Origin: Terriglobales bacterium
GTDB taxonomy: Bacteria; Acidobacteriota; Terriglobia; Terriglobales; Acidobacteriaceae
Assembly (NCBI GenBank): GCA_035651995.1
Contig: DASRER010000030.1
Coordinates: forward strand, 1-56,592
Length of the DNA stretch: 56,592 bases
Reading direction: 5' to 3'
This document shows positions 1-56,592 of this stretch, in pieces (position 1 is the first letter of the stretch; every line of letters begins with the position of its first letter). Both the position numbers and the translations under genes were made by a program. Under the pieces are notes generated by a model. It was not told the DNA's origin and searched no databases. It worked only from the letters and a program-made list of their open reading frames with translations.

Positions 1-1
1 C

Positions 2-127
2 ATCGAGCGTTTGTTCGCCTGGTTGCATAACTATCGCCGCGTGGTCACCCGCTGGGAGTACCACGCGGCCAACTTCCTCGGCATGGTTCAGCTCGCGTGC
101 GTTCTGGTCCTGCTGAGACATTTATGA
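2..127 (+). CDS. IS5-family transposase, C-terminal fragment cut by window edge
   Basis: The frame runs open from the window edge to a TGA at 125-127 and encodes 41 residues. It begins [20 protein letters not shown] and ends in a hydrophobic segment VLVLLRHL. The pattern of E-R-x-F-A-W-L-x-N-x-R-R-x-x-x-R-x-E is the conserved C-terminal end of IS5-family DDE transposases, containing the last catalytic Glu. Only the tail is in view, so I cannot say whether the element is intact. The sequence just after the stop should contain its right inverted repeat, but the partner end is outside the window. Confidence 0.8.
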
Positions 128-444
128 GATGGCTTCTAGTCCTTCGCCTGAACGCCAGCCCCAGCATTCAACCGTCAGCCGCGCGTCTGTCGTTTCGATT
201 GGGCCAAATCAGCTCCGGGCGGACTGCTGGGCGGTTGTGGCCCGGCGACCTTAACCCGAAAACCGCATGACGCCTTAAGGGGTGCTCTGGATTACCTAAA
301 CAAAGAACTGCATCCCGTCTAGGCGAATCCCTCGATTGGGCTCTAGTCCGCCTGGCCCTACCCTGCGACAACTTTGGCCACTTCATCGCACGCGTGCCGA
401 ACGGTCCCTCGCTCGACACGCGAATCTTTTTTCAGGAGCGGGTG
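128..444. other. Intergenic stretch after the IS element
   Basis: About 317 bases lie between the transposase stop and the next gene. I see no convincing coding frame. The first part should hold the right end of the insertion sequence. A Shine-Dalgarno AGGAG at 434-438 belongs to the gene starting at 445. Base composition is less GC-rich than the core genes further on, as is common beside mobile elements. Confidence 0.5.
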
Positions 445-1458
445 ATGTTGAATGGCAGGACGAGCAGAGCATGGATTGCTGCAACGCTGGCTCTTGTGGC
501 GACGGGAGCGGTGGCGCAGAGCGTAAGCATCACAAGTCCGGCGAGCGGCGCCACGGTAGCATCGCCGATGCGGGTGACGGCGACAGCATCTTCCACCAGC
601 GCCGTTACGCTGATGCAGATTTACCTCGACGGCAGCAAAAAGTTCGAAGTCGCCGGCGCCAAACTGGACACTTCGGTTTCAGCCGCCACGGGCATTCACC
701 GCCTGACGGTACAGGCCTACGACTCAGCGGGGCACATTTTCAAGTCCACGATGAGCGTCGCCGTCGGCAGCACAACCAGCGGTGGCGGTAGCGTACAACC
801 CCCAATCGGAACCGGCGTTGGAACGCTGATCAGTAACATCGACCAGATGACCGGCTGGGCCAGCTGCGACCGCTGCGCGGGCGCCAATGGCGCCGGACCG
901 GTGACCAGGTATTCGATGACGCAGAACATCGCGTCGCCTTCGCTCGACGGACGCAGCGTGGAGTTCAAGCTCATGCCCGTCTCGTCGTATAACAACGCGC
1001 TGTGGTGGAAGCAGCTTGGCGCGCAGAGCGGAGCGTCGCATTTCGTGTACGACCTGTATTTCTACCTCAAGAACCCGTCGGCGTCGCAGGCGCTGGAGTT
1101 CGACGTAAACCAGTCGCTGGGCGGCAAACGCTACATCTTCGGCAGCGAGTGCGGCATGCGCTCGGGCGGCACGTGGCGCATCTGGGACTACTACCTGCAT
1201 TGGCAGAGCACCGGCATCGCGTGCGCGGCCAAGACGGCCTTCGTATGGCACCACCTGACGTGGGAGCTGGAGCGGGTGAACGGCAAGACGCATTTCATCG
1301 CCGTGACACTTGACGGCGTACGCCACTACGTGAACAAGTATTACAACCCGCAGCCGGTGAGCGTGAACGAGCTGAACGTGGCCTTCCAGATGGACGGCAT
1401 CGCGACCCCCACGACCTACAGCGTGTGGGTGGACAAAGTTTCGTTGAAGTACTGGTAG
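445..1458 (+). CDS. Secreted protein with Ig-like domain and a C-terminal jelly-roll-like domain
   Basis: A 337-residue exported protein. The start at 445 is preferred over an in-frame codon at 394 because AGGAG lies 6 bases upstream and a clean signal peptide follows (about residues 1-25, cleaved near AVAQ). Residues of about 26-110 form a bacterial Ig-like domain (SITSPASGATV opening, later YDSAGH). A Gly/Ser linker follows, then about 220 residues rich in aromatic and beta-type sequence resembling concanavalin/LamG-like folds (HFVYDLYFYL, WHHLTWEL, YSVWVDKVSLKYW). Four Cys are in the C-terminal part, including a CDRC pair. Such proteins are common in Acidobacteriota; function is unknown, possibly surface or polysaccharide binding. 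It lies next to an IS end and may be accessory. Confidence 0.8.
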   Translation: MLNGRTSRAWIAATLALVATGAVAQSVSITSPASGATVASPMRVTATASSTSAVTLMQIYLDGSKKFEVAGAKLDTSVSAATGIHRLTVQAYDSAGHIFKSTMSVAVGSTTSGGGSVQPPIGTGVGTLISNIDQMTGWASCDRCAGANGAGPVTRYSMTQNIASPSLDGRSVEFKLMPVSSYNNALWWKQLGAQSGASHFVYDLYFYLKNPSASQALEFDVNQSLGGKRYIFGSECGMRSGGTWRIWDYYLHWQSTGIACAAKTAFVWHHLTWELERVNGKTHFIAVTLDGVRHYVNKYYNPQPVSVNELNVAFQMDGIATPTTYSVWVDKVSLKYW

Positions 1459-1480
1459 AGCTGTCGTTGGGCGTTCATCG

Positions 1481-2812
1481 TTAGCTGGAACCGGGATACC
1501 GAACCTGAAGAGACGTAGCTTGCTGCGTCTCTATTTTTTTTGGCGGAGGGACGATTGCTGCCTCGGGACCATCACGCCGGGCATAGTAACCCCGCCGATA
1601 GGAGAGTGACGCCTTGCGATGCAACAACTTCACTTCAACGCGTCGAAACTTGCCATCCCATCTTGGATTCTGTGGAACATACCCAATCGAGTAGTAGGAG
1701 GAGCCCTGCTCGATACTCTGCCGGATCGCCACACCCAGATCGTTGCGGTTATAGAAGGCGGTACCGCCGGTCATTTTTGCCAGTTCCTGCATGGTCGTTT
1801 GGGGGTCAACCACGGCTATGCGGCGGTCGTTCATTAGTCCTTCGGTGCGCGCACTGGCAACGTACGCCGGTGTGCTGGCGCTGTTCGTAATCGGCAGCAA
1901 GCCGCGGACATCGATTGGATATACCGCAACCTGGTGTGAGGAGAGTAGCGCGGCTGTGCGCTGCACAACGTCAAAGTAATTTCGCTGTACGCTCATCGGG
2001 TCGCGCAACTGGTCATTTGGCCCAAAGGAGAAAGGGAAACCGCCGGAGAGCCAGATCAGGTTCTTACGTCCGGGGTAAGAGGCAACCGCCCCACCAATCT
2101 GCTGGAATGCGTCCAGGGTGATGCGGATGCGGCGATCGTCGCGAGCAGCTTGCGTTTCCGCTAGAAACTGACGGATGTTTTCGATCACCTGAGGGGGCAA
2201 TGCCATCCCGGCATCCTTCAGTTCCAATATCCAATTCTCTTCTTCCTCCTTCTCTTGTTGCGTGGTCAACACGGGTGAGCGCGCAGGCAGTAGTTTGGCG
2301 ACTAATGTCGACAAATGTGTGGGGTCCGACGTGGGCGGCTGAAGCAGACGGAGCGAGGAACCTAAAGCAAACACCGCGATTGTCGGTCCCGTCGGCAGCT
2401 CTCTCAAGAACTGCAACATCTGGCGGCGGGCTCCGACCTGGTACTCGACTTCGGTGTTTAGTGCATCCAGCAAGACGATGTTTAGTGGCCCCTGGTTCTG
2501 CGGCGAGGCGCTCAGCCCCGTGGCAGCACTGGGCCTGTCTGGTGCAGTTTGCAGTACGCCAGCGTGCACGTCGAAAGAAACCACTTGTTGGGGTTTGCCG
2601 TCCTCGTAAACCACGAAATTGTCACGCTGCAGATCAATGACAGCGGAGTTTTTATCTGTCGCGACCACATCAATGACTACCAGGCGCGAGCTGGCGGTGA
2701 ACGTGGCAGATGATCGATCCGGCATTGCAGGCTCCTGCGCAACGGACACAGCCGATAACAGGATTGCCGAAACAAACACCTGCAACACACCCGAGTAGCT
2801 ACGAGGACTCAT
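1481..2812 (-). CDS. VWFA-related secreted protein, acidobacterial type
   Basis: A 443-residue exported protein with a von Willebrand A-like domain of the type expanded in Acidobacteriota. The start at 2812 has GAGGGAG just upstream and is followed by a signal peptide (MSPRSYSGVLQVFVSAILLS, cleaved near VAQ). An N-terminal beta-rich stretch (LVVIDVVATDKN, NFVVYEDGKPQQV) is typical of this family, followed by the VWA fold: NIVLLDALNT stands where the MIDAS DxSxS would be and has D-A-L-N-T, so a classical metal site is doubtful. GRKNLIWLSGGFPF is a conserved strand/turn. The last residues (KKIETQQATSLQ) are encoded by the dispersed hairpin repeat that serves as terminator on the other strand, suggesting the C-terminus was altered by repeat insertion. 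Substrate unknown. Confidence 0.85.
   Translation of the reverse strand: MSPRSYSGVLQVFVSAILLSAVSVAQEPAMPDRSSATFTASSRLVVIDVVATDKNSAVIDLQRDNFVVYEDGKPQQVVSFDVHAGVLQTAPDRPSAATGLSASPQNQGPLNIVLLDALNTEVEYQVGARRQMLQFLRELPTGPTIAVFALGSSLRLLQPPTSDPTHLSTLVAKLLPARSPVLTTQQEKEEEENWILELKDAGMALPPQVIENIRQFLAETQAARDDRRIRITLDAFQQIGGAVASYPGRKNLIWLSGGFPFSFGPNDQLRDPMSVQRNYFDVVQRTAALLSSHQVAVYPIDVRGLLPITNSASTPAYVASARTEGLMNDRRIAVVDPQTTMQELAKMTGGTAFYNRNDLGVAIRQSIEQGSSYYSIGYVPQNPRWDGKFRRVEVKLLHRKASLSYRRGYYARRDGPEAAIVPPPKKIETQQATSLQVRYPGSS
1509..1541 (+). terminator. Rho-independent terminator made from a dispersed hairpin repeat
   Basis: AGAGACGTAGC and GCTGCGTCTCT form an 11-bp stem (one G-U pair) followed by an A and eight T. 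It lies 50 bases after the stop at 1458 and suits rightward termination. The same bases are read on the other strand as the last codons of the convergent VWFA gene. A nearly identical hairpin is at 54297-54319. Confidence 0.75.
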
Positions 2813-2934
2813 GACTCCCTCTCTGGTCTCGATTCTGCAAAAGCGTGTCATCGAACAGGGCGGTTCGCAACATCCCCGCTACCGTGTGCAAGGGAGCGGC
2901 AGGAGAGCGGCCCTTGACCGGCCTCCTGCCGCCC

Positions 2935-3141
2935 TCAGGCTGTTCTACCGAGGAGGCTGACAGGGATCGGGTGGACACGGACATTGGATTGGTGGATCGG
3001 GTACGACATTGCACTCTGGTGGCGGGTAGGAGCGTCGAACAACGGCAATATCGGCGTTCCGATTCTCGTCTTACGACCGCTGCCCGCGGGGGCCAGGGCC
3101 ACTCCAAGCGTCACGACAGCCATCAGGAGCCTCTTGTGCAT
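2935..3141 (-). CDS. Small predicted secreted peptide
   Basis: A 68-residue frame opens at 3141 with a strong GAGAGGAG Shine-Dalgarno upstream. It begins MHKRLLMAVVTLGVALAPAG, a good signal peptide, followed by about 45 residues without a recognisable domain. The gene lies upstream of and in the same direction as the VWFA gene, with 122 bases between. I do not recognise the family. Its support is the ribosome binding site plus signal peptide; a decayed fragment is possible. Confidence 0.4.
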   Translation of the reverse strand: MHKRLLMAVVTLGVALAPAGSGRKTRIGTPILPLFDAPTRHQSAMSYPIHQSNVRVHPIPVSLLGRTA

Positions 3142-3236
3142 TGCTGTTCTCCTCTCGAAGAGTACCACTGCCGCGGTTGTTCTGCGGCTGAGTAACTCTG
3201 CACCGCCTGCTCGCAAGCAAGAAACGTCAACTCACG

Positions 3237-3593
3237 TCATTCGAAGAAACAAAGCAGCCGCCTGAGCGCATCCATCGCCAGATGCCCCGCATGGGAGGAA
3301 CCCAGCGGCAGCCCGCCGAGGCTGTCCACCAGCTCGGCGCGCGAAATCACTCGTAGGCCCGCCGCATCGCGACCGATCATCATCTCCGTCAACCGCGAGG
3401 CGCACGCCACGGCGGGCACGCATCCCTGGCAGCGGAAGCGCACGGCGCCCACGCGGCCGTCATCGAGCTTCACCGCGAGCCGGAGAATATCGCCGCAAGC
3501 GGGATTCGACAGCTCCACGACCGCGTCGGCATCGGGCAGGTCGCCGGCGTTGCGTGGGTTCTGGAAGTGGTCGAGGACCTGGGGCGTGTACAT
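3237..3593 (-). CDS. IscU/NifU N-terminal-like iron-sulfur scaffold protein
   Basis: 118 residues, starting MYTPQVLDHFQNPRNAGDL, the opening of the IscU/NifU-N scaffold family on which Fe-S clusters are assembled from desulfurase sulfur. Two of the three cluster Cys are present: C33 in NPACGD with the conserved Asp at 35, and C58 in QGC. The third, in the IscU motif HCSxLAEDA, is replaced: here the sequence is SHAGHLAMDAL. Two additional Cys (C55, C64) flank the second site. No desulfurase or HscA/HscB gene is adjacent. The start at 3593 is chosen because homology begins there; an upstream in-frame extension to 3719 would overlap the divergent permease. It may be a scaffold variant or a carrier with different ligands. 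Confidence 0.8.
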   Translation of the reverse strand: MYTPQVLDHFQNPRNAGDLPDADAVVELSNPACGDILRLAVKLDDGRVGAVRFRCQGCVPAVACASRLTEMMIGRDAAGLRVISRAELVDSLGGLPLGSSHAGHLAMDALRRLLCFFE

Positions 3594-3665
3594 GGTGCGT
3601 AAACCGGTTGCGTGAGCCGGTTCGAATAGGTTAACAGGCGAGTGAATCGGCAGACGCCAGGGTCG

Positions 3666-3674
3666 TGCTAAGCT
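3666..3674 (+). promoter_or_regulatory. Candidate extended -10 promoter (TGcTAAGCT)
   Basis: TG-C-TAAGCT lies 9 bases before the GTG at 3683, so a transcript starting 6-8 bases after the -10 would be nearly leaderless. The same TGcTA layout is seen upstream of several rightward genes in this window. No -35 match is clear. Confidence 0.3.
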
Positions 3675-3682
3675 GCGCGCGC

Positions 3683-5002
3683 GTGGCGACTCCCATTCAG
3701 CCGGCCCCGTCAGCCACACCTTCAGGGCAGCCTTCGCTGCAGCGCACCATACGGCGCTGGGAGCTGGTGCTGGTCACCATCAACTCGGTGATCGGCGGCG
3801 GAATCTTTGGCCTTCCTTCCAAAGCATTTGCGCTGGCGGCCGAGTGGAGCCTGGTGTCGTTCGTAGTGTGCGCGCTGGCGGCAAGCCTGATCGTGCTCTG
3901 CTTTGCCGAGGTCGCCAGCCGATACAGCGCCACCGGCGGGCCGTATTTGTACGCCCGCGAAGCCTTCGGCCCGGCCGCCGGCTTTGTGGTGGGATGGCTG
4001 GTGTGGCTGGCGCGGCTCACGTCGTTCTCGGCGAACGCAAATTTGTTGGTCGCCTATCTCGGCTTCTTCTTCCCTGCCGCCGCCGTCGGAGTGGGGCGCG
4101 CCGGCCTGCTGATTGGTGTGACCGGCGCGCTGATCGCGATCAACGTACTCGGCATTCGCGACTCCACCAACGCCAACAACTTTTTCTCGGTCGGGAAAAT
4201 CGTGCCGCTGGCCATTTTCGTGATCTGGGGAATGTTTCACCTGTCGCCGGGCGCGTTCACCCTGGGCCCGCTCCCCGACGGGCACGCCTTTACGATGTCG
4301 GTCCTGCTGCTGCTCTACGCCTTCACCGGCTTCGAGATGGCGGTGATCCCCGGCGGGGAGATGCGCGATCCGCAGCGCGACCTGCCGCGCGCGCTGCTGG
4401 CGGGCATGGCTGTGGTGGTGGCCATTTACATCGCGATACAGGTGGTCTGCATCGGGACGCTGCCGGAATTGGCCGCTTCACAGCGCCCGCTGACCGACGC
4501 GGCGGTGCGCTTCCTGGGAGCGGGCGGCGCGGTGCTCATCACCGTGGGCATTGTGCTCTCGCTCGGCGGCAACCTGAACACCGTGCTGCTGGCCGGTTCG
4601 CGCGTGGTTTTCGCCATCGCGGAGCGCGGCGAACTGCCGCGCGCGCTGGCGACGATCCATCCCCGGCGCCGCACACCGCACTGGGCGGTGCTGCTGACCG
4701 GCAGCCTCATGATGGTGCTGTCGGTGTCCGGCGGATTCGTGGGGCTCGCCACCATCAGCACGCTGGCGCGCCTTTCGGCCTACATCGTGACCTGCGCCGC
4801 GCTGATCCGGCTGCGGCGAATGCCGGGCGCGACGCCGGCCATGTTCACGCTTCGGTTCGGAGCGCTGATCGCCTGCGCCGCCGTCCTGCTGGGCCTGTGG
4901 ATGCTCTCCAGCGCCGGGTGGCAGGAGACTGGCAACACTGCGTTGGCGACGCTGGTCGGGTTGGCGATATTCGCCGTAATGCGCGCGAAGGTCAAAAGCT
5001 AA
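3683..5002 (+). CDS. APC-family amino acid permease
   Basis: About 439 residues, a polytopic inner-membrane transporter of the amino acid-polyamine-organocation superfamily, driven by ion gradients or exchange. TM1 carries the unwound glycine motif in INSVIGGGIFGLPSKAF, and TM2, TM3 and TM6 (LLLLYAFTGFEMAVIPGGE) match the family. Roughly 12 hydrophobic segments are visible. The start is uncertain: GTG at 3683 fits a nearly leaderless transcript, GTG at 3665 adds six residues. It is divergent from the IscU-like gene and its substrate cannot be named from sequence. A repeat element begins directly at its stop. Confidence 0.85.
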   Translation: MATPIQPAPSATPSGQPSLQRTIRRWELVLVTINSVIGGGIFGLPSKAFALAAEWSLVSFVVCALAASLIVLCFAEVASRYSATGGPYLYAREAFGPAAGFVVGWLVWLARLTSFSANANLLVAYLGFFFPAAAVGVGRAGLLIGVTGALIAINVLGIRDSTNANNFFSVGKIVPLAIFVIWGMFHLSPGAFTLGPLPDGHAFTMSVLLLLYAFTGFEMAVIPGGEMRDPQRDLPRALLAGMAVVVAIYIAIQVVCIGTLPELAASQRPLTDAAVRFLGAGGAVLITVGIVLSLGGNLNTVLLAGSRVVFAIAERGELPRALATIHPRRRTPHWAVLLTGSLMMVLSVSGGFVGLATISTLARLSAYIVTCAALIRLRRMPGATPAMFTLRFGALIACAAVLLGLWMLSSAGWQETGNTALATLVGLAIFAVMRAKVKS

Positions 5003-5074
5003 ACACAAAGGACAAGAAGGACCACGAAGGACACAAAGCGCAGGTCACTCCGCGCGCTCTGCGTCTCTGCGGCG
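5001..5074. repeat. Intergenic A/G-rich degenerate repeat (ACACAAAGG type)
   Basis: The stretch 5001-5038 is built from units such as ACAAAGG, AGAAGG, ACGAAGG and ACAAAG with about 9-10 base spacing, followed by CTCTGCGTCTCTGCGGCG at 5057-5074. It begins at the permease stop codon and ends at the PlsC stop, between two convergent genes. The same element type recurs at 30079-30149. Confidence 0.6.
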
Positions 5075-5076
5075 AG

Positions 5077-5781
5077 CTACTGCAATTCCGGCGGCAGCGA
5101 TGCGGCAATTGCATCCCGCACCGCGCCGATGAGGGCGTCGCGATCGGGATAGTCGTGCGGATCGATAGGCGGATGGAAGATGAGGACGGCGCGTCCGGGA
5201 AAGACCCGCAGCGTGCCCTTCGGCAGTATGCGGTGCGTGCCGACAATGGTCACCGGCACGATAGGCACACCGCTGTCCATGGCCATGTAGAACGGACCTT
5301 TCTTGAACGGTAGCAGGCGGCCGTCGGGCGAGCGCGTGCCCTCGGGAAAGACGGTCATGTCGAGCCCGGTGGCGAGCACGTCGGCGGCGCGGCGCACGCT
5401 GGCGATGGCCGCGTCCTTGTTGTGGCGGTCAATCGGGACCAGTGACGCCATGCGCATGGCCTGCGCCAGCACCGGAATCTTGAACAGCTCGCGCTTCACC
5501 AGCACAGACGTGCGCCGCGGCAGCGACGGGATGAGAATCGGCGGGTCGGCGTTGGAGACGTGGTTCGCCATGAAGATGTAGTTGCGATCGAGGTTGAGCG
5601 TGTCGAGCCCGATCACGTCGATCCTTACGCCGGCCAGGCGCACGCCGGTGCGCGCGATCCACATGGCGACGCGGTAGAGAAAGTCGACGCTGCCGCTGAG
5701 GAATGCCCAGGGAAAGGCAATGAGCGCCGCGATCGGAATCATGACCGCGTAGAAGGTGACCGCCACCAGAGCGCGGATCAC
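5077..5781 (-). CDS. plsC: 1-acyl-sn-glycerol-3-phosphate acyltransferase
   Basis: 234 residues from a GTG start at 5781 whose bases overlap the TGA of the upstream peptidase (GTGA), so translation is probably coupled. It transfers an acyl chain to lysophosphatidic acid to make phosphatidic acid in phospholipid synthesis at the inner membrane. The N-terminus has one or two hydrophobic segments (ALVAVTFYAVMIPIAALIAF). The catalytic H-x4-D motif is in ANHVSNADPP, and the glycerophosphate-binding motif is FPEGTRSPDG. Later, PIVPVTIVGTHRILPKG matches block IV. Length is normal for the family. An ATG upstream at 5841 lies inside the peptidase gene and is less likely. Confidence 0.9.
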   Translation of the reverse strand: MIRALVAVTFYAVMIPIAALIAFPWAFLSGSVDFLYRVAMWIARTGVRLAGVRIDVIGLDTLNLDRNYIFMANHVSNADPPILIPSLPRRTSVLVKRELFKIPVLAQAMRMASLVPIDRHNKDAAIASVRRAADVLATGLDMTVFPEGTRSPDGRLLPFKKGPFYMAMDSGVPIVPVTIVGTHRILPKGTLRVFPGRAVLIFHPPIDPHDYPDRDALIGAVRDAIAASLPPELQ

Positions 5782-7601
5782 GGGGCCGGCGCCCCCGTGG
5801 CCGGAGTTGCCGACGCGGTGGCGGAGGCGCGGCCGAGCCACACGTCGCGGCGCGCGCGCTGCTGCGGCGTGATGCCGCTCACCTCGACGAAGCGATAATC
5901 GGAGGTCTGGCGCTCACCGAGCTTCAGGTGCACTTCGCGCGTCGCGCCGCGGCGCGTGATCTTCATCTTCACCGTGTCGCCGGGGCGATTGCCGGTGAAG
6001 AGCCGGTCGCCCTGAGGTTGCTGGTCGTTGACGCTCACGATGATGTCGCCCAGCGCCAGCCCTGCCTGCGCGGCGGCACCGCCCGGCGTGATCGCTGAGA
6101 TGACCGGCGGGTCGCTGAAATTACGTGTGGTCGTGAAGCCCGCATCCGGCGACGAGACCGTGCGCAACTCCAGCCGCAGACCGACGCTGCGAAAGAAGTC
6201 GTCGTAGGGAATCTCGTCGGTGCCAGCCACGTAGCGCGCGAAGAAGTCGGCAAACCTTCCGCCGCTTACTGCTTCGGCGGCCTGGCGAACACCATCCGAA
6301 TCGGGAAAGTAGCGGCCCTTCTGCGCGTACTCGCGGTTCATGTACTGGAACAACTCGCGCAGCGAAGCGCGGCCGTTGCTGGCCTCGAGCATGGCCAGGT
6401 CGAGCAGCACGCCGAGGATTTCGCCCTTGTTGTAGTAGTTGATGCTGCGCTCCGGCAGGCGGTACGCCGGATACTTGTCGAACCACGTGTTCAGGCTCGA
6501 CTCCTCCGCCGACATGGTCTTGTGCGCCGGGCGCGACTGCAACTCCTGGATGGCGTCGGCCAGGCGCGCCAGGAATGCGCGCTCGTCGGTGAGGCCGGCG
6601 CGCAGCAGCATGTAGTCACCCACCGTGCTGGTTACGCCTTCGCTGAACCACAGCGCGGTTGTGTACTGCTCCTTCGTGTAATCAATCGGTTCGAGGGACT
6701 GCGGACGGATGCGCTTTACGTTCCACAAGTGGAAGAACTCGTGCGCGGTGACCCCCGCGATCGCATTCGGGTTGCGCTTTAGCCGCTCGGAACTGGCGTC
6801 GATTGCGGTGGAATAGGCGTGCTCCATGCCGCCGCCCGCCGGCCCGCGCGGAAAGTGGTAGATAAACGTGTAGTGATCGAAGGGGCGGTCGTTCATCCAC
6901 GCAGTTTCGGTCGCGACGATACGGCGCAAAGTGGCCACGATGGATTCAAGGTTGTAGTCGGCCGGGTCGGCATCAATAGCGACGTTGTAGCGGGCGCCGC
7001 CCTGGTCAAAGGTGGCGAACTTGAAATTGCCGATCTCGGCCGGGGAGTCGACTAGCGTGTCGTAATTGGGAGCGTCCACGCCGGTCCGGCAGACTCCCAT
7101 GCATTCGATAAAACCGCTGCAAACACTCCATTCGGCCGGGAGGTTCTCCAAAGCTACGTTGACCGGCAACCCGCGTTGGCCTACCGGGTACATCAGCACC
7201 ATTGCCCAGTTCAGAAACGCGTGGTGCTCGTTGTACTGCGCGCCGAAGGGGCCCGGCAGGTCGAGCGCGGTGTCGTACTCAGCGCAGGCGCCGGCAGCCG
7301 CGCCGGAGATGCGCCATGTCGTCTTGTCGAGCGAGCGAATCGGCAGCGTCCGGCCCTGCGCGTCGTGCGCTGTCACATCGCGCACGAACTGAGCGAAGTC
7401 CCGTACCTGGTAGGTCGCATTCCACACCGGTAGCTGAAGGTCGCGCTCAGCGGCGCCGGCGGGCAGGCACATGCTCACGTGAAGCAGATGGCGGGCCGGA
7501 TCGCCGAATCGGACCGTGTACCGGACGCTGGGAACGCCAGAAGCGGCAGCCGGAAGTGCGAGGAGGATGACGACGGCAAGGCAACGATTAATTCGGCGCA
7601 T
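5778..7601 (-). CDS. Secreted M61-family peptidase with PDZ domain
   Basis: 607 residues with a signal peptide (LAVVILLALPAAASG, residues about 8-22). M61 peptidases are zinc aminopeptidases related to glycyl aminopeptidase and to M1 enzymes. The sequence shows GGMEHAYS at 257-264 (a gluzincin substrate-binding motif), the zinc motif HEFFH at 287-291, followed by LWNVKRIRP, and the third ligand Glu in ALWFSEGVTS. Near the C-terminus a PDZ domain (AITPGGAAAQAGLALGDIIVSVN) precedes a short tail. It overlaps plsC by 4 bases downstream. Probably periplasmic or secreted and acting on small peptides. Confidence 0.9.
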   Translation of the reverse strand: MRRINRCLAVVILLALPAAASGVPSVRYTVRFGDPARHLLHVSMCLPAGAAERDLQLPVWNATYQVRDFAQFVRDVTAHDAQGRTLPIRSLDKTTWRISGAAAGACAEYDTALDLPGPFGAQYNEHHAFLNWAMVLMYPVGQRGLPVNVALENLPAEWSVCSGFIECMGVCRTGVDAPNYDTLVDSPAEIGNFKFATFDQGGARYNVAIDADPADYNLESIVATLRRIVATETAWMNDRPFDHYTFIYHFPRGPAGGGMEHAYSTAIDASSERLKRNPNAIAGVTAHEFFHLWNVKRIRPQSLEPIDYTKEQYTTALWFSEGVTSTVGDYMLLRAGLTDERAFLARLADAIQELQSRPAHKTMSAEESSLNTWFDKYPAYRLPERSINYYNKGEILGVLLDLAMLEASNGRASLRELFQYMNREYAQKGRYFPDSDGVRQAAEAVSGGRFADFFARYVAGTDEIPYDDFFRSVGLRLELRTVSSPDAGFTTTRNFSDPPVISAITPGGAAAQAGLALGDIIVSVNDQQPQGDRLFTGNRPGDTVKMKITRRGATREVHLKLGERQTSDYRFVEVSGITPQQRARRDVWLGRASATASATPATGAPAP

Positions 7602-7646
7602 GCTTGTGTGGGCGTTAGTTTACACAACGCAAGGCGGGACCTAGCA

Positions 7647-9080
7647 TCAGAGGCGGCCTGCCGCGGCCATCAACTCGCGCAGCTTTTTCGGCAGTTTCTC
7701 GTAGATGCCTCCGAAGCCGCCGTTGCTGAGGATGGCGACGACGTCACCGGAGCGCAGGCGTGGCGCGACGCTGGCGACGATGGCGTCGGCGTCGGCGAGC
7801 TGCACGGCGCCGCGGCCGCGGCGACGAATCTCGGCCAGCACAGCGTCGGAATTCAAGCGCTCGGCTTCGGGAATCGCTTCCGGCTTGAAGACCGCGGCCA
7901 TCACCACTTCATCGGCCAGTGCGAGCGAAGCTCCGAGCGCGTCCTGGAGCGACGACCTGCGCAGCGTGTTGGACCGTGGTTCGAAGATGGCCCACAGGCG
8001 GCGTCCGGCGTAACGGGTGCGCAATGCCTTCAGCGTTTCCGCGATCGCGGTGGGGTGGTGAGCGAAGTCGTCAATGAAGGTTACGCCGGCGACTTCGGCC
8101 TTCACTTCCAGCCGGCGCTTCACGCTCTTGAACGTGCGCAGCGCTTCGGCAATCTGCTGCACGCCGATGCCGTATCCCGCCGCCAGCGCCGCCGCCGCCG
8201 TCGCGTTCAGCACGTTGTACTCACCCGCGAGCGCGAACTCGAACTCAGCCCACGGTGCGCCATCGCGCAGCACGCGCCAGGTGGTGCGCGCCGGTTCGTA
8301 CTTCACGTCGGCGACGCGCCACTGCGCCTTTTCCGTGAAGCCGTAGCGCTCGACCTTGCAGAAGGCGCGAGCCAGGCACTCACCTACATTTTCATTCGCG
8401 TCGTAGGCAATGATGCGCCCGCGGCGCGGCACCAGGTTCACCAGGCGCTTGAACGCGGTCTTCACCGCGTCGAGGTCTTTGTAGATGTCGGCGTGGTCGA
8501 ATTCCACCGACGTCAGAATGGCGGACGCGGGAAAGTAGTGCAGGAACTTCGGGCCCTTATCGAAGAACGCAGTGTCGTACTCGTCGCCCTCGATGATGAA
8601 CTGTTCGCTGTCCGTCACCGCGAAGCTGGAGCTGAAGTTTTCCGCAATGCCGCCGATCAGGAAGGAAGGCTGCTTCCCTGCTGTGTGGAATATCCATGCC
8701 AGCATGGATGTGGTCGTCGTTTTTCCGTGCGTCCCGGCGACCACCAGCGTCTCGCGTCCGCTGAGGAAGTGTTCGCGCAGCAGCTGCGGCAGCGAGATGA
8801 GCGGCAGACGCCGGTCGAGCGCCGCTTCGAGCTCAACGTTGCCGCGCGAGATCGCATTGCCGACCACCACGACGTGGGGCACGGGCTCGAGGTTTTTCTC
8901 CGCGAACGGCTGCTGCACGGGGATGCCGAGTCCAGCAAGGAAGTCGGACATGGGCGGATAGGCGGCTGCGTCCGAGCCGGTCACCGTGAAGCCGCGCGCG
9001 CGCAGCATACCGGCCAGCGACGCCATCGCCGTGCCGCAGATGCCGATCAGGTGAATGCGCTCGGCGCGCGTGGCGCTCAT
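7647..9080 (-). CDS. mpl: UDP-N-acetylmuramate:L-Ala-gamma-D-Glu-meso-DAP ligase
   Basis: 477 residues, cytoplasmic. Mpl is a Mur-ligase relative that attaches recycled tripeptide to UDP-MurNAc with ATP, returning murein peptide to precursor synthesis. The N-terminal Rossmann part opens RIHLIGICGTAMASLAGML and the ATP-binding P-loop is VAGTHGKTTTTSMLAW, both typical of Mpl rather than MurC. IEGDEYDTAFFDKGPKFLHY is the Mpl-type segment, and FIDDFAHHPTA is the conserved Mur-ligase His motif. Its start overlaps the stop of the LD-carboxypeptidase gene by 4 bases, so the two proteins are likely made together. Confidence 0.93.
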   Translation of the reverse strand: MSATRAERIHLIGICGTAMASLAGMLRARGFTVTGSDAAAYPPMSDFLAGLGIPVQQPFAEKNLEPVPHVVVVGNAISRGNVELEAALDRRLPLISLPQLLREHFLSGRETLVVAGTHGKTTTTSMLAWIFHTAGKQPSFLIGGIAENFSSSFAVTDSEQFIIEGDEYDTAFFDKGPKFLHYFPASAILTSVEFDHADIYKDLDAVKTAFKRLVNLVPRRGRIIAYDANENVGECLARAFCKVERYGFTEKAQWRVADVKYEPARTTWRVLRDGAPWAEFEFALAGEYNVLNATAAAALAAGYGIGVQQIAEALRTFKSVKRRLEVKAEVAGVTFIDDFAHHPTAIAETLKALRTRYAGRRLWAIFEPRSNTLRRSSLQDALGASLALADEVVMAAVFKPEAIPEAERLNSDAVLAEIRRRGRGAVQLADADAIVASVAPRLRSGDVVAILSNGGFGGIYEKLPKKLRELMAAAGRL

Positions 9081-10084
9081 CGTTTCCCTGCCCGGGCGCG
9101 CCTGGCCTTTGCGTTCCTGGCGATGGCGCTCCGCGAAGGCGCAGCAACTGACGGTTCCAGGAGCGTGAGCCGCACTTGTTCATCTCTTACTTCAAGTTCT
9201 ACCTGTACACCAATGGGAAGAGTAATGTTGCGTCGCAAGACGTGCCCGGACCTCAGGCCGAACGCGACGGGCAGGCCGGGGCAGCGCTGGCGCAGCACGT
9301 TCATGATCACGTCCTGCAGCGAGTAGTCCTGCCCCCCGGCCTGGGTGCAGTCGACCATCTCGCCGAAGACGAAGCCGCGCACGCCGGCGAACTTGCCCGT
9401 CAGCGCCAGCTGCGTAAGCATGCGGTCGATCTGGTAAGGCTTGGCGCCGATGTCTTCGATGAATGCAATGCGCCCGCGGAAGTTGGGCTCGAACTTGGTG
9501 CCCAGCGCCGCCACGAGCAGGGAGAGGCATCCGCCGTACAGCGCGCCGCTGGCGCGGCCGTCGCGCAGGCCGGTCATGCCGGATTCGGCGCCCAGCGACC
9601 ATTTCCCGGCGCCGCCCAGCGCGCTCTGCCACGAGGCCAAATCCACGCCATCGGAGCGGGCAAAGTCTTTCGCCACCATGGGGCCGTGGAATGTGACCAC
9701 GCCCAACCTGTCGTGCAGCCACGTGAGCATGTTGGTCACGTCGCTGTAACCGACAAAAATCTTCGGATGTTGGCGGACGATGGCGGGATCGAGCCGCTCC
9801 AGAACGTATCCGGCGCCGTATCCGCCGCGCGCGCACACGATGGCGCGCACGTCGGGATGCTCGAACATGTGCCGCAACTCGTCGAGCCGGCGCTCCAGCG
9901 ACCCGGCAAAGAGCAGTTCGCGCTCGAAGATCGAATCGCGGAAATACGGCCTGTAGCCGAGCAGCCGCAGCGCATCGCATCCGGCGCGCAACTGGTCCGG
10001 CTGAATGTTGCTGGAGGGCGCCACGATGCCCACCGTGTCGCCGGGGCGGAGAGGTTGGGGCTTTATGATTGCTGCGCGCGGCAT
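9077..10084 (-). CDS. ldcA: LD-carboxypeptidase (S66 family)
   Basis: 335 residues, a serine peptidase that removes the terminal D-Ala from murein tetrapeptides in the cytoplasm, giving the tripeptide Mpl uses. Visible S66 features are the N-terminal LRPGDTVGIVAPSS, the ARGGYGAGYVLERLD segment, and FVGYSDVTNMLTWLHDRLG, where the S66 nucleophile family motif lies, then TFHGPM. The C-terminal part includes AFIEDIGAKPYQIDRML with the catalytic-triad Glu region, and FGLRSGH with the likely His. The 4-base overlap with mpl, directly downstream, fits a recycling pair. The last 30 residues are Arg/Ala-rich and probably dispensable. A 7-bp-period repeat lies just upstream of the start. Confidence 0.9.
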   Translation of the reverse strand: MPRAAIIKPQPLRPGDTVGIVAPSSNIQPDQLRAGCDALRLLGYRPYFRDSIFERELLFAGSLERRLDELRHMFEHPDVRAIVCARGGYGAGYVLERLDPAIVRQHPKIFVGYSDVTNMLTWLHDRLGVVTFHGPMVAKDFARSDGVDLASWQSALGGAGKWSLGAESGMTGLRDGRASGALYGGCLSLLVAALGTKFEPNFRGRIAFIEDIGAKPYQIDRMLTQLALTGKFAGVRGFVFGEMVDCTQAGGQDYSLQDVIMNVLRQRCPGLPVAFGLRSGHVLRRNITLPIGVQVELEVRDEQVRLTLLEPSVAAPSRSAIARNAKARRARAGKR

Positions 10085-10087
10085 GAG

Positions 10088-10157
10088 TTCACAGTTTACA
10101 GTTTACAGTTCACAGTTGGATCGGACCGGCGTGAAGTGTGACTGCGAACTGCAAACT
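10088..10157. repeat. Heptad repeat with inverted arm (TTTACAG family)
   Basis: Four consecutive 7-base units related to TTTACAG (TTCACAG, TTTACAG and so on) run from 10088 to 10115. After a 25-base spacer an inverted arm GACTGCGAACTGCAAACT (10140-10157) follows with the same 7-base period. It sits between dapF and ldcA and can form a hairpin in RNA. Confidence 0.75.
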
Positions 10158-10938
10158 AGCCGTAGTACTCGCCCTTGCACACCAGCCGCGCCGGGCCGCG
10201 CAGAAAGACCTCGCCCTCCCAGCGTACGGTTTGCGGGCCGCCGGGCGCGACAACCTCCACCGGCGACGCGCACTTCCCGGCAGCGATCGCCGCCACCGCC
10301 GAGGCGCAGGAGCCGGTGCCGGAGCTTTGCGTTTCGCCCGCGCCGCGCTCGAAGAAGCGGGCCTCCACGCGGCCGCGGTCGACGACGCGCACCAGTTCGA
10401 CGTTGATGCCGTGCTTGAAGTCGTGGTGCTTGCCGATCTCGGCGGCCTCGGCCTGCCATCCCGGCGAGAACTGTTCGACGAAGACGACGAAGTGCGGGTT
10501 CCCCATGGAAACCGGCATGCCGCTCACCTCGCCAAACGCCAGCTTGATGCCGAACGGATCGCCGACCTGCGGTTCGCCCATCGCCATCTCGAACTGAAAT
10601 CCGGGGCCGTCACGCGCGATGAGCGTGCACGTCTTCAAGCCCGCGCCCGTGCGGACCACCACACGCTCGCCGCCGTGCTCGGCGATCCAGTGCGCGGCCA
10701 CGCAGCGCGTCCCATTGCCCGAGATTTCCCCTTCGCTGCCGTCGGCGTTGAGCAGGCGCGCGCGAACATCGGCGTCGGGCGCGGGAAAGAGCCACTCCAC
10801 GCCGTCGGCGCCCAAGCCCAGGTGGCGGTCGCAGATCCTGCGCGTGAACGCCGCCAGGCCGGCCGGCGCGTGCATGCCATCAATGATGATGAAGTCGTTG
10901 CCGCAGGCCGTGGCCTTGACGAAGGGGAGCGAGGGCAT
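10156..10938 (-). CDS. dapF: Diaminopimelate epimerase, with Ser at the first catalytic position
   Basis: 260 residues. DapF converts LL- to meso-diaminopimelate without a cofactor for lysine and peptidoglycan. Both half-domains are seen: KATACGNDFIIIDG at the N-terminus, NADGSEGEISGNGTRC around residue 73, GNPHFVVFVE, and SSGTGSCASAVAA around residue 211. In classical enzymes Cys73 and Cys217-equivalents are the two acid/base thiols. Here the second Cys (C211) is kept, but the first is Ser73 (codon TCG). It is unclear whether this weakens activity or marks a subfamily. It is 3 bases from the MgtC gene and upstream of ldcA-mpl, which also handle meso-DAP peptides. Confidence 0.88.
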   Translation of the reverse strand: MPSLPFVKATACGNDFIIIDGMHAPAGLAAFTRRICDRHLGLGADGVEWLFPAPDADVRARLLNADGSEGEISGNGTRCVAAHWIAEHGGERVVVRTGAGLKTCTLIARDGPGFQFEMAMGEPQVGDPFGIKLAFGEVSGMPVSMGNPHFVVFVEQFSPGWQAEAAEIGKHHDFKHGINVELVRVVDRGRVEARFFERGAGETQSSGTGSCASAVAAIAAGKCASPVEVVAPGGPQTVRWEGEVFLRGPARLVCKGEYYG

Positions 10939-10941
10939 GCG

Positions 10942-11661
10942 TTATTCTGCGTCGCGGTCGGCGCCAAGCGCGGCCGCCGATGTCACGCCGGGCTCCAGCT
11001 GCAGCCGCCTGATGATGTCGTTCTGCTCTTTTTTCGAAACTTCGGTGAAGAATTGCAGGCGGGCGAACTCGGCGGTCTTGCTCAGCGTCACGCGCTCCAT
11101 GGAGCGCTCCACGCGGTCGAGCACGCGGGTGGTGGCGGTGAGCAACTCCTCGCCGCTCTTTCCCATCACCTGGAACCCGGCAGGGACGGCTTTCATCAGG
11201 AAACGGTTTTCGAAGCGTCCCAGCACTTCCAGGGCGAGAAAAATCACCATCGTTGCAAAGATCGCCGGCAGGTACAGTCCTCCGCCGACCGCCATGCCGA
11301 CCGACGCCACCACGAAGAGCGTCGCCGCCGTCGTCAGCCCCGTAACCGAGCCGCGCGAGTGCAGAATCGAGCCGGCGCCGATGAAGCCGATGCCGGGGAT
11401 GATCTGCGCCGCAATGCGGGTGTGGTCGCCGGTGAAACTCCCCGCCAGCTCAACCGAGAGAATGGTGAACATGGCCGAGCCGAAGCAGATAAACATGTTC
11501 GTCCGCAGCCCGGCCGGCTTGTGCTTCAGTTCGCGCTCCAGGCCGATGATCCCGCCCAGAAACGCCGCCAGCAGCAGGCGGAGGATGGTCGCCGAGACCA
11601 GCGATGCCATGTGCATGCGCGGCGAAACCTCCTGCATCAGATCGCGAATCCATGTGCTCAC
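10942..11661 (-). CDS. MgtC/SapB family membrane protein
   Basis: 239 residues. The N-terminal 140 residues form the MgtC domain with four to five membrane helices: ILRLLLAAFLGGIIGLERE, TNMFICFGSAMFTILS, IAAQIIPGIGFIGAGSIL, GLTTAATLFVVASVGMAVG. The ERE and IPGIGFIGAG signatures are the core of the family. The C-terminal part is a soluble ACT-like region. Members include MgtC, a modulator of ATP synthase and low-magnesium survival; the role of environmental homologues is uncertain. dapF follows 3 bases after its stop, so the two are co-transcribed. Confidence 0.88.
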   Translation of the reverse strand: MSTWIRDLMQEVSPRMHMASLVSATILRLLLAAFLGGIIGLERELKHKPAGLRTNMFICFGSAMFTILSVELAGSFTGDHTRIAAQIIPGIGFIGAGSILHSRGSVTGLTTAATLFVVASVGMAVGGGLYLPAIFATMVIFLALEVLGRFENRFLMKAVPAGFQVMGKSGEELLTATTRVLDRVERSMERVTLSKTAEFARLQFFTEVSKKEQNDIIRRLQLEPGVTSAAALGADRDAE

Positions 11662-11710
11662 AGTGCGCGGATTCTAACACTGAATATTGAGTCGCCGTGC
11701 CATTCCAGGT

Positions 11711-13369
11711 TCAACGCGTGACTCGGTAGACCAGTGTCCGCGGCTGGCCCTCGCTTTCGAGCACCGCGACCGGCTGCAATCCGTCGGGATAGCGCGTGAT
11801 AGCAGCGGCGACCGGGTCGCCTTCGCTGGCGACGACGAAGTCCACACCGGCGCGCGACGGCGCCAGCAGCGCCGTCGGCCACAGCCGGTAGTTGCCTTCA
11901 TTGATGGTGCGCCGCAGTGGAATCCCCGCGCGCTGCAGTGCGCCCACGTGCGCGCCGGTGAACATGAGCAGGCGAGAATCGCTGGGAAGCGACGACAGGG
12001 CCGCCGCCAGCTTCTGCTCGAAGGCGTCGCGCGTGCGCGCGTTCACTACCGCCTCACGCCACACGATCGGCCCGCGCAGCGGCTCGGCTGGCAGCAAAGA
12101 CTTGGGCCGATCCGGCCGCTTCCAGCACGAGACCCAGGCGCTTCCGATCAGCAGCGCTGCCGCGGCGAGCAGCGCCCTGCGCGGCGCTTTCCGCTGAAAA
12201 CCAAACCCGAGCAGCGCAAACGGCAACACAGCCGACACAGCTGCGGCCGGCAACATCGCCAGGCCATAGCGCAGGTTGTAGTAGGAGAACGGCCACTCGT
12301 AGGGCGTGAAGATGGGGACGCTGCCGTAGGCGATGGAAAGAGCGTAGAAGCCGCGCGGCATCCACAGCAGAAACAACGGCAGCGCCGGCCGCAGCGGCAA
12401 GGTCCGCGTGGCGACCAGCAGGAGCAGAAAGAACGCCCCGCCTACGGCGATCCAATACATCACGCGGCCCCAGCGTCCCTCGCCGAGATTGCGCTGCACG
12501 GCGTTGCGATAGACGCCCGCGGCTTCAACGATTCTGTCCTGTCCAGGATATCGCATTCCCGTGCCGGTGCGTTTTTCAATGGCCCGGGCCGAGTAGGGCC
12601 CGGTCGCGAACTCGAGCGCGTTGCCGTAGTTCTTCCAGTTCCATGCCATCCACAGGGCCGGCGCCCCGGCGACAACGAGAAGGAAAACGGTGAAGCGTCG
12701 CAGGAGCGCGCGGCGCGATGCGGCGTCTGCGGCTCGCGACGCCCGGATCGTGACGGCAGCGGCAAGCACAACCGTCCACGCTGCGGCCCACCATCCGTCG
12801 TAGCGGGTCAGCTCTGCGGCGGCGAGCAGCAAAGCGCAGCGGAGAAGCGCGCGCCTTGCTGCCGCCGGTGCAAAGACGAAATCGCCCAGGTAAACCAGCG
12901 CCCACACAAACAGCGCCAGGTAGAGCGGCTCCGTCATGGCCGTGGTTTGCAGGTAGAGCAGGTTGGGATTGGTCTCGTACGCGAGCGCGGCAGTCCACGC
13001 CGCCCCGCGCACCAGGTCCGTGGGCAGGCCCGCGCGAGTCAGCGAGCTTATGACCAGGCGCAGCAGGCCGGCGGCGGCAAGAACGTGCGCCACCATCGAA
13101 GGAATGGACGCCCCGGCGCCCGCTTGCCACATGCGCGTGGAAATCACGAAGGGCAAGATCAGCAGGTGCGGGAGCGGCAGCCAGACCGTGCCGAGTTGTC
13201 CCGGGCCAGGCGTGAGCGAATCAATGACGCGGCGCGCGATGCCGATGTGCGCCACCGCGTCGCCGTAAAGCAGAAGCTGGTTGCGATAGTGGTAGAACGC
13301 GGCGACCGAGATGGCCGCGGTGATCACGGCGATCACCCACTGATCGCGACGCACGGTGCGCTCGTCCAC
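11711..13369 (-). CDS. Polytopic GT-C-like glycosyltransferase
   Basis: 552 residues with about 10-12 hydrophobic segments followed by a soluble C-terminal part of about 130 residues. The first loop after TM1 carries YGDAVAHIGIARRVID, placed like the acidic catalytic loop of GT-C enzymes (the mannosyltransferase/ArnT type, which use polyprenyl-phosphate sugars). GTVWLPLPHLLILPF and ETNPNLLYLQTTAMTEPLYLAL resemble the GT39/PMT-related proteins of many soil bacteria. The sugar and acceptor cannot be read from sequence. It lies between the MgtC and PfkB genes in the same direction but with 36-49 base gaps, so operon membership is likely but not certain. Confidence 0.7.
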   Translation of the reverse strand: MDERTVRRDQWVIAVITAAISVAAFYHYRNQLLLYGDAVAHIGIARRVIDSLTPGPGQLGTVWLPLPHLLILPFVISTRMWQAGAGASIPSMVAHVLAAAGLLRLVISSLTRAGLPTDLVRGAAWTAALAYETNPNLLYLQTTAMTEPLYLALFVWALVYLGDFVFAPAAARRALLRCALLLAAAELTRYDGWWAAAWTVVLAAAVTIRASRAADAASRRALLRRFTVFLLVVAGAPALWMAWNWKNYGNALEFATGPYSARAIEKRTGTGMRYPGQDRIVEAAGVYRNAVQRNLGEGRWGRVMYWIAVGGAFFLLLLVATRTLPLRPALPLFLLWMPRGFYALSIAYGSVPIFTPYEWPFSYYNLRYGLAMLPAAAVSAVLPFALLGFGFQRKAPRRALLAAAALLIGSAWVSCWKRPDRPKSLLPAEPLRGPIVWREAVVNARTRDAFEQKLAAALSSLPSDSRLLMFTGAHVGALQRAGIPLRRTINEGNYRLWPTALLAPSRAGVDFVVASEGDPVAAAITRYPDGLQPVAVLESEGQPRTLVYRVTR

Positions 13370-13405
13370 CCGACGAGTGTAGCTGGGAAGCCGGCACTTC
13401 GCGCG

Positions 13406-14332
13406 TCAGCCCAGGTGCGTGAGCTCGCGGAAAATCTGGAAGCGCTCCTCAATCTGCTCGCGCGTAAGGTTCTGCAGACGGCGCGTGCCGAAGTCTTCCA
13501 CGGCGAACGATCCCATCACGCCGCCATAGAACATGGCGCGCTTGAGTGTCTCGCGTGTGACCGCGCCCTGCGAGGCGAGGTAGCCGACGAAGCCGCCGGC
13601 GAACGAATCGCCAGCGCCGGTGGGATCACGCACCGCATCCAGCGGGAGAGCCGGCGCGCGAAACGGATGCCGCCCGATGCCGAACGCGCCCTCGCGGAAG
13701 AAGATGGTCGCGCCATATTCGCCGTGCTTGATCACCAGCGCCTTCGGCCCCAAGGCCAGCACTTTGAGCGCGGCGCGCGGCAGGTTGGCGTCGTTCCCGA
13801 TGGCTTTCGCCTCGGCGTCGTTAATCAGCAGCACGTCCATGATCTTCAGCGCTTCGGTCAGCTCGGCGCGCGTGTTGTTGATCCAGTAGTTCATGGTGTC
13901 GCCGCACACCAGCGACGCGCCGCGCGCCTGCCGCCGCACGTCCACCTGCAGGGTGGGCTGAATGTTGCCGAGGAAGAGAAACTCGGAAGCGGCGAACTCG
14001 GCCGGAACCTTGGGCTGGAACTTTTCGAAGACATTCAGGTGCGTGAAATTCGTCTTCGCCTCGTTCATGCTGCCGTGGTATTCGCCGCCCCAATGGAACG
14101 TCTTGCCGGCGATGCGCTCCACGCCTTCCAGGCGCACGCCGCGGCGGCGCAGGACGCCTTCCTGCTCCGGGCCGAAGTCGTCGCCGACCACGCCCACCGG
14201 GCGCACTTCGGCAAAGTAGCTGGCGGCCAGAGAAAAATACGTGCACGAGCCGCCGAGTTCCTTCTCAACTCGGCCAAAGGGAGTTTCGATGGTGTCAAAC
14301 GCAAGCGAACCGACGGCGAGAATGGCGGACAT
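13406..14332 (-). CDS. PfkB-family carbohydrate/nucleoside kinase
   Basis: 308 residues of the ribokinase fold. The signature DPTGAGDSFAGGFVGYLASQ near residue 240 holds the anion hole and catalytic Asp. LGGSCTYFSLAASYF near residue 30 is the substrate-side Gly motif. It follows the MTA phosphorylase gene (14405-15274) in the same direction, so it could phosphorylate a nucleoside or the sugar side of purine salvage; this is inference from position. The region just upstream of its ATG at 14332 consists of a 7-bp repeat, leaving no Shine-Dalgarno, so it may depend on coupling or on the repeat structure. Confidence 0.85.
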   Translation of the reverse strand: MSAILAVGSLAFDTIETPFGRVEKELGGSCTYFSLAASYFAEVRPVGVVGDDFGPEQEGVLRRRGVRLEGVERIAGKTFHWGGEYHGSMNEAKTNFTHLNVFEKFQPKVPAEFAASEFLFLGNIQPTLQVDVRRQARGASLVCGDTMNYWINNTRAELTEALKIMDVLLINDAEAKAIGNDANLPRAALKVLALGPKALVIKHGEYGATIFFREGAFGIGRHPFRAPALPLDAVRDPTGAGDSFAGGFVGYLASQGAVTRETLKRAMFYGGVMGSFAVEDFGTRRLQNLTREQIEERFQIFRELTHLG

Positions 14333-14411
14333 TGGTTATTGGCTATTTGTTATTGAGCGAGAAAGTTTGGCGTCCGTCCCCGTCCGGCAATGACAAATAG
14401 CAAATCACAAG
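14332..14411. repeat. Heptad repeat with inverted arm (TTTGTTA family)
   Basis: Units TTGGTTA, TTGGCTA and TTTGTTA run in 7-base register from 14332 to 14352. The arm CAATGACAAATAGCAAATCA at 14388-14407 is its inverse with the same period. The ATG of the PfkB gene is partly made of the first unit. The related but longer element at 30936-31072 is also attached to a start codon. Confidence 0.75.
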
Positions 14412-15274
14412 TATTTGCCCAGGATCGCGCTCAGGTTCTTCTTCATCTCCGCCGGGATCAGGTCGCGTTGCGTCATGATGGCGCTGGCCAGTGCCGAGCC
14501 GCATTGGCAACCGCGCGCGCGCGGCATGCCGGCCACGGCGTGGCGCACGACGGCGCAGGCGTTCTCCGCGTTCTTCCTCAGCACGGCAACGATCTGCTCC
14601 ACGGTGACCGAGTCGTGCCCCTCGTGCCAGCAGTCGTAGTCGGTGACCATGGCGACGGTGGCGTAGCAGATCTCGGCCTCGCGCGCGAGCTTGGCTTCCT
14701 GCAGGTTGGTCATGCCGATCACGTCCATGCCCCAGGAGCGATACACGTGCGACTCGGCCTTGGTCGAAAACTGCGGCCCTTCCATGCACAGATAGGTGCC
14801 GCCCAGCTTGCCGTTCACTCCCGCCTTGCTGCAACCCGCGTGCGCGGCGCGCGCGACTTCAGCGCACACCGGATCGGCGAATGCCATGTGCACCACTACC
14901 CCGTTGCCGAAAAACGTCGAGACACGCTTGCTCGTGCGGTCGAAAAACTGGTCGGGGATCACGAAGTCGGTGGGCCTGTGCTCTTCCTTCAGCGACCCGA
15001 CGGCCGAGAGCGAAATGATTCGCTCGGCCCCGAGCAGCTTGAAACCATAGATGTTGGCGCGGAAGTTCAGCTCGCTGGGCATCAGGCGATGCCCGCGGCC
15101 GTGCCGCGCCAGGAACGCGACCCTGCGGCCTTCCAGTTCGCCGATTACATACGCGTCCGACGGATCGCCGAACGGCGTTTGCAGCCGAACTTCATGCACG
15201 CCGGTGAATCCGGGCATGGAGTACAGCCCGCTGCCGCCAATGATGCCGATTTCTGCGTGCGCCGATGGGGCCAT
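14405..15274 (-). CDS. mtnP: S-methyl-5'-thioadenosine phosphorylase
   Basis: 289 residues. It cleaves methylthioadenosine with phosphate to adenine and methylthioribose-1-phosphate, salvaging the by-product of polyamine and other SAM-dependent pathways. Evidence: EIGIIGGSGLYSMPGF at the start, LARHGRGHRLMPSELNFRAN, VPDQFFDRT-type segment, MEGPQFSTKAESHVYRSWG, and GMTNLQEAKLAREAEICYA followed by TDYDCWH, a set that marks MTAP rather than generic purine nucleoside phosphorylase. TATAAT lies 11 bases upstream of the ATG. The PfkB kinase gene is downstream, separated by a heptad repeat. Confidence 0.93.
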   Translation of the reverse strand: MAPSAHAEIGIIGGSGLYSMPGFTGVHEVRLQTPFGDPSDAYVIGELEGRRVAFLARHGRGHRLMPSELNFRANIYGFKLLGAERIISLSAVGSLKEEHRPTDFVIPDQFFDRTSKRVSTFFGNGVVVHMAFADPVCAEVARAAHAGCSKAGVNGKLGGTYLCMEGPQFSTKAESHVYRSWGMDVIGMTNLQEAKLAREAEICYATVAMVTDYDCWHEGHDSVTVEQIVAVLRKNAENACAVVRHAVAGMPRARGCQCGSALASAIMTQRDLIPAEMKKNLSAILGKYL

Positions 15275-15285
15275 GAGAACTGGCG

Positions 15286-15291
15286 ATTATA
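15286..15291 (-). promoter_or_regulatory. -10 box TATAAT for mtnP
   Basis: A perfect TATAAT on the minus strand ends 11 bases before the mtnP ATG at 15274. The transcript would have only a few untranslated bases. No clear -35 hexamer 17 bases further upstream. Confidence 0.5.
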
Positions 15292-15341
15292 CAAGAGCGA
15301 TTTCCGCGTACCGCCGCGGCTCGCGTGGCGGATTGTCGCGA

Positions 15342-15350
15342 TGCTAGAAT
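15342..15350 (+). promoter_or_regulatory. Extended -10 candidate TGcTAGAAT
   Basis: TG-C-TAGAAT ends 19 bases before the ATG at 15370. It fits the recurrent TGcTA-type -10 of this window and is divergent from the mtnP promoter about 55 bases away. Confidence 0.4.
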
Positions 15351-15369
15351 CGCGTCCTGAGTTTCTTGG

Positions 15370-15630
15370 ATGCGCCGTCTGGTCCAGATCGGGCTCGTTC
15401 TCGCGGTTCTGCTGGTTGTCCTGGTGATCACCCTCCATCCGCAGCTGGACCTGGAACCCTCTGCGCTGCGCTTCAAGCAAATACTGCTGCTGCTTGCCTG
15501 GGCGCTGGTTGGGCCGAATCTTTTGCCGCGCCGACACCTGGGCCTGGATCCTGCGCCGGTCCGGCGCATCGAGCGTTCCCTGGGGCGGGCATGCAGCGTG
15601 CCCTGCCCGATTTGCGTCCTGCTCATCTGA
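15370..15630 (+). CDS. Small hypothetical membrane protein
   Basis: 86 residues. The N-terminus has a strong membrane helix (LVQIGLVLAVLLVVLVITL), followed by a second hydrophobic stretch (ILLLLAWALVGPNLL). The C-terminus ends with a Cys-containing CSVPCPICVLLI. I do not recognise the family. It is preceded by an extended -10 candidate and followed after 51 bases by the receiver-like gene, so the two may share a transcript. Coding potential is moderate; the C-terminus could be an accidental read-through. Confidence 0.45.
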   Translation: MRRLVQIGLVLAVLLVVLVITLHPQLDLEPSALRFKQILLLLAWALVGPNLLPRRHLGLDPAPVRRIERSLGRACSVPCPICVLLI

Positions 15631-15681
15631 GTTCATTCCCGTCGGGCTTCGACCCGTTACACCCAAAGCCAAAGGTGGGAC

Positions 15682-16050
15682 ATGAAGAGAATTCTTTCCG
15701 TCGGAAAAATCCGGTCGCTGCTGCGCGAACGCAGCCGGGTCCTGGAGAGCGCAGGATATCGGGTGAGTACGGCCACGAGCGCGGAGCAGGCGCTGCTCCT
15801 GCTTGCCGCCGAGCCTTATGAGGCCGTGGTCATTGGGCACGCGGTAAGAGCCGCTTCGCGCCACCGGATCGCCGCCGAAGCCAAGTCCAGGACTCCGGGG
15901 ATCCGCGTGGTGATGCTGCATGCCGGCAGCATTTCAGAAACGGAGCTGGCCGATGCCGTGATCGCCAGCGACAGCCACAGCCACCTCCTGGAAACCCTGC
16001 GAACGCTGGAGGACTTGCGCGCCGGCCGGGCCGCAAGAAAGAGCGGATAG
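15682..16050 (+). CDS. Degenerate response-regulator receiver domain protein
   Basis: 122 residues with the alternating beta/alpha layout of a CheY-like receiver: KRILSVGK, VLESAGYRVSTATSAEQALLLL, PYEAVVIGHA, RVVMLHAGS, HSHLLETLRTL. The phosphorylation machinery is missing. The paired acidic residues at the end of strand 1 are absent, the phosphoacceptor Asp after strand 3 is replaced in VVIGHA, and no conserved Lys follows strand 5. It has no output domain. A GGTGG ribosome site precedes the ATG. It is probably a phosphorylation-independent interaction module, a type frequent in Acidobacteriota. The stop is 2 bases from the convergent methyltransferase stop. Confidence 0.7.
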   Translation: MKRILSVGKIRSLLRERSRVLESAGYRVSTATSAEQALLLLAAEPYEAVVIGHAVRAASRHRIAAEAKSRTPGIRVVMLHAGSISETELADAVIASDSHSHLLETLRTLEDLRAGRAARKSG

Positions 16051-16051
16051 C

Positions 16052-16771
16052 TCAGCCGGTCGGAAGCATGGCGCGCTCGATGCCGATGTGCGTCAGGTGA
16101 TGGCGGAAGACGCGGCTGCGCCCGTCGTTGAGTCGCGACCGGCTCAGCATCCGTTGCAGCTCGGCCGCGGTGTATGCCGCGCGCACCGAGGCACGGTACA
16201 GCCGCAGCATCTCGCCGGAATACTTCCGCCCGAACCAGCGCACGTGCAGGCCGTGCGTCAGCGCCGATGGCCGCCGCAGGTCGCGCAACAGCACGGCGCC
16301 GCCGGGCTTGGCGATGCGGGCGGCCTCGTTCAACAGAGCCAGCGGATCGGCCAGGTGATGCAGCACCGAGTTGCAGGTGACTACGTCGAAGGCGCCGTCA
16401 TCGAACGGCAGGCGGCCTTCGGGCGCGACGCGCAGCACCTGGAACGAAATCGCCACCTGCGCCTTGGCCGCGTTCTCCCGCGCCTGCTGGACCATGGTCG
16501 CCGCGGCGTCAATGCCGGTGATGCGCAGGCCGGGCCAGCGCTGCGCCATCAAAATCGGAATCTGCCCGGGGCCGCAGCCGATGTCGAGGGCCAGCGCGCT
16601 TACTGGTCGCAAGCCGAAGCGCGGCGCCAGCAGGCGCGCAAGGTGGTCCACAAACGTGCGATCTATTTTTTCCAGATACGTTTGCGCCGCGGCCGATGCG
16701 TAGGCCTCGACTTCGGAGGAGTCGTCCATCACCTCCGGCTCGGGGACGCGTTGCATGGCGAAGATCGGCAT
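16052..16771 (-). CDS. Class I SAM-dependent methyltransferase
   Basis: About 239 residues (start at 16771 assumed; 16756 is an alternative and an upstream ATG at 16855 would overlap the metallopeptidase). Motif I LALDIGCGPGQIPIL binds SAM, followed by ITGIDAAATMVQQAREN and motif IV DVVTCNSVLHHLADP, then IAKPGGAVLLRDL. This is a small-molecule or lipid type methyltransferase; the substrate is not evident. It lies 13 bases downstream of a metallopeptidase gene in the same direction. Confidence 0.8.
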   Translation of the reverse strand: MPIFAMQRVPEPEVMDDSSEVEAYASAAAQTYLEKIDRTFVDHLARLLAPRFGLRPVSALALDIGCGPGQIPILMAQRWPGLRITGIDAAATMVQQARENAAKAQVAISFQVLRVAPEGRLPFDDGAFDVVTCNSVLHHLADPLALLNEAARIAKPGGAVLLRDLRRPSALTHGLHVRWFGRKYSGEMLRLYRASVRAAYTAAELQRMLSRSRLNDGRSRVFRHHLTHIGIERAMLPTG

Positions 16772-16784
16772 GGAGGGGAGAAGA

Positions 16785-18257
16785 CTACGGCGTTGGCGCT
16801 GGGGCGTCGAGCGCGAGCGCGCCATCCCGCAGGCGGTTGGTCGTTTCGGCGTCAAAGCTCTCGGCGACGATCACCACATCGCCTGCAACCTGGATCAGCA
16901 CCGGACCCTCGTCGGTGTTCCAGAGCGTGTTTTCCTTGCCGCTATGCGCCGGAGTAGCGCTGCGGTAGCGCTTGGCCAAACCGGCCGCGTAGTGGCCGGC
17001 GAATTGTTGCGCGGCCGCTGGAGACGACCACCGCGAAACGTAAAAGAGCGCCACCTCGGCGGTCGAGGCCGGCATCGCGTCCGCCTTCGAGCCGCCGCCC
17101 GGAGACGCGTTGCCGTTCCTCTTTTGCGCCGCGTAGTAGTAGCCGCCGCGCCATGAGGGTGAGAGGTCCCGCGGCACGGGATCCTTCGCGTACTGCTGCA
17201 AGAGCAGGAAGGTGTCGAACTGGCCCATGGTGCCCACGTCGAAGCGCACGTAGCCATCACCGGCGAGCGAGTCGAGCGCCGGAACCAGCAGCGGCGTGAT
17301 CGTCTCGTGGTCGAGGTACGTCTCCGGCTGCATGATGTGGCGCGACGTCGCCGGCGGATTGCGCAGCGCGCCGGCGTACGCCATGTCTTTCCCGCCGCGG
17401 GCCAGCAGCGCCGCCGTGAAGCCGAGGCCATAGTTGTAGGCGAAGGTGAGCACCTCGCGCAGGAAGCGCGGAGCGCTCTGGAAGACGGGTGAATCGCCGC
17501 CCAGTCCGATGCCGGCGCGCACCATGTTCACGAATTCGGGCAGATCGCGGACCGTCTTGCCCTGCGGGCGCAACTGAAAATCCAGCAGCACGGCCATGCC
17601 CTGTCCCTCGGCCACGGCCTGTCGCGCGGCGCCGGCCTCGTCGGAATCCACTAGCGCCTGCAGCTGACGGCGCTCCTCCTCGGGCTCGAGTTTTTTCTTC
17701 GACGGCTTGCGATCGGGCGGCTCGCCCGCCCGCTGCCACTTTTCCAGACCTACGCTTTGGTCCTGAAGCGCGTGCGTCAGCTCGTGGGCCAGCACGTCGC
17801 GCTGCTGCTGCGGCTCGATCCAGTTCAGCAGGTAAACGGTCTTCTTCTTCGGATCGTAAAAGCCGGCCACCTGCTCGCCCAGCAGTTCCACCAGGAACCT
17901 GCTCAGGTTGAAGTCCCGCGGCAGCAGCCCGAGTTTTTTCAGGACGAGTTCGGAGTTCTTCAGGCGCTGCGCGTCTTCGTCGTTCTTCAACCGGTCGCTG
18001 ACGAACTTCTCAACGTCCTTGCGGCTGGAGAGCTTGCGCTTCACCGAGTGCTTGATTGGCAGGTTCGTGTCGGCGCTCACCCACTTCAGGATCGAATCCA
18101 CCGAGCGGAACAGGTCTTTGGCTTCCTGTGGCGCGATCTGGTGCTCGGGCTTGGCGGGCGGCTGGGGCTGTGGCGGCGGCTGCGGGGGCCCCTGGGCGAC
18201 GGCAGCGGCCGCCAGCAGCAGGGCCACCAACAGGGCGAGGGCGCGACGGCCGATCAT
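16785..18257 (-). CDS. Secreted HExxH zinc metallopeptidase-like protein, family not recognised
   Basis: 490 residues. Start at 18257 is backed by GGAG six bases upstream and a clean signal peptide (LALLVALLLAAAAVAQ). A Pro/Gln-rich linker follows, then an alpha-helical part. The central motif is VLAHELTHALQDQ near residue 165, a zinc-binding HExxH with the Asp-Gln extension seen in several gluzincin families; an acidic residue in AVAEGQGMAVLLD could be the third ligand. A later region (YVRFDVGTMGQFDTFLLLQQ) continues the fold. The C-terminal 120 residues resemble a beta/alpha binding domain. Function unknown; probably a periplasmic or secreted protease of a type often seen in Acidobacteriota. 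Confidence 0.75.
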   Translation of the reverse strand: MIGRRALALLVALLLAAAAVAQGPPQPPPQPQPPAKPEHQIAPQEAKDLFRSVDSILKWVSADTNLPIKHSVKRKLSSRKDVEKFVSDRLKNDEDAQRLKNSELVLKKLGLLPRDFNLSRFLVELLGEQVAGFYDPKKKTVYLLNWIEPQQQRDVLAHELTHALQDQSVGLEKWQRAGEPPDRKPSKKKLEPEEERRQLQALVDSDEAGAARQAVAEGQGMAVLLDFQLRPQGKTVRDLPEFVNMVRAGIGLGGDSPVFQSAPRFLREVLTFAYNYGLGFTAALLARGGKDMAYAGALRNPPATSRHIMQPETYLDHETITPLLVPALDSLAGDGYVRFDVGTMGQFDTFLLLQQYAKDPVPRDLSPSWRGGYYYAAQKRNGNASPGGGSKADAMPASTAEVALFYVSRWSSPAAAQQFAGHYAAGLAKRYRSATPAHSGKENTLWNTDEGPVLIQVAGDVVIVAESFDAETTNRLRDGALALDAPAPTP

Positions 18258-18388
18258 TCGACTCCAGTGTAACGGGTACTGCGGCAACATTCTCATCCTC
18301 GATCAAGGCGGAGCAGTCGAGCTCGACTCGCAGGCTCTGTGTCCAACCGGCTGAACGGCGCGGGAGAGTAGAAAACAACACTGCTTAC

Positions 18389-18436
18389 CTGCGGATTTAC
18401 GCGGATGAACGCGGATTGTGTCCGTGGTCATCCGCT
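18389..18436. repeat. Ten-base-period repeat (ACGCGGATGA type), inverted
   Basis: CTGCGGATTT, ACGCGGATGA and ACGCGGATTG follow each other in 10-base register, then GTCCGTGGTCATCCGC acts as inverted arm. It lies between the leuB stop and the metallopeptidase start. Related palindromes are at 32186-32249 and 50751-50825. Confidence 0.65.
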
Positions 18437-18460
18437 TTTCTGTTTTCTCTGATCCAGGCA

Positions 18461-19534
18461 CTACAGGCGAGCCACCTGTCCGGCGATCCACTCGGCGACT
18501 TCCCGCGTTCCCATCGTCCCGCCAATGTCGCTCGTCGTTTTCTTCGAGCGGAGAGCCGCGGTGACGGCGGTGTTGATTCTGGTGGCGTGATCAGCAAGTC
18601 CGAGGTGCTCGAGCATCAGCGCCGCCGTGAGGATCGCGCCCATCGGGTTGGCGACGTTCTTCCCCGCCAGCGGCGGCGCGGAGCCGTGCACCGGCTCGAA
18701 CATCGACGTCCGTCCCGGATGTATGTTCCCGCTCGCCGCCATCCCGAGCCCGCCCTGGAGCGCCGCGGCGAGGTCGGTGATGATGTCGCCGAACATGTTG
18801 TTGGTCACGATCACGTCAAACGCCTTCGGCTCGCGGACCATTTGCAGGCAGAGCGCGTCAATGTACATGTGCGACGACTGCACGTCGCTGTACTCGCCTG
18901 CGACCAGCCTGAACACGCGCTGCCACAGGCCGCCGGCGTAGGTCATGACGTTGGATTTGTCGGCCATCAGCAGCCGCTTGCGCGGGCGCCGGCGCGCCAA
19001 TTCAAAAGCGTAGCGAATGATGCGCTCTACGCCCTTGCGCGTGTTCACGTCTTCCTGCGTGGCGATTTCGTCGGGAGTATCTTTCTTCAGCACGCCGCCG
19101 GCATCGAGATACGGGCCCTCGGTGTTCTCACGGACGACGACGAAGTCCACGTCCTCGGGCTTGCAGTTCTTCAGTGGACACAGCGATTCGTCGAGCAGCT
19201 TTACCGGGCGCAGGTTCACGTAGAGGTCCATCTGAAAACGCATGCCGAGCAGCGTTTCCTTGGCATGGATGTTCGAGGGCACGCGCGGATCGCCGAAAGC
19301 GCCGAGCAGGATGGCGTCGAAGTCGCGCCCCAGCATCGCGAAGCCGCCGGGCGGAACGGTTGTGCCGTCGCGCAGGTAGCGGTTGGCGCTCCAGTCGAGC
19401 TCGGTGAAGGTGAGCGGCGCGCCCGAGGCGCGCAGCACGCGGACCGCCTCGCCGATCACTTCCGGACCAATGCCGTCGCCGGGAATCACGGCAATGCGTT
19501 TGTTGGTGCTGGCGGCTGAAGCCACGAGCGACAC
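18461..19534 (-). CDS. leuB: 3-isopropylmalate dehydrogenase, LeuB type 2
   Basis: 357 residues, from a GTG start at 19534. It oxidises and decarboxylates 3-isopropylmalate with NAD in leucine synthesis. RIAVIPGDGIGPEVIGEAV is the family opening. VVRENTEGPYLDAGG replaces the RELTGGIYFG of classical LeuB and matches the subtype found in actinobacteria (NTEGPY, then TPDEIATQEDVNTRKGVERI). Metal-ligand Asp residues lie in SHMYIDALCLQM and NMFGDIITDLAA, and the NAD-binding part is FEPVHGSAPPLAGKNVANP, with the HGSAP of NAD-specific enzymes. No other leu genes are nearby. Related isocitrate or tartrate dehydrogenases are an alternative but the subtype motif favours LeuB. Confidence 0.85.
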   Translation of the reverse strand: MSLVASAASTNKRIAVIPGDGIGPEVIGEAVRVLRASGAPLTFTELDWSANRYLRDGTTVPPGGFAMLGRDFDAILLGAFGDPRVPSNIHAKETLLGMRFQMDLYVNLRPVKLLDESLCPLKNCKPEDVDFVVVRENTEGPYLDAGGVLKKDTPDEIATQEDVNTRKGVERIIRYAFELARRRPRKRLLMADKSNVMTYAGGLWQRVFRLVAGEYSDVQSSHMYIDALCLQMVREPKAFDVIVTNNMFGDIITDLAAALQGGLGMAASGNIHPGRTSMFEPVHGSAPPLAGKNVANPMGAILTAALMLEHLGLADHATRINTAVTAALRSKKTTSDIGGTMGTREVAEWIAGQVARL

Positions 19535-19580
19535 AATATCAGAAGCAGTTCACAGGACCGAATGCTTGCACGTTGTAGCG

Positions 19581-19660
19581 GCGGGCGCCCTCGCCCGCCG
19601 GCGCGCAACTGGCGAATATCGGGAGGGCCCATTGCATGTGGCGCGGGCGCCCTCGCCCGC
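19581..19660. repeat. Two copies of an 18-bp GCGGGCGCCCTCGCCCGC palindrome
   Basis: Identical 18-base copies lie at 19581-19598 and 19643-19660 between leuB and ygfZ. A third, diverged copy (GCGGGCGACCTCGCCCGTGC) is at 42534-42553. Each copy is self-complementary and forms a strong GC hairpin. Confidence 0.65.
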
Positions 19661-19728
19661 GCACTCACACCACAACAGCCCATGTTGGAGCTCTACAGCG
19701 GCTCCCGCGGCCCGAACCAGGAGCGATT

Positions 19729-19734
19729 TATAAT
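19729..19734 (+). promoter_or_regulatory. -10 box TATAAT for ygfZ
   Basis: Consensus TATAAT ends 12 bases before the ATG at 19747, so the expected transcript has a very short leader. No Shine-Dalgarno lies between it and the ATG. Confidence 0.5.
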
Positions 19735-19746
19735 CGATTGTTTGAT

Positions 19747-20805
19747 ATGAGTGATCGTGCGCTCCAGGAGCGGCTGGTTGCGAGCCCGACGCGCATGGGC
19801 GAATACCTTGGCGCGCCGGCGGTGGCCGGGTATGGCGACACGGCCGTCGAGTTCGCCGCGCTGCGCCGCGCCTGCGGCATCACCAGCCTGACCTGGCGCC
19901 AGCGCTTCCTGGTTCGCGGGCCCGACCGTGTCCGCTGGTTGAACGGCATGGTCACCAACAACATTCGCGGCCTGGACCCGAATCGGGGCGTGTACTCGTA
20001 TCTGCTGAACCCGCAGGGGCGGATCCTGGCCGACATGGTCTGCTTCAATTGCGGCGACCACCTGGTGATCGAAACCGACGCGGCCCAGGTCGCCGGCCTG
20101 CGCGAGGCGCTGGAGAAGTACATCATCATGGACGAGGTGGAACTCGCCGACGCCGAGCCGGACACGAAGTTTGCGGTGACTGGCCCGCGCGCCGCCGAAG
20201 TCCTTCGCAGCGCCCTGGCATGGAGCGAGGACCTGGCCACGCTGGCCCCGCTCCACATGCGCGACGTTTCGTGGCATGGCGCCACCCCGACCGTGATACG
20301 CACCGACTTCGCCGTCCTACCCAGCTTCGAGGTCTGGCTGCCGGCAACCGTTGCCGCCGAACTGTGGCAATCGCTGCACGATTCCGGAGCAACGCCGGTG
20401 GGCTACGAAGCGATGGAGCTGCTGCGCGTGTGGGCCGGGCGTCCGCAGTATGGGGCAGACATCAGCCAGCGCTACCTGCCGCAGGAAACCGCGCAGGACC
20501 GCGCCCTGCACTTCAACAAGGGATGCTACGTCGGCCAGGAGATTGTGGAGCGCATACACTCGCGTGGCCTGGTGCATCGCCTGTTGGCTGCGTTTGCGGT
20601 CAACGGACCGCCGCCCGCCGCCGGCGCCAGGATTCAAGTGGACGGCAAAGACGCGGGCGAGGTCACCAGCGCGGCGTCGCTGCCGCTGGAGTCGGGCGCG
20701 AAGACGGCGGCGCTCGGGTACATTCGGCGCGAAGCCGCCGCGCCGGGCACGGCGGTTCAAGTTGGAGGATCTTCGGCCACGGTCGTGAGGCCTCCGATTC
20801 AGTGA
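19747..20805 (+). CDS. ygfZ: YgfZ/GcvT-like folate-binding protein
   Basis: 352 residues of the GcvT fold. YgfZ proteins bind tetrahydrofolate and assist in the repair or maturation of Fe-S enzymes such as MiaB. The diagnostic motif KGCYVGQEIVERIHSRG (K-G-C-Y-x-G-Q-E) is near residue 258. WLNGMVTNNIRGLDPNRG and LLNPQGRILADM near residues 60-95 are typical of the N-terminal half. The start is set by the match to the family and the adjacent TATAAT; a longer frame from 19636 runs through repeats. It is 53 bases from the DUF1844 gene downstream. Confidence 0.88.
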   Translation: MSDRALQERLVASPTRMGEYLGAPAVAGYGDTAVEFAALRRACGITSLTWRQRFLVRGPDRVRWLNGMVTNNIRGLDPNRGVYSYLLNPQGRILADMVCFNCGDHLVIETDAAQVAGLREALEKYIIMDEVELADAEPDTKFAVTGPRAAEVLRSALAWSEDLATLAPLHMRDVSWHGATPTVIRTDFAVLPSFEVWLPATVAAELWQSLHDSGATPVGYEAMELLRVWAGRPQYGADISQRYLPQETAQDRALHFNKGCYVGQEIVERIHSRGLVHRLLAAFAVNGPPPAAGARIQVDGKDAGEVTSAASLPLESGAKTAALGYIRREAAAPGTAVQVGGSSATVVRPPIQ

Positions 20806-20858
20806 GTTATGGCGATTACTTGAGGTAATACATACATTCCTTTCCGAGTGAGATTGCG

Positions 20859-21434
20859 ATGTCGCCGAAGAACGAACCCGAACTGAAAGTCACCGATCGC
20901 CGGCTGTTCAACGCCGAAGGCGAGTTGCGCCCCGATGTGGTTGACGAAGAGCGCCGGCAGGAAACCGCTCCGTCGCCGCCTCTGCCTGCCGCTGAGACCA
21001 CGCCTGCCGCGAACGCCGCTCCGGCCGCTCCGCCGCCAATCTCAGCCGAGGAGCATCAAGCCAGCCACAGCGCCTTCCGCGACGCCGGCGCGAAGGTCGA
21101 CGACATTCTGCGCGAAGCGCTGGGGAACCAGCATCATCCGGAAAAGCTCCAGGTCAGCTTCGAGAGTCTGGTCGCGTCAATGTACATGACGGCGATGATG
21201 CAGCTCGGTATGCTGCACGAAAAAGGCGAGCAGCCCCAGGTGGACCTGGTGGGCGCGCGCCACACCATTGACACGCTCTCCATGCTCGAGGAGAAAACGC
21301 GCGGTAATCTGACCGAGGGCGAGCGCGCCGTCCTGCAGGACGCGCTCTTCCGCCTGCGCATGGCGTTCGTCGAGATCACCAACATGCTCACGCGCCAGCC
21401 CGCGCCGGGCGAGCCGACCGTCGGCCAGCGATGA
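20859..21434 (+). CDS. DUF1844 domain protein
   Basis: 191 residues. The N-terminal 75 residues are charged then Pro/Ala-rich (SPPLPAAETTPAANAAPAAP), probably disordered. The C-terminal half is DUF1844: VSFESLVASMYMTAMMQLGM, then DLVGARHTIDTLSMLEEKTRGNL and ALFRLRMAFVEIT. The function of DUF1844 is not known; it is common in Acidobacteriota and Deltaproteobacteria. Its TGA overlaps the ATG of the MBL hydrolase by 4 bases, so the pair is translationally coupled. Confidence 0.88.
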   Translation: MSPKNEPELKVTDRRLFNAEGELRPDVVDEERRQETAPSPPLPAAETTPAANAAPAAPPPISAEEHQASHSAFRDAGAKVDDILREALGNQHHPEKLQVSFESLVASMYMTAMMQLGMLHEKGEQPQVDLVGARHTIDTLSMLEEKTRGNLTEGERAVLQDALFRLRMAFVEITNMLTRQPAPGEPTVGQR

Positions 21435-22198
21435 AAGCAACCCTTACCGTGCTCGGTTCGGGGACGTCGATGGGCGTCCCCACCATCGGCTGCGGCTGCG
21501 CCGTGTGCACCTCCCGCGATCCGCGCGACCGGCGCACGCGTCCCTCGGTGCTGGTGGAGTTCGATGGCCACACCGTGCTCATCGACACCACGCCCGACTT
21601 CCGCGAGCAGGCCATCCGCGAAGGCATCCGCACGCTCGACGCCGTGCTCTACACCCACGGCCACGCCGATCACATCCTGGGCCTCGACGACCTGCGCCCG
21701 CTCAGCTTCCGCACCGGCAACATTCCGCTCTACGCCCATCCTGAAACGCTGGCTACGCTGCGCAGCATCTTCCGCTACATTTTTGACAACGATTACAAGT
21801 ACGGCGGGCTGGCCAAGGTCGAGCTCAAGGAGATGACCGGGCCGCTCGACCTGTTCGGCGTGTGTTTTGAGCCGGTGCCGGTCATGCACGGCGACGCCAC
21901 TATCCACGGCTATCGGGTGGGAAACATGGCGTACCTCACCGACCACAGCGAGATTCCTGACGCGTCGATGGCCCGCCTGCGCGAGCTCGACATTTTGTTT
22001 TTGGACGCTCTGCGCCGCAAGCCGCACCCCACGCACTCGACGCTGGAGAACTCGCTGCGCCTTGTGGAAGAGCTGAAGCCGCGCCGCGCTTTCTTTACGC
22101 ATATTTCGCACGACCTCGGCCACCAAGAAACCAACGGCGCGCTGCCCGAACACGTCCGCCTGGCGCACGACGGCCTGAAACTGGAGTTTGAATTGTGA
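21431..22198 (+). CDS. PhnP-like metallo-beta-lactamase-fold hydrolase
   Basis: 255 residues. It opens TVLGSGTSMGVPTIGCGCAVCTS, the signature of PhnP-like phosphodiesterases including the Cys-rich loop that binds an extra zinc. Metal-binding motifs follow: TPDFREQ, YTHGHADHILGLDDL (H-x-H-x-D-H), MHGDATIHG and LTDHSEIPD, and FFTHISHDLG. PhnP hydrolyses cyclic phosphate esters, but without phn genes nearby the substrate here is open. It is coupled to DUF1844 upstream and separated from ribF by a heptad repeat. A role shared with DUF1844 is possible because such gene pairs are common in this phylum. Confidence 0.85.
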   Translation: MKATLTVLGSGTSMGVPTIGCGCAVCTSRDPRDRRTRPSVLVEFDGHTVLIDTTPDFREQAIREGIRTLDAVLYTHGHADHILGLDDLRPLSFRTGNIPLYAHPETLATLRSIFRYIFDNDYKYGGLAKVELKEMTGPLDLFGVCFEPVPVMHGDATIHGYRVGNMAYLTDHSEIPDASMARLRELDILFLDALRRKPHPTHSTLENSLRLVEELKPRRAFFTHISHDLGHQETNGALPEHVRLAHDGLKLEFEL

Positions 22199-22202
22199 AA
22201 AC

Positions 22203-22307
22203 CAGCATTCAGCAGTCAGCATTCAGCCTCCGATGGGCCTCGGCGAAAGTGCGCATTCGCACCCCGGATGTGCAAGGGCCGAATGCTGAGTGCTAACTGC
22301 TGAGTGC
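22203..22307. repeat. Heptad repeat with inverted arm (CAGCATT family)
   Basis: Units CAGCATT and CAGCAGT alternate in 7-base register from 22203 to 22230. The arm GAATGCTGAGTGCTAACTGC and continuation at 22281-22307 is its inverse with the same period. It fills the gap between the MBL hydrolase and ribF and ends 9 bases before the ribF ATG. Confidence 0.75.
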
Positions 22308-22315
22308 TTTGCATC

Positions 22316-23275
22316 ATGCAGATCTTTCGCCAACTCGACCAAGTCCCCGCGAACTACGGGCCCAGTGTGCTCAGCGTGGGCAACTTCGACGGCGTGCACC
22401 TGGCGCACCGCAACGTGCTGCGTGAGGTGGTGGAGCGGGCGCGGGAGCTGGGCGCCCGCGCCCTGGCCGTCACCTTCGACCCACACCCGGTGCGCGTGCT
22501 GCGGCCCGGGTCGAAGACGCGCATGCTCACGCCAACCGAGGCGAAGCTCGAGCTGCTCAGGGCCGCCGGCCTCGACGCCGTGCTGGTGCTGCCCTTCACA
22601 CGCCAGCTTTCCGAAATGTCTCCCGCCGACTTTGCGCGGCGGATCCTGGCGGAGAAGCTGAACGCACGCGAGGTACACGAGGGTTTCAATTTTCGCTTCG
22701 GACACGACGCCGCCGGCGATGTTCGGCAGCTCGAGGCGCTGGGCCGCGAGCTTGGCTTTTCCCTGCGTGTGTATCCGGAAATGCGGGTGCGCGGCGACGT
22801 GGTGTCATCGAGCCGCATCCGGCAGCTCATTGCCGAAGGCCGTGTGACGCGCGTGCAGCGGTTGCTCGGCCGGCCGTTCAGCATCGCCGCTCCGCCCGCC
22901 AGCGGCCGCGGAGTCGGACACAGGTACACCGTCCCTACCATCAACCTCGCCCGCTACGACGAACTCCTTCCCGGCGACGGCGTGTACATAACCTGTACGG
23001 AAGTTGGCGGGGAGTGCTTCCAGTCGGTGAGCAACGTGGGCTCACGGCCCACGTTCGACGGCGCCGGCTTCGCGGTGGAGACGCACCTGCTGAACTTTCA
23101 TCCCATCGAGGTCGCGCCGGAGAGCGACGTGAAGCTTTCGTTCCTGTACCGGCTGCGTCCGGAGATCAGGTTTCCCGGCGTGGAGGCGCTGCGCGCCCAG
23201 ATCGCGCGCGACGTGAAGCGCGCACAGCGGTACTTCCGGGCGTGCGAGGCCCGCAACCTGGCGGCCAAACGCTAG
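22316..23275 (+). CDS. ribF: Bifunctional riboflavin kinase / FAD synthetase
   Basis: 319 residues, cytoplasmic, making FMN and then FAD from riboflavin with ATP. The N-terminal nucleotidyltransferase half shows LSVGNFDGVHLAHRNVLREV, VTFDPHPVRVL and VHEGFNFRFGHDAAG, ending VSSSRIRQLIAEG. The C-terminal kinase half (from about residue 183) has GRPFSIAAPPASGRGVGHRYTV and NLARYDELLPGDGVYIT, then VSNVGSRPTFDG. A usual kinase motif has GRxxGFPTAN; here the segment is GRGVGHRYTVPTIN, a mild variation. Start 22316 is chosen over 22304 for family fit. The upstream repeat leaves no clear ribosome site. Confidence 0.92.
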   Translation: MQIFRQLDQVPANYGPSVLSVGNFDGVHLAHRNVLREVVERARELGARALAVTFDPHPVRVLRPGSKTRMLTPTEAKLELLRAAGLDAVLVLPFTRQLSEMSPADFARRILAEKLNAREVHEGFNFRFGHDAAGDVRQLEALGRELGFSLRVYPEMRVRGDVVSSSRIRQLIAEGRVTRVQRLLGRPFSIAAPPASGRGVGHRYTVPTINLARYDELLPGDGVYITCTEVGGECFQSVSNVGSRPTFDGAGFAVETHLLNFHPIEVAPESDVKLSFLYRLRPEIRFPGVEALRAQIARDVKRAQRYFRACEARNLAAKR

Positions 23276-23288
23276 CCTCGCCCTCGCG

Positions 23289-23294
23289 TACAAT
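23289..23294 (+). promoter_or_regulatory. -10 candidate TACAAT close to a GTG start
   Basis: TACAAT ends 9 bases before the GTG at 23304, so transcription would start at about the first codon. It suggests a leaderless mRNA for the MFS gene. Confidence 0.35.
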
Positions 23295-23303
23295 CCCTCA
23301 CTC

Positions 23304-24551
23304 GTGTCCGCCATCGCGCAGAATCCGCAGCTGACCGTCGGCCCGGCCCAGCGCAAGACGCTCATCGCCGCCGCGCTCGGCTGGATGCTCGATGGCTTCG
23401 ACGTCATGCTCTACGCGCTCGTGCTGGCGCACGTGATGCGCGACCTGGGCATGTCGAAAGCGACCGCCGGGCTGCTCAACACCCTTACTTTGCTGGCTTC
23501 GGGCATCGGTGGTGTGATGTTCGGGCTCGTCGCCGACCGCATCGGGCGCACCCGCGCCCTGATGCTCAGCATTCTGACGTACTCGATCTGCTCGTTTGCC
23601 TCGGGCCTGTCCACTTCCATCCTCATGCTCGCCGCCTTCCGGTTCATCCTCGGACTCGGCATGGGCGGCGAGTGGAACACGGGCGCCACGCTCGTCGCCG
23701 AAACCTGGCCGACACATCTGCGCGCCAGGGCCATCGCCCTGGTCCAAAGCTCGTGGGCGATCGGCTACGCGCTGGCGGCGCTCACGTCGTGGACCGTGCT
23801 GCGGCGCTGGAACTGGCGCGCCGTGTTCTTCGTGGGCGTACTGCCCGCCCTGGTCACGCTCTGGATTCGCAAAGACGTGCCTGAATCGGAAATGTGGAAG
23901 TCGCGCCAGGGGAGCGGTTCCGGCGAAACCCAGCCGACGGTTGCATTCCGCGAGATTTTTTCGCGCCGCTGGGTTCGACCAACGCTCGCGCTGCTTTTCA
24001 TGAACTTTTTCGGCATGTTTGCCTGGTGGGGACTGTTCACGTGGGTGCCGGCGTACTTGTCGCTGCCTGCCGGTGAAGGCGGACGCGGCTTCCCTGCCGC
24101 CCAGGTCACAACCATGCTCGTGGTGCTGAACCTGGTGGGCATGTTCCCCGGCTACGCCGGCTTCGGCTGGGTGGCCGATAAGATCGGCCGGCGGCGCAGC
24201 GTCGTCCTCTACACGACGATGGCGGCGCTGCTGGTGCCGCTCTACGCCATTGCGCGCGATCCGATGGCGCTGCTCGTCCTCGGGACGCCGGTAGCCTTCT
24301 TCGGCACGGGATTCTTTTCCGGCTCGGGAATTATCGCCAGCGAGGTGTTCCCGACCGACGTCCGTGCCCGCGCGCTCGGCTTCACCTACAACGGCGCGCG
24401 CACCCTCAGCTCGATTGCGCCTTCCGTCATTGGATGGGTGGGGCAGCACTACGGCCTGAGCTGGGCCTTCGGCTTGTGCGGCGTGTCGTTCTTCCTGGCA
24501 GCGCTGGCCGGCATGCAGTTGCCGGAGACGAAGGGCAAGCCGCTCGAATAA
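23304..24551 (+). CDS. MFS transporter, acid/H+ symporter-like
   Basis: 415 residues with about 12 membrane helices. The signature after TM2, MFGLVADRIGRTRALML, is the MFS motif with a D-R-x-G-R core, and GYAGFGWVADKIGRRRSVVL repeats it in the second half. LGLGMGGEWNTGATLVAETWPTHLRA places it with the aromatic acid/sialic acid/sugar-acid symporters. The substrate is undetermined. A GTG start with no Shine-Dalgarno lies 9 bases from a -10 candidate. It is convergent with the EamA gene, with a heptad repeat between. Confidence 0.88.
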   Translation: MSAIAQNPQLTVGPAQRKTLIAAALGWMLDGFDVMLYALVLAHVMRDLGMSKATAGLLNTLTLLASGIGGVMFGLVADRIGRTRALMLSILTYSICSFASGLSTSILMLAAFRFILGLGMGGEWNTGATLVAETWPTHLRARAIALVQSSWAIGYALAALTSWTVLRRWNWRAVFFVGVLPALVTLWIRKDVPESEMWKSRQGSGSGETQPTVAFREIFSRRWVRPTLALLFMNFFGMFAWWGLFTWVPAYLSLPAGEGGRGFPAAQVTTMLVVLNLVGMFPGYAGFGWVADKIGRRRSVVLYTTMAALLVPLYAIARDPMALLVLGTPVAFFGTGFFSGSGIIASEVFPTDVRARALGFTYNGARTLSSIAPSVIGWVGQHYGLSWAFGLCGVSFFLAALAGMQLPETKGKPLE

Positions 24552-24634
24552 CCAGTGGATAGCGCATCGTGAGTAGCAAACCTGCCCGAGGGGACGTCAC
24601 TATCCACTCTCCGCTATCCGCTCTCCACTGTCTG
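24552..24634. repeat. Heptad repeat (CTATCCA family) overlapping the end of the EamA gene
   Basis: From 24600, 7-base units CTATCCA, CTCTCCG and variants follow five times to 24634. CAGTGGATAG at 24553-24562 is the inverted arm. The EamA stop codon at 24614-24616 lies inside the repeat, so its last residues (QTVESG) are repeat-encoded. Confidence 0.7.
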
Positions 24635-25564
24635 AATGATGATCGTCCCCGCCAGCACCAGCGCAACGCCCAGCGCCTGGCTCCAGAACAAGCCTTCAGC
24701 GAGGAACGCCGCGGTCAGCAAAATCGCGAACACGGGCTCAAGACAGCTGGTGACCACGGCGCGCGTCGCGTCGAGCTCCGCCAGCCCTGAGAAGTAGAGG
24801 GCGTATCCGATCAGGATGGAGACCAGCGCGAACAGCGCCATGAACTCCCATTGCGCGGCGGAGTAGTGTGCCGCCGCGATCTTCCACGGCGGGTTCACCA
24901 CCGCCCAGAACGCCGACGCTCCGAGCATGGCGTAGGTGAAAACCGCCCAGCGGTCGTAGCGCTCGAGCAGGCCGCGTCCCATCACGTTGTAGAAGCCGAA
25001 GGCGACGGCCGCGCCCAGGCCGGCAGCCACCCCCGCCGGAACCAGCCGGATTTCAGCGCGGCCCAACCCGATGGCGAGCGCGCATCCGGCGACGGCGAGC
25101 AGGACCGCGCTCACCCGTTGCGCAGTGGCGCGCTGCAGTCCGCGCGCCACCATCCACGAGAGCACGAGAATCGGGCACAGGTATTGCAACGTGATGGCGG
25201 TAGCGACCGTGGTCCTTTGCACGGCGAGGTAATAGAAGTAGTTGGAGGCTGCAATTCCCGCCGTTCCGATCAGAAGGCAGCGGACAAAGTCAGCAGCCGG
25301 CATGCGAAACGCCGCGCGCCCGCGGACGAGCAGCAGCGCCGGCAGCAGCACCAGCAGCGAGAGGGTGACGCGGGTCTGCGAGAGGATGAGCGGGCCCAAC
25401 GGCTGGCCGCCGGTTGCACTGGCGAGCAGCTTGCCGGTAAAGACAGCGCGCGCCATCGCCGCCGACGCAGCCCAGCACAACGCCGCGCCGGCTATATAGA
25501 AGTATCCGCGAATGGGATGTGCGTTGATTGCGATTGGATATTCCCAGTCAGGAAAGCGCTTCAA
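24614..25564 (-). CDS. EamA/DMT-family transporter
   Basis: 316 residues with ten predicted helices in two EamA halves. Examples are GYFYIAGAALCWAASAAMARAVF, LSLLVLLPALLL, AGIAASNYFYYLAVQRTTVATAITLQY in the first half and ALFALVSILIGYALYFSGLAELDATRAVVTSCLEPVFAILL in the second, the last being the repeated family signature. Such proteins export metabolites or amino acids; the substrate is not known. Its ATG lies 3 bases after the glutaredoxin stop, so the two are almost certainly one transcription and translation unit. The last codons are within a heptad repeat. Confidence 0.88.
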   Translation of the reverse strand: MKRFPDWEYPIAINAHPIRGYFYIAGAALCWAASAAMARAVFTGKLLASATGGQPLGPLILSQTRVTLSLLVLLPALLLVRGRAAFRMPAADFVRCLLIGTAGIAASNYFYYLAVQRTTVATAITLQYLCPILVLSWMVARGLQRATAQRVSAVLLAVAGCALAIGLGRAEIRLVPAGVAAGLGAAVAFGFYNVMGRGLLERYDRWAVFTYAMLGASAFWAVVNPPWKIAAAHYSAAQWEFMALFALVSILIGYALYFSGLAELDATRAVVTSCLEPVFAILLTAAFLAEGLFWSQALGVALVLAGTIIIQTVESG

Positions 25565-25567
25565 AGC

Positions 25568-25819
25568 TTAATGCGATTCGAGCGCGTTCAGCAGTTCTTC
25601 GAGGCGCCGGGGATCGAAGCCGATCACCACTTCTTCGCCCACCACCACCGTGGGCGTGGTGCGGCTGTGGTAGCGGCGCACCATGTCCCGCAGCGCGCCG
25701 CGGTCGGCGGAAACGTCGCGCTCCTCAAAGGCCACTCCTCTCGCCGAGAGGAGTTCCCGCATCACCAGGCACGGCGGTCAGCCGGGCGTCAGGAAAAGCT
25801 GCACGCGCAGTTGCGGCAT
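25568..25819 (-). CDS. Glutaredoxin-like selenoprotein (in-frame UGA as Sec14)
   Basis: Read from the ATG at 25819, 84 codons include one in-frame TGA (25778-25780) at position 14. If read as selenocysteine (U), the result is an 83-residue glutaredoxin: strand RVQLFL, motif TPG-U-PPC, helix LVMRELLSARG, FEERDVSAD, the cis-Pro segment TTPTVVVGE and GFDPRRLEELL. The TGA stands exactly where the first redox Cys of the CxxC is expected. Just downstream is a perfect hairpin (25734-25754) whose loop starts 32 nt after the UGA. U-x-x-C glutaredoxin-like selenoproteins are a known bacterial class. Most gene callers would begin at 25765 and lose the active site. The gene sits 3 bases before EamA and about 100 bases after OsmC. 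No selA/B/C/D is in the window. The alternative is a nonsense mutation of a Cys gene. Confidence 0.85.
25734..25754 (-). promoter_or_regulatory. Candidate bacterial SECIS hairpin
   Basis: On the minus strand ACTCCTCTC, loop GGC, GAGAGGAGT form a perfect 9-bp stem. After a small internal loop, GG/CC pairing may extend it. The apical loop begins 32 nt after the UGA and starts with G-G. Bacterial SECIS elements are expected within the coding region about 16-37 nt after UGA with G in the first two loop positions. It would bind SelB. Confidence 0.75.
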
Positions 25820-25921
25820 GGGGCTGAGAGTATGCACGCGTCGAGGGCGAACGCACAATGTTTGATGCGCGTGGAACCAGGAAAGTTCTTACCGAACAGG
25901 CGCCGCGGGCGTCGCAGCCGG

Positions 25922-26329
25922 CTATGAATCCAGCTCGATGGTGTAACTGATCGCGGTCCCTTTCTTCAGCATTGCGGACACCGAGCAATACTTCCCCTCC
26001 GACAGCCGTACCGCATCCTCCACCGCTTTGCGCGCCACCTTGCCGGAAACTCTGTAGACCAGCTTGATCGTGGTGAATACCTTGGGCGGCGTCTCGGCGC
26101 GCTGCGCTTCGGCGCGGACCTCCACACGCGTGAACGGCTCGCGTTTCTTCCGGAGAATGGAAACGACGTCCGTCGCCGTGCAGCCGCACAGCGCGATCAG
26201 CACCATTTCCATCGGCCCGGGAGCAGTGTTGCGTTCGCGGTCCGAATCCATCGGAACGGTGTGATTGCTTGTGCCGGTCGCGACGAAGCGCTCGCCATCA
26301 ACCCAGATTGCGCAAGCCGTGGTGTGCAT
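25922..26329 (-). CDS. OsmC-family peroxidase-like protein
   Basis: 135 residues. OsmC/Ohr proteins reduce organic hydroperoxides with two Cys; YhfA-like members are less well understood. GPMEMVLIALCGCTATDVVSIL holds the first Cys region (CGC) and SEGKYCSVSAML the second Cys, at the expected places in the OsmC fold. The start is at 26329, and the ATG lies 3 bases after the stop of the CDF transporter gene (26333), so the two form a unit, followed by the glutaredoxin and EamA genes in the same direction. The run of redox and transport genes could be one stress-related operon. Confidence 0.88.
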   Translation of the reverse strand: MHTTACAIWVDGERFVATGTSNHTVPMDSDRERNTAPGPMEMVLIALCGCTATDVVSILRKKREPFTRVEVRAEAQRAETPPKVFTTIKLVYRVSGKVARKAVEDAVRLSEGKYCSVSAMLKKGTAISYTIELDS

Positions 26330-26332
26330 TCG

Positions 26333-27727
26333 CTATCTCCTGTTGTCCGTCTGCGGCTCGGGATGAATCAGCACTTTGAAGATTTCCGGCACTTCCTGCT
26401 TGAAGCGGATTTCCAGCGCGGTCTGCACGTCGTGAACGCGCGCGAGCGAAAGATTGTCGGCAAACGTGCAATGGCAAGTCATGTGGATGCGGTTGCGCAC
26501 GCGCGTGAGGGTCAGCTCGTGCAGGTCCTCCACTTCGGGAAACTCGCGCGCCACGCTGCGCAGGCGGCGCTCCATGCGCGAATCGTGCAGCACTTCGTCC
26601 GGTGTCTCGATGGTCGCCAGCTCGCTTTCGATGTGAGTAAGGATGCTGGCGATTTCCGGCAGCTCCTCGCGCATTTCCGCTTCGAGACGGGTCACGCGGT
26701 CGTGTGCGTCCTTCAGCGTGAGCGATTCGTCGAGCTCCAAGTGCTGCTCCACGTGAAGCCGGCCGCCCAGGTCCTGCACGCTCACGTCGTGGACAACCAG
26801 GTTGTTCCTCGTCGCGACGCCGCGGATGCGGTCAAAAATGTTCTCGGTGAGCGAGGCGCGCGGCACCGAGTGCACCACCACGTCGGCATCGGGCAGCACC
26901 CGGTGCACTGCTTCGGTCACCGCTTCGGCCACCTGCTCGGAGCGCTGGAAAGTCACGCTGCGCGCCAGCGCGACGGAGAGATCGGCGAAGTAACGGTTGC
27001 CGGCGCGCCGTATCCGGACACGCTCCACGCCGACCACGCCATCCTCGCGCGCCACTTCTTCCACGATGCGCGTGCGAATGCCGGCCGGGGCGGCGTCGAG
27101 CAGGGCGTCAATCGTCTGCCGCGCCAGCCGCGAGCTTACATACACAGTCACGCCTGCCACGGCGAGGCCGGCGACGATATCGGCATACGCGAGGCTGGGC
27201 ACGCCGAGGCGGTCGCCAAGCACCACCAGCGCGAGTCCCACGATCACCACCGTGCTTGACCACACGTCGGTGGAGAAATGAAGCGCGTCCGCCTCCAGGG
27301 CCTGGCTGTCGTATTTGATTGCCACGCGGCGCAGCGCCCGCGAACGCCACGCGTCCAGCATGATCGAGACAAACATGACCACGAATGCCGCCACGCTGGG
27401 CTCGATGTGGATGTGGTGGAGCGTGACGCGGCGTATCGCCTCGAACACGATCCAGGCGCAAGTGAGCAGCAGAAGGCCGGTTTCGAGAAAAGCGGAAAAA
27501 TTCTCGACCTTGCCGTGGCCGTACTGATGGTCGGCGTCGGCGGGCTTGTCGGAGACGCGCACCGAAAAAAGCGTGATCAGCGCCGCGCCCAGATCGAGCG
27601 CCGAGTGCGCCGCTTCAGACAGAATTCCGAGCGACCCGGTGCTGATTCCCACCAGTGCCTTCAGCGCGGTAATCCCGACCGCGGCCAGCACCGATGTGAG
27701 CGCCACCTGGCGCTTCTCGGCGCGCAT
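26333..27727 (-). CDS. Cation diffusion facilitator with extended triple C-terminal domain
   Basis: About 464 residues, start 27727 (GTG at 27754 is possible). The first 210 residues form the CDF membrane domain with metal-site motifs SEAAHSALDLGAA in TM2 (H-x3-D) and ADALHFSTDVWSS in TM5 (H-x3-D), exporting Zn, Fe or Mn by proton exchange. Typical CDF proteins end after one ZT-dimer domain at about 300 residues. Here three copies seem to follow one another: around RSEQVAEAVTEAVHRVLPDADVVVHS, then LKDAHDRVTRLEAEMREELPEIASILTHIE, and then LARVHDVQTALEIRFKQEVPEIFKVLIHPE. The extra domains may sense metal. OsmC follows 3 bases later. Confidence 0.85.
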   Translation of the reverse strand: MRAEKRQVALTSVLAAVGITALKALVGISTGSLGILSEAAHSALDLGAALITLFSVRVSDKPADADHQYGHGKVENFSAFLETGLLLLTCAWIVFEAIRRVTLHHIHIEPSVAAFVVMFVSIMLDAWRSRALRRVAIKYDSQALEADALHFSTDVWSSTVVIVGLALVVLGDRLGVPSLAYADIVAGLAVAGVTVYVSSRLARQTIDALLDAAPAGIRTRIVEEVAREDGVVGVERVRIRRAGNRYFADLSVALARSVTFQRSEQVAEAVTEAVHRVLPDADVVVHSVPRASLTENIFDRIRGVATRNNLVVHDVSVQDLGGRLHVEQHLELDESLTLKDAHDRVTRLEAEMREELPEIASILTHIESELATIETPDEVLHDSRMERRLRSVAREFPEVEDLHELTLTRVRNRIHMTCHCTFADNLSLARVHDVQTALEIRFKQEVPEIFKVLIHPEPQTDNRR

Positions 27728-27874
27728 TATTTCGCCGCTGATGGCCTGCGTTCCCACCCCTCGATTATCGCTGCTGACCTCGGCGGTAGCAAAGCAAAGC
27801 GGCGCCGCAACCGCGGAGCACCGCACGTGCAACGCCCAGCACCCGTCTGTGCGGCAGTCTGCCTCAGTTGGCTG

Positions 27875-27883
27875 TGCTAGCAT
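27875..27883 (+). promoter_or_regulatory. Extended -10 candidate TGcTAGCAT
   Basis: TG-C-TAGCAT lies 30 bases before the TTG start of the PPIase gene and keeps the TGcTA layout seen for other rightward genes here. Confidence 0.35.
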
Positions 27884-27913
27884 CTTGACTTTGAGCGCGT
27901 TTCGGAGATCGCT

Positions 27914-28963
27914 TTGACTTTGAAGCCACTGGCCGGCTTCCTGATCCTGCTTGCAGTTTCCGCCGGGATTGCGCAGCAAACACCGGCAGCTCCGGCGAAG
28001 CCCGCGCCGCAGCAACCGTCAACTTCAGCCCCCAAGCCCGCCGCGCCGGCAACTCCATCCGCCAAGCCTGAAGCTGGCGCCACAGCGCCCGCCGAAATTC
28101 CGCCCACCGCTCCGGTCATCACCATGCCCGGCATTTGTCCGGAAAAGGCCCCCGGCGCCGCCGCGGCAGACTGTTCCACCGTGATCACGCGCGCGCAGTT
28201 CGACGAGATGCTCACCGTGATCGCGCCCAACGCTCCGCCCGGTGTGCGCGCGCAACTCGCTAACCAGATCATCCGGACGACGGTGATGGCGCATGCCGCG
28301 CAGTCTCGCGGCGTGGGCTCCGCCCCCGCCGATCAGCAGGTGCTGCGCTTTGCGCGCATGGAGGTGCTCAGCCAGCTCCTCGATCGCCGCTTGCGCGCCA
28401 AGGCCGAACAGATCACGCCCGAGGCCGTGGAGTTCTATTACAAGGGCAACGATTTGAAGTTCCAGGAGGCGAAGCTGCAGCGCATTGTCGTGCCCCGCAA
28501 CCAGCCCGCTTCCGCGCCGAAAATGAGCGACGCCGATCGTGCCAAGCTGGCGCAGCAACTTCACGAGCGGGCCGTCAAGGGCGAAGACTTCCAGGCACTG
28601 CAGCGAGAGGCCTACGAGAAATTGCAAATGGCCGCGCAGCCGCCCAGCGTGGACCTCGGCACGCGGCGCCGCGGCACGCTTAACCCGGCGCACGAAGAGG
28701 TCATCTTCGCGCTTCAGCCGGGCGGAATTTCGCCCGTTTTGAGCGACGGCGAGGGCGACTACATCTACAAGCTCGAATCCAAGCGCACGCTGCCGCTCGA
28801 CGAAGTACGCGACAACATCAAGCAGATCCTCGCTGCCGAGGCATATCGCCGCGACTTGCAGCAGATCTTCGGCGACTTCAAGCCCGTTCTCAACGAGCAA
28901 TACTTCAAGACCGGCGCGCCCCCGGCGCCGCCACAGGCCCCCACGATGACTCAGCCGAAGTAG
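27914..28963 (+). CDS. Periplasmic parvulin/SurA-like peptidyl-prolyl isomerase
   Basis: 349 residues from a TTG start with GGAG six bases upstream. A signal peptide (PLAGFLILLAVSAGIAQ) is followed by a long Pro/Ala linker. The next region (ITRAQFDEMLTVIAPNAPPGVRAQLANQII) matches SurA N-terminal chaperone helices. The C-terminal part from about residue 180 (FQEAKLQRIVVPRNQP, ALQREAYEKLQM, SVDLGTRRRGTLNPAHEEVIFALQPGGISPVLSDGEGDYIYKLESKRT) is a rotamase of the parvulin class. It likely folds exported or outer-membrane proteins. The TTG start is an inference from RBS and signal peptide. Confidence 0.82.
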   Translation: MTLKPLAGFLILLAVSAGIAQQTPAAPAKPAPQQPSTSAPKPAAPATPSAKPEAGATAPAEIPPTAPVITMPGICPEKAPGAAAADCSTVITRAQFDEMLTVIAPNAPPGVRAQLANQIIRTTVMAHAAQSRGVGSAPADQQVLRFARMEVLSQLLDRRLRAKAEQITPEAVEFYYKGNDLKFQEAKLQRIVVPRNQPASAPKMSDADRAKLAQQLHERAVKGEDFQALQREAYEKLQMAAQPPSVDLGTRRRGTLNPAHEEVIFALQPGGISPVLSDGEGDYIYKLESKRTLPLDEVRDNIKQILAAEAYRRDLQQIFGDFKPVLNEQYFKTGAPPAPPQAPTMTQPK

Positions 28964-28988
28964 CGTTTGATCCATAAACGGAGCAGGC

Positions 28989-30062
28989 ATGGAAAGCGTG
29001 CTGGTGACCGGCGTGGCGGGAAACCTGGGACGCCGGCTGCTTCCCCAGCTCGCTGGAATGCGCGTGATCGGCGTGGACTTCGTGGAGCCGCGCGGCGAGC
29101 AGCCCGCGCGCTTCGTCCGCATGGACCTGGGCGTGGAAGACTCATGCCCCGGCCTGGTCAAGCTGATCCGCGAGGAGCAGCCCGCGTGCGTGATTCACCT
29201 CGCGTTCGTGCTCGACGCGGTGCGCACCGGCGTGCTGGATCCGGAGCGCATGTGGCAGATCAACGTGGCCGGCACCGCGCGCGTGATGGAAGCCATTACC
29301 GAAGCCGGCCGCCGCGGCGTCGAGGTGCGCAAGTTCATTTTTCCCAGCAGCGTCTCCGCCTACGGCCCAAACCTGCCCGGACCGGTGAAGGAAGACTTCC
29401 CGCTCGGCGGGCACTCACTTCCCTACGCCATCCACAAGCGGGAGTGCGACCTGGTCGTGCAGCAGCGCGCCGCCAGCATCAGTCCCTGCCGGACGTTCAT
29501 TCTTCGTCCGCACATTTTCGTTGGGCCGAGCGTGGAGAACTACCTCGTGGCCGGGCTGCGCGGCACGCCCTCGGGCGCGGGACTGCGCGCGCAACGCATG
29601 CGCGAGCGCGGAAAACGCCTGCCCATGATCGTGCCCTGGGGCGACAAATATTTGCGGCATCGCTGCCAGTTCGTTCATGTGGATGACGTGGCGCGCCTGC
29701 TGGCGTGGATCGTGCGCCGTCCAGACGCCGGTCCGCAGGTCACCATCCTGAACGTGGGCGGCCGCGGGATTCCGCCCTCGCTCGGCCGCTGCGCGGAAAT
29801 CGCCGGCGCCAAGCTCGTCCAGTTGCCCACGCGCGCCCTCGCCAGGCTCGCGCTGGAGATCACCTGGCGCATGGGCATCTCCGGCTTCCCGCCGGAAGCG
29901 TTTCCCTACCTGACCGGCGAGTACATCATGGACCTGGGAAACCTTCAGCGGTTCCTCGGCGCCGACTTCGAGCGCGTGATCCGCTACACGGTGGAAGACG
30001 CCGTCCGCGAAAGCGTGCGCCGCGAGCCCGCCGCGGCGACAGCAACCGCCTTGGCGACGTGA
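28989..30062 (+). CDS. NAD-dependent epimerase/dehydratase (extended SDR)
   Basis: 357 residues with GGAG eight bases before the ATG, 26 bases after the PPIase stop. The Rossmann Gly motif is VTGVAGNLGRRLLPQL, and IHLAFVLDAVRTG, MEAITEAGRRGVEVRKFIFPSSVSAYG and the catalytic YAIHKRECD (Y-x3-K) follow. It fits nucleotide-sugar epimerases and related dehydratases, but the substrate is not clear. A hydrophobic C-terminal part is absent. It is probably co-transcribed with the PPIase. Confidence 0.82.
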   Translation: MESVLVTGVAGNLGRRLLPQLAGMRVIGVDFVEPRGEQPARFVRMDLGVEDSCPGLVKLIREEQPACVIHLAFVLDAVRTGVLDPERMWQINVAGTARVMEAITEAGRRGVEVRKFIFPSSVSAYGPNLPGPVKEDFPLGGHSLPYAIHKRECDLVVQQRAASISPCRTFILRPHIFVGPSVENYLVAGLRGTPSGAGLRAQRMRERGKRLPMIVPWGDKYLRHRCQFVHVDDVARLLAWIVRRPDAGPQVTILNVGGRGIPPSLGRCAEIAGAKLVQLPTRALARLALEITWRMGISGFPPEAFPYLTGEYIMDLGNLQRFLGADFERVIRYTVEDAVRESVRREPAAATATALAT

Positions 30063-30078
30063 ACCAACAGTGTTTCCC

Positions 30079-30149
30079 ACAAGGGACACAAAGGAACGAC
30101 GAAGGGCGTTGGCCGATGCCCCTGGTGTGTTTTTTGCGCCCTTCGTGTG
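30079..30149. repeat. Inverted repeat of the ACACAAAGG / GACGAAGGGCG type
   Basis: CACAAGGGACACAAAGGAAC (30079-30098) leads into CGACGAAGGGCG, which pairs with CGCCCTTCGTGTG at 30137-30149. It sits between the convergent epimerase and menG genes and resembles the element at 5001-5074. Confidence 0.65.
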
Positions 30150-30156
30150 AACAGTT

Positions 30157-30936
30157 CTACTTCGTCCCGCGGTGAAGGCCCGCGATCCCGAACGTGTACG
30201 GCGTCCAGTTCACTTCGCGGAAGCCGGCGCGCTCCATGCGCTCCCGCATTTCGCCGGGCGCGGGAAAGCGCTCGACCGACTCCGGCAGGTACGAGTACGG
30301 GCCGCGCACGCCGGAGATAAGCGTGCCGATCTTGGGCAGCACGCGGCGGAAGTAGAAGCCGTAGAGCCTGCCGAACACGCCGCCGGGCTCGCCGAAGTCC
30401 AGGATTCCCACTTCCCCGCCCGGCGCCAGCACGCGAAGGATTTCGTCGAGACCAGCCTGGTAGTTGGCGAGGTTGCGGAAGCCGAACGAGCTGACCACCA
30501 GGTCGAAGCTGCCGTCGGCAAACGGCATGTGGAGAGCATCGGCTTCCACCCAGCGCAACGGTTTGCCTGTCGACTTCGCGCGCGCACGCTCCAGCATCGC
30601 CGCGGAAAAATCCACGCCCGTAATCGGATTGACGCCCGGCCCGCCGCCCGCCGCCCCGGCGTGCTCACGCACGCGCAGCATCGCCTGCGCCATGTCGCCG
30701 GTACCGCAGCACAGGTCGAGCACGCGCGCCTGCGGACGCCGCAGGATGTGGGCAAACGTCCGCGCCGTGCGCCGCCACCACAGGCGGTCAACGTTGCAGG
30801 AGAGAAGATGGTTCAGCAGGTCGTAGCGCGGCGCGATGTCGGTGAACATCTGCCGCACCTGCTCGGCGGCCGCGCGCTCGTCTGTCGCCCCGGCTGGAGC
30901 CGCACCGTCTGCCGTCTTCCGAAGGGCCTGCGACAT
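30157..30936 (-). CDS. menG: Demethylmenaquinone C-methyltransferase (UbiE/MenG)
   Basis: 259 residues. It methylates the quinone ring with SAM in the last step of menaquinone synthesis; Acidobacteriota use menaquinones. The family signature FTDIAPRYDLLNHLLSCNVDRLWWRR is near residues 31-56, motif I is VLDLCCGTGDMAQAML, and GVDFSAAMLERARAK and VVSSFGFRNLANYQAGLDEILRVL follow. The C-terminus IGTLISGVRGPYSYLPESVERFP is also typical. The sequence upstream of its ATG is entirely a 7-bp repeat, so no Shine-Dalgarno is present. aroB lies upstream in the same direction beyond the repeat. Confidence 0.93.
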   Translation of the reverse strand: MSQALRKTADGAAPAGATDERAAAEQVRQMFTDIAPRYDLLNHLLSCNVDRLWWRRTARTFAHILRRPQARVLDLCCGTGDMAQAMLRVREHAGAAGGGPGVNPITGVDFSAAMLERARAKSTGKPLRWVEADALHMPFADGSFDLVVSSFGFRNLANYQAGLDEILRVLAPGGEVGILDFGEPGGVFGRLYGFYFRRVLPKIGTLISGVRGPYSYLPESVERFPAPGEMRERMERAGFREVNWTPYTFGIAGLHRGTK

Positions 30937-31072
30937 TTGTTATTTGTGATTTGTTATTGGCTATTTGTTATTTCTAGACGGGCAACGTGATTGCAACAAC
31001 AGCGGGGGACCTGAAAAGAATAACAGTTGGCAAATCACAAATAACAAATGGCCAATAACCAATAGCAAATCA
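30936..31072. repeat. Long heptad repeat with inverted arm (TTTGTTA family)
   Basis: Units TTTGTTA, TTTGTGA and TTGGCTA run in 7-base register from 30936 to 30970. After a spacer the inverse (CAAATCACAAATAACAAATG and continuation) fills 31031-31072. It links the menG start and the aroB stop and shares its sequence family with 14332-14411. Confidence 0.8.
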
Positions 31073-32167
31073 GGTTTTGGAGAGCCGCCTGACGTCCTCC
31101 ACCGCGCTCCTCACCGTGCTCTCCGGCACTCCGGCCACGATTTCCACCTCGCCGATGTCCACCGGCAGCACGAAGCGCGGCACGCCATTCGATGTCTTCT
31201 TGTCGACCGCCAGCCGGCGCAGCAGGCCGGAGGCGCTCGAAGTCACGCGAGGCAGCGGCGCGTACGCGCGGATCAGGTCGATCACCCGCTGCGACTGCTG
31301 CGGGCTGATCTGACGCATCTCTTCCGCGATGCGGCACGCCGCCACCATGCCCCAGGCCACCGCCTCGCCGTGCAGGAAGCGGCGATACCCCGTGTCCGCC
31401 TCGAGCGCGTGGCCAAGCGTGTGTCCGAAGTTCAGTATGCGGCGCAGGCCGTTCTCGCGCTCGTCGGCGCCCACCACTTCGGCCTTCACGCGCACGCACG
31501 CCGCGATCAGCCACTCGAGCGCCTGCCGCTCGCGCCCGAGGATTGCTTCGCGGTTCTCCTCCATGAAGCGGAAGATGGCGGGGTTGCGGATCACGCCGCA
31601 CTTCAGCGCCTCGTACAACCCGGCGCGATACTCGCGCTCGGGCAGCGTGGCCAGGACCGCCGGGTCAATGATCACCAGCCGCGGCTGATGAAACGTGCCG
31701 ACCAGGTTCTTTCCGGCGCGAAGGTTCACGCCCGTCTTGCCGCCGATGCTGGCGTCCACCTGCGCCAGGAACGTGGTCGGCGCCTGCACCACGTCAACAC
31801 CGCGCATGTACACCGAACCGAGGAAGCCGGCCACGTCGCCCACCACGCCGCCGCCCAGCGCCACAACACAGGCGCCGCGATCGGCGCCGCGGCGCGCCAG
31901 CTCGGCGGCGAGTTTCTCCAGCGACGCGAGCGTCTTGTGCCGCTCGCCGTCGGGCATGGTGATGACGTCGAACTTGAGTTTCGCCGCGCGCAGCGATTTC
32001 CCGAGCGGCGCCGACCATCGCCGCTTGACCGGCGTCACCGTGATCACAAAAACGCGCGCCGGACGTTCCAGCGCCGCCACGATGTGCTCGCCGGCGTGGC
32101 GCAGCAATCCCGAGCCGATCAGCGCGTCATACGGACGCGGCCCGACGTTGACCTGGACTTGCTCCAT
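31070..32167 (-). CDS. aroB: 3-dehydroquinate synthase
   Basis: 365 residues. AroB turns DAHP into 3-dehydroquinate using NAD and a divalent metal, the second step of the shikimate pathway. NAD and metal motifs are plain: DGERHKTLASLEKL, VALGGGVVGDVAGFLGSVYMRG, PTTFLAQVDASIGGKTGVN, KNLVGTFHQP, and FNFGHTLGHALE-type ILNFGHTLGHALEADTGY. Metal ligands fall in ERENGLRRILNFGHTLGH and FLHGEAVAWGM. The gene stands upstream of menG and shares its direction, although the long repeat between argues for separate control. Divergent nadB starts 213 bases away. Confidence 0.95.
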   Translation of the reverse strand: MEQVQVNVGPRPYDALIGSGLLRHAGEHIVAALERPARVFVITVTPVKRRWSAPLGKSLRAAKLKFDVITMPDGERHKTLASLEKLAAELARRGADRGACVVALGGGVVGDVAGFLGSVYMRGVDVVQAPTTFLAQVDASIGGKTGVNLRAGKNLVGTFHQPRLVIIDPAVLATLPEREYRAGLYEALKCGVIRNPAIFRFMEENREAILGRERQALEWLIAACVRVKAEVVGADERENGLRRILNFGHTLGHALEADTGYRRFLHGEAVAWGMVAACRIAEEMRQISPQQSQRVIDLIRAYAPLPRVTSSASGLLRRLAVDKKTSNGVPRFVLPVDIGEVEIVAGVPESTVRSAVEDVRRLSKT

Positions 32168-32185
32168 CTCGATGACCTCTCCCTC

Positions 32186-32249
32186 GGATCAACGCGGAAA
32201 AACACGGATCACAAGCGGCGTGTTCTGTGTCATCCGTGTAAACCTGTGG
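32186..32249. repeat. Inverted repeat (ACGCGGAAAAACACGGAT type)
   Basis: GGATCAACGCGGAAAAACAC (32186-32205) with GGATCACA pairs loosely with TGTGTCATCCGTGTAAACCT at 32226-32245. It occupies the leader between the divergent aroB and nadB genes. It belongs to the CGCGGAT-type family seen at 18389 and 50751. Confidence 0.55.
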
Positions 32250-32379
32250 TACGAGCTCGGCTCTTCGTTCACGATGATAACGCAGCGTCGCGGGCGTTCG
32301 GTCAGGCGGCGGGTGTTACCATCGAAAGTTGCTCTGCGCGTTGCGTGCATGCCTGTCGCGCTGCGCGTTGCGGAACGCC

Positions 32380-33948
32380 ATGGCCCCAACCCCTTCGGAA
32401 TTCGACTTTCTCGTCATCGGCGCCGGGATCGCCGGCCTGCGTGCGGCGATCGAGCTCGCGCCCGCCGGGCGCGTCCTGGTGCTGGCCAAGGGCGAGTGGA
32501 CCGAGTCGGCCACGCAGTACGCCCAGGGAGGCATCGCCGTCGCCCTCAGCGACGAGGACGAAATCAGCCTCCACCTGCATGACACGCTCGCCGCCGGCGA
32601 CGGCCTGTGCAACGAAGCCGCCGCCCGCGTCCTGGTGGAAGAAGGTCCCGAACGCATCCAAGAGCTGATCGCCTGGGGCGCCGAGTTCGACCGCAGCGGC
32701 ACCAAACTCACGTTCGCCCGCGAGGGCGCCCACAGCCGCAGCCGCGTGCTGCACGCCCATGGCGACTCCACCGGACGCGAGATCGGACGCGCGCTCTACG
32801 CCCGCGCCGCCGCTCTGCCGCAGATCACGTTTTCCGAATTTGAGTTTACCGCCGAACTGTGGGCCGACTCCGGCCGCGTCTGCGGCGCCGAACTGATCAA
32901 TCGAGACGGCAGCCGCTCGCGCGTCCGCGCCCGCGCCGTCCTGCTCGCCACCGGAGGGCTGGGGCAGGTTTATCGCGAAACAACCAATCCCACCGTCGCC
33001 ACCGGTGACGGCGTCGCCATGGCCTTCCATGCCGGCGCCGAAATCACCGACATGGAGTTCGTGCAGTTCCACCCCACCGCGCTTTACCTGAAAGGTGCGC
33101 CGCGCTTCCTGCTCTCGGAGGCGCTGCGCGGCGAAGGCGCCTACCTGCGCAATGCGGCGCTGGAGCGCTTCATGCCGAAGTATCACGAGATGGCGGAGTT
33201 GGCGCCGCGCGACGTCGTCTCGCGCGCCATCGCCAACGAGCTGGCAGCCAGCAAGGACCCCGATGCGGTTGTCTACCTCGACATGACGCACCTGAACGGC
33301 GAGCGCCTGCGCAAGCGCTTTCCGCGGATCTACTCCACCTGCATGCAGTACAACCTCGACATCGCCGCCGAGATGGTTCCCGTGCGTCCGGCCGCCCACT
33401 ATGCCATGGGCGGCGTGCGCACCGATCTGGAAGGACGCACCGGCCTCGCCGGACTCTACGCCGCGGGCGAAGTTGCCGGCACCGGCGTGCACGGCGCCAA
33501 TCGCCTCGCCAGCAACTCGCTGCTCGAAGGCCTCGTGTTCGGCGCGCGCGCCGGCGCTGCGATGCGTGAAGAAGGGCCCGCTCCCGGCCCCGCAAAGCGC
33601 CAGAACCCGCCACGGCCGGCGAACTCAGCCGCCGCCGATCCTGAAGTCCCGATTGCGGCCATTCGCGAGCTGATGTGGAACAACGTTGGCGTGGTGCGCA
33701 CGGGCGCCGGTCTGAAGCAGGCAGTTGCCGATCTGGAGCGCCTTGGCTCGCTGCTGCCGGCGGGCGCTTCGCGCCGCCAGATCGAAGCGTGGAATATGCA
33801 CACCGTCGCGCAGCTCATCACGCGCTCGGCGCTGGCGCGCCAGGAGAGCCGCGGAGCGCACTACCGCGCCGATTTCCCTGCCCGCGACGACCAGCGCTTC
33901 AAGAAGCACTCGGTTGTGCGCGGCGACGCGGCAGTGATCTTCGAGTAG
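32380..33948 (+). CDS. nadB: L-aspartate oxidase
   Basis: 522 residues. NadB oxidises L-aspartate to iminoaspartate with FAD, the first step of de novo NAD synthesis with NadA. The start at 32380 places FDFLVIGAGIAGLRAAIELA (FAD-binding Gly motif) nine residues from the N-terminus. LHAHGDSTGREIGRAL holds the substrate-binding motif, FVQFHPTALY and RFLLSEALRGEGAYL follow, and AHYAMGGVRTDLEGRTGLAGLYAAGE is the Gly-rich FAD segment. The C-terminal helix bundle begins near residue 430. nadA and nadC are not in the window. Confidence 0.93.
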   Translation: MAPTPSEFDFLVIGAGIAGLRAAIELAPAGRVLVLAKGEWTESATQYAQGGIAVALSDEDEISLHLHDTLAAGDGLCNEAAARVLVEEGPERIQELIAWGAEFDRSGTKLTFAREGAHSRSRVLHAHGDSTGREIGRALYARAAALPQITFSEFEFTAELWADSGRVCGAELINRDGSRSRVRARAVLLATGGLGQVYRETTNPTVATGDGVAMAFHAGAEITDMEFVQFHPTALYLKGAPRFLLSEALRGEGAYLRNAALERFMPKYHEMAELAPRDVVSRAIANELAASKDPDAVVYLDMTHLNGERLRKRFPRIYSTCMQYNLDIAAEMVPVRPAAHYAMGGVRTDLEGRTGLAGLYAAGEVAGTGVHGANRLASNSLLEGLVFGARAGAAMREEGPAPGPAKRQNPPRPANSAAADPEVPIAAIRELMWNNVGVVRTGAGLKQAVADLERLGSLLPAGASRRQIEAWNMHTVAQLITRSALARQESRGAHYRADFPARDDQRFKKHSVVRGDAAVIFE

Positions 33949-33960
33949 GTAAAGAATCTT

Positions 33961-34017
33961 CACCACAGAGGAAAAAACCGCAGAGACAAATCTCTCCGGT
34001 CCTCTGTGTTCCTTGTG
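33961..34017. repeat. Inverted repeat (CACAGAGG / CCTCTGTG type)
   Basis: CACCACAGAGG at 33961-33971 pairs with CCTCTGTGTTCCTTGTG at 34001-34017; AGAGACAAATCTCT in the centre forms the inner hairpin. It separates the convergent nadB and terC genes and may act as a bidirectional terminator. Confidence 0.6.
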
Positions 34018-34019
34018 TT

Positions 34020-34937
34020 TTAGGCTTTTACTTTCGCGGGAAACGCGACCGACGCCCCCACCGAGATCGCCAGCACCAGAATCACGACGCCCAGTGCGAC
34101 GAAGATTGGTATCTCATACCTGGCCGAGAGCAGCATCTTCACGCCGATAAACATCAGGATGACGGCCAGGCCGTAGTGCAGGTAGTGGAACACCTGCATC
34201 ATGCCGGCCAGCGCGAAATAGAGCGCCCGCAGGCCCAGTATCGCGAAGACGTTCGACGTGTAAACGATGAATGGGTCTTTGCTGATGGCCAGGATCGCGG
34301 GTATCGAGTCGAGCGCGAAAACGACGTCGGTGGTCTCCACCACCAGCAGCACGGCAAACAGCGGGGTGGCGAAGGTGCGGGTGTCGCGCTTCACGAAGAA
34401 GCGGTCGCCCTCGTAGTCCGAGGTGATCGGAATCCAGCGCCGCGCCAGCCGCAGGACAATGTTCTTCTCCGGCTCCACGTCTTCGTCGCTCTTTCGCAGC
34501 AGCGTGAACCCGGTGTAGATGAGGAACACGCCGAACACGTAGATGATCCAGTGGAAGCGGTTGATCAGGCCCACGCCCGCCAGGATGAACAGCCCGCGCA
34601 TCACCAGCGCGCCCAGGATCCCCAGCGTGAGCACCTTGCGCTGGTACTGCTCCGGCACCTTGAAGTAGCCGAAAAGCACCAGGAAGACAAACAGGTTGTC
34701 CACGCTGAGGGACTCTTCGATCAGGTAGCCGGTGGCGAATTCCAGGGTCTTCTGCGGCCCGCGCCAGATGTAAACCAGCACGGCAAAGGCGGCGGCCAGG
34801 CCGACCCAGAAGGCCGTCCACCACATCGCTTCGCGGAACTTGATGGCATGCGGCTTGCGCTGGGCCAGAAAAAAGTCCATCGCAATCATGGCCAGCACGA
34901 AGACGTTGAAGCCAATCCAGAAGGCGGGACCTTCCAT
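34020..34937 (-). CDS. TerC/Alx-family integral membrane protein
   Basis: 305 residues with about 8-9 membrane helices. TerC/Alx proteins are linked to metal (manganese) homeostasis and tellurite resistance. The signatures are KTLEFATGYLIEESLSVDNLFVFLVLF, with the acidic EES/D that binds metal in the membrane, and VVETTDVVFALDSIPAILAISKDPFIVYTSN, the second acidic motif. The last helices end in VVILVLAISVGASVAFP. Length and layout match the Alx type. No ter operon is nearby, so metal efflux is the more likely role. An heptad repeat is directly upstream. Confidence 0.92.
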   Translation of the reverse strand: MEGPAFWIGFNVFVLAMIAMDFFLAQRKPHAIKFREAMWWTAFWVGLAAAFAVLVYIWRGPQKTLEFATGYLIEESLSVDNLFVFLVLFGYFKVPEQYQRKVLTLGILGALVMRGLFILAGVGLINRFHWIIYVFGVFLIYTGFTLLRKSDEDVEPEKNIVLRLARRWIPITSDYEGDRFFVKRDTRTFATPLFAVLLVVETTDVVFALDSIPAILAISKDPFIVYTSNVFAILGLRALYFALAGMMQVFHYLHYGLAVILMFIGVKMLLSARYEIPIFVALGVVILVLAISVGASVAFPAKVKA

Positions 34938-34951
34938 CCGCTAAGTAGAAA

Positions 34952-35062
34952 GGAAAAAGACAAAAGGCAAAAGAAAAAAGTGCGTACCACCGCAGAGGCA
35001 CAGAGACAAACGCGACGCAGGCGCCTGATCCCGCTTTTCTCTGTGTCGCCGCCTCTGTGGCG
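34952..35062. repeat. Compound repeat: GGCAAAA heptads then CAGAGG/CCTCTG palindrome
   Basis: Units GGAAAAA, GACAAAA, GGCAAAA and GAAAAAA follow in 7-base register at 34952-34979. Then CCACCGCAGAGGCACAGAG (34987-35005) pairs with CTCTGTGTCGCCGCCTCTGT (35039-35058). Two unrelated families are thus nested in one gap, between terC and the nitrilase stop. Confidence 0.7.
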
Positions 35063-35087
35063 GAAGTTCTCGCAAGCGACGCGCCGC

Positions 35088-36017
35088 TTACGCCTTCACC
35101 GCAAAATCGAACAGATCCGGACGGGAGTAGTGGCCGGTCACGTCGAGCGTCATGCTCTCGCGATCGATCTGGGTGAGATCAAGATCAGCCACCAGCAACT
35201 GCTCCTCCGCGCCCAGCGGCCCGGCAACGTATTTTCCGTCCGCGCCGATGATGGCGCTTCCGCCGCGCAGCAGGAGATCATCCGGCGCCATTCCCTCCGG
35301 CCGCTTCAACTCCGCGGGCAGGTCGCGCACGCGCAGAATCTGTCCGGCAGCGAGGACGAAGCATCGCCCTTCGAACGCGTAGTGGCGGCTGGCGATCTGC
35401 AGCATCTCGTGGACGTGCGGCCACAGAGCAATGTGCACCTGCTCACCGCTGTTGTGCAGCACCTGCCGCGCGAGCGGCATCCAGTGCTCCCAGCACACCA
35501 ACGCGCCTACGCGCACGCCGTGCGCTTCCACCGAGCGCAAGCCGCGCGCATCGCCCTGTCCCCACACCAGCCGCTCGGTGAAGGTCGGCACCAGCTTGCG
35601 ATGCCGGTTGAGCAGCGCGCCGTCGGGACCGAGGGTCAGGATGCTGTTGTAGAGCGTGCCATGTCCCGGCCCGCTGTCCACGCGCTCGTTGATGCCGATC
35701 ACGATGGCGATCTTCAGCCGTGCCGCCGCCTCCGACAGCGCCTGCGTCGCCGGACCCGGCACGGCAACGCTGTTGGCGCGCAGACGGGCGAACACTTCCT
35801 TCGCTGGCGCGTGGTCCCAGAGCGCCGCGTCAGGACACGAATCGAGCCACGCCGGATATCCCGGCAGCCACGTCTCGCCGAAGCAGACAAGCTGAGCGCC
35901 TTGTTTCGCCGCCTTCTCGGCCAGCGAGATTGTTTTCCGCAGCGTGCCCGCCAGGTCGAGGAACTCCGGCGAACCCTGCACGATGGCGACGCGGATTGTG
36001 CGTGAGGTCATGCTCAT
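35088..36017 (-). CDS. Nitrilase-superfamily C-N hydrolase, class 1 nitrilase-like
   Basis: 309 residues. The catalytic Glu-Lys-Cys set is visible: Glu in VCFGETWLPGYP (about residue 47), Lys in NRHRKLVPTFTERLVWG, and Cys in VGALVCWEHWMPLARQ. The C-W-E-H-x-x-P-L form is that of true nitrilases, which turn nitriles into acids and ammonia, rather than of amidases (CYD or CEE). It ends with the usual GPLGAEEQLLVADLDL strand. The physiological nitrile is unknown. The M28 peptidase gene upstream shares its direction, with a heptad repeat between. Confidence 0.88.
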   Translation of the reverse strand: MSMTSRTIRVAIVQGSPEFLDLAGTLRKTISLAEKAAKQGAQLVCFGETWLPGYPAWLDSCPDAALWDHAPAKEVFARLRANSVAVPGPATQALSEAAARLKIAIVIGINERVDSGPGHGTLYNSILTLGPDGALLNRHRKLVPTFTERLVWGQGDARGLRSVEAHGVRVGALVCWEHWMPLARQVLHNSGEQVHIALWPHVHEMLQIASRHYAFEGRCFVLAAGQILRVRDLPAELKRPEGMAPDDLLLRGGSAIIGADGKYVAGPLGAEEQLLVADLDLTQIDRESMTLDVTGHYSRPDLFDFAVKA

Positions 36018-36034
36018 CAGATTCGGGAATGGCG

Positions 36035-36069
36035 CTTTTGGCTCTCAGCTTTTGGCCTGTGGCCAAGGG
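36035..36069. repeat. Heptad repeat (CTTTTGG family)
   Basis: CTTTTGG, CTCTCAG, CTTTTGG and CCTGTGG-like units run in 7-base register from 36035 to 36069 between the nitrilase start and the M28 stop. The inverted arm is weak, although TGGCCTGTGGCCA inside it is a small palindrome. Confidence 0.6.
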
Positions 36070-36098
36070 CGAATCGCTAAGGGCCGATGACGCTCTTC

Positions 36099-37550
36099 TC
36101 ATTTCTGCCGGCCGCGGCTCCCGTTCTCCCACTCGTCCCACAGGCGCAGCGCTTTCATCTGGTCGTCGAGGTGGGTTTCGCGCATGAGCTGCTCGATCTC
36201 CGGGCGTGACTGGCGGCTGAACTTCTCCCGCGAGTGCGCCAGCGCGGTCGTGAGATACGCCGCGATCGCCACGTGCCGCTTCAGCCGCTCCAGGTCCACC
36301 TTGTCGAACGTATCGCTGGTCGCGTGGTAGTTCACCAGGTAATTGTCCTCTTTCTGGTTGGCCACGAAGTTCGGCACGCCCTCGATCAGGAAGTCGTAAT
36401 TGTCGGTGCCCACGAACGCGTCGGCAGTGAGCTGCGTGGCGCCGAAGCGTTCCAGCGGACGCATGGCGCGCGCCAGTTCGGTAGCAATATCTTTGCGGCC
36501 TCCGACGGAAAAGCCTGTGACCTCGCCGATGCCGGTGTCGAAGATGACCACGCCCGCCATGTTGTCGAGCTCGGCGCGGTGCCGTTTGGCGTAGTCCCAC
36601 GAGCCGAACGTGCCCTGCTCTTCGCCGGAGAACAACACGAAGCGGATGCTGCGCCGCGGCTTCACGCCTGACGCTTTGATCGCCCGCAGCGCGTCCACCA
36701 CCAGCGCCGCGTTGCAGCCGTTGTCAAGCGCGCCGGTGCCGAGGTTCCAGGAATCCAGGTGGGCGCCGAGTATCACGAACTCATTTGGGCGTTCCGAGCC
36801 GCGCAGCTCCGCGATCACGTTCGACGTATGGATGGGCGGCAACACGCGATTGGGCAGCGACAGGTCCACTTCCACCTGCTTTCCTGCCGCCAGCAGCCTC
36901 GCGATCCGCTCGGCATCTTCCCGCGCGATCAGCACCTGCGGAATGCCGAACACTTTGCCGCTGAAAGTATTGATGTGGCGATAGAGGATGTCGTGCTCGC
37001 GCGTCGCGGTAAAGGCAATGGCGGCCGCTTTCGCCTTCGCCGCCTGATCGATGATCGCCGGCGCTTCCAGGTACTCGGCGAAGAGGTCTTCCCACGTCTT
37101 CAGCACGCCGGAGTGAACCAGCACTACCGTGCCGCTGACGTCGCCGGCCTTGGCGAAATCGCCAGGCGTGCCGCGACCGATGTCCACCACGCGCGCACGC
37201 GTCTTCGCCAACGGCGACGACCAGGCGATGGAAATGGCACGGGCGTGGAAACGAGTGGGCGCCGTCACGTCGAGTGAGGTCGCGCCTTCCTCCCAGCCCT
37301 GCGGCATGGTGAATTCCTCCGTCGTCACCGAGTCGGCGCCGGCGGCCTTGAACGCCTCCCGGGCCCAGGCGATGGCGCCGTCGAAAGCCGGCGTGCCGGG
37401 CACGCGTCCGCCCACTTCATCGGTCAGCTTGCGGAGGTTCTCGCCGAGCGGCGAAGGCTTCAGCGCCTCTTCGATCACGCGCTCGCCCGGCATCTGGGCA
37501 AGGGCGGCGGCAGAAAGAAACAAAAGAGTGCAAATCAGCAGTCGCTTCAT
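36099..37550 (-). CDS. Secreted M28-family metallopeptidase (carboxypeptidase Q-like)
   Basis: 483 residues with a signal peptide (LLICTLLFLSAAALAQ). A PA domain lies at about residues 130-230 (GTPGDFAKAGDVSGTVVLVHSG). The co-catalytic zinc site of M28 peptidases follows: VILGAHLDSWNLGTGALDNGCNAAL (His-x-Asp and later Asp), FVLFSGEEQGTFGS (E-E), VIFDTGIGEV, and the last His in LVNYHATSDTFDKVD. The order, with PA domain, matches plasma glutamate carboxypeptidase-like enzymes, which release amino acids from peptides. It is probably periplasmic. Confidence 0.9.
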   Translation of the reverse strand: MKRLLICTLLFLSAAALAQMPGERVIEEALKPSPLGENLRKLTDEVGGRVPGTPAFDGAIAWAREAFKAAGADSVTTEEFTMPQGWEEGATSLDVTAPTRFHARAISIAWSSPLAKTRARVVDIGRGTPGDFAKAGDVSGTVVLVHSGVLKTWEDLFAEYLEAPAIIDQAAKAKAAAIAFTATREHDILYRHINTFSGKVFGIPQVLIAREDAERIARLLAAGKQVEVDLSLPNRVLPPIHTSNVIAELRGSERPNEFVILGAHLDSWNLGTGALDNGCNAALVVDALRAIKASGVKPRRSIRFVLFSGEEQGTFGSWDYAKRHRAELDNMAGVVIFDTGIGEVTGFSVGGRKDIATELARAMRPLERFGATQLTADAFVGTDNYDFLIEGVPNFVANQKEDNYLVNYHATSDTFDKVDLERLKRHVAIAAYLTTALAHSREKFSRQSRPEIEQLMRETHLDDQMKALRLWDEWENGSRGRQK

Positions 37551-37591
37551 GGCGCGCGATTAGAAATGATGAGAGCGGCGAGCGCAACCTG

Positions 37592-37723
37592 CTACTTGGG
37601 ATCCAGATCAATCCGCACCGTCATCAGATCGGTGCCGAACAGTCTGACCAGCGCGGCGTTTGACGCAGTCCCCGGCTTCACCGTCTGCAGCCAGCGCTGG
37701 CGCTCCAGGGGGTCTGGTCGTGG
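37592..37723 (-). pseudogene. C-terminal fragment of an unidentified gene
   Basis: On the minus strand an open frame of 43 codons ends with TAG at 37592. Its sequence PLERQRWLQTVKPGTASNAA continues with LVRLFGTDLMTVRIDLDPK and looks like the tail of a longer protein, but a TGA closes the frame at 37724. The break falls directly where homology of the Rieske protein on the plus strand begins. Two genes that once pointed toward different partners seem to have been joined by deletion. I do not recognise the parent protein. Confidence 0.35.
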
Positions 37724-37725
37724 TC

Positions 37726-38229
37726 ATGCGCGGCGGCCCTGAGGCGGAGGTCTGGCGCTGGTCGTTGCTCGTGTCGCTGCTGGGAGTGGTGCTGCTCGGC
37801 ATCTCCGGATGGCCCGGGGGAACACTGGTGTTTCGCAACCAGATCGGCGTGGACCACCGCTACGCCAACGCCGCACAATTCCGCGAGCGCGAGTTGGCGA
37901 GCTGGAACGATCCTGCCTGCAACACCGGCGAGCTCGGCCAGGGCCAGATGATGCTGCTGCGTGTGCGCGGCGAGCGGGTCGTCATCGGCCGCTGCTCCGA
38001 CGGCATCGTCGCCTTCAGCGACCGCTGCACGCATCGTGGTGGACCGCTCTCCGACGGTGCTCTGGTCGGCTGCACGGTGCAGTGTCCGTGGCACGGTTCG
38101 CAGTTCGACGTCCACACCGGCCGCGTCGTTACCGGACCGGCGAAGAGCAAGATCGAGGCCTACGAAACGGAAGTCCGCGGCGGCGAGGTTTACGTGGCGC
38201 CGAGGGGGCTGGAGCGGAAGGCGGCGTAA
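37726..38229 (+). CDS. Rieske [2Fe-2S] protein with truncated DUF2231-like membrane part
   Basis: 167 residues from ATG 37726. The C-terminal 105 residues are a Rieske ferredoxin domain with both cluster motifs: CTHRGGPLSDG (Cys and His) and CPWHGSQFD (Cys and His). It transfers electrons at the membrane. The first 60 residues (WRWSLLVSLLGVVLLGISGW, then GTLVFRNQIGVD) match the last helix of DUF2231-type membrane domains that precede this kind of Rieske domain in acidobacteria. The earlier helices are absent: an upstream frame to 37660 is antisense to the fragment at 37592-37723. It may be a 5'-truncated gene that still encodes a one-helix protein, or a pseudogene. Confidence 0.6.
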   Translation: MRGGPEAEVWRWSLLVSLLGVVLLGISGWPGGTLVFRNQIGVDHRYANAAQFRERELASWNDPACNTGELGQGQMMLLRVRGERVVIGRCSDGIVAFSDRCTHRGGPLSDGALVGCTVQCPWHGSQFDVHTGRVVTGPAKSKIEAYETEVRGGEVYVAPRGLERKAA

Positions 38230-38232
38230 GGC

Positions 38233-38376
38233 TTGTCATCCTGAGCGCACGCCGGCCCCGCGAAGCGGGAGAGGCCAAGTCGAAGGGTCCCTGCTGACCC
38301 TCGGCTGCACGGGTCGAGTAGGGGTCCTTCGACTCGCCTTCGCGAATCCTCAGGCTTCGCTCAGGATCACTTCGGG
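38233..38376. repeat. Palindromic TCATCCTGAG/GAAGGGTC element
   Basis: TTGTCATCCTGAGCGCAC at 38234-38251 and CTTCGCTCAGGATCA at 38357-38371 are the inverted ends. GTCGAAGGGTCCCTGCTGACC pairs internally with GGGGTCCTTCGACTCGCC. It fills the space between the convergent Rieske and M28 genes. Diverged copies lie at 45629-45640 and 51485-51600. Confidence 0.6.
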
Positions 38377-38379
38377 AGC

Positions 38380-39330
38380 CTAACGACTGTCCAGCATCTT
38401 GATCGTCTCCAAAATCACGCTCCCCGAGATCCCCAGGCTCTTCGCGGACACCTTGTCGATCGTGTCCTCCGGCGTGTGGTGGAAGACGTTGTTGTAGCCG
38501 TAGTCGAGGTCGATGATGTCGGCCACCGGCACGCCGATGCGCGCAAATGGCAGGTGATCGTCCTCAACCGCCGTCTGCTGTTCGAAGAAGTAGGAGCGGT
38601 AGTTGAGCTTCGCAGCCGCCTGCCCGACCAGGTCGAGCAGCCAGGGCGTGGAGTTGGTGTCGCGCTGAATATTGAGGTCGCGATCGCCGATCATGTCGGC
38701 GAGCAGGAACGCTTTGATCTTCGCGGCGGTCCCGTCAGCCTTCCACCTGGCGGCGAGATGCTTGCTGCCGTAGAGGCTGTCGTCGGGCGTCCACTGCCGG
38801 ATGGCTTCCTCGCCGTCGAACCACACCAGCCACACGCTGTATCCGTCGCGCCTGCCGCCGCGCAGATGATTGGCCAGCTCGAGCAGCAGCGCGGTCGTCG
38901 AGCCGCCGTCGTTGGCGCCGACAAACGTTTTCAGCGGATAACAGGTGTCATAGTGCGACCCGACAACGATGATGCCGTCCTTCGTACCCGGAAACTTCGC
39001 GATGATGTTTTTCATCGCGAACGTGCCGGCCGGAGTGGAGGCGGTGAAGGCGTCTTCCTCGGCCTGGTCTTTGGCCAGGTGCGCGTGCAGATACTCTTCC
39101 AGCTTCTTGTGCCCGGCGCTGCCCACCGGCCGCGGCCCCATGGCCACGACCTCGCGCGTGTACTGCATCGCGCGTTCGCCGCTGAACGGGCCGGTCGCGG
39201 GCGCAGGCTGCGATTGCGAAATCTTCTTAGCTGACGACTTGCCCGCCTGCGCGCAACCCGGAACAGTGAATGCGAGGCCGATCGCCGCGGTCAGCGCGAG
39301 GCCCGCCGCCTTAAGGGTGGCGGCCTTCAT
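38380..39330 (-). CDS. M28-family peptidase / glutaminyl cyclase-like
   Basis: 316 residues with a signal sequence (LALTAAIGLAFTVPGC); the Cys after VPG could be a lipoprotein site, though Pro at -2 is unusual. Zinc ligands are in VVGSHYDTCYPLKTFVGANDGGSTTALLLELA (H-Y-D, then N-D-G-G), WFDGEEAI (E-E), FLLADMIGDRDLNIQ (D), and NVFHHTPEDTIDKVS (H). WLVWFDGEEA and YFFEQQTAVEDDHLPF are close to the glutaminyl cyclase branch of M28, which forms N-terminal pyroglutamate. Its ATG overlaps nothing upstream, but its ATG/TGA overlap with tatC (4 bases) makes it the third gene of the tatA-tatC unit. Confidence 0.85.
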   Translation of the reverse strand: MKAATLKAAGLALTAAIGLAFTVPGCAQAGKSSAKKISQSQPAPATGPFSGERAMQYTREVVAMGPRPVGSAGHKKLEEYLHAHLAKDQAEEDAFTASTPAGTFAMKNIIAKFPGTKDGIIVVGSHYDTCYPLKTFVGANDGGSTTALLLELANHLRGGRRDGYSVWLVWFDGEEAIRQWTPDDSLYGSKHLAARWKADGTAAKIKAFLLADMIGDRDLNIQRDTNSTPWLLDLVGQAAAKLNYRSYFFEQQTAVEDDHLPFARIGVPVADIIDLDYGYNNVFHHTPEDTIDKVSAKSLGISGSVILETIKMLDSR

Positions 39331-40133
39331 TGCGCGGCTTTCTTCGCCGCCCGCTTCTTACGCTGTGCGGGATGCACAATCCACGCGACCCCGATGCTCA
39401 GCAGGTAGAGCGCCACCATGGGCGCGGCGAAGATGCACATGTTCAGGATGTCGGTCGTCGGCGTGATGATCGCGGCAATGACGAAGATCACCAGGATCGA
39501 GTAGCGCAGGTTGCGCCACATCCAGCCGGGCGACACGATCCCCATCAGCGAGAGGAAGAACACCAGGATGGGCAGCTCGAAAATGATGCCCATCCCGATG
39601 ATGATGGTCAGGAACAGGTCCGTGTACTCGCCGATGGTGATGATCGGCTTGAACTGCTCCCCGTAGCCGATCAGGAAGTCGAGCGCCGCCGGGTACACCA
39701 GCTTGTAGGCAAAAAATCCGCCGGCCAGGAACAGGAACACGCTCGACGACATGAACGGCAGCACGTAGCGCCGCTCGTGGCGGTACAGCCCGGGCGCGAT
39801 GAACGCCCACACCTGGTAGAGCACAAATGGCGACGCGACGAACACTCCCGCCAGCAGCCCGATCTTCAGATAAATGTTGAACGGCTCGGTGGGATTGGTG
39901 AAGAACAGGTCGGGCGAGAGTTTGTGCCGGACCAGCGCCTGGTCGATCGGCACCTTCATGTACTTGTAAATGACCTCGGCCTTCCACCAGCAGGCGAAGA
40001 ACCCGGCCGCGATGAACACGATCGACCAGATGATCCGCCGGCGCAGCTCCTCGAGGTGCTCGAGGAAGCTCATGCTGGCCATGGGCTCGCGCCCGGTGGC
40101 GGGCGGCGCCGGTTCCACTTCCAGTTCAGGCAT
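39327..40133 (-). CDS. tatC: Twin-arginine translocase subunit TatC
   Basis: 268 residues with six membrane helices. TatC reads the twin-arginine signal and with TatA exports folded proteins. MSFLEHLEELRRRIIWSIVFI is the classical N-terminus with the conserved Glu/Arg, FFTNPTEPFNIYLKIGLLAG the first periplasmic region, and PFVLYQVWAFIAPGLYRHERRYVLPF the central motif. The start at 40133 overlaps the tatA stop by 8 bases, and the stop overlaps the M28 start by 4. An upstream ATG at 40175 would add residues from tatA. The gene order tatA-tatC-M28 suggests one transcript. Confidence 0.95.
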   Translation of the reverse strand: MPELEVEPAPPATGREPMASMSFLEHLEELRRRIIWSIVFIAAGFFACWWKAEVIYKYMKVPIDQALVRHKLSPDLFFTNPTEPFNIYLKIGLLAGVFVASPFVLYQVWAFIAPGLYRHERRYVLPFMSSSVFLFLAGGFFAYKLVYPAALDFLIGYGEQFKPIITIGEYTDLFLTIIIGMGIIFELPILVFFLSLMGIVSPGWMWRNLRYSILVIFVIAAIITPTTDILNMCIFAAPMVALYLLSIGVAWIVHPAQRKKRAAKKAAQ

Positions 40134-40437
40134 CGTATCCGTGGGTTTCGTGGTGGGAGTGCAGCTCGGCGTCAACCGCCGGGCTGCTCGAAGTGGTGGA
40201 GGGCAATTGGCTCACCGTGCCCTCCGGCGCGGCCGCCGGCGGCCCGATGCGGTTGGCTTCCTGGTACTCGATTTCCCGGATTTCCTGCTCGAGCTGCGAC
40301 TTGAACTCGTTTGACGCGCGCTTGAATTCGGTCAGCGCGCGGCCCAGCTGGCGCCCGATCTCCGGCAGCCTCCGCGGCCCGAAGATGATCAGGGCCAGCA
40401 GGAAGATGAAGATCATTTCCGGCATTCCCAGGTTCAT
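40126..40437 (-). CDS. tatA: TatA/TatB-type translocase protein
   Basis: 103 residues. A short N-terminal helix MPEMIFIFLLALIIFGPRRLPEIGRQLGRAL carries the F-G-P motif and hinge, followed by an amphipathic helix and a disordered Pro/Ser tail ending HHETHGYDA. This is the TatA family pattern; single TatA proteins can do the work of TatB in many bacteria, and no second copy is in view. AAGGA precedes the ATG at 40437; longer in-frame starts up to 40587 lie in non-coding sequence. tatC overlaps by 8 bases. Confidence 0.9.
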   Translation of the reverse strand: MNLGMPEMIFIFLLALIIFGPRRLPEIGRQLGRALTEFKRASNEFKSQLEQEIREIEYQEANRIGPPAAAPEGTVSQLPSTTSSSPAVDAELHSHHETHGYDA

Positions 40438-40702
40438 TGCCCAAATCCTTCCCCCAGCATGATAAAGCAGTGGCGGCACGCGGGCCAGCGGCCGCCGTGG
40501 CCATGCAACTGGAACCCGGGCGCAAGCCGGGTGTTGTCCGGCGTTCTCTTTTTTCAGGCGTTTGCAGCCTGAGTGGAAGCGCGCCACGGGCCTTGCGCAT
40601 CTATTTCTCTGGTGGCTTCCGGGCCGGGCACGCGTCTAAGCCGAAAGTGTTTTGGGCGCGTGCCGGAGCCGATTCGCCGGCACGGGAAGCCGCGCAACAG
40701 CG

Positions 40703-40711
40703 TGCTATACT
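40703..40711 (+). promoter_or_regulatory. Extended -10 promoter TGcTATACT
   Basis: TG-C-TATACT sits 62 bases upstream of the ctpA ATG. It is the best match among the recurrent TGcTA-type -10 elements here. The 336-base gap between divergent tatA and ctpA (40438-40773) otherwise shows no gene. Confidence 0.45.
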
Positions 40712-40773
40712 GCACGTAATTTCCATGCGACCGCGTGTTTCGCGAGCACGCGGCCGGGGGTGTCAGGTCAACG

Positions 40774-42372
40774 ATGGCCACCAGTTCTCGCCGCTCCTTC
40801 TACTCTGTTTTCATCGTCATCCTGGTGTTTGGCTGCCTGGGCGCCCTCTTTGGACAGCGCATCGGCGCCGGCGCCGCCTCGGGTGACACTGATATCCGCG
40901 ACAGCCTGCGTAACTTCTCCCAGGTCTACGACCTCGTGGAGAAGAACTACGCTGAGCCGGTGAATGCCGATAAGGCCATCTACAACGGCGCCATCCCGGG
41001 CATGCTGCGCGTGCTCGACCCGCACTCCAACTTCTTCGACCCCAAGAGCTACGCCCTGCTGCGCGAAGACCAGCGCGGCAAGTACTACGGCGTGGGCATG
41101 CAGGTGGGTCCGCGCAATAACAAGGTCATCGTGGTCGCGCCGTTCGTGGGCACGCCCGCCTATCGCGCCGGCCTGCGCCCGGGCGATGTGATCGTCGCCG
41201 TTGACGGCAAGAGCACCGAGAACATGAACACCGGCGAAGTCGCCGACCTGCTCAAGGGGCCCAAGGGCACCACCGTTCACATCACCATCCTGCGCGAAGG
41301 CGTGGACAAGCCCATGGAGTTCACCCTCACGCGCGACGAAATTCCGCGCTACAGCGTCGACGTCCACTTCCTCATCCGGCCGGGCGTCGGCTACATCCAC
41401 ATCACCAACTTCAATGAGACCACCGGCCACGAGGTCGCCGAGGCGCTCGATCAGTTCGGCGATCTGAAGGGCCTGGTGCTCGACCTGCGCGGCAACCCCG
41501 GCGGGCTGCTCAGCGAAGCGGTGGACGTGAGCGACAAGTTCCTGCCCAAGGGCGCGGTCATCGTTTCGCACCACGGGCGCGCTTCGGCGGAAAAGGTCTA
41601 TCGCGCCAGCCGCGGCAATGGCGGCAAGGCGTATCCGGTGGTGGTGCTGGTGAACCGCAACACTGCCTCAGCGGCTGAGATCGTGGCCGGCGCCATCCAG
41701 GACCACGACCGCGGCCTCATCGTCGGTGAAGCCACGTTCGGTAAGGGCCTGGTGCAGACCGTGTATCCCCTGTCGGAAAACACCGGCCTGGCGCTGACCA
41801 CGGCCAAGTACTACACGCCCAGCGGCCGCCTGATTCAGCGCGAGTACTCCGGCGTCTCGCTCTACGACTACTACAACCACCTCGAGAACGAAGACAACAA
41901 CCCGAACAAAGAGCTGAAGACCACCGACAGTGGACGCCAGGTGTATGGCGGCGGCGGCATCACGCCCGACATCAAGAGCCCCGCCATCAAGAACAACCAC
42001 TTCCAGGACGTGCTGCTCCAGCACTTCGCGTTCTTTAACTTCGCCAAGCGCTATCTGATCGGCAAGCACGTGGACCGCAACTTCGAGGTCAACGACGCGG
42101 TGCTGCACGACTTCCGCACCTTCCTCGCCGACGAGAAGGTCCCCTTCACCGACGCCGAACTGCAAGACGTCAACGACTGGGTGAAGGCCAGCATCAAGAG
42201 CGAAATCTTCATCGCGGAGTTCGGGCAAGCCGAGGGCCTCAAGGTCCGCGCCGAAACGGACCCGCAAGTGCTCAAGGCGCTCGACCTGCTTCCCAAGGCG
42301 AAGGAACTGGCCGACAACGCGCGGCGCATCATTGCGCAGCGCACCGCCACCATGCGCGCCGGCAGCCAGTAA
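40774..42372 (+). CDS. ctpA: S41-family C-terminal processing peptidase
   Basis: 532 residues. A signal-anchor (SVFIVILVFGCLGALFGQRI) is followed by an N-terminal cap, a PDZ domain (VIVVAPFVGTPAYRAGLRPGDVIVAVDG, about residues 115-150) and the S41 protease core. The catalytic Ser is in VLVNRNTASAAEIVAGAIQDHDRG and the Lys in GEATFGKGLVQTVYPL. LDLRGNPGGLLSEAVDVSDKFLPKG is another family signature. Tail-specific proteases trim or degrade periplasmic proteins. The 3' end, encoding TATMRAGSQ, is copied as a 43-bp direct repeat 3.2 kb downstream. Start at 40774 is favoured by AGGT and the anchor. Confidence 0.92.
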   Translation: MATSSRRSFYSVFIVILVFGCLGALFGQRIGAGAASGDTDIRDSLRNFSQVYDLVEKNYAEPVNADKAIYNGAIPGMLRVLDPHSNFFDPKSYALLREDQRGKYYGVGMQVGPRNNKVIVVAPFVGTPAYRAGLRPGDVIVAVDGKSTENMNTGEVADLLKGPKGTTVHITILREGVDKPMEFTLTRDEIPRYSVDVHFLIRPGVGYIHITNFNETTGHEVAEALDQFGDLKGLVLDLRGNPGGLLSEAVDVSDKFLPKGAVIVSHHGRASAEKVYRASRGNGGKAYPVVVLVNRNTASAAEIVAGAIQDHDRGLIVGEATFGKGLVQTVYPLSENTGLALTTAKYYTPSGRLIQREYSGVSLYDYYNHLENEDNNPNKELKTTDSGRQVYGGGGITPDIKSPAIKNNHFQDVLLQHFAFFNFAKRYLIGKHVDRNFEVNDAVLHDFRTFLADEKVPFTDAELQDVNDWVKASIKSEIFIAEFGQAEGLKVRAETDPQVLKALDLLPKAKELADNARRIIAQRTATMRAGSQ

Positions 42373-42379
42373 GCGATTC
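42337..42379 (+). repeat. Direct repeat DR1 (43 bp) at the ctpA 3' end
   Basis: CAGCGCACCGCCACCATGCG through the ctpA stop to TAAGCGATTC. It is repeated at 45541-45583 with one difference (G at 42358, A in the second copy). The two copies enclose three secreted-protein genes with lower GC than their surroundings. Confidence 0.9.
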
Positions 42380-42811
42380 CGAACGCGTCAACCCAAAGCC
42401 TGCCTCACCGGCGGGCTTATGTTTTGCGGTACGGTGCTGGCGTCTTATTTCCGGCAAGGTTCTCACCGCGCCCGGTGCATTACCCCACGTAGTGGGTGGG
42501 CACGAAAGGAAAGCCATCACGGCCCATGTGGACGCGGGCGACCTCGCCCGTGCACTCGCAGACCGGGCCTTGGGTTTCGTTGGGGACCCGTCCCCTCCCC
42601 TCCATAGAGTACTCAGGCCCTTCAGCGGATTTGCAGGCGGCGCTCTGGCCAACGTGAGCAGGTGGTCGGTCTCAAAAGCATTTGAACCAGTGGAGCGATT
42701 GCCAAACTAGCGGGTTGACGTTTCATGGCGCTTGCTCCCTCGCGGGGGGGGGCGCGTAGAGTCGCGGAGTGCCTGAGCGCGAGCTGGATGCGCGCTCACC
42801 GGAGGCCCGCG
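42380..42811. other. Gap inside the direct-repeat-bounded insert
   Basis: About 430 bases with no supported gene. It holds a CCTCACCGGCGGGCTT hairpin near 42401-42418, a possible weak terminator of ctpA, a diverged GCGGGCGACCTCGCCCGTGC palindrome at 42534-42553, and the GGAGG ribosome site (42801-42805) of the next gene. Confidence 0.5.
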
Positions 42812-43360
42812 ATGACCAGCTTCGCGCTGAGACTTTACGTCTGCGCCGCGACAATTCTGTCCTTAGCCGCAACCTGCTTGGCGCAGACGCCTGCCCAGTC
42901 CAATACGCCGCCGCCCGTCCCCGACCACGCCGCCTACGCCCGCATCTTCCACGAGATTGCGGTGCTCAAAGGCATCGCGGACGAGGCGCAGAAGAAAGGC
43001 GACGACCGCTCCAACCTGCGCAGCATCGTGCGCAAGGAAGCGCGGCTGTCGGAGTCTGAAGGCGCAGTGCTTGAGCGGATTGCCTTGCAATGTGAGGCGG
43101 ACCTGGCCGCGCTCGATGCTCGCGCTCAGGTCATTATCAACAAGTATCTGGAGCGCTATCCCTACGGCATTGTCAACAGCAGCATTCCCATGGCGCCGCC
43201 TCCGCCCGAGCTCAAACCCATGCAGACCGAGCGCAATAACCTCGTTCTGCTGGCTCGCGACCGCCTTCGCAATGAGCTGGGCGAGGACTCATTCGCGAAG
43301 TTTGACCGGTACGTAAAGAAAGACGTAACCGAAACACAGGCCACCTCCCCCGCGCGCTGA
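42812..43360 (+). CDS. Secreted hypothetical protein 1 of the insert
   Basis: 182 residues, GGAGG six bases before ATG 42812 and a signal peptide (RLYVCAATILSLAATCLAQ). The mature part is helical and charged (ARIFHEIAVLKGIADEAQKK, RSIVRKEARLSESEGAVLER, LEALDARAQVIINKYLER-like), ending in ATSPAR. No known domain. It is the first of three consecutive genes, all with good ribosome sites and signal peptides, inside the 43-bp direct-repeat-bounded segment. The next gene follows after 14 bases, so these are one operon. Confidence 0.75.
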   Translation: MTSFALRLYVCAATILSLAATCLAQTPAQSNTPPPVPDHAAYARIFHEIAVLKGIADEAQKKGDDRSNLRSIVRKEARLSESEGAVLERIALQCEADLAALDARAQVIINKYLERYPYGIVNSSIPMAPPPPELKPMQTERNNLVLLARDRLRNELGEDSFAKFDRYVKKDVTETQATSPAR

Positions 43361-43374
43361 TCCAAGGAGACATC

Positions 43375-44574
43375 ATGAAGAAAGCCGCCATTTCCGCCCT
43401 ATTGCTGTTGCTCCTCGCTCCTACCCACGTCTCCGCCCAGGACGGCGGCGGTGGCGGCGGCACTCCCGGCGACTCAAGTGGTATTACAGGCAGCACAACG
43501 ATCAGCTTCGACGCGAACAACAATAAGATTATCGCCACCTGCACGACTCAGCTTGACCTGGACATCCAGGAATACTACCGCCCTAACGTGCGCTGCTCGA
43601 TCCTCGACGATAACGGCAATGCGCTGGCTGGGCAGACCCTGACAGGATGGGGAACGGCGACGGTAACACTCCAAATCGATGCCCAGCTCGACACCAATTA
43701 CACCGCGCAGGGCAGGCATTACGCCGAGGCTATCATGTCAGAGCCGGTCTGGCAGAATGGGCACTGGGTGACGATGTACAATGATCTCGTTAATTTCTTG
43801 TACATCATGGGCTTCAACTTCACCTGCAATTGCCCTATTGTACGCAACCAAGGACCCGGTCCTGCCGTTCAGGGTAACGTGGACAATCTGTATACCAACC
43901 AGACCAGGAAATCCTTGAGAACGCCGCCCGCTCCGCAGTTTGATGTGGAATACGCCAGCTTTATCGCTGTTGATCACGTTACCGTTCCTAGCTACTGCTT
44001 CTTCCAGGGGCAGTTGGCCCCAGCCATATACAAAGGCGACGGCGGCCGAGGAACGGTTCGCACCCGTGAAGTCATTACGCTGGCTCCGGACACTGGGAAC
44101 TGGAGCAACTTCCAGCCTGGCACGGGTTTGAGTGACCGGTACGCGTGGGGCTCGCCGGCAAACGGCTCGACTCTGTCCGCCGCTGATGAAGACCATGTAC
44201 CGAATGACTGCTATTTCTGGGATGCGCAAGGGCAGGCGCCGTCCGGTGGTTTTACCGCCGACCCGACATTCCCCGCAGCGCACCGGGCTCAGGTGCACTT
44301 CGTCGGAGCTGCAAGCGACCCGATTCAGGTGTTCTCAAACGACATCGACTGGGATGTCACCGTGGTCATCAACACGACCACTCCCGCAAACCCGACCGCC
44401 ACGATCACATACAGCCACGACTGCTATCCCGATCATCAGGTTAAGGTAAATGGAACCGTTGTCTATCATTTTGCCGCCCCGGACCATGACTACCTTTCAA
44501 TAGGTCGCTGTCTTGCGGGACTAAACTCAGTTGGACCAACGCAGATAGGCCCGCTGGCAGTGACGGGACGGTAG
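43375..44574 (+). CDS. Secreted Cys-rich hypothetical protein 2 of the insert
   Basis: 399 residues with AAGGAGA before the ATG and a signal peptide (AAISALLLLLLAPTHVSAQ), then a Gly-rich linker. The mature protein looks beta-rich with Ser/Thr/Asn-rich strands and about nine Cys (for example TCNCPIV, PSYCFFQG, NDCYFWD, HDCYPDH), probably disulfide-bonded outside the cytoplasm. The first part (TTISFDANNNKIIATCTT) resembles a beta-sandwich. No family is recognised. Its base composition is clearly less GC-rich than neighbouring core genes, supporting acquisition from elsewhere. Confidence 0.8.
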   Translation: MKKAAISALLLLLLAPTHVSAQDGGGGGGTPGDSSGITGSTTISFDANNNKIIATCTTQLDLDIQEYYRPNVRCSILDDNGNALAGQTLTGWGTATVTLQIDAQLDTNYTAQGRHYAEAIMSEPVWQNGHWVTMYNDLVNFLYIMGFNFTCNCPIVRNQGPGPAVQGNVDNLYTNQTRKSLRTPPAPQFDVEYASFIAVDHVTVPSYCFFQGQLAPAIYKGDGGRGTVRTREVITLAPDTGNWSNFQPGTGLSDRYAWGSPANGSTLSAADEDHVPNDCYFWDAQGQAPSGGFTADPTFPAAHRAQVHFVGAASDPIQVFSNDIDWDVTVVINTTTPANPTATITYSHDCYPDHQVKVNGTVVYHFAAPDHDYLSIGRCLAGLNSVGPTQIGPLAVTGR

Positions 44575-44582
44575 CAGGAACC

Positions 44583-45506
44583 ATGCCAGCGACCCCCAAG
44601 CCCGGACGAAGAGCAATTTGGTTATTACTGCTGATTTTCTTTTCTGTGCAAGCCTTCGCTCAACCAGGCGAGAAGCTGACGTCATCACCTCGACCGCTTG
44701 CAGAAGAGTTTCAGCAGATGTTGCGACAGCGAAGCTGCGCCGATGATTCCTACAATGATCACGATGTTAAGCAGATTTCAGACAGCATCCTGAAGTCGCA
44801 GGCTGCTGAGGTCCAGGTCACGATGCCCGAATTTTCTTCGGCAGTCAAAGACTCGCGGTTGGACGCGCGTATCTGCGCTGCCGTAGCACTCTTTGCCGTT
44901 AGTGCACGGCCGGACAGCGCAACACTCCTTCGTGACCACCTGCCGGATGTCGCTCGGGAGCTGAACTCACCGGATCAGCGGATTCGGAGCCTGGCCTTAA
45001 TGACGCTCGGCGGCCTTCAGCCTGCGCCTCCTCCCGAGGTTGTCCCGATCTGGTTGGCCTATCTGAAACGTACCGATGTTGATGAATACGTGCAGGCCGG
45101 GGCGGTCGGCGCGGTTATACGAGTTGCGGCCGGCGATAAATCGGTGATAACCGCAGTACAGGGCTTCTGGCGCCGCCAGTTGACGGAGCAATCCAGAGTT
45201 CGCGTCCTGAACGGGCTCGCTAACATTCGTAGCCGCGAGGTTCCAGCCGATTCGAGGCTGGTGGAAATAATGATTGAAGGGCTGCAAAGCGAAGACCGCG
45301 CAGTCCGGTTCACGGCCGTTCAGGGAATCGCCCGCATGGGCAAGGAGCCGGTGCGTCTGGCGGAACCTATTCTTCGCAAATTGGCCGAAGAGGCCGAACC
45401 GACCCAGGGTGACGATGTTTCCCGCCGGACGGAGGCAGAGATCAGGGACTTTGCGCGTCAAGCGCTGAAGCTCCTTGAAAGCGCACCGCAAAGGCCTCGG
45501 AGCTAG
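44583..45506 (+). CDS. Secreted HEAT-repeat-like protein 3 of the insert
   Basis: 307 residues, 8 bases after the previous stop. A signal peptide (AIWLLLLIFFSVQAFAQ) is followed by a helical mature part. Repeated helical pairs such as DSRLDARICAAVALFAVSAR, SPDQRIRSLALMTLGGLQP and SEDRAVRFTAVQGIARMGKE have the D-x-x-V/I-R-x-x-A pattern of HEAT/armadillo repeats, three to five copies. Such scaffolds bind other proteins. It likely works with the two other exported products of the insert. GC is low for the window, as in the gene before. Confidence 0.75.
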   Translation: MPATPKPGRRAIWLLLLIFFSVQAFAQPGEKLTSSPRPLAEEFQQMLRQRSCADDSYNDHDVKQISDSILKSQAAEVQVTMPEFSSAVKDSRLDARICAAVALFAVSARPDSATLLRDHLPDVARELNSPDQRIRSLALMTLGGLQPAPPPEVVPIWLAYLKRTDVDEYVQAGAVGAVIRVAAGDKSVITAVQGFWRRQLTEQSRVRVLNGLANIRSREVPADSRLVEIMIEGLQSEDRAVRFTAVQGIARMGKEPVRLAEPILRKLAEEAEPTQGDDVSRRTEAEIRDFARQALKLLESAPQRPRS

Positions 45507-45540
45507 TATGGCCCGGGTGGCCCGACGTTTCCCCGTCGCC

Positions 45541-45583
45541 CAGCGCACCGCCACCATGCGCACCGGCAGCCAGTAAGCGATTC
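45541..45583 (+). repeat. Direct repeat DR2 (43 bp), copy of the ctpA 3' end
   Basis: 42 of 43 bases match 42337-42379, including the ctpA stop codon. It is followed within 15 bases by a strong terminator, so the original ctpA 3' end and terminator seem to have been separated by the inserted 3.2 kb. Confidence 0.9.
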
Positions 45584-45597
45584 AACCTGCAAGGAAG

Positions 45598-45628
45598 AAG
45601 GCCCGCCTCTATGGGCGGGCCTTTCGTT
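45598..45628 (+). terminator. Rho-independent terminator
   Basis: AAGGCCCGCC and GGCGGGCCTT form a 10-bp stem with a 6-base loop, followed by TCGTTT. Located after DR2, it probably ended ctpA transcription before the insert arrived and now ends the insert operon. Confidence 0.85.
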
Positions 45629-45630
45629 TG

Positions 45631-45843
45631 TCATCCTGAGTGCAGCGCCGCCGCATTGATGGGCAGCGCCCGAACCCGCTTTCCTGTCGCGGCGAATACG
45701 GCGTTGGCGACGGCGGGCGCGACGGGCGGCACGGCTGTCTCGCCAAATCCGCCCGGGCGATCGGCGCCCTCGATGATGTGTACCGCGACCTCGGGCGCCT
45801 CGGCCATGGTGATCACGCGGAAGTCGCGATAGTTCTTCTGCAC
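45631..45843 (-). pseudogene. Remnant of a molybdenum hydroxylase large subunit (C-terminus)
   Basis: The frame reads VQKNYRDFRVITMAEAPEVA, then VHIIEGADRPGGFGETAVPPVAPAVANAVF, ending RALPINAAALHSG. This is the C-terminus of the large subunit of xanthine dehydrogenase/isoquinoline oxidoreductase-type enzymes; GGFGETAVPPVAPAVANAVF carries the catalytic Glu of the motif G-E. Upstream sequence is unrelated, so the gene is cut to its last 70 residues. The TGA stop lies inside a TCATCCTGAG-type repeat. No small subunit or maturation gene is nearby. Confidence 0.65.
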
Positions 45844-45951
45844 GGCGGCGCCGCCCGGCGGGACAGCCCGGCGCTGGCACCCGCGAAGCGTCGGGTAATG
45901 CAGGGTGCGACTGGTTTCCCCGCACGGCAGGCTACGATTTTTTCTGTCGCC

Positions 45952-45960
45952 TGCTATAGT
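45952..45960 (+). promoter_or_regulatory. Extended -10 promoter TGcTATAGT
   Basis: TG-C-TATAGT ends 19 bases before the ATG at 45980, with GAGG between. It is a strong extended -10 match and supports the small gene downstream. Confidence 0.5.
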
Positions 45961-45979
45961 CTCTGCGCGTCGAGGTACT

Positions 45980-46186
45980 ATGCCGGTTTCCCCCGACCCC
46001 GCCTTCCGGATCGTGATCGAGCGCGCATTGCGCCTCGGCCGGGGCCTGCTGCCCCTGTTCGAGTACAAGGTGTTCAGCGAAGCCGGCATCCTGCTGGGCC
46101 GGGGCCATGGGGGCGACCCTCAGGAAGCGCACACGGCCGCCCAGGCCCTGGTCGAGTTCATTCGGCAGTTTCAACGAGCAGCTTAG
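45980..46186 (+). CDS. Small hypothetical protein
   Basis: 68 residues, MPVSPDPAFRIVIERALRLG followed by LLPLFEYKVFSEAGILLGRG and HTAAQALVEFIRQFQ. An extended -10 element and GAGG precede the ATG. It is soluble, with a predicted beta hairpin and a terminal helix, and no family is recognised. It lies between the hydroxylase remnant and the S9 peptidase stop. An upstream in-frame ATG at 45905 would lie before the promoter and is unlikely. Confidence 0.6.
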   Translation: MPVSPDPAFRIVIERALRLGRGLLPLFEYKVFSEAGILLGRGHGGDPQEAHTAAQALVEFIRQFQRAA

Positions 46187-46223
46187 CGGCCGGCCTGCGG
46201 CGCCCGCGCCCGGGGGATGCGCA

Positions 46224-48746
46224 CTACTTCGCCGCCGCCGTCGCTGTTTCCGCCGCCGCCGGGGCGTTCTTCACGTACTTATTGAACCAGTTCACCATCT
46301 CCCACAGCGTGTGCTCCACCGACTCGCGCGCGGTGTAGCCGTGCGCCTCATAGGGCAGGGTGACGTAGCGCACGTTGCCGCCGTTGCCCTTGATGGCCTG
46401 GTAGAGGCGCTCACTCTGGATGGGGAACGTCCCCGAATTGTCGTCCGCCTCGCCGTGGATGAGCAGGATGGGCGACTTGATCTTGTCGGCGTAGCGGAAC
46501 GGAGAAATGTTCATGTACATCTCCGGCGCCTCCCAGAAGGTGCGCCGCTCGCTCTGGAAGCCGAACGGGGTCAGCGTGCGGTTGTAGGCGCCGCTGCGCG
46601 CCACGCCCGCGCGGAACAGGTCGGAGTGCGCCAGCAGGTTGGCGGTCATGAACGCGCCATAGCTGTGCCCGCCCACTCCCACGCGGTTGCGGTCGGTCAC
46701 GCCGATCTCGACCGCTTTGTCGATCGCAGCTTTCGCGTCAGCCACAACCTGATCGACGTAGGTGTCGTTCATCGTGCGCGCGTCGCCGATTACCGGCATG
46801 GCCGTGTTGTCCAGGATGGCGTAGCCCTGCGTGAGCAGGAACAGGTGCGAATAGCCGGTCGGGATGGTGAAGCGATACTGCGAGCCCGAGAGCTGCCCGG
46901 CCGTATCGGCATCGCTGAATTCCAGCGGATACGCCCACACAATCGTGGGCAGCCGCTCGCCCTGCTTGTAGCCCGCCGGCAGGTAGAGGGTGAAGTTCAG
47001 GTCCACGCCGTCGGCCCGCTTGTAAGTGACGAACTTTTTGGTGACGCCCTTGAACTGCGGCGCCGGGTCGGGGAAATGGGTCAGCGCCTTGCGCTCGCTG
47101 GAGCCCGCCGTACGGACGTAGTAGTTCGGCGGATCGCCGGGTGTCTCAAAGCGCGTGAGGAAGCGAGTGCCATCGTCGGAGAGCAGCGAGGTCACTTCTT
47201 CAAAGGTCTGGTCAGCGGCCTGGAAAAGACGTTCGGCCTTTTTCGCCTCCAGGTCGTAGCGGTCGAGGAACGGGAAGTCGCCGTTGCGCGAGGCGCCATC
47301 GCCGCGCAGGAAAATGCTGCTTCCCTGCTGCCACAGGACCAGGTGCCCGCTCGGCAGCATGCGCGTGACCGGCGCTCCCGCGTCTTTGTAGCGCTCGCGA
47401 ATATTGCGGGCGAAAAGCACCTGTGGCGCTTCGCCGGGCTTGTCGGCGTTGAGCATGAGCGTGCGCAGCCAGCGCTTGTCGCGGTCGTAATCGCTCACCA
47501 GCAGCAGTCCGTTGTTGCCCCAGAGGTATCCACCGGTGGAGCGCGCCCCAACGCCGCCCACCCCGGCCGCGCGCGGAACAAAGCGCTTCTCCAGCTTCGC
47601 CAGTTCGACGGCCGGTGTGGTGAACGGGGCCGCCTGCATCATCAGGCGATCGCGGAAGTCAGCCTTCTTGCGCGGATCGCCGCCGTCAAGCGCTTCTGCC
47701 CAGACCAGCGTGGCCGGAGCATTCGAACGCCACGCCCAGCTCCTCGGCCCGGTAACGACGCCCTCGATGGGCACGCCCTCTTCCGACGGCACTTCGGCCA
47801 CGGTGTGCTCGAGCTTGCCCGTCCTGTCCCAGACTTCGACCGTGCGCGGGAACTCGCCGACCGTCACCAGGTACGAGTAGGGATGGTGGATCCTCGCCAC
47901 GAGAATGTGCTTTCCGTCGGGCGACGGCGAAATTGTGCCGAACACCGCCGGCTTACCTACCGGCGTGGCGCGGCCGCTGGCCACGTCCACCATCGCCAGC
48001 TGCGCGGTGGCGTAGTAGTCGAACAGCGCCACATCGTGCGGATTTTTCAGCAGGTCTTCGTAGGTGGCCACCGGCGCAGGCTTGCCGTAGCTTTCCTGTA
48101 CGTTCGGGCCATCGGGAACGTCGGCGGCCTTCGGCGCCGCCCCGCGGCCGGCCGGCACGGTCGTCACCAGCAGCGACTTGCTGCCCGGCATCCACTCCAC
48201 CGGATCGCGTCCGCCAAAGCCGCTCGCGAAGATGGCGCTCACCGTCACGCCCGGCACTTTGTGCGCGGTCGCGCTGCCGACATCGCCGACCCAGAGCTCG
48301 ATGCCGTTCGCGGTGGTGTTGGTGAAGGAAAACTTCTTCCCGTCAGGCGAGTACCTTGGCACGCTGACCAGCGCATTCGACGGTAGAGCGACCTTCTGCT
48401 CCTTGCCGCCGGCAATCGTCACGATGCGCAGGCCGATGTTGTGCTGGATGCGGTGTGCGCCGTTCGTCGCGGGATTGATGCGCAGCCCGGCGAGCCGCAG
48501 CATGGGCGCCGCCAGGTCACTGATGGGCGGATTGCGGAGCCAGTCCACCAGGATCACGGTGTCGCGCGTAGGGCTCACCACCAGTTCCGGCGTGGGCGAC
48601 GCTTCCACCATGGCCGGAATCGGGTCGGGCGGCCGCTGATACTTGAACGGCGCGTGCGCCGCCACTGCGGGCGTGTCGGCAGCGAAGGCGGCTAGGGACG
48701 CGAACAGCAACAGAAAGAGCAGGACGAGTGTTGAACGGGTGCGCAT
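46224..48746 (-). CDS. Secreted S9-family prolyl oligopeptidase-like peptidase
   Basis: 840 residues, start 48746 with GAGGAGA upstream, signal peptide (TLVLLFLLLFASLAAFA). The N-terminal two thirds are a beta-propeller (DPIPAMVEASPTPELVVSPT and later WD-like repeats). The C-terminal alpha/beta hydrolase domain has Ser695 in GVGGHSYGAF, Asp769 in LIHGEADDNSG and His802 in PYEAHGY. The set resembles acidobacterial and Bacteroidetes glutamyl/dipeptidyl peptidases of family S9 that digest peptides outside the cytoplasm. AVAEVPSEEGVPIEGVVTGPR is a typical inner blade sequence. No operon partner is apparent. Confidence 0.9.
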   Translation of the reverse strand: MRTRSTLVLLFLLLFASLAAFAADTPAVAAHAPFKYQRPPDPIPAMVEASPTPELVVSPTRDTVILVDWLRNPPISDLAAPMLRLAGLRINPATNGAHRIQHNIGLRIVTIAGGKEQKVALPSNALVSVPRYSPDGKKFSFTNTTANGIELWVGDVGSATAHKVPGVTVSAIFASGFGGRDPVEWMPGSKSLLVTTVPAGRGAAPKAADVPDGPNVQESYGKPAPVATYEDLLKNPHDVALFDYYATAQLAMVDVASGRATPVGKPAVFGTISPSPDGKHILVARIHHPYSYLVTVGEFPRTVEVWDRTGKLEHTVAEVPSEEGVPIEGVVTGPRSWAWRSNAPATLVWAEALDGGDPRKKADFRDRLMMQAAPFTTPAVELAKLEKRFVPRAAGVGGVGARSTGGYLWGNNGLLLVSDYDRDKRWLRTLMLNADKPGEAPQVLFARNIRERYKDAGAPVTRMLPSGHLVLWQQGSSIFLRGDGASRNGDFPFLDRYDLEAKKAERLFQAADQTFEEVTSLLSDDGTRFLTRFETPGDPPNYYVRTAGSSERKALTHFPDPAPQFKGVTKKFVTYKRADGVDLNFTLYLPAGYKQGERLPTIVWAYPLEFSDADTAGQLSGSQYRFTIPTGYSHLFLLTQGYAILDNTAMPVIGDARTMNDTYVDQVVADAKAAIDKAVEIGVTDRNRVGVGGHSYGAFMTANLLAHSDLFRAGVARSGAYNRTLTPFGFQSERRTFWEAPEMYMNISPFRYADKIKSPILLIHGEADDNSGTFPIQSERLYQAIKGNGGNVRYVTLPYEAHGYTARESVEHTLWEMVNWFNKYVKNAPAAAETATAAAK

Positions 48747-49109
48747 GGATCTCCTCACATCAGCGGGCTGGCGAAGCGAAAGTTTCGCTCAGAGCTGATG
48801 AATTGACAAGCCGGGTACGGGCCGCTGGGCAGCGCTTTCCGGCGTGGCCGCCGGTGACAACAACCCCGAAGCCAAACGAAAGTTCCGGGGCTAGGCGCTT
48901 TGCGAAGCGATCTCTGGGCTGCGCCGGGAGTCGAAGACCTTTTCGGCGCCCGAACAGGCCTTGCCGGGTCCGGCGCCGCGCGGTCGTGCGTGTTCGTGGC
49001 CTAAGTCCCTTTTCGGCGTCGTTTGCTATCTGGATGCGGCGCCGCCCGTCCCAGCGCACAGTTGCCCGCTACCCTCGCGGCACGGTAGCTTCGTACCGCA
49101 TCCTCTTAT
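48747..49109. other. Intergenic region between divergent S9 peptidase and thioesterase
   Basis: About 363 bases without a convincing gene; a 99-codon minus-strand frame exists but has no ribosome site, no domain and a composition like a shadow frame. GAAGCGAAAGTTTCGCTCAG near 48775-48794 is a small palindrome and GCTACC/GGTAGC at about 49070-49088 another. Promoters for both divergent genes must be here but no clear consensus is visible. Confidence 0.4.
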
Positions 49110-49583
49110 ATGAGCACCCTGAGACACGGTCGCGGACACGACACCGCGCTCGTCAAGATTCCGCGCAACTACTGCTTTGGCTGCGGCCAGGACAATCCCG
49201 ACGGCATGCGCCTGCGCTTCCACTATGACGAGAAGCGACACCGCTTCGTGGGCCGCTTCCGCCTGCCGCGCCGCTACCAGGGCCCTCCCGGCCACGCCCA
49301 CGGCGGCATCATCGCCACGCTCCTCGACGAAGCCATGGGCAAGGTCAACAAATTGCGCTCCGTCATCGCGCTCACCCGCAACATGCGCGTGGAGTATCTG
49401 AAACCCGTGCCGCTGGGCAAGCCGATCATCGTGGAAGGCTACGAACGCAGCGTCCGCGGACGGCGCCACCTGAACGCCGCGCACATCCTCAATGAACAGG
49501 GCGACGTGCTGGCGCGCAGCACCGGCGTGTTCATTGCGATCGATCCAGGACAGTTCATGGCTTTTCAACGCCGAGGACGCTGA
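49110..49583 (+). CDS. PaaI-like hotdog thioesterase
   Basis: 157 residues. Hotdog-fold enzymes of this type hydrolyse acyl-CoA thioesters. YCFGCGQDNPDGMRLRFH near residues 21-38 is the C-F-G-C-G motif common in this PaaI subgroup, and GHAHGGIIATLLDEAMGKVN holds the HGG and the catalytic Asp/Glu region. VEYLKPVPLGKPIIVEG is the central strand. The ATG has no obvious Shine-Dalgarno. The gene precedes pdxS by 209 bases and is probably independent of it. Substrate acyl group unknown. Confidence 0.85.
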   Translation: MSTLRHGRGHDTALVKIPRNYCFGCGQDNPDGMRLRFHYDEKRHRFVGRFRLPRRYQGPPGHAHGGIIATLLDEAMGKVNKLRSVIALTRNMRVEYLKPVPLGKPIIVEGYERSVRGRRHLNAAHILNEQGDVLARSTGVFIAIDPGQFMAFQRRGR

Positions 49584-49792
49584 GCCCCCCGAAAAACCCA
49601 GCGGAGAGCAAGCGATGTTCGAGCGCTACGCCGGGAAAGCCCGGCGCGTGATCTTGGGCGCCGGGCACCTGCACTCCGCCTCTGCGGTGAGAGAGGTTTA
49701 AGCTAAAATAAAGTGTTCCCGCCCAGCCACTGCTCACATCAGTAGGCCAAAGCGGGAGCGTGCCTGCGCACACGCGTTCGGGGGAGGGTTCT

Positions 49793-50731
49793 ATGGCGGA
49801 CAACAACGGCAACAAAAGCTTCAATCCCGGCGACACCGGGTTGCGCCTGAAGACCGGCCTGGCCGAGATGCTGAAGGGCGGCGTCATCATGGATGTCACC
49901 AACGCCGAGCAGGCTTCCATCGCCGAGAAGGCTGGCGCCGTCGCCGTCATGGCGCTGGAGCGCGTGCCGGCGCAGATCCGCGCCGAGGGCGGCGTGGCCC
50001 GCATGGCCTCGCCGAAAAAAATCCGCGAGATCATGGACGCCGTCTCCATTCCCGTCATGGCCAAGTGCCGCATCGGCCACTTCGCCGAGGCGCAGGTTCT
50101 CCAGGAACTCGGGGTTGATTACATTGACGAGTCCGAGGTCCTCACCCCCGCCGACGAGGCGCATCACGTGGACAAACACGCCTTCAAGGTCCCGTTCGTG
50201 TGCGGCGCGCGCAATCTGGGCGAGGCCCTGCGGCGCATCGCCGAGGGCGCAGCCATGATCCGCACCAAAGGCGAGGCCGGCACGGGCGACGTGGTCCACG
50301 CCGTCAAACACATGCGCTCGATCGTGCAGGAGATGAAGATCCTCACCGTGCTCGGTGAGGAAGAACTCTACGCCAAGGCCAAGGAACACCAGGCCCCTTA
50401 CGAGCTGGTGCGCATCGTCGCCCGCGACGGCAAGCTGCCGGTGCCGAACTTCTCAGCCGGCGGCATTGCGACGCCCGCAGACGCGTCGCTGGTTATGCAA
50501 CTCGGCGCCGAGGCCGTGTTCGTCGGCTCCGGCATTTTCATGGCGGATTCGGTCAATTTCTGCCCGCCCGATGAAGCCTATCGCCGCGCCAGGGCCATCG
50601 TGCTGGCGACGACGCACTATCAAGACCCTAAAGTATTACTTGAAGTGTCGCGGGACGTGCCCAGCTCGATGAAGGGCCTCGCCGTCGGCGCCATGAGCGA
50701 GGCCGACATGTTGCAAACGCGAGGCTGGTAA
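49793..50731 (+). CDS. pdxS: Pyridoxal 5'-phosphate synthase, lyase subunit PdxS
   Basis: 312 residues, GGGGGAGGG before ATG 49793. PdxS builds PLP from ribose 5-phosphate, glyceraldehyde 3-phosphate and ammonia from PdxT. Features: [20 protein letters not shown] near the start, the Schiff-base Lys in [17 protein letters not shown], and the second Lys in [49 protein letters not shown] is the phosphate-binding loop. The sequence is typical throughout, and the partner pdxT follows after 106 bases, which contain a palindrome. Confidence 0.95.
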
Positions 50732-50750
50732 GCGGCTGAAGAAAATTCCT

Positions 50751-50825
50751 ACCGCGGATTGACGCGGACAAGCGCGTATCACGGTTCGCTTTGGATCGGC
50801 GTTCATCCGCGCCGGTCCGCGGTAA
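50751..50825. repeat. Inverted CGCGGAT-type repeat between pdxS and pdxT
   Basis: ACCGCGGATTGACGCGGACA at 50751-50770 with AGCGCG pairs with the arm CGTTCATCCGCGCCGGTCCG at 50800-50819 plus CGGTAA. It is the best palindrome of the 10-base-period family and could act as an attenuator between the two subunit genes. Confidence 0.7.
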
Positions 50826-50837
50826 GGTTTTGTTCCC

Positions 50838-51395
50838 ATGACGGTTGGTGTTCTCGCACTGCAAGGCGACTTCGACGCGCATCGCCGCCGGCTCGAGCAG
50901 CTCGGGGCCCAGGTCGTCCTGGTGCGCAAGGCGGAACAACTCGACAACCTCGACGCTCTCATCATCCCCGGCGGAGAATCGTCCACATTCCTGAAGCTTC
51001 TCGGTGCGGAATTTGAGCGCAGGCTGCGCGATTTCGTGCGCTCGAAACCGACGTTCGGCACATGCGCCGGCGCAATTCTGCTCGCGCGTGAGGTGACCGG
51101 GCCCGAACAGCAGAGCCTGGGCGCGCTCGACATCGGCGTGCGGCGCAACGCCTACGGCCGCCAGGTCGACAGCGCCATCCACACCGCCGAAACTTCCCTG
51201 CCCGGCGGCCCGCTCGAAGCCGTCTTCATCCGCGCTCCCAAGATCGAGCGCGTTGGGAAAGAGGTGGAAGTCCTCGCGCGCGAAGGCAACGATCCGGTTC
51301 TCGTCCGCCAGGGCAAGGTCATGGCGGCCACGTTTCATCCCGAGCTGAGCGCAGACACGCGGGTGCACGCAGAGTTCCTGAAGCTGGTTCGCTGA
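50838..51395 (+). CDS. pdxT: Pyridoxal 5'-phosphate synthase, glutaminase subunit PdxT
   Basis: 185 residues. PdxT splits glutamine and channels ammonia to PdxS. VGVLALQGDFDAHRRRLEQL is the family start, DALIIPGGESSTFLKLL the substrate loop, and the nucleophile Cys lies in FGTCAGAILLA. The catalytic His-Glu pair is in ATFHPELSAD. Length is normal. ATG 50838 follows the palindromic repeat; it has no close Shine-Dalgarno except a weak GGTAAG. Confidence 0.93.
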   Translation: MTVGVLALQGDFDAHRRRLEQLGAQVVLVRKAEQLDNLDALIIPGGESSTFLKLLGAEFERRLRDFVRSKPTFGTCAGAILLAREVTGPEQQSLGALDIGVRRNAYGRQVDSAIHTAETSLPGGPLEAVFIRAPKIERVGKEVEVLAREGNDPVLVRQGKVMAATFHPELSADTRVHAEFLKLVR

Positions 51396-51748
51396 TTGAC
51401 CGGCTGCGTGAGAAAATCCCGAGCGGAAGCGAAGGACCTATACCGCGGCCCGTGCCGCTCCCGGCGGGCCCTCACGAAAGTGTGGCATCCTGGGCGAAGT
51501 CCCGGTCCCGCGAAGCGGGAAAGGGCGAGTCGAAGGATTCCCGCCTTGACCCGAGCTGCGCGGGTCCGGATATGGCTCTTTCGCTGCGCTCGGGATGTAA
51601 GAACAAAAAGCAGAGCTGTAGGACCAAGCACAATCCCCTCTTGCAGCCCGTCGCAGCGCGTGTGCTATTCTTCCCGGCTCGCTAAAATTTGTGATTTCTG
51701 TGCAGGCGAGCGCGTGGTTCACTTCAGAACGCACGAGGCCGGAACAAA
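51396..51748. other. Gap before the cox operon with a palindromic repeat and promoter
   Basis: No gene is supported. At 51485-51600 a GCATCCTGGGCGAAG...CGCTCGGGATG element of the TCATCCTGAG family fills the space. TG-C-TATTCT at 51663-51671 is an extended -10 candidate, and TAAAAT at 51683-51688 another; either would give a leader of about 55-75 bases for the subunit II gene. Confidence 0.5.
51663..51671 (+). promoter_or_regulatory. Extended -10 candidate TGcTATTCT for the cox operon
   Basis: TG-C-TATTCT with TTGCAG 19 bases upstream (51641-51646). It shares the TGcTAT layout with the ctpA promoter. The cox operon starts at 51749. Confidence 0.4.
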
Positions 51749-52558
51749 ATGGGGCTGGCACTGCTGTTCGTTGTCTGGCTCATCACGCTGGCAAGCTCAT
51801 ATTTCTTCGTAGCGAAAACCTGGTGGATGCCGGCGGGCGCCTCCGCCTATGCGGCGCCGATTGACGCGCAGATCCACGTCACCTACATCGCCATGGGCGT
51901 GGTGTTTTTGGCGGCGCAACTCGCTCTCGGGTTGTTCTGCTGGAAGTACCGCGACCGCGAGCGCGCCAGGGTGGAATACAGCCATGGCAACCTGCGCATG
52001 GAAGTCACCTGGACGGTGCTCACCGCCATCCTCTTTATTGGCCTGAACCTGATGGGTTCGCGCGTGTGGGCGGAGCAGCGCTTTCAGGGCCCGAAGCCGG
52101 GCGCCATGCAGGTGGAGATCACCGGTCTGCAGTTCGCATGGTATTTCCGCTATCCCGGGCCCGACGGCAAGTTCGCGCGCACCAGGCCCGAGCTGATCGA
52201 TCCTTCGGCCGGCCCTGAAGCGGCCGTCGGCGTGGACACCGACGACCCCGCCGGCAAAGACGACGTGGTCACCAGTACGCTGGTTCTGCCGGTGAACCGC
52301 GAGATCGACGCTACGCTGCACGCCGAAGACGTGATCCACGATTTCTTCGTGCCCGAGCTGCGCTTCAAGCAGGACGCCGTGCCCGGCCTCAACATTCACG
52401 TCCACTTCACGCCGACCAGGATCGGCGAATACGAAGTGGCCTGCGCCGAGCTCTGCGGGCTAGGCCACTACAAGATGCGCGCCAAGCTGCGCGTGGTAAG
52501 CGAAGAAGACTTCTCGAAATGGCAGGCCGAGCGCCTGGCGGAGAAACAAGCCCAATGA
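51749..52558 (+). CDS. coxB: Cytochrome c oxidase subunit II
   Basis: 269 residues. Subunit II carries CuA, the entry point for electrons from cytochrome c. Two to three N-terminal helices (LALLFVVWLITLASSYFFV, YIAMGVVFLAAQLALGLF, VTWTVLTAILFIGLNL) are followed by the cupredoxin domain. CuA ligands are the His in DVIHDFFVPELRFKQDAVPG and CAELCGLGHYKM (Cys, Glu, Cys, His, Met). The protein ends 25 residues after, so it has no fused cytochrome c domain. The last codons overlap the ATG of the subunit I gene by 4 bases. Confidence 0.93.
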   Translation: MGLALLFVVWLITLASSYFFVAKTWWMPAGASAYAAPIDAQIHVTYIAMGVVFLAAQLALGLFCWKYRDRERARVEYSHGNLRMEVTWTVLTAILFIGLNLMGSRVWAEQRFQGPKPGAMQVEITGLQFAWYFRYPGPDGKFARTRPELIDPSAGPEAAVGVDTDDPAGKDDVVTSTLVLPVNREIDATLHAEDVIHDFFVPELRFKQDAVPGLNIHVHFTPTRIGEYEVACAELCGLGHYKMRAKLRVVSEEDFSKWQAERLAEKQAQ

Positions 52559-54288
52559 CCGAGACCCATGCAGCCCATCACCCGCCGCAGGGATTCGTTC
52601 GCAAGTACATCTTCAGCCTCGACCACAAGGTGATCGGCATCCAGTATTACTTCCTCGCCCTGGTCGCCGTCTTCACCGGGATGTTTCTCAGCCTGCTGAT
52701 GCGCATCCACCTGGTCTGGCCTGACGTGAACCTGCCCATCTTCGGCCACATCATGCCGGAGACCTACCTCACGCTGCTGACCATGCACGGCACCATCATG
52801 GTGTTCTTCGTGCTGACCACCGCGCCGCAGTCGGGCTTCGGCAACTACTTCCTGCCGATCCAGATCGGCGCCGAAGATATGGCCTTCCCCGTCCTGAACA
52901 TGCTCTCGTTCTGGACGACCTTTGTTTCGTTCGTGGTGATGCTGGCGGCGTTCTTCGTGCAGGGCGGCGCGCCGCTTTCCGGCTGGACGTTCTATCCGCC
53001 GCTCAGCGCCATCCCGCAGGCCGGCCCCGGGCAGGGACTCGGTGCGGACCTGTGGATCGCCAGCATCGCCATCTTCTGCGTTGCGTCGCTGATGGGCGCG
53101 CTCAACTTCATCACCACCACGCTCGATCTGCGGGCCCGCGGCATGAGCATGTGGCGGCTGCCGCTCACCTGCTGGACCTGGTTCGTCACCGCCATCCTCG
53201 GCCTGCTCGCCTTCGGCGTCCTCCTGGCCGGCGGCATCCTGCTGCTCATGGACCGCAACCTCGGCACCAGCTTCTTCGTGCCCGGCGGCCTCGTCGTCAG
53301 CGGCGTGCAGATCAAACACCAGGGCGGCTCGCCTCTGCTGTGGCAGCACCTGTTCTGGTTCTTCGGACACCCCGAGGTCTACATCGCCATCCTGCCCGGC
53401 ATGGGCGTGGCCTCGCAGCTGCTCTCCACCTTCGCGCGCAAACCGATCTTCGGATACCGCGCCATGGTGTACGCCATCATCGGCATTGGCCTGCTGGGCT
53501 TCATGGTGTGGGGCCACCACATGTTCATGAGCGGCATGAGCCCGTACTCGGCGTTCACGTTCAGCCTCATGACCATGGCGATCGGCGTTCCCTCCGCCAT
53601 CAAGACGTTCAACTGGCTTGGCACGCTCTACCGCAGCCGCATCCGCTTCGCCGTCCCCATGCTGTTCGCGCTCGGCTTCGTTTCGCTGTTCGTGACCGGT
53701 GGACTCAGCGGCCCGTTCCTGGCGCAGCCCTCGATCGACAACTACCTGCACGATACCTACTTCGTTGTTGCGCACTTCCACCTGATCATGGGCGTGGCCG
53801 CCATCTTCGGCATCTTCGCCGGAACGTATTACTGGTTCCCCAAAATGTTCGGCCGCATGATGAACGACACGCTGGGCAAGGTCCACTTCTGGATATCGTT
53901 CATCGGCACCTACGCCATCTTCATGCCGATGCATTACCTCGGCATGGCGGGACATCCGCGGCGCTACTCACAACTCATCTTTGATTATTTGCAGCCGCTC
54001 AAACCGGTGCAGGGATTCATCACGATCGCGGCCATCATCACCATTGCCGGCCAGTTCGTGTTCCTCATCAACCTGTTCTGGAGCATGTTCAAGGGCGCGA
54101 AGGCGAGCGAGAACCCCTGGGAGGCGACGACGCTGGAGTGGACCGTTCCGTCGCCGCCGCCCTTCGACAACTTTGCCGGCAAGGCCCCGGTCGTGCACCA
54201 CGGCCCGTACGAATACAGCGTGCCCGGCGCGACGAAAGACTTCATCATGCAGACCGACCCGGCCACGGTGCACGCGGCAGGCGATTGA
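52555..54288 (+). CDS. ctaD: Cytochrome c oxidase subunit I
   Basis: 577 residues with 12 helices. It houses heme a, heme a3 and CuB. Ligand motifs: TLLTMHGTIMVFF (heme a His), WQHLFWFFGHPEVYIAILPG (CuB His and the cross-linked Tyr), WGHHMFMSGM (two CuB His), and DTYFVVAHFHLIMG (heme a3 and a His). SPYSAFTFSLMTMAIGVPSAIKTFNWLGTLY gives the K-channel part. The ATG overlaps the coxB stop (ATGA). The C-terminal 40 residues (FAGKAPVVHHGPYEYSVPGA) are hydrophilic. It uses cytochrome c, fed by menaquinol. Confidence 0.95.
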   Translation: MTETHAAHHPPQGFVRKYIFSLDHKVIGIQYYFLALVAVFTGMFLSLLMRIHLVWPDVNLPIFGHIMPETYLTLLTMHGTIMVFFVLTTAPQSGFGNYFLPIQIGAEDMAFPVLNMLSFWTTFVSFVVMLAAFFVQGGAPLSGWTFYPPLSAIPQAGPGQGLGADLWIASIAIFCVASLMGALNFITTTLDLRARGMSMWRLPLTCWTWFVTAILGLLAFGVLLAGGILLLMDRNLGTSFFVPGGLVVSGVQIKHQGGSPLLWQHLFWFFGHPEVYIAILPGMGVASQLLSTFARKPIFGYRAMVYAIIGIGLLGFMVWGHHMFMSGMSPYSAFTFSLMTMAIGVPSAIKTFNWLGTLYRSRIRFAVPMLFALGFVSLFVTGGLSGPFLAQPSIDNYLHDTYFVVAHFHLIMGVAAIFGIFAGTYYWFPKMFGRMMNDTLGKVHFWISFIGTYAIFMPMHYLGMAGHPRRYSQLIFDYLQPLKPVQGFITIAAIITIAGQFVFLINLFWSMFKGAKASENPWEATTLEWTVPSPPPFDNFAGKAPVVHHGPYEYSVPGATKDFIMQTDPATVHAAGD

Positions 54289-54296
54289 GGTTTTGC

Positions 54297-54319
54297 AGAG
54301 ACGTAGCTTGCTGCGTCTC
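54297..54319 (+). repeat. AGAGACGTAGC hairpin repeat within the cox operon
   Basis: AGAGACGTAGC, TT, GCTGCGTCTC repeats the hairpin at 1509-1532 but without a T-run. It lies 8 bases after the ctaD stop and 24 bases before the next ATG, so it is a likely RNA hairpin inside the operon transcript. Confidence 0.75.
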
Positions 54320-54343
54320 GCTGTGACGACCGCATCCAACGTT

Positions 54344-55081
54344 ATGGCGACCATGAACCCGACACTCACGCTCGACAAGCGGCACGGAGGGCGTCCGCCC
54401 GATCTGCCGCCGCACGGCGGTGGCGACGATGGAAACGACGCCGCCGGCGACGCGCCCGGCTATTACGAGCGCCTGCGCCGCTATCGGCTGGGTGTCGCCA
54501 TCGGGCTCGCCTCGGTTGTCATGCTCTTCGTGGCGCTTACCAGCGCCTACATCGTGCGCCAGGGCCTCAGCTCATGGGACGACCACGCCGGCCAATACGT
54601 TGTTGACTGGCGCCCAATCCCGCTGCCCACCGCGTTGCTGGCAATCAACACGCTGGTGCTCCTGGCCTCCAGCTTCACGCTGGAGAAGTCGCGGCGCAGC
54701 CTGAACCGCTACGCCGCCACCGTGGGACTGCACGTCCCCGGCGTCGCCGAGGAGCCGGAACGTTCGTTTCCGTGGATGGGGATCACGCTCGTGCTCGGCT
54801 TCGCCTTCCTTGCCGGACAGGTCACGGCGTGGCACGAACTGCGTCGCGCCGGCGTGTTCCTGGCCACCAACCCCAGCGGCTCGTTCTTTTATGTGCTGAC
54901 CGGCGCCCACGCGGCGCACCTTATGGGAGGCCTGCTGGCGCTGCTCTACGCCGCCTGCATGCCCCTGCTGCATAAGCCGCTCGACAGCCGTCGCCTGGCG
55001 GTTGACGCCACCGGCTGGTACTGGCACTTCATGGGATTGCTGTGGATTTACATTTTTGCGCTGCTCCACTTCTCGCGTTGA
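54344..55081 (+). CDS. ctaE: Cytochrome c oxidase subunit III, copy 1
   Basis: 245 residues, start ATG 54344 (54353 possible). After about 40 hydrophilic residues (HGGGDDGNDAAGD) come seven helices typical of subunit III, for example GLASVVMLFVALTSAYIV, ALLAINTLVLLASSFTLEKSR and TGAHAAHLMGGLLALLYAACM, ending DATGWYWHFMGLLWIYIFALLH, the conserved subunit III C-terminus with YWHF. It supports subunit I stability and proton uptake. The second copy follows after 16 bases. Confidence 0.88.
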   Translation: MATMNPTLTLDKRHGGRPPDLPPHGGGDDGNDAAGDAPGYYERLRRYRLGVAIGLASVVMLFVALTSAYIVRQGLSSWDDHAGQYVVDWRPIPLPTALLAINTLVLLASSFTLEKSRRSLNRYAATVGLHVPGVAEEPERSFPWMGITLVLGFAFLAGQVTAWHELRRAGVFLATNPSGSFFYVLTGAHAAHLMGGLLALLYAACMPLLHKPLDSRRLAVDATGWYWHFMGLLWIYIFALLHFSR

Positions 55082-55097
55082 CGAGGATGAACAAGGG

Positions 55098-55898
55098 ATG
55101 AGCACTGCCGCTGAGCAAGTCGTTAGCTACCACGGCGAGGTGTACGAGCCGTCGCTGTTCCGCACTTACTCGAAGAAGATAGGGATGTGGCTCTTCCTGC
55201 TCTCCGACTCCCTCACTTTCGGGGCGCTGCTCTTCGCCTACAGTTACGGGCGCATCTCGGTTCCGCACTGGCCCACGCCTTTCCACGGGGAAAGCATTGC
55301 GCGCGCCAGCATCATGACCTTCTTCCTGCTCACCAGCTCCCTGACCATGGTGCTGGGAGTCGCCGCCGCCAATCGCGGCGACCGGAAGTGGACCACCGGG
55401 TGGCTGCTGGCCACCATGCTCTGCGGCGCCGGCTTCGTCGTGCTGCACGGCATGGAGTGGCACGGCCTCATCCATGAAGGCTTGCGGATCTCCGGCTTCA
55501 CCGCGCCCCCGCACGTGCAGACCACCGGCGAGTTCGCCGACATTACCAAGTCTGCCCCGCAGTTTGCCGGCACCTTCTTCACCCTGACCGGCATGCACAT
55601 GCTGCACGTGACCATCGGCGTCGTTTATCTGGGCGTGGTCGCGCTGCGCAAGAAGTTCCTGCCCATCCTGGCCATTCTGTGGCTCGTCGCCTGGCTGGGG
55701 ACGCCTGCCTGGAGCCCGTTCCACTACGGCGCGCACGTGCTGCTGGTCTCGCTCGTCGTCTGCGCCTTGGTCCTGTTCCTGAAGCCCAAGGACTACACCG
55801 CGCACGACGTGGAAGTCAGCGGCTTGTATTGGCACTTCGTGGACCTGGTGTGGATGTTCGTGGTTCCGTTTGTTTATCTGCTGAACCTCGGTCACTAA
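55098..55898 (+). CDS. Cytochrome c oxidase subunit III, copy 2
   Basis: 266 residues, start ATG 55098, with GAGG 11 bases upstream. GMWLFLLSDSLTFGALLFAYSYGR is the standard subunit III opening (the S-D-S-x-x-F), HGMEWHGLIHEG and FFTLTGMHMLHVTIGVVYLG are central motifs, and SGLYWHFVDLVWMFVVPFVYLLNLG ends the protein. It is thus a full subunit III, more similar to the common type than copy 1. The operon has two different subunit III proteins; whether both assemble is open. Confidence 0.9.
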   Translation: MSTAAEQVVSYHGEVYEPSLFRTYSKKIGMWLFLLSDSLTFGALLFAYSYGRISVPHWPTPFHGESIARASIMTFFLLTSSLTMVLGVAAANRGDRKWTTGWLLATMLCGAGFVVLHGMEWHGLIHEGLRISGFTAPPHVQTTGEFADITKSAPQFAGTFFTLTGMHMLHVTIGVVYLGVVALRKKFLPILAILWLVAWLGTPAWSPFHYGAHVLLVSLVVCALVLFLKPKDYTAHDVEVSGLYWHFVDLVWMFVVPFVYLLNLGH

Positions 55899-55920
55899 AG
55901 AAGATTGGGAGTAGAACAAT

Positions 55921-56283
55921 ATGGTTGACGCACCGGATGTCCATATATCTGAGCCCGCGGCAACGTACAAAGATTCAATGGGCAAATATGTTGTGATCTA
56001 CATTTGCCTGTTGATCATTGCGGCATTGCAGTTCGTGATCGCGTATAGCCACGTGGGAACGGCGGCGATGTTTGCGCGCATGCTGTTCCTGGCGATCGTC
56101 GAGGCCGGGCTGGCCCTGCTGTTCTTCATGCACCTGTGGGCGGAAAAGCGCGGATTCCTACTGTTCGTGCTGATCTTCACGGGATTTGCGCTGATCACCA
56201 TGCAGTATGGCTGGACAGACAGCTTCCGCATGGAGCTTGGAGTTCCTTACACCCAGCCGAAACCAGGAGTCGTGCAGCAGTGA
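55921..56283 (+). CDS. Cytochrome c oxidase subunit IV (prokaryotic type)
   Basis: 120 residues, GGGAG before the ATG, with three helices: KYVVIYICLLIIAALQFVIAY, MFARMLFLAIVEAGLALLFFMHLW, and GFLLFVLIFTGFALITMQYGW. The E-A-G-L-A-L-L-F-F-M-H-L motif is the signature of the small subunit IV of caa3/aa3 oxidases (Cyt_c_oxidase IV/CtaF-like). It completes the operon coxB-ctaD-subunit III-subunit III-subunit IV. Its stop TGA overlaps a GTG of the next small gene. Confidence 0.88.
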   Translation: MVDAPDVHISEPAATYKDSMGKYVVIYICLLIIAALQFVIAYSHVGTAAMFARMLFLAIVEAGLALLFFMHLWAEKRGFLLFVLIFTGFALITMQYGWTDSFRMELGVPYTQPKPGVVQQ

Positions 56284-56546
56284 AGATGAGTTTCAGCAGG
56301 CTTGTGATATTTGCAGTGGCGGCATGGGTGGCGGTGGCAGTGCCCATGCCGGCGTTCTCCCAGAGTTGCGCGTTGTGCTACACGCAGGCGGCTTCGTCGG
56401 GCGCGCGGATGATCGAGGCATTGCGCAGCGGAATTCTGATCCTGGTGGTTCCACCGACGATCCTTACGGCATTCGCTTTCTTTGTGCTCCACCGGAAGAG
56501 CCATCAATTCAAACAGGCCGGGGTGAGTGACGCGGATCGCTGGTAG
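56280..56546 (+). CDS. Small exported or membrane protein with CxxC, end of the cox operon
   Basis: 88 residues from GTG 56280 (overlapping the previous TGA), with AGGAG 10 bases upstream; ATG 56286 is a close alternative. A signal peptide (LVIFAVAAWVAVAVPMPAFS) precedes QSCALCYTQAASSGARMIEA, then one helix GILILVVPPTILTAFAFFVLH and a charged tail. C-A-L-C could be a redox or metal site, perhaps for copper delivery, but this is inference. I do not know the family. About 45 bases of unassigned sequence follow to the window end. Confidence 0.7.
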   Translation: MKMSFSRLVIFAVAAWVAVAVPMPAFSQSCALCYTQAASSGARMIEALRSGILILVVPPTILTAFAFFVLHRKSHQFKQAGVSDADRW

Positions 56547-56592
56547 GGTATTTAAGCCTTCGGCATCAGGATTCAGGCAGCAGACCTTCGGG

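Follow-up and report, generated by a model that had tools for sequence, protein, structure and literature searches.

A likely selenocysteine-encoding UGA at the active site of a small redoxin from Acidobacteriaceae

Is the TGA codon inside a short glutaredoxin-like frame of a Terriglobales bacterium a stop codon, a lesion, or a codon for selenocysteine (Sec)? The frame lies on the minus strand of contig DASRER010000030.1, and the window analyzed here is the whole stretch of 56,592 nucleotides. An earlier note on this DNA had suggested that a frame starting from an ATG is interrupted only by this TGA, that the TGA falls on the first cysteine of a CxxC active site, and that the gene is likely to encode a selenoprotein. 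The gene and the codon in question are the following.

25568..25819, minus strand: predicted selenoprotein redoxin gene; 83 residues, active site U-P-P-C, stop codon TAA at 25570-25568; Pfam PF00462
25778..25780, minus strand: in-frame TGA at residue 14, read as selenocysteine; TGA in 38 and a Cys codon in 23 comparable relatives

The coordinates were borne out by the sequence: the frame opens with the ATG at 25819, ends with the TAA, and has the TGA at 25780-25778 as its sole internal stop. Once the UGA is decoded as a residue, the product matches the Pfam Glutaredoxin model PF00462 across the full model (residues 6-65, E 4e-14), with 53 bits against a gathering score of 22.9, which assigns it to the Glutaredoxin fold. 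The TGA does occupy the position of the first Cys of the CxxC active site, giving U-P-P-C. A restart at an in-frame GTG/ATG codon 3′ of the UGA was considered and rejected; as had been foreseen, its product is without the first active-site position, which is conserved as TGA or Cys. All models stayed below their cut-offs in an NCBIfam scan of the redoxin, and an Rfam scan of the window gave nothing at gathering scores.

Is the TGA kept in related bacteria? In a sample of 150 genomes from the same taxonomic family, the redoxin protein found a match in 85 at E<=0.001. A set of 66 loci was drawn from these matches, comprising all listed rows at E<=9e-8 apart from G014:C107 (34% identity, 3 TGA), which was left out. 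The codon at the active-site position is TGA in 38 loci and TGC or TGT in 23, while the other loci are three putative TGA paralogues and two fragments at contig ends; part of the reason why no third residue occurs at the site is that the script sought [UC]xxC. The two fragments were dropped from the counts, as G106_L093 has no motif and G050_L099 has its motif outside the match. Thus, an in-frame UGA aligned with the Cys of a homologue, a criterion for bacterial selenoproteins, is seen here with 38 TGA forms and 23 Cys forms. Random stops in relatives followed by decay of the frame, which the earlier note had named as evidence against its own proposal, did not occur; the frame is kept with either a TGA or a Cys codon. 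Three of the Cys forms have a CLSC site, and the one in G095 has a TAG further along the frame.

The gene neighborhood was also compared. Two genes flank the redoxin gene in the window.

25922..26329, minus strand: upstream OsmC-like gene; PF02566, E 1.5e-17
24614..25564, minus strand: downstream EamA-type transporter gene; PF00892, E 4.2e-29; TTG start according to the ORF tool

The listed start of the EamA-type gene is 3 bases past the redoxin stop codon. A same-strand EamA gene lies downstream in 37 of the 38 TGA loci and a same-strand OsmC gene upstream in 32, a count lowered by upstream flanks of <700 bases in three loci. Since OsmC is adjacent in only three and EamA in only seven of the 23 Cys forms, some of the Cys forms are not strict orthologues. 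The three TGA loci set aside by motif (L096, L097, and L100, in genomes G085, G014, and G109) form a second TGA redoxin group with a GU[ML]FC site; they look like paralogues, and none of the three neighbor genes was found alongside them.

If the UGA is decoded as Sec, a SECIS element may be expected behind it, and a candidate was found.

25734..25754, minus strand: SECIS-like hairpin; 9-bp stem, GGC loop at 25745-25743, 32 nt after the UGA

The stem starts 23 nt 3′ of the UGA, and the loop follows the pattern GG[A/C/G]. The hairpin agrees with the constraints on bacterial SECIS elements as given in a figure legend of PMC13188914. As a single sequence, its folding energy is unremarkable (z -0.92, with 31 of 200 shuffles folding equally well). 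The chance rate of such hairpins behind the TGAs of the window is 259 of 1384 for a 6-bp rule and 20 of 1384 for a 9-bp rule. The case for this predicted hairpin depends on comparison and not on a single fold. In the alignment of the 38 TGA forms, 92.8% of the cells of the 8-pair stem are paired, with double-sided changes at five of the eight pairs; none of 500 shuffles equaled the values of the TGA forms on four of five measures, and 22 of 500 did so on the fifth. The stem pairing of the 23 Cys forms is 47.3%, which is not above shuffled or slid controls. The complete set of six inner pairs is present in 35 of 38 TGA forms and in none of the 23 Cys forms, and the 6-bp rule is passed somewhere by 37 of the former and six of the latter. 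One stem position has an AGA codon in 27 of 38 TGA forms and in no Cys form. Elsewhere, AGA makes up five of 167 Arg codons in the same TGA-form genes and one of 307 in ten genes of the window. On this codon comparison, the AGA excess at the stem position is the visible codon cost of the hairpin.

These results bear on the possibility that a TGC/TGT Cys codon has turned into TGA in a dead gene or by sequencing error. A single base change suffices for this, and the branch leading to the window sequence is long in the tree (0.81). However, such an explanation is strongly contradicted by the 38 relatives that have TGA at the same codon with the remaining frame kept, and compensatory changes in the hairpin are confined to the TGA forms. 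A pseudogene or an error is thus very improbable.

Does the organism have the Sec machinery? The source genome of the window is 3.66 Mb in size and 99.35% complete. The complete set that the earlier note had proposed to look for is present: selA (552.4 bits), selB (353.3 bits), and selD (367.3 bits) are above their cut-offs, and a tRNA-Sec was found with 69.5 bits and a tca anticodon as determined by ARAGORN. Two other matches of the tRNA-Sec model at or above the gathering score are tRNA-Ser according to ARAGORN. The selD gene has an in-frame TGA of its own.

G000 contig C25, 28861-29790, minus strand: selD (L101), TGA form; hairpin predicted after the UGA

The apex of the predicted selD hairpin, read by eye, is C-GGC-G as in the redoxin gene and lies 20 nt from the UGA. 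A search for the Sec-type formate dehydrogenase (TIGR01591) gave five matched stretches in the genome, every one of them below the cut-off and none with an in-frame TGA.

In the family sample, selA is above cut-off in 91 of 150 genomes. The selB gene was found in all 38 TGA genomes versus nine of the 23 Cys genomes, and selA in 37 versus 11 (the selA and selB lists were copied by hand, and the selB list comprises 84 of the 85 genomes tallied above cut-off). At E<=1e-10, 33 of the 38 TGA genomes yielded a tRNA-Sec, and so did 10 of the 11 Cys genomes with selA, compared with none of the 12 without selA; no tRNA-Sec was seen at this strict threshold in the other five TGA genomes. Fisher's test gave p values of 8e-6 for selA and 4e-8 for selB with relatedness ignored, and these overstate the association, which amounts to far fewer than 61 independent observations because all 12 Cys genomes without selA sit in one starred clade of 14 Cys forms. 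In this sample, the TGA form is confined to Sec-decoding genomes, while Cys forms occur both with and without the machinery; in one Cys-form clade, most genomes appear to have lost the machinery. The suggestion that the organism uses Sec stands as far as the machinery genes go, with the refinement that many other members of the family are Sec users too. A TGA redoxin was found in G119 with selB and tRNA-Sec but with no selA match; since selB and tRNA-Sec are present there, the missing selA is likely an assembly gap. In more than 10 genomes, the SelA match breaks in two around model position 136-140 while the reading frame stays open (e.g., G048:C7:74861-76285 and G104:C1:19508-20953), as if an insert of some 20-35 residues were carried there.

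Another explanation for a frame that stays open beyond a UGA is general read-through or reassignment of UGA in the organism, without selenium. This is even less probable than a dead gene. The ordinary genes are listed under table 11, selA, selB, selD, and tRNA-Sec are present, and in several relatives, G038, G074, and G118 among them, this very gene ends with a TGA stop codon. Moreover, reassignment leaves the conserved, TGA-linked hairpin unexplained.

Given the exchange between UGA and Cys codons, the machinery, the covariation of the hairpin, and the linkage of the hairpin to the UGA, the gene very probably encodes a selenoprotein, a U-P-P-C redoxin with Sec at the UGA; this reading, which agrees with that of the earlier note, derives from sequence comparison. 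A ribosome reaching the UGA would be met by SelB with Sec-tRNA(Sec), recruited via the downstream hairpin, and selenocysteine would be placed as the first residue of the active site. To judge from the fold and the relatives, the product may act as a small selenol/thiol-disulfide redoxin, whose selenolate would attack a substrate disulfide and whose Cys17 would resolve the bond.

How does this redoxin relate to known selenoproteins? As the earlier note had stated, bacterial Grx-like selenoproteins with a UxxC motif are known; Grx selenoproteins with PF00462 and UxxC are listed in PMC13188914 (WP_010943784.1) and in tables of PMC1794560 and PMC1088965. Compared by description only, the redoxin shares with them the fold family, Sec as the first residue of the active site, the UxxC motif, and a SECIS-like hairpin 3′ of the UGA, while it differs in having UPPC, in being found mostly in one taxonomic family, and in its doubtful use of glutathione. 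Among its best model matches are the YruB-family model TIGR02196 (E 6.2e-20), with 71.5 bits against a cut-off of 88.55, and the Uxx-star model NF041212 (E 5.6e-14), with 52.1 bits against 66. When nine relatives (the three paralogues together with four TGA and two Cys forms) were cut down to 72 residues, they reached at most 82.1 bits for TIGR02196 and 63.7 bits for NF041212, although trimming can lower scores. Since these cut-offs are unreached, the redoxin is not filed under either model. A study by Kim et al. in 2011 reportedly deals with a selenoprotein glutaredoxin. By its fold and motif, I place the predicted selenoprotein with the known UxxC Grx-like selenoproteins as a new branch. In a literature search, no title or abstract opening named a Sec redoxin of the UPPC group. 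For Occallatibacter riparius, a species of Acidobacteriota, the deep-Sep paper (PMC12013277) counts three known selenoprotein genes, which are unnamed where they are mentioned. One of them may belong to the UPPC redoxin group.

In a phylum sample of 297 genomes (family share not given), seven matched it at E<=1e-12, six of them in the same family including the window's own genome; the one match outside the family has 36% identity and a frame without a stop. Among 17 loci of other phyla with 32-45% identity, all but one have Cys at the site. The exception is L005 on a contig of Anaerolineales UBA6131, whose match (1744-1965) shows a TGA in frame at the active-site position, giving a Sec-like UGDC. 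The redoxin tree is poorly resolved (77 columns, 19 of 58 inner branches starred); the Sec/Cys label needs six changes on it, of which at least three are forced by starred branches.

Is the redoxin a glutaredoxin in function? Among solved structures, the closest in sequence is BC3987 of Bacillus cereus (3zij/3zit; E 1.3e-16, residues 5-78). Next come chains that bear the name Glutaredoxin (7c10, E 1.5e-11; 7c12, E 4e-10), while NrdH and glutaredoxin-3 chains matched more weakly (E about 1e-6 or worse). BC3987 is a Cys protein, unlike the UGA-encoded redoxin, and its CPPC aligns with the UPPC. In PMC3720550, its kinship with the peroxiredoxin-reducing thioredoxins is described as closer than that with the NrdH-redoxins. 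No match to the glutathione synthetase model TIGR01380, the one GSH gene family searched, was found in the source genome, and the bacillithiol protein BshC was found there with 430.8 bits. Since these two results are joined by a nearest structure that is thioredoxin-like with CPPC, a glutathione cycle seems doubtful for this redoxin. Thus, the name glutaredoxin given in the earlier note holds for the fold and is questionable for glutathione dependence. The same selenoprotein could still be a classical glutathione-dependent glutaredoxin. The full-model match to PF00462 and the second-best solved matches speak for it, Grxs including Sec forms are described as GSH users in the review PMC13188914, and GSH could be imported. 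Against this stand the unmatched TIGR01380 in a nearly complete genome, the presence of BshC, and BC3987 as the top solved match, which make glutathione dependence unlikely. As for the glutathione-independent alternative, it is conjectured that thioredoxin reductase or a bacillithiol system would re-reduce the redoxin, which is the better guess for the reductant.

The OsmC type comprises thiol peroxidases and their relatives. Thus, the adjacent OsmC-like protein is a candidate partner, and it is a further conjecture that the redoxin serves it. Taken as a whole, OsmC, UPPC redoxin, and EamA may tentatively be regarded as a clade-specific selenoredoxin module, in which thioredoxin reductase or bacillithiol would drive a glutathione-independent Sec redoxin that reduces its OsmC-like neighbor; this full picture, though possible, is less likely than not.

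The locus adds a well-supported group to the UxxC redoxin selenoproteins, with members in 38 of the 150 genomes sampled from a single family. Because the NCBIfam cut-offs are unreached, automatic annotation may overlook or shorten its members. The paired Sec and Cys forms come from genomes that have the machinery and from others that lack it, and they provide a natural test bed for the retention or loss of Sec. If the module reading is true, this redoxin and the Sec-containing SelD would be a main reason why these bacteria retain the Sec machinery.
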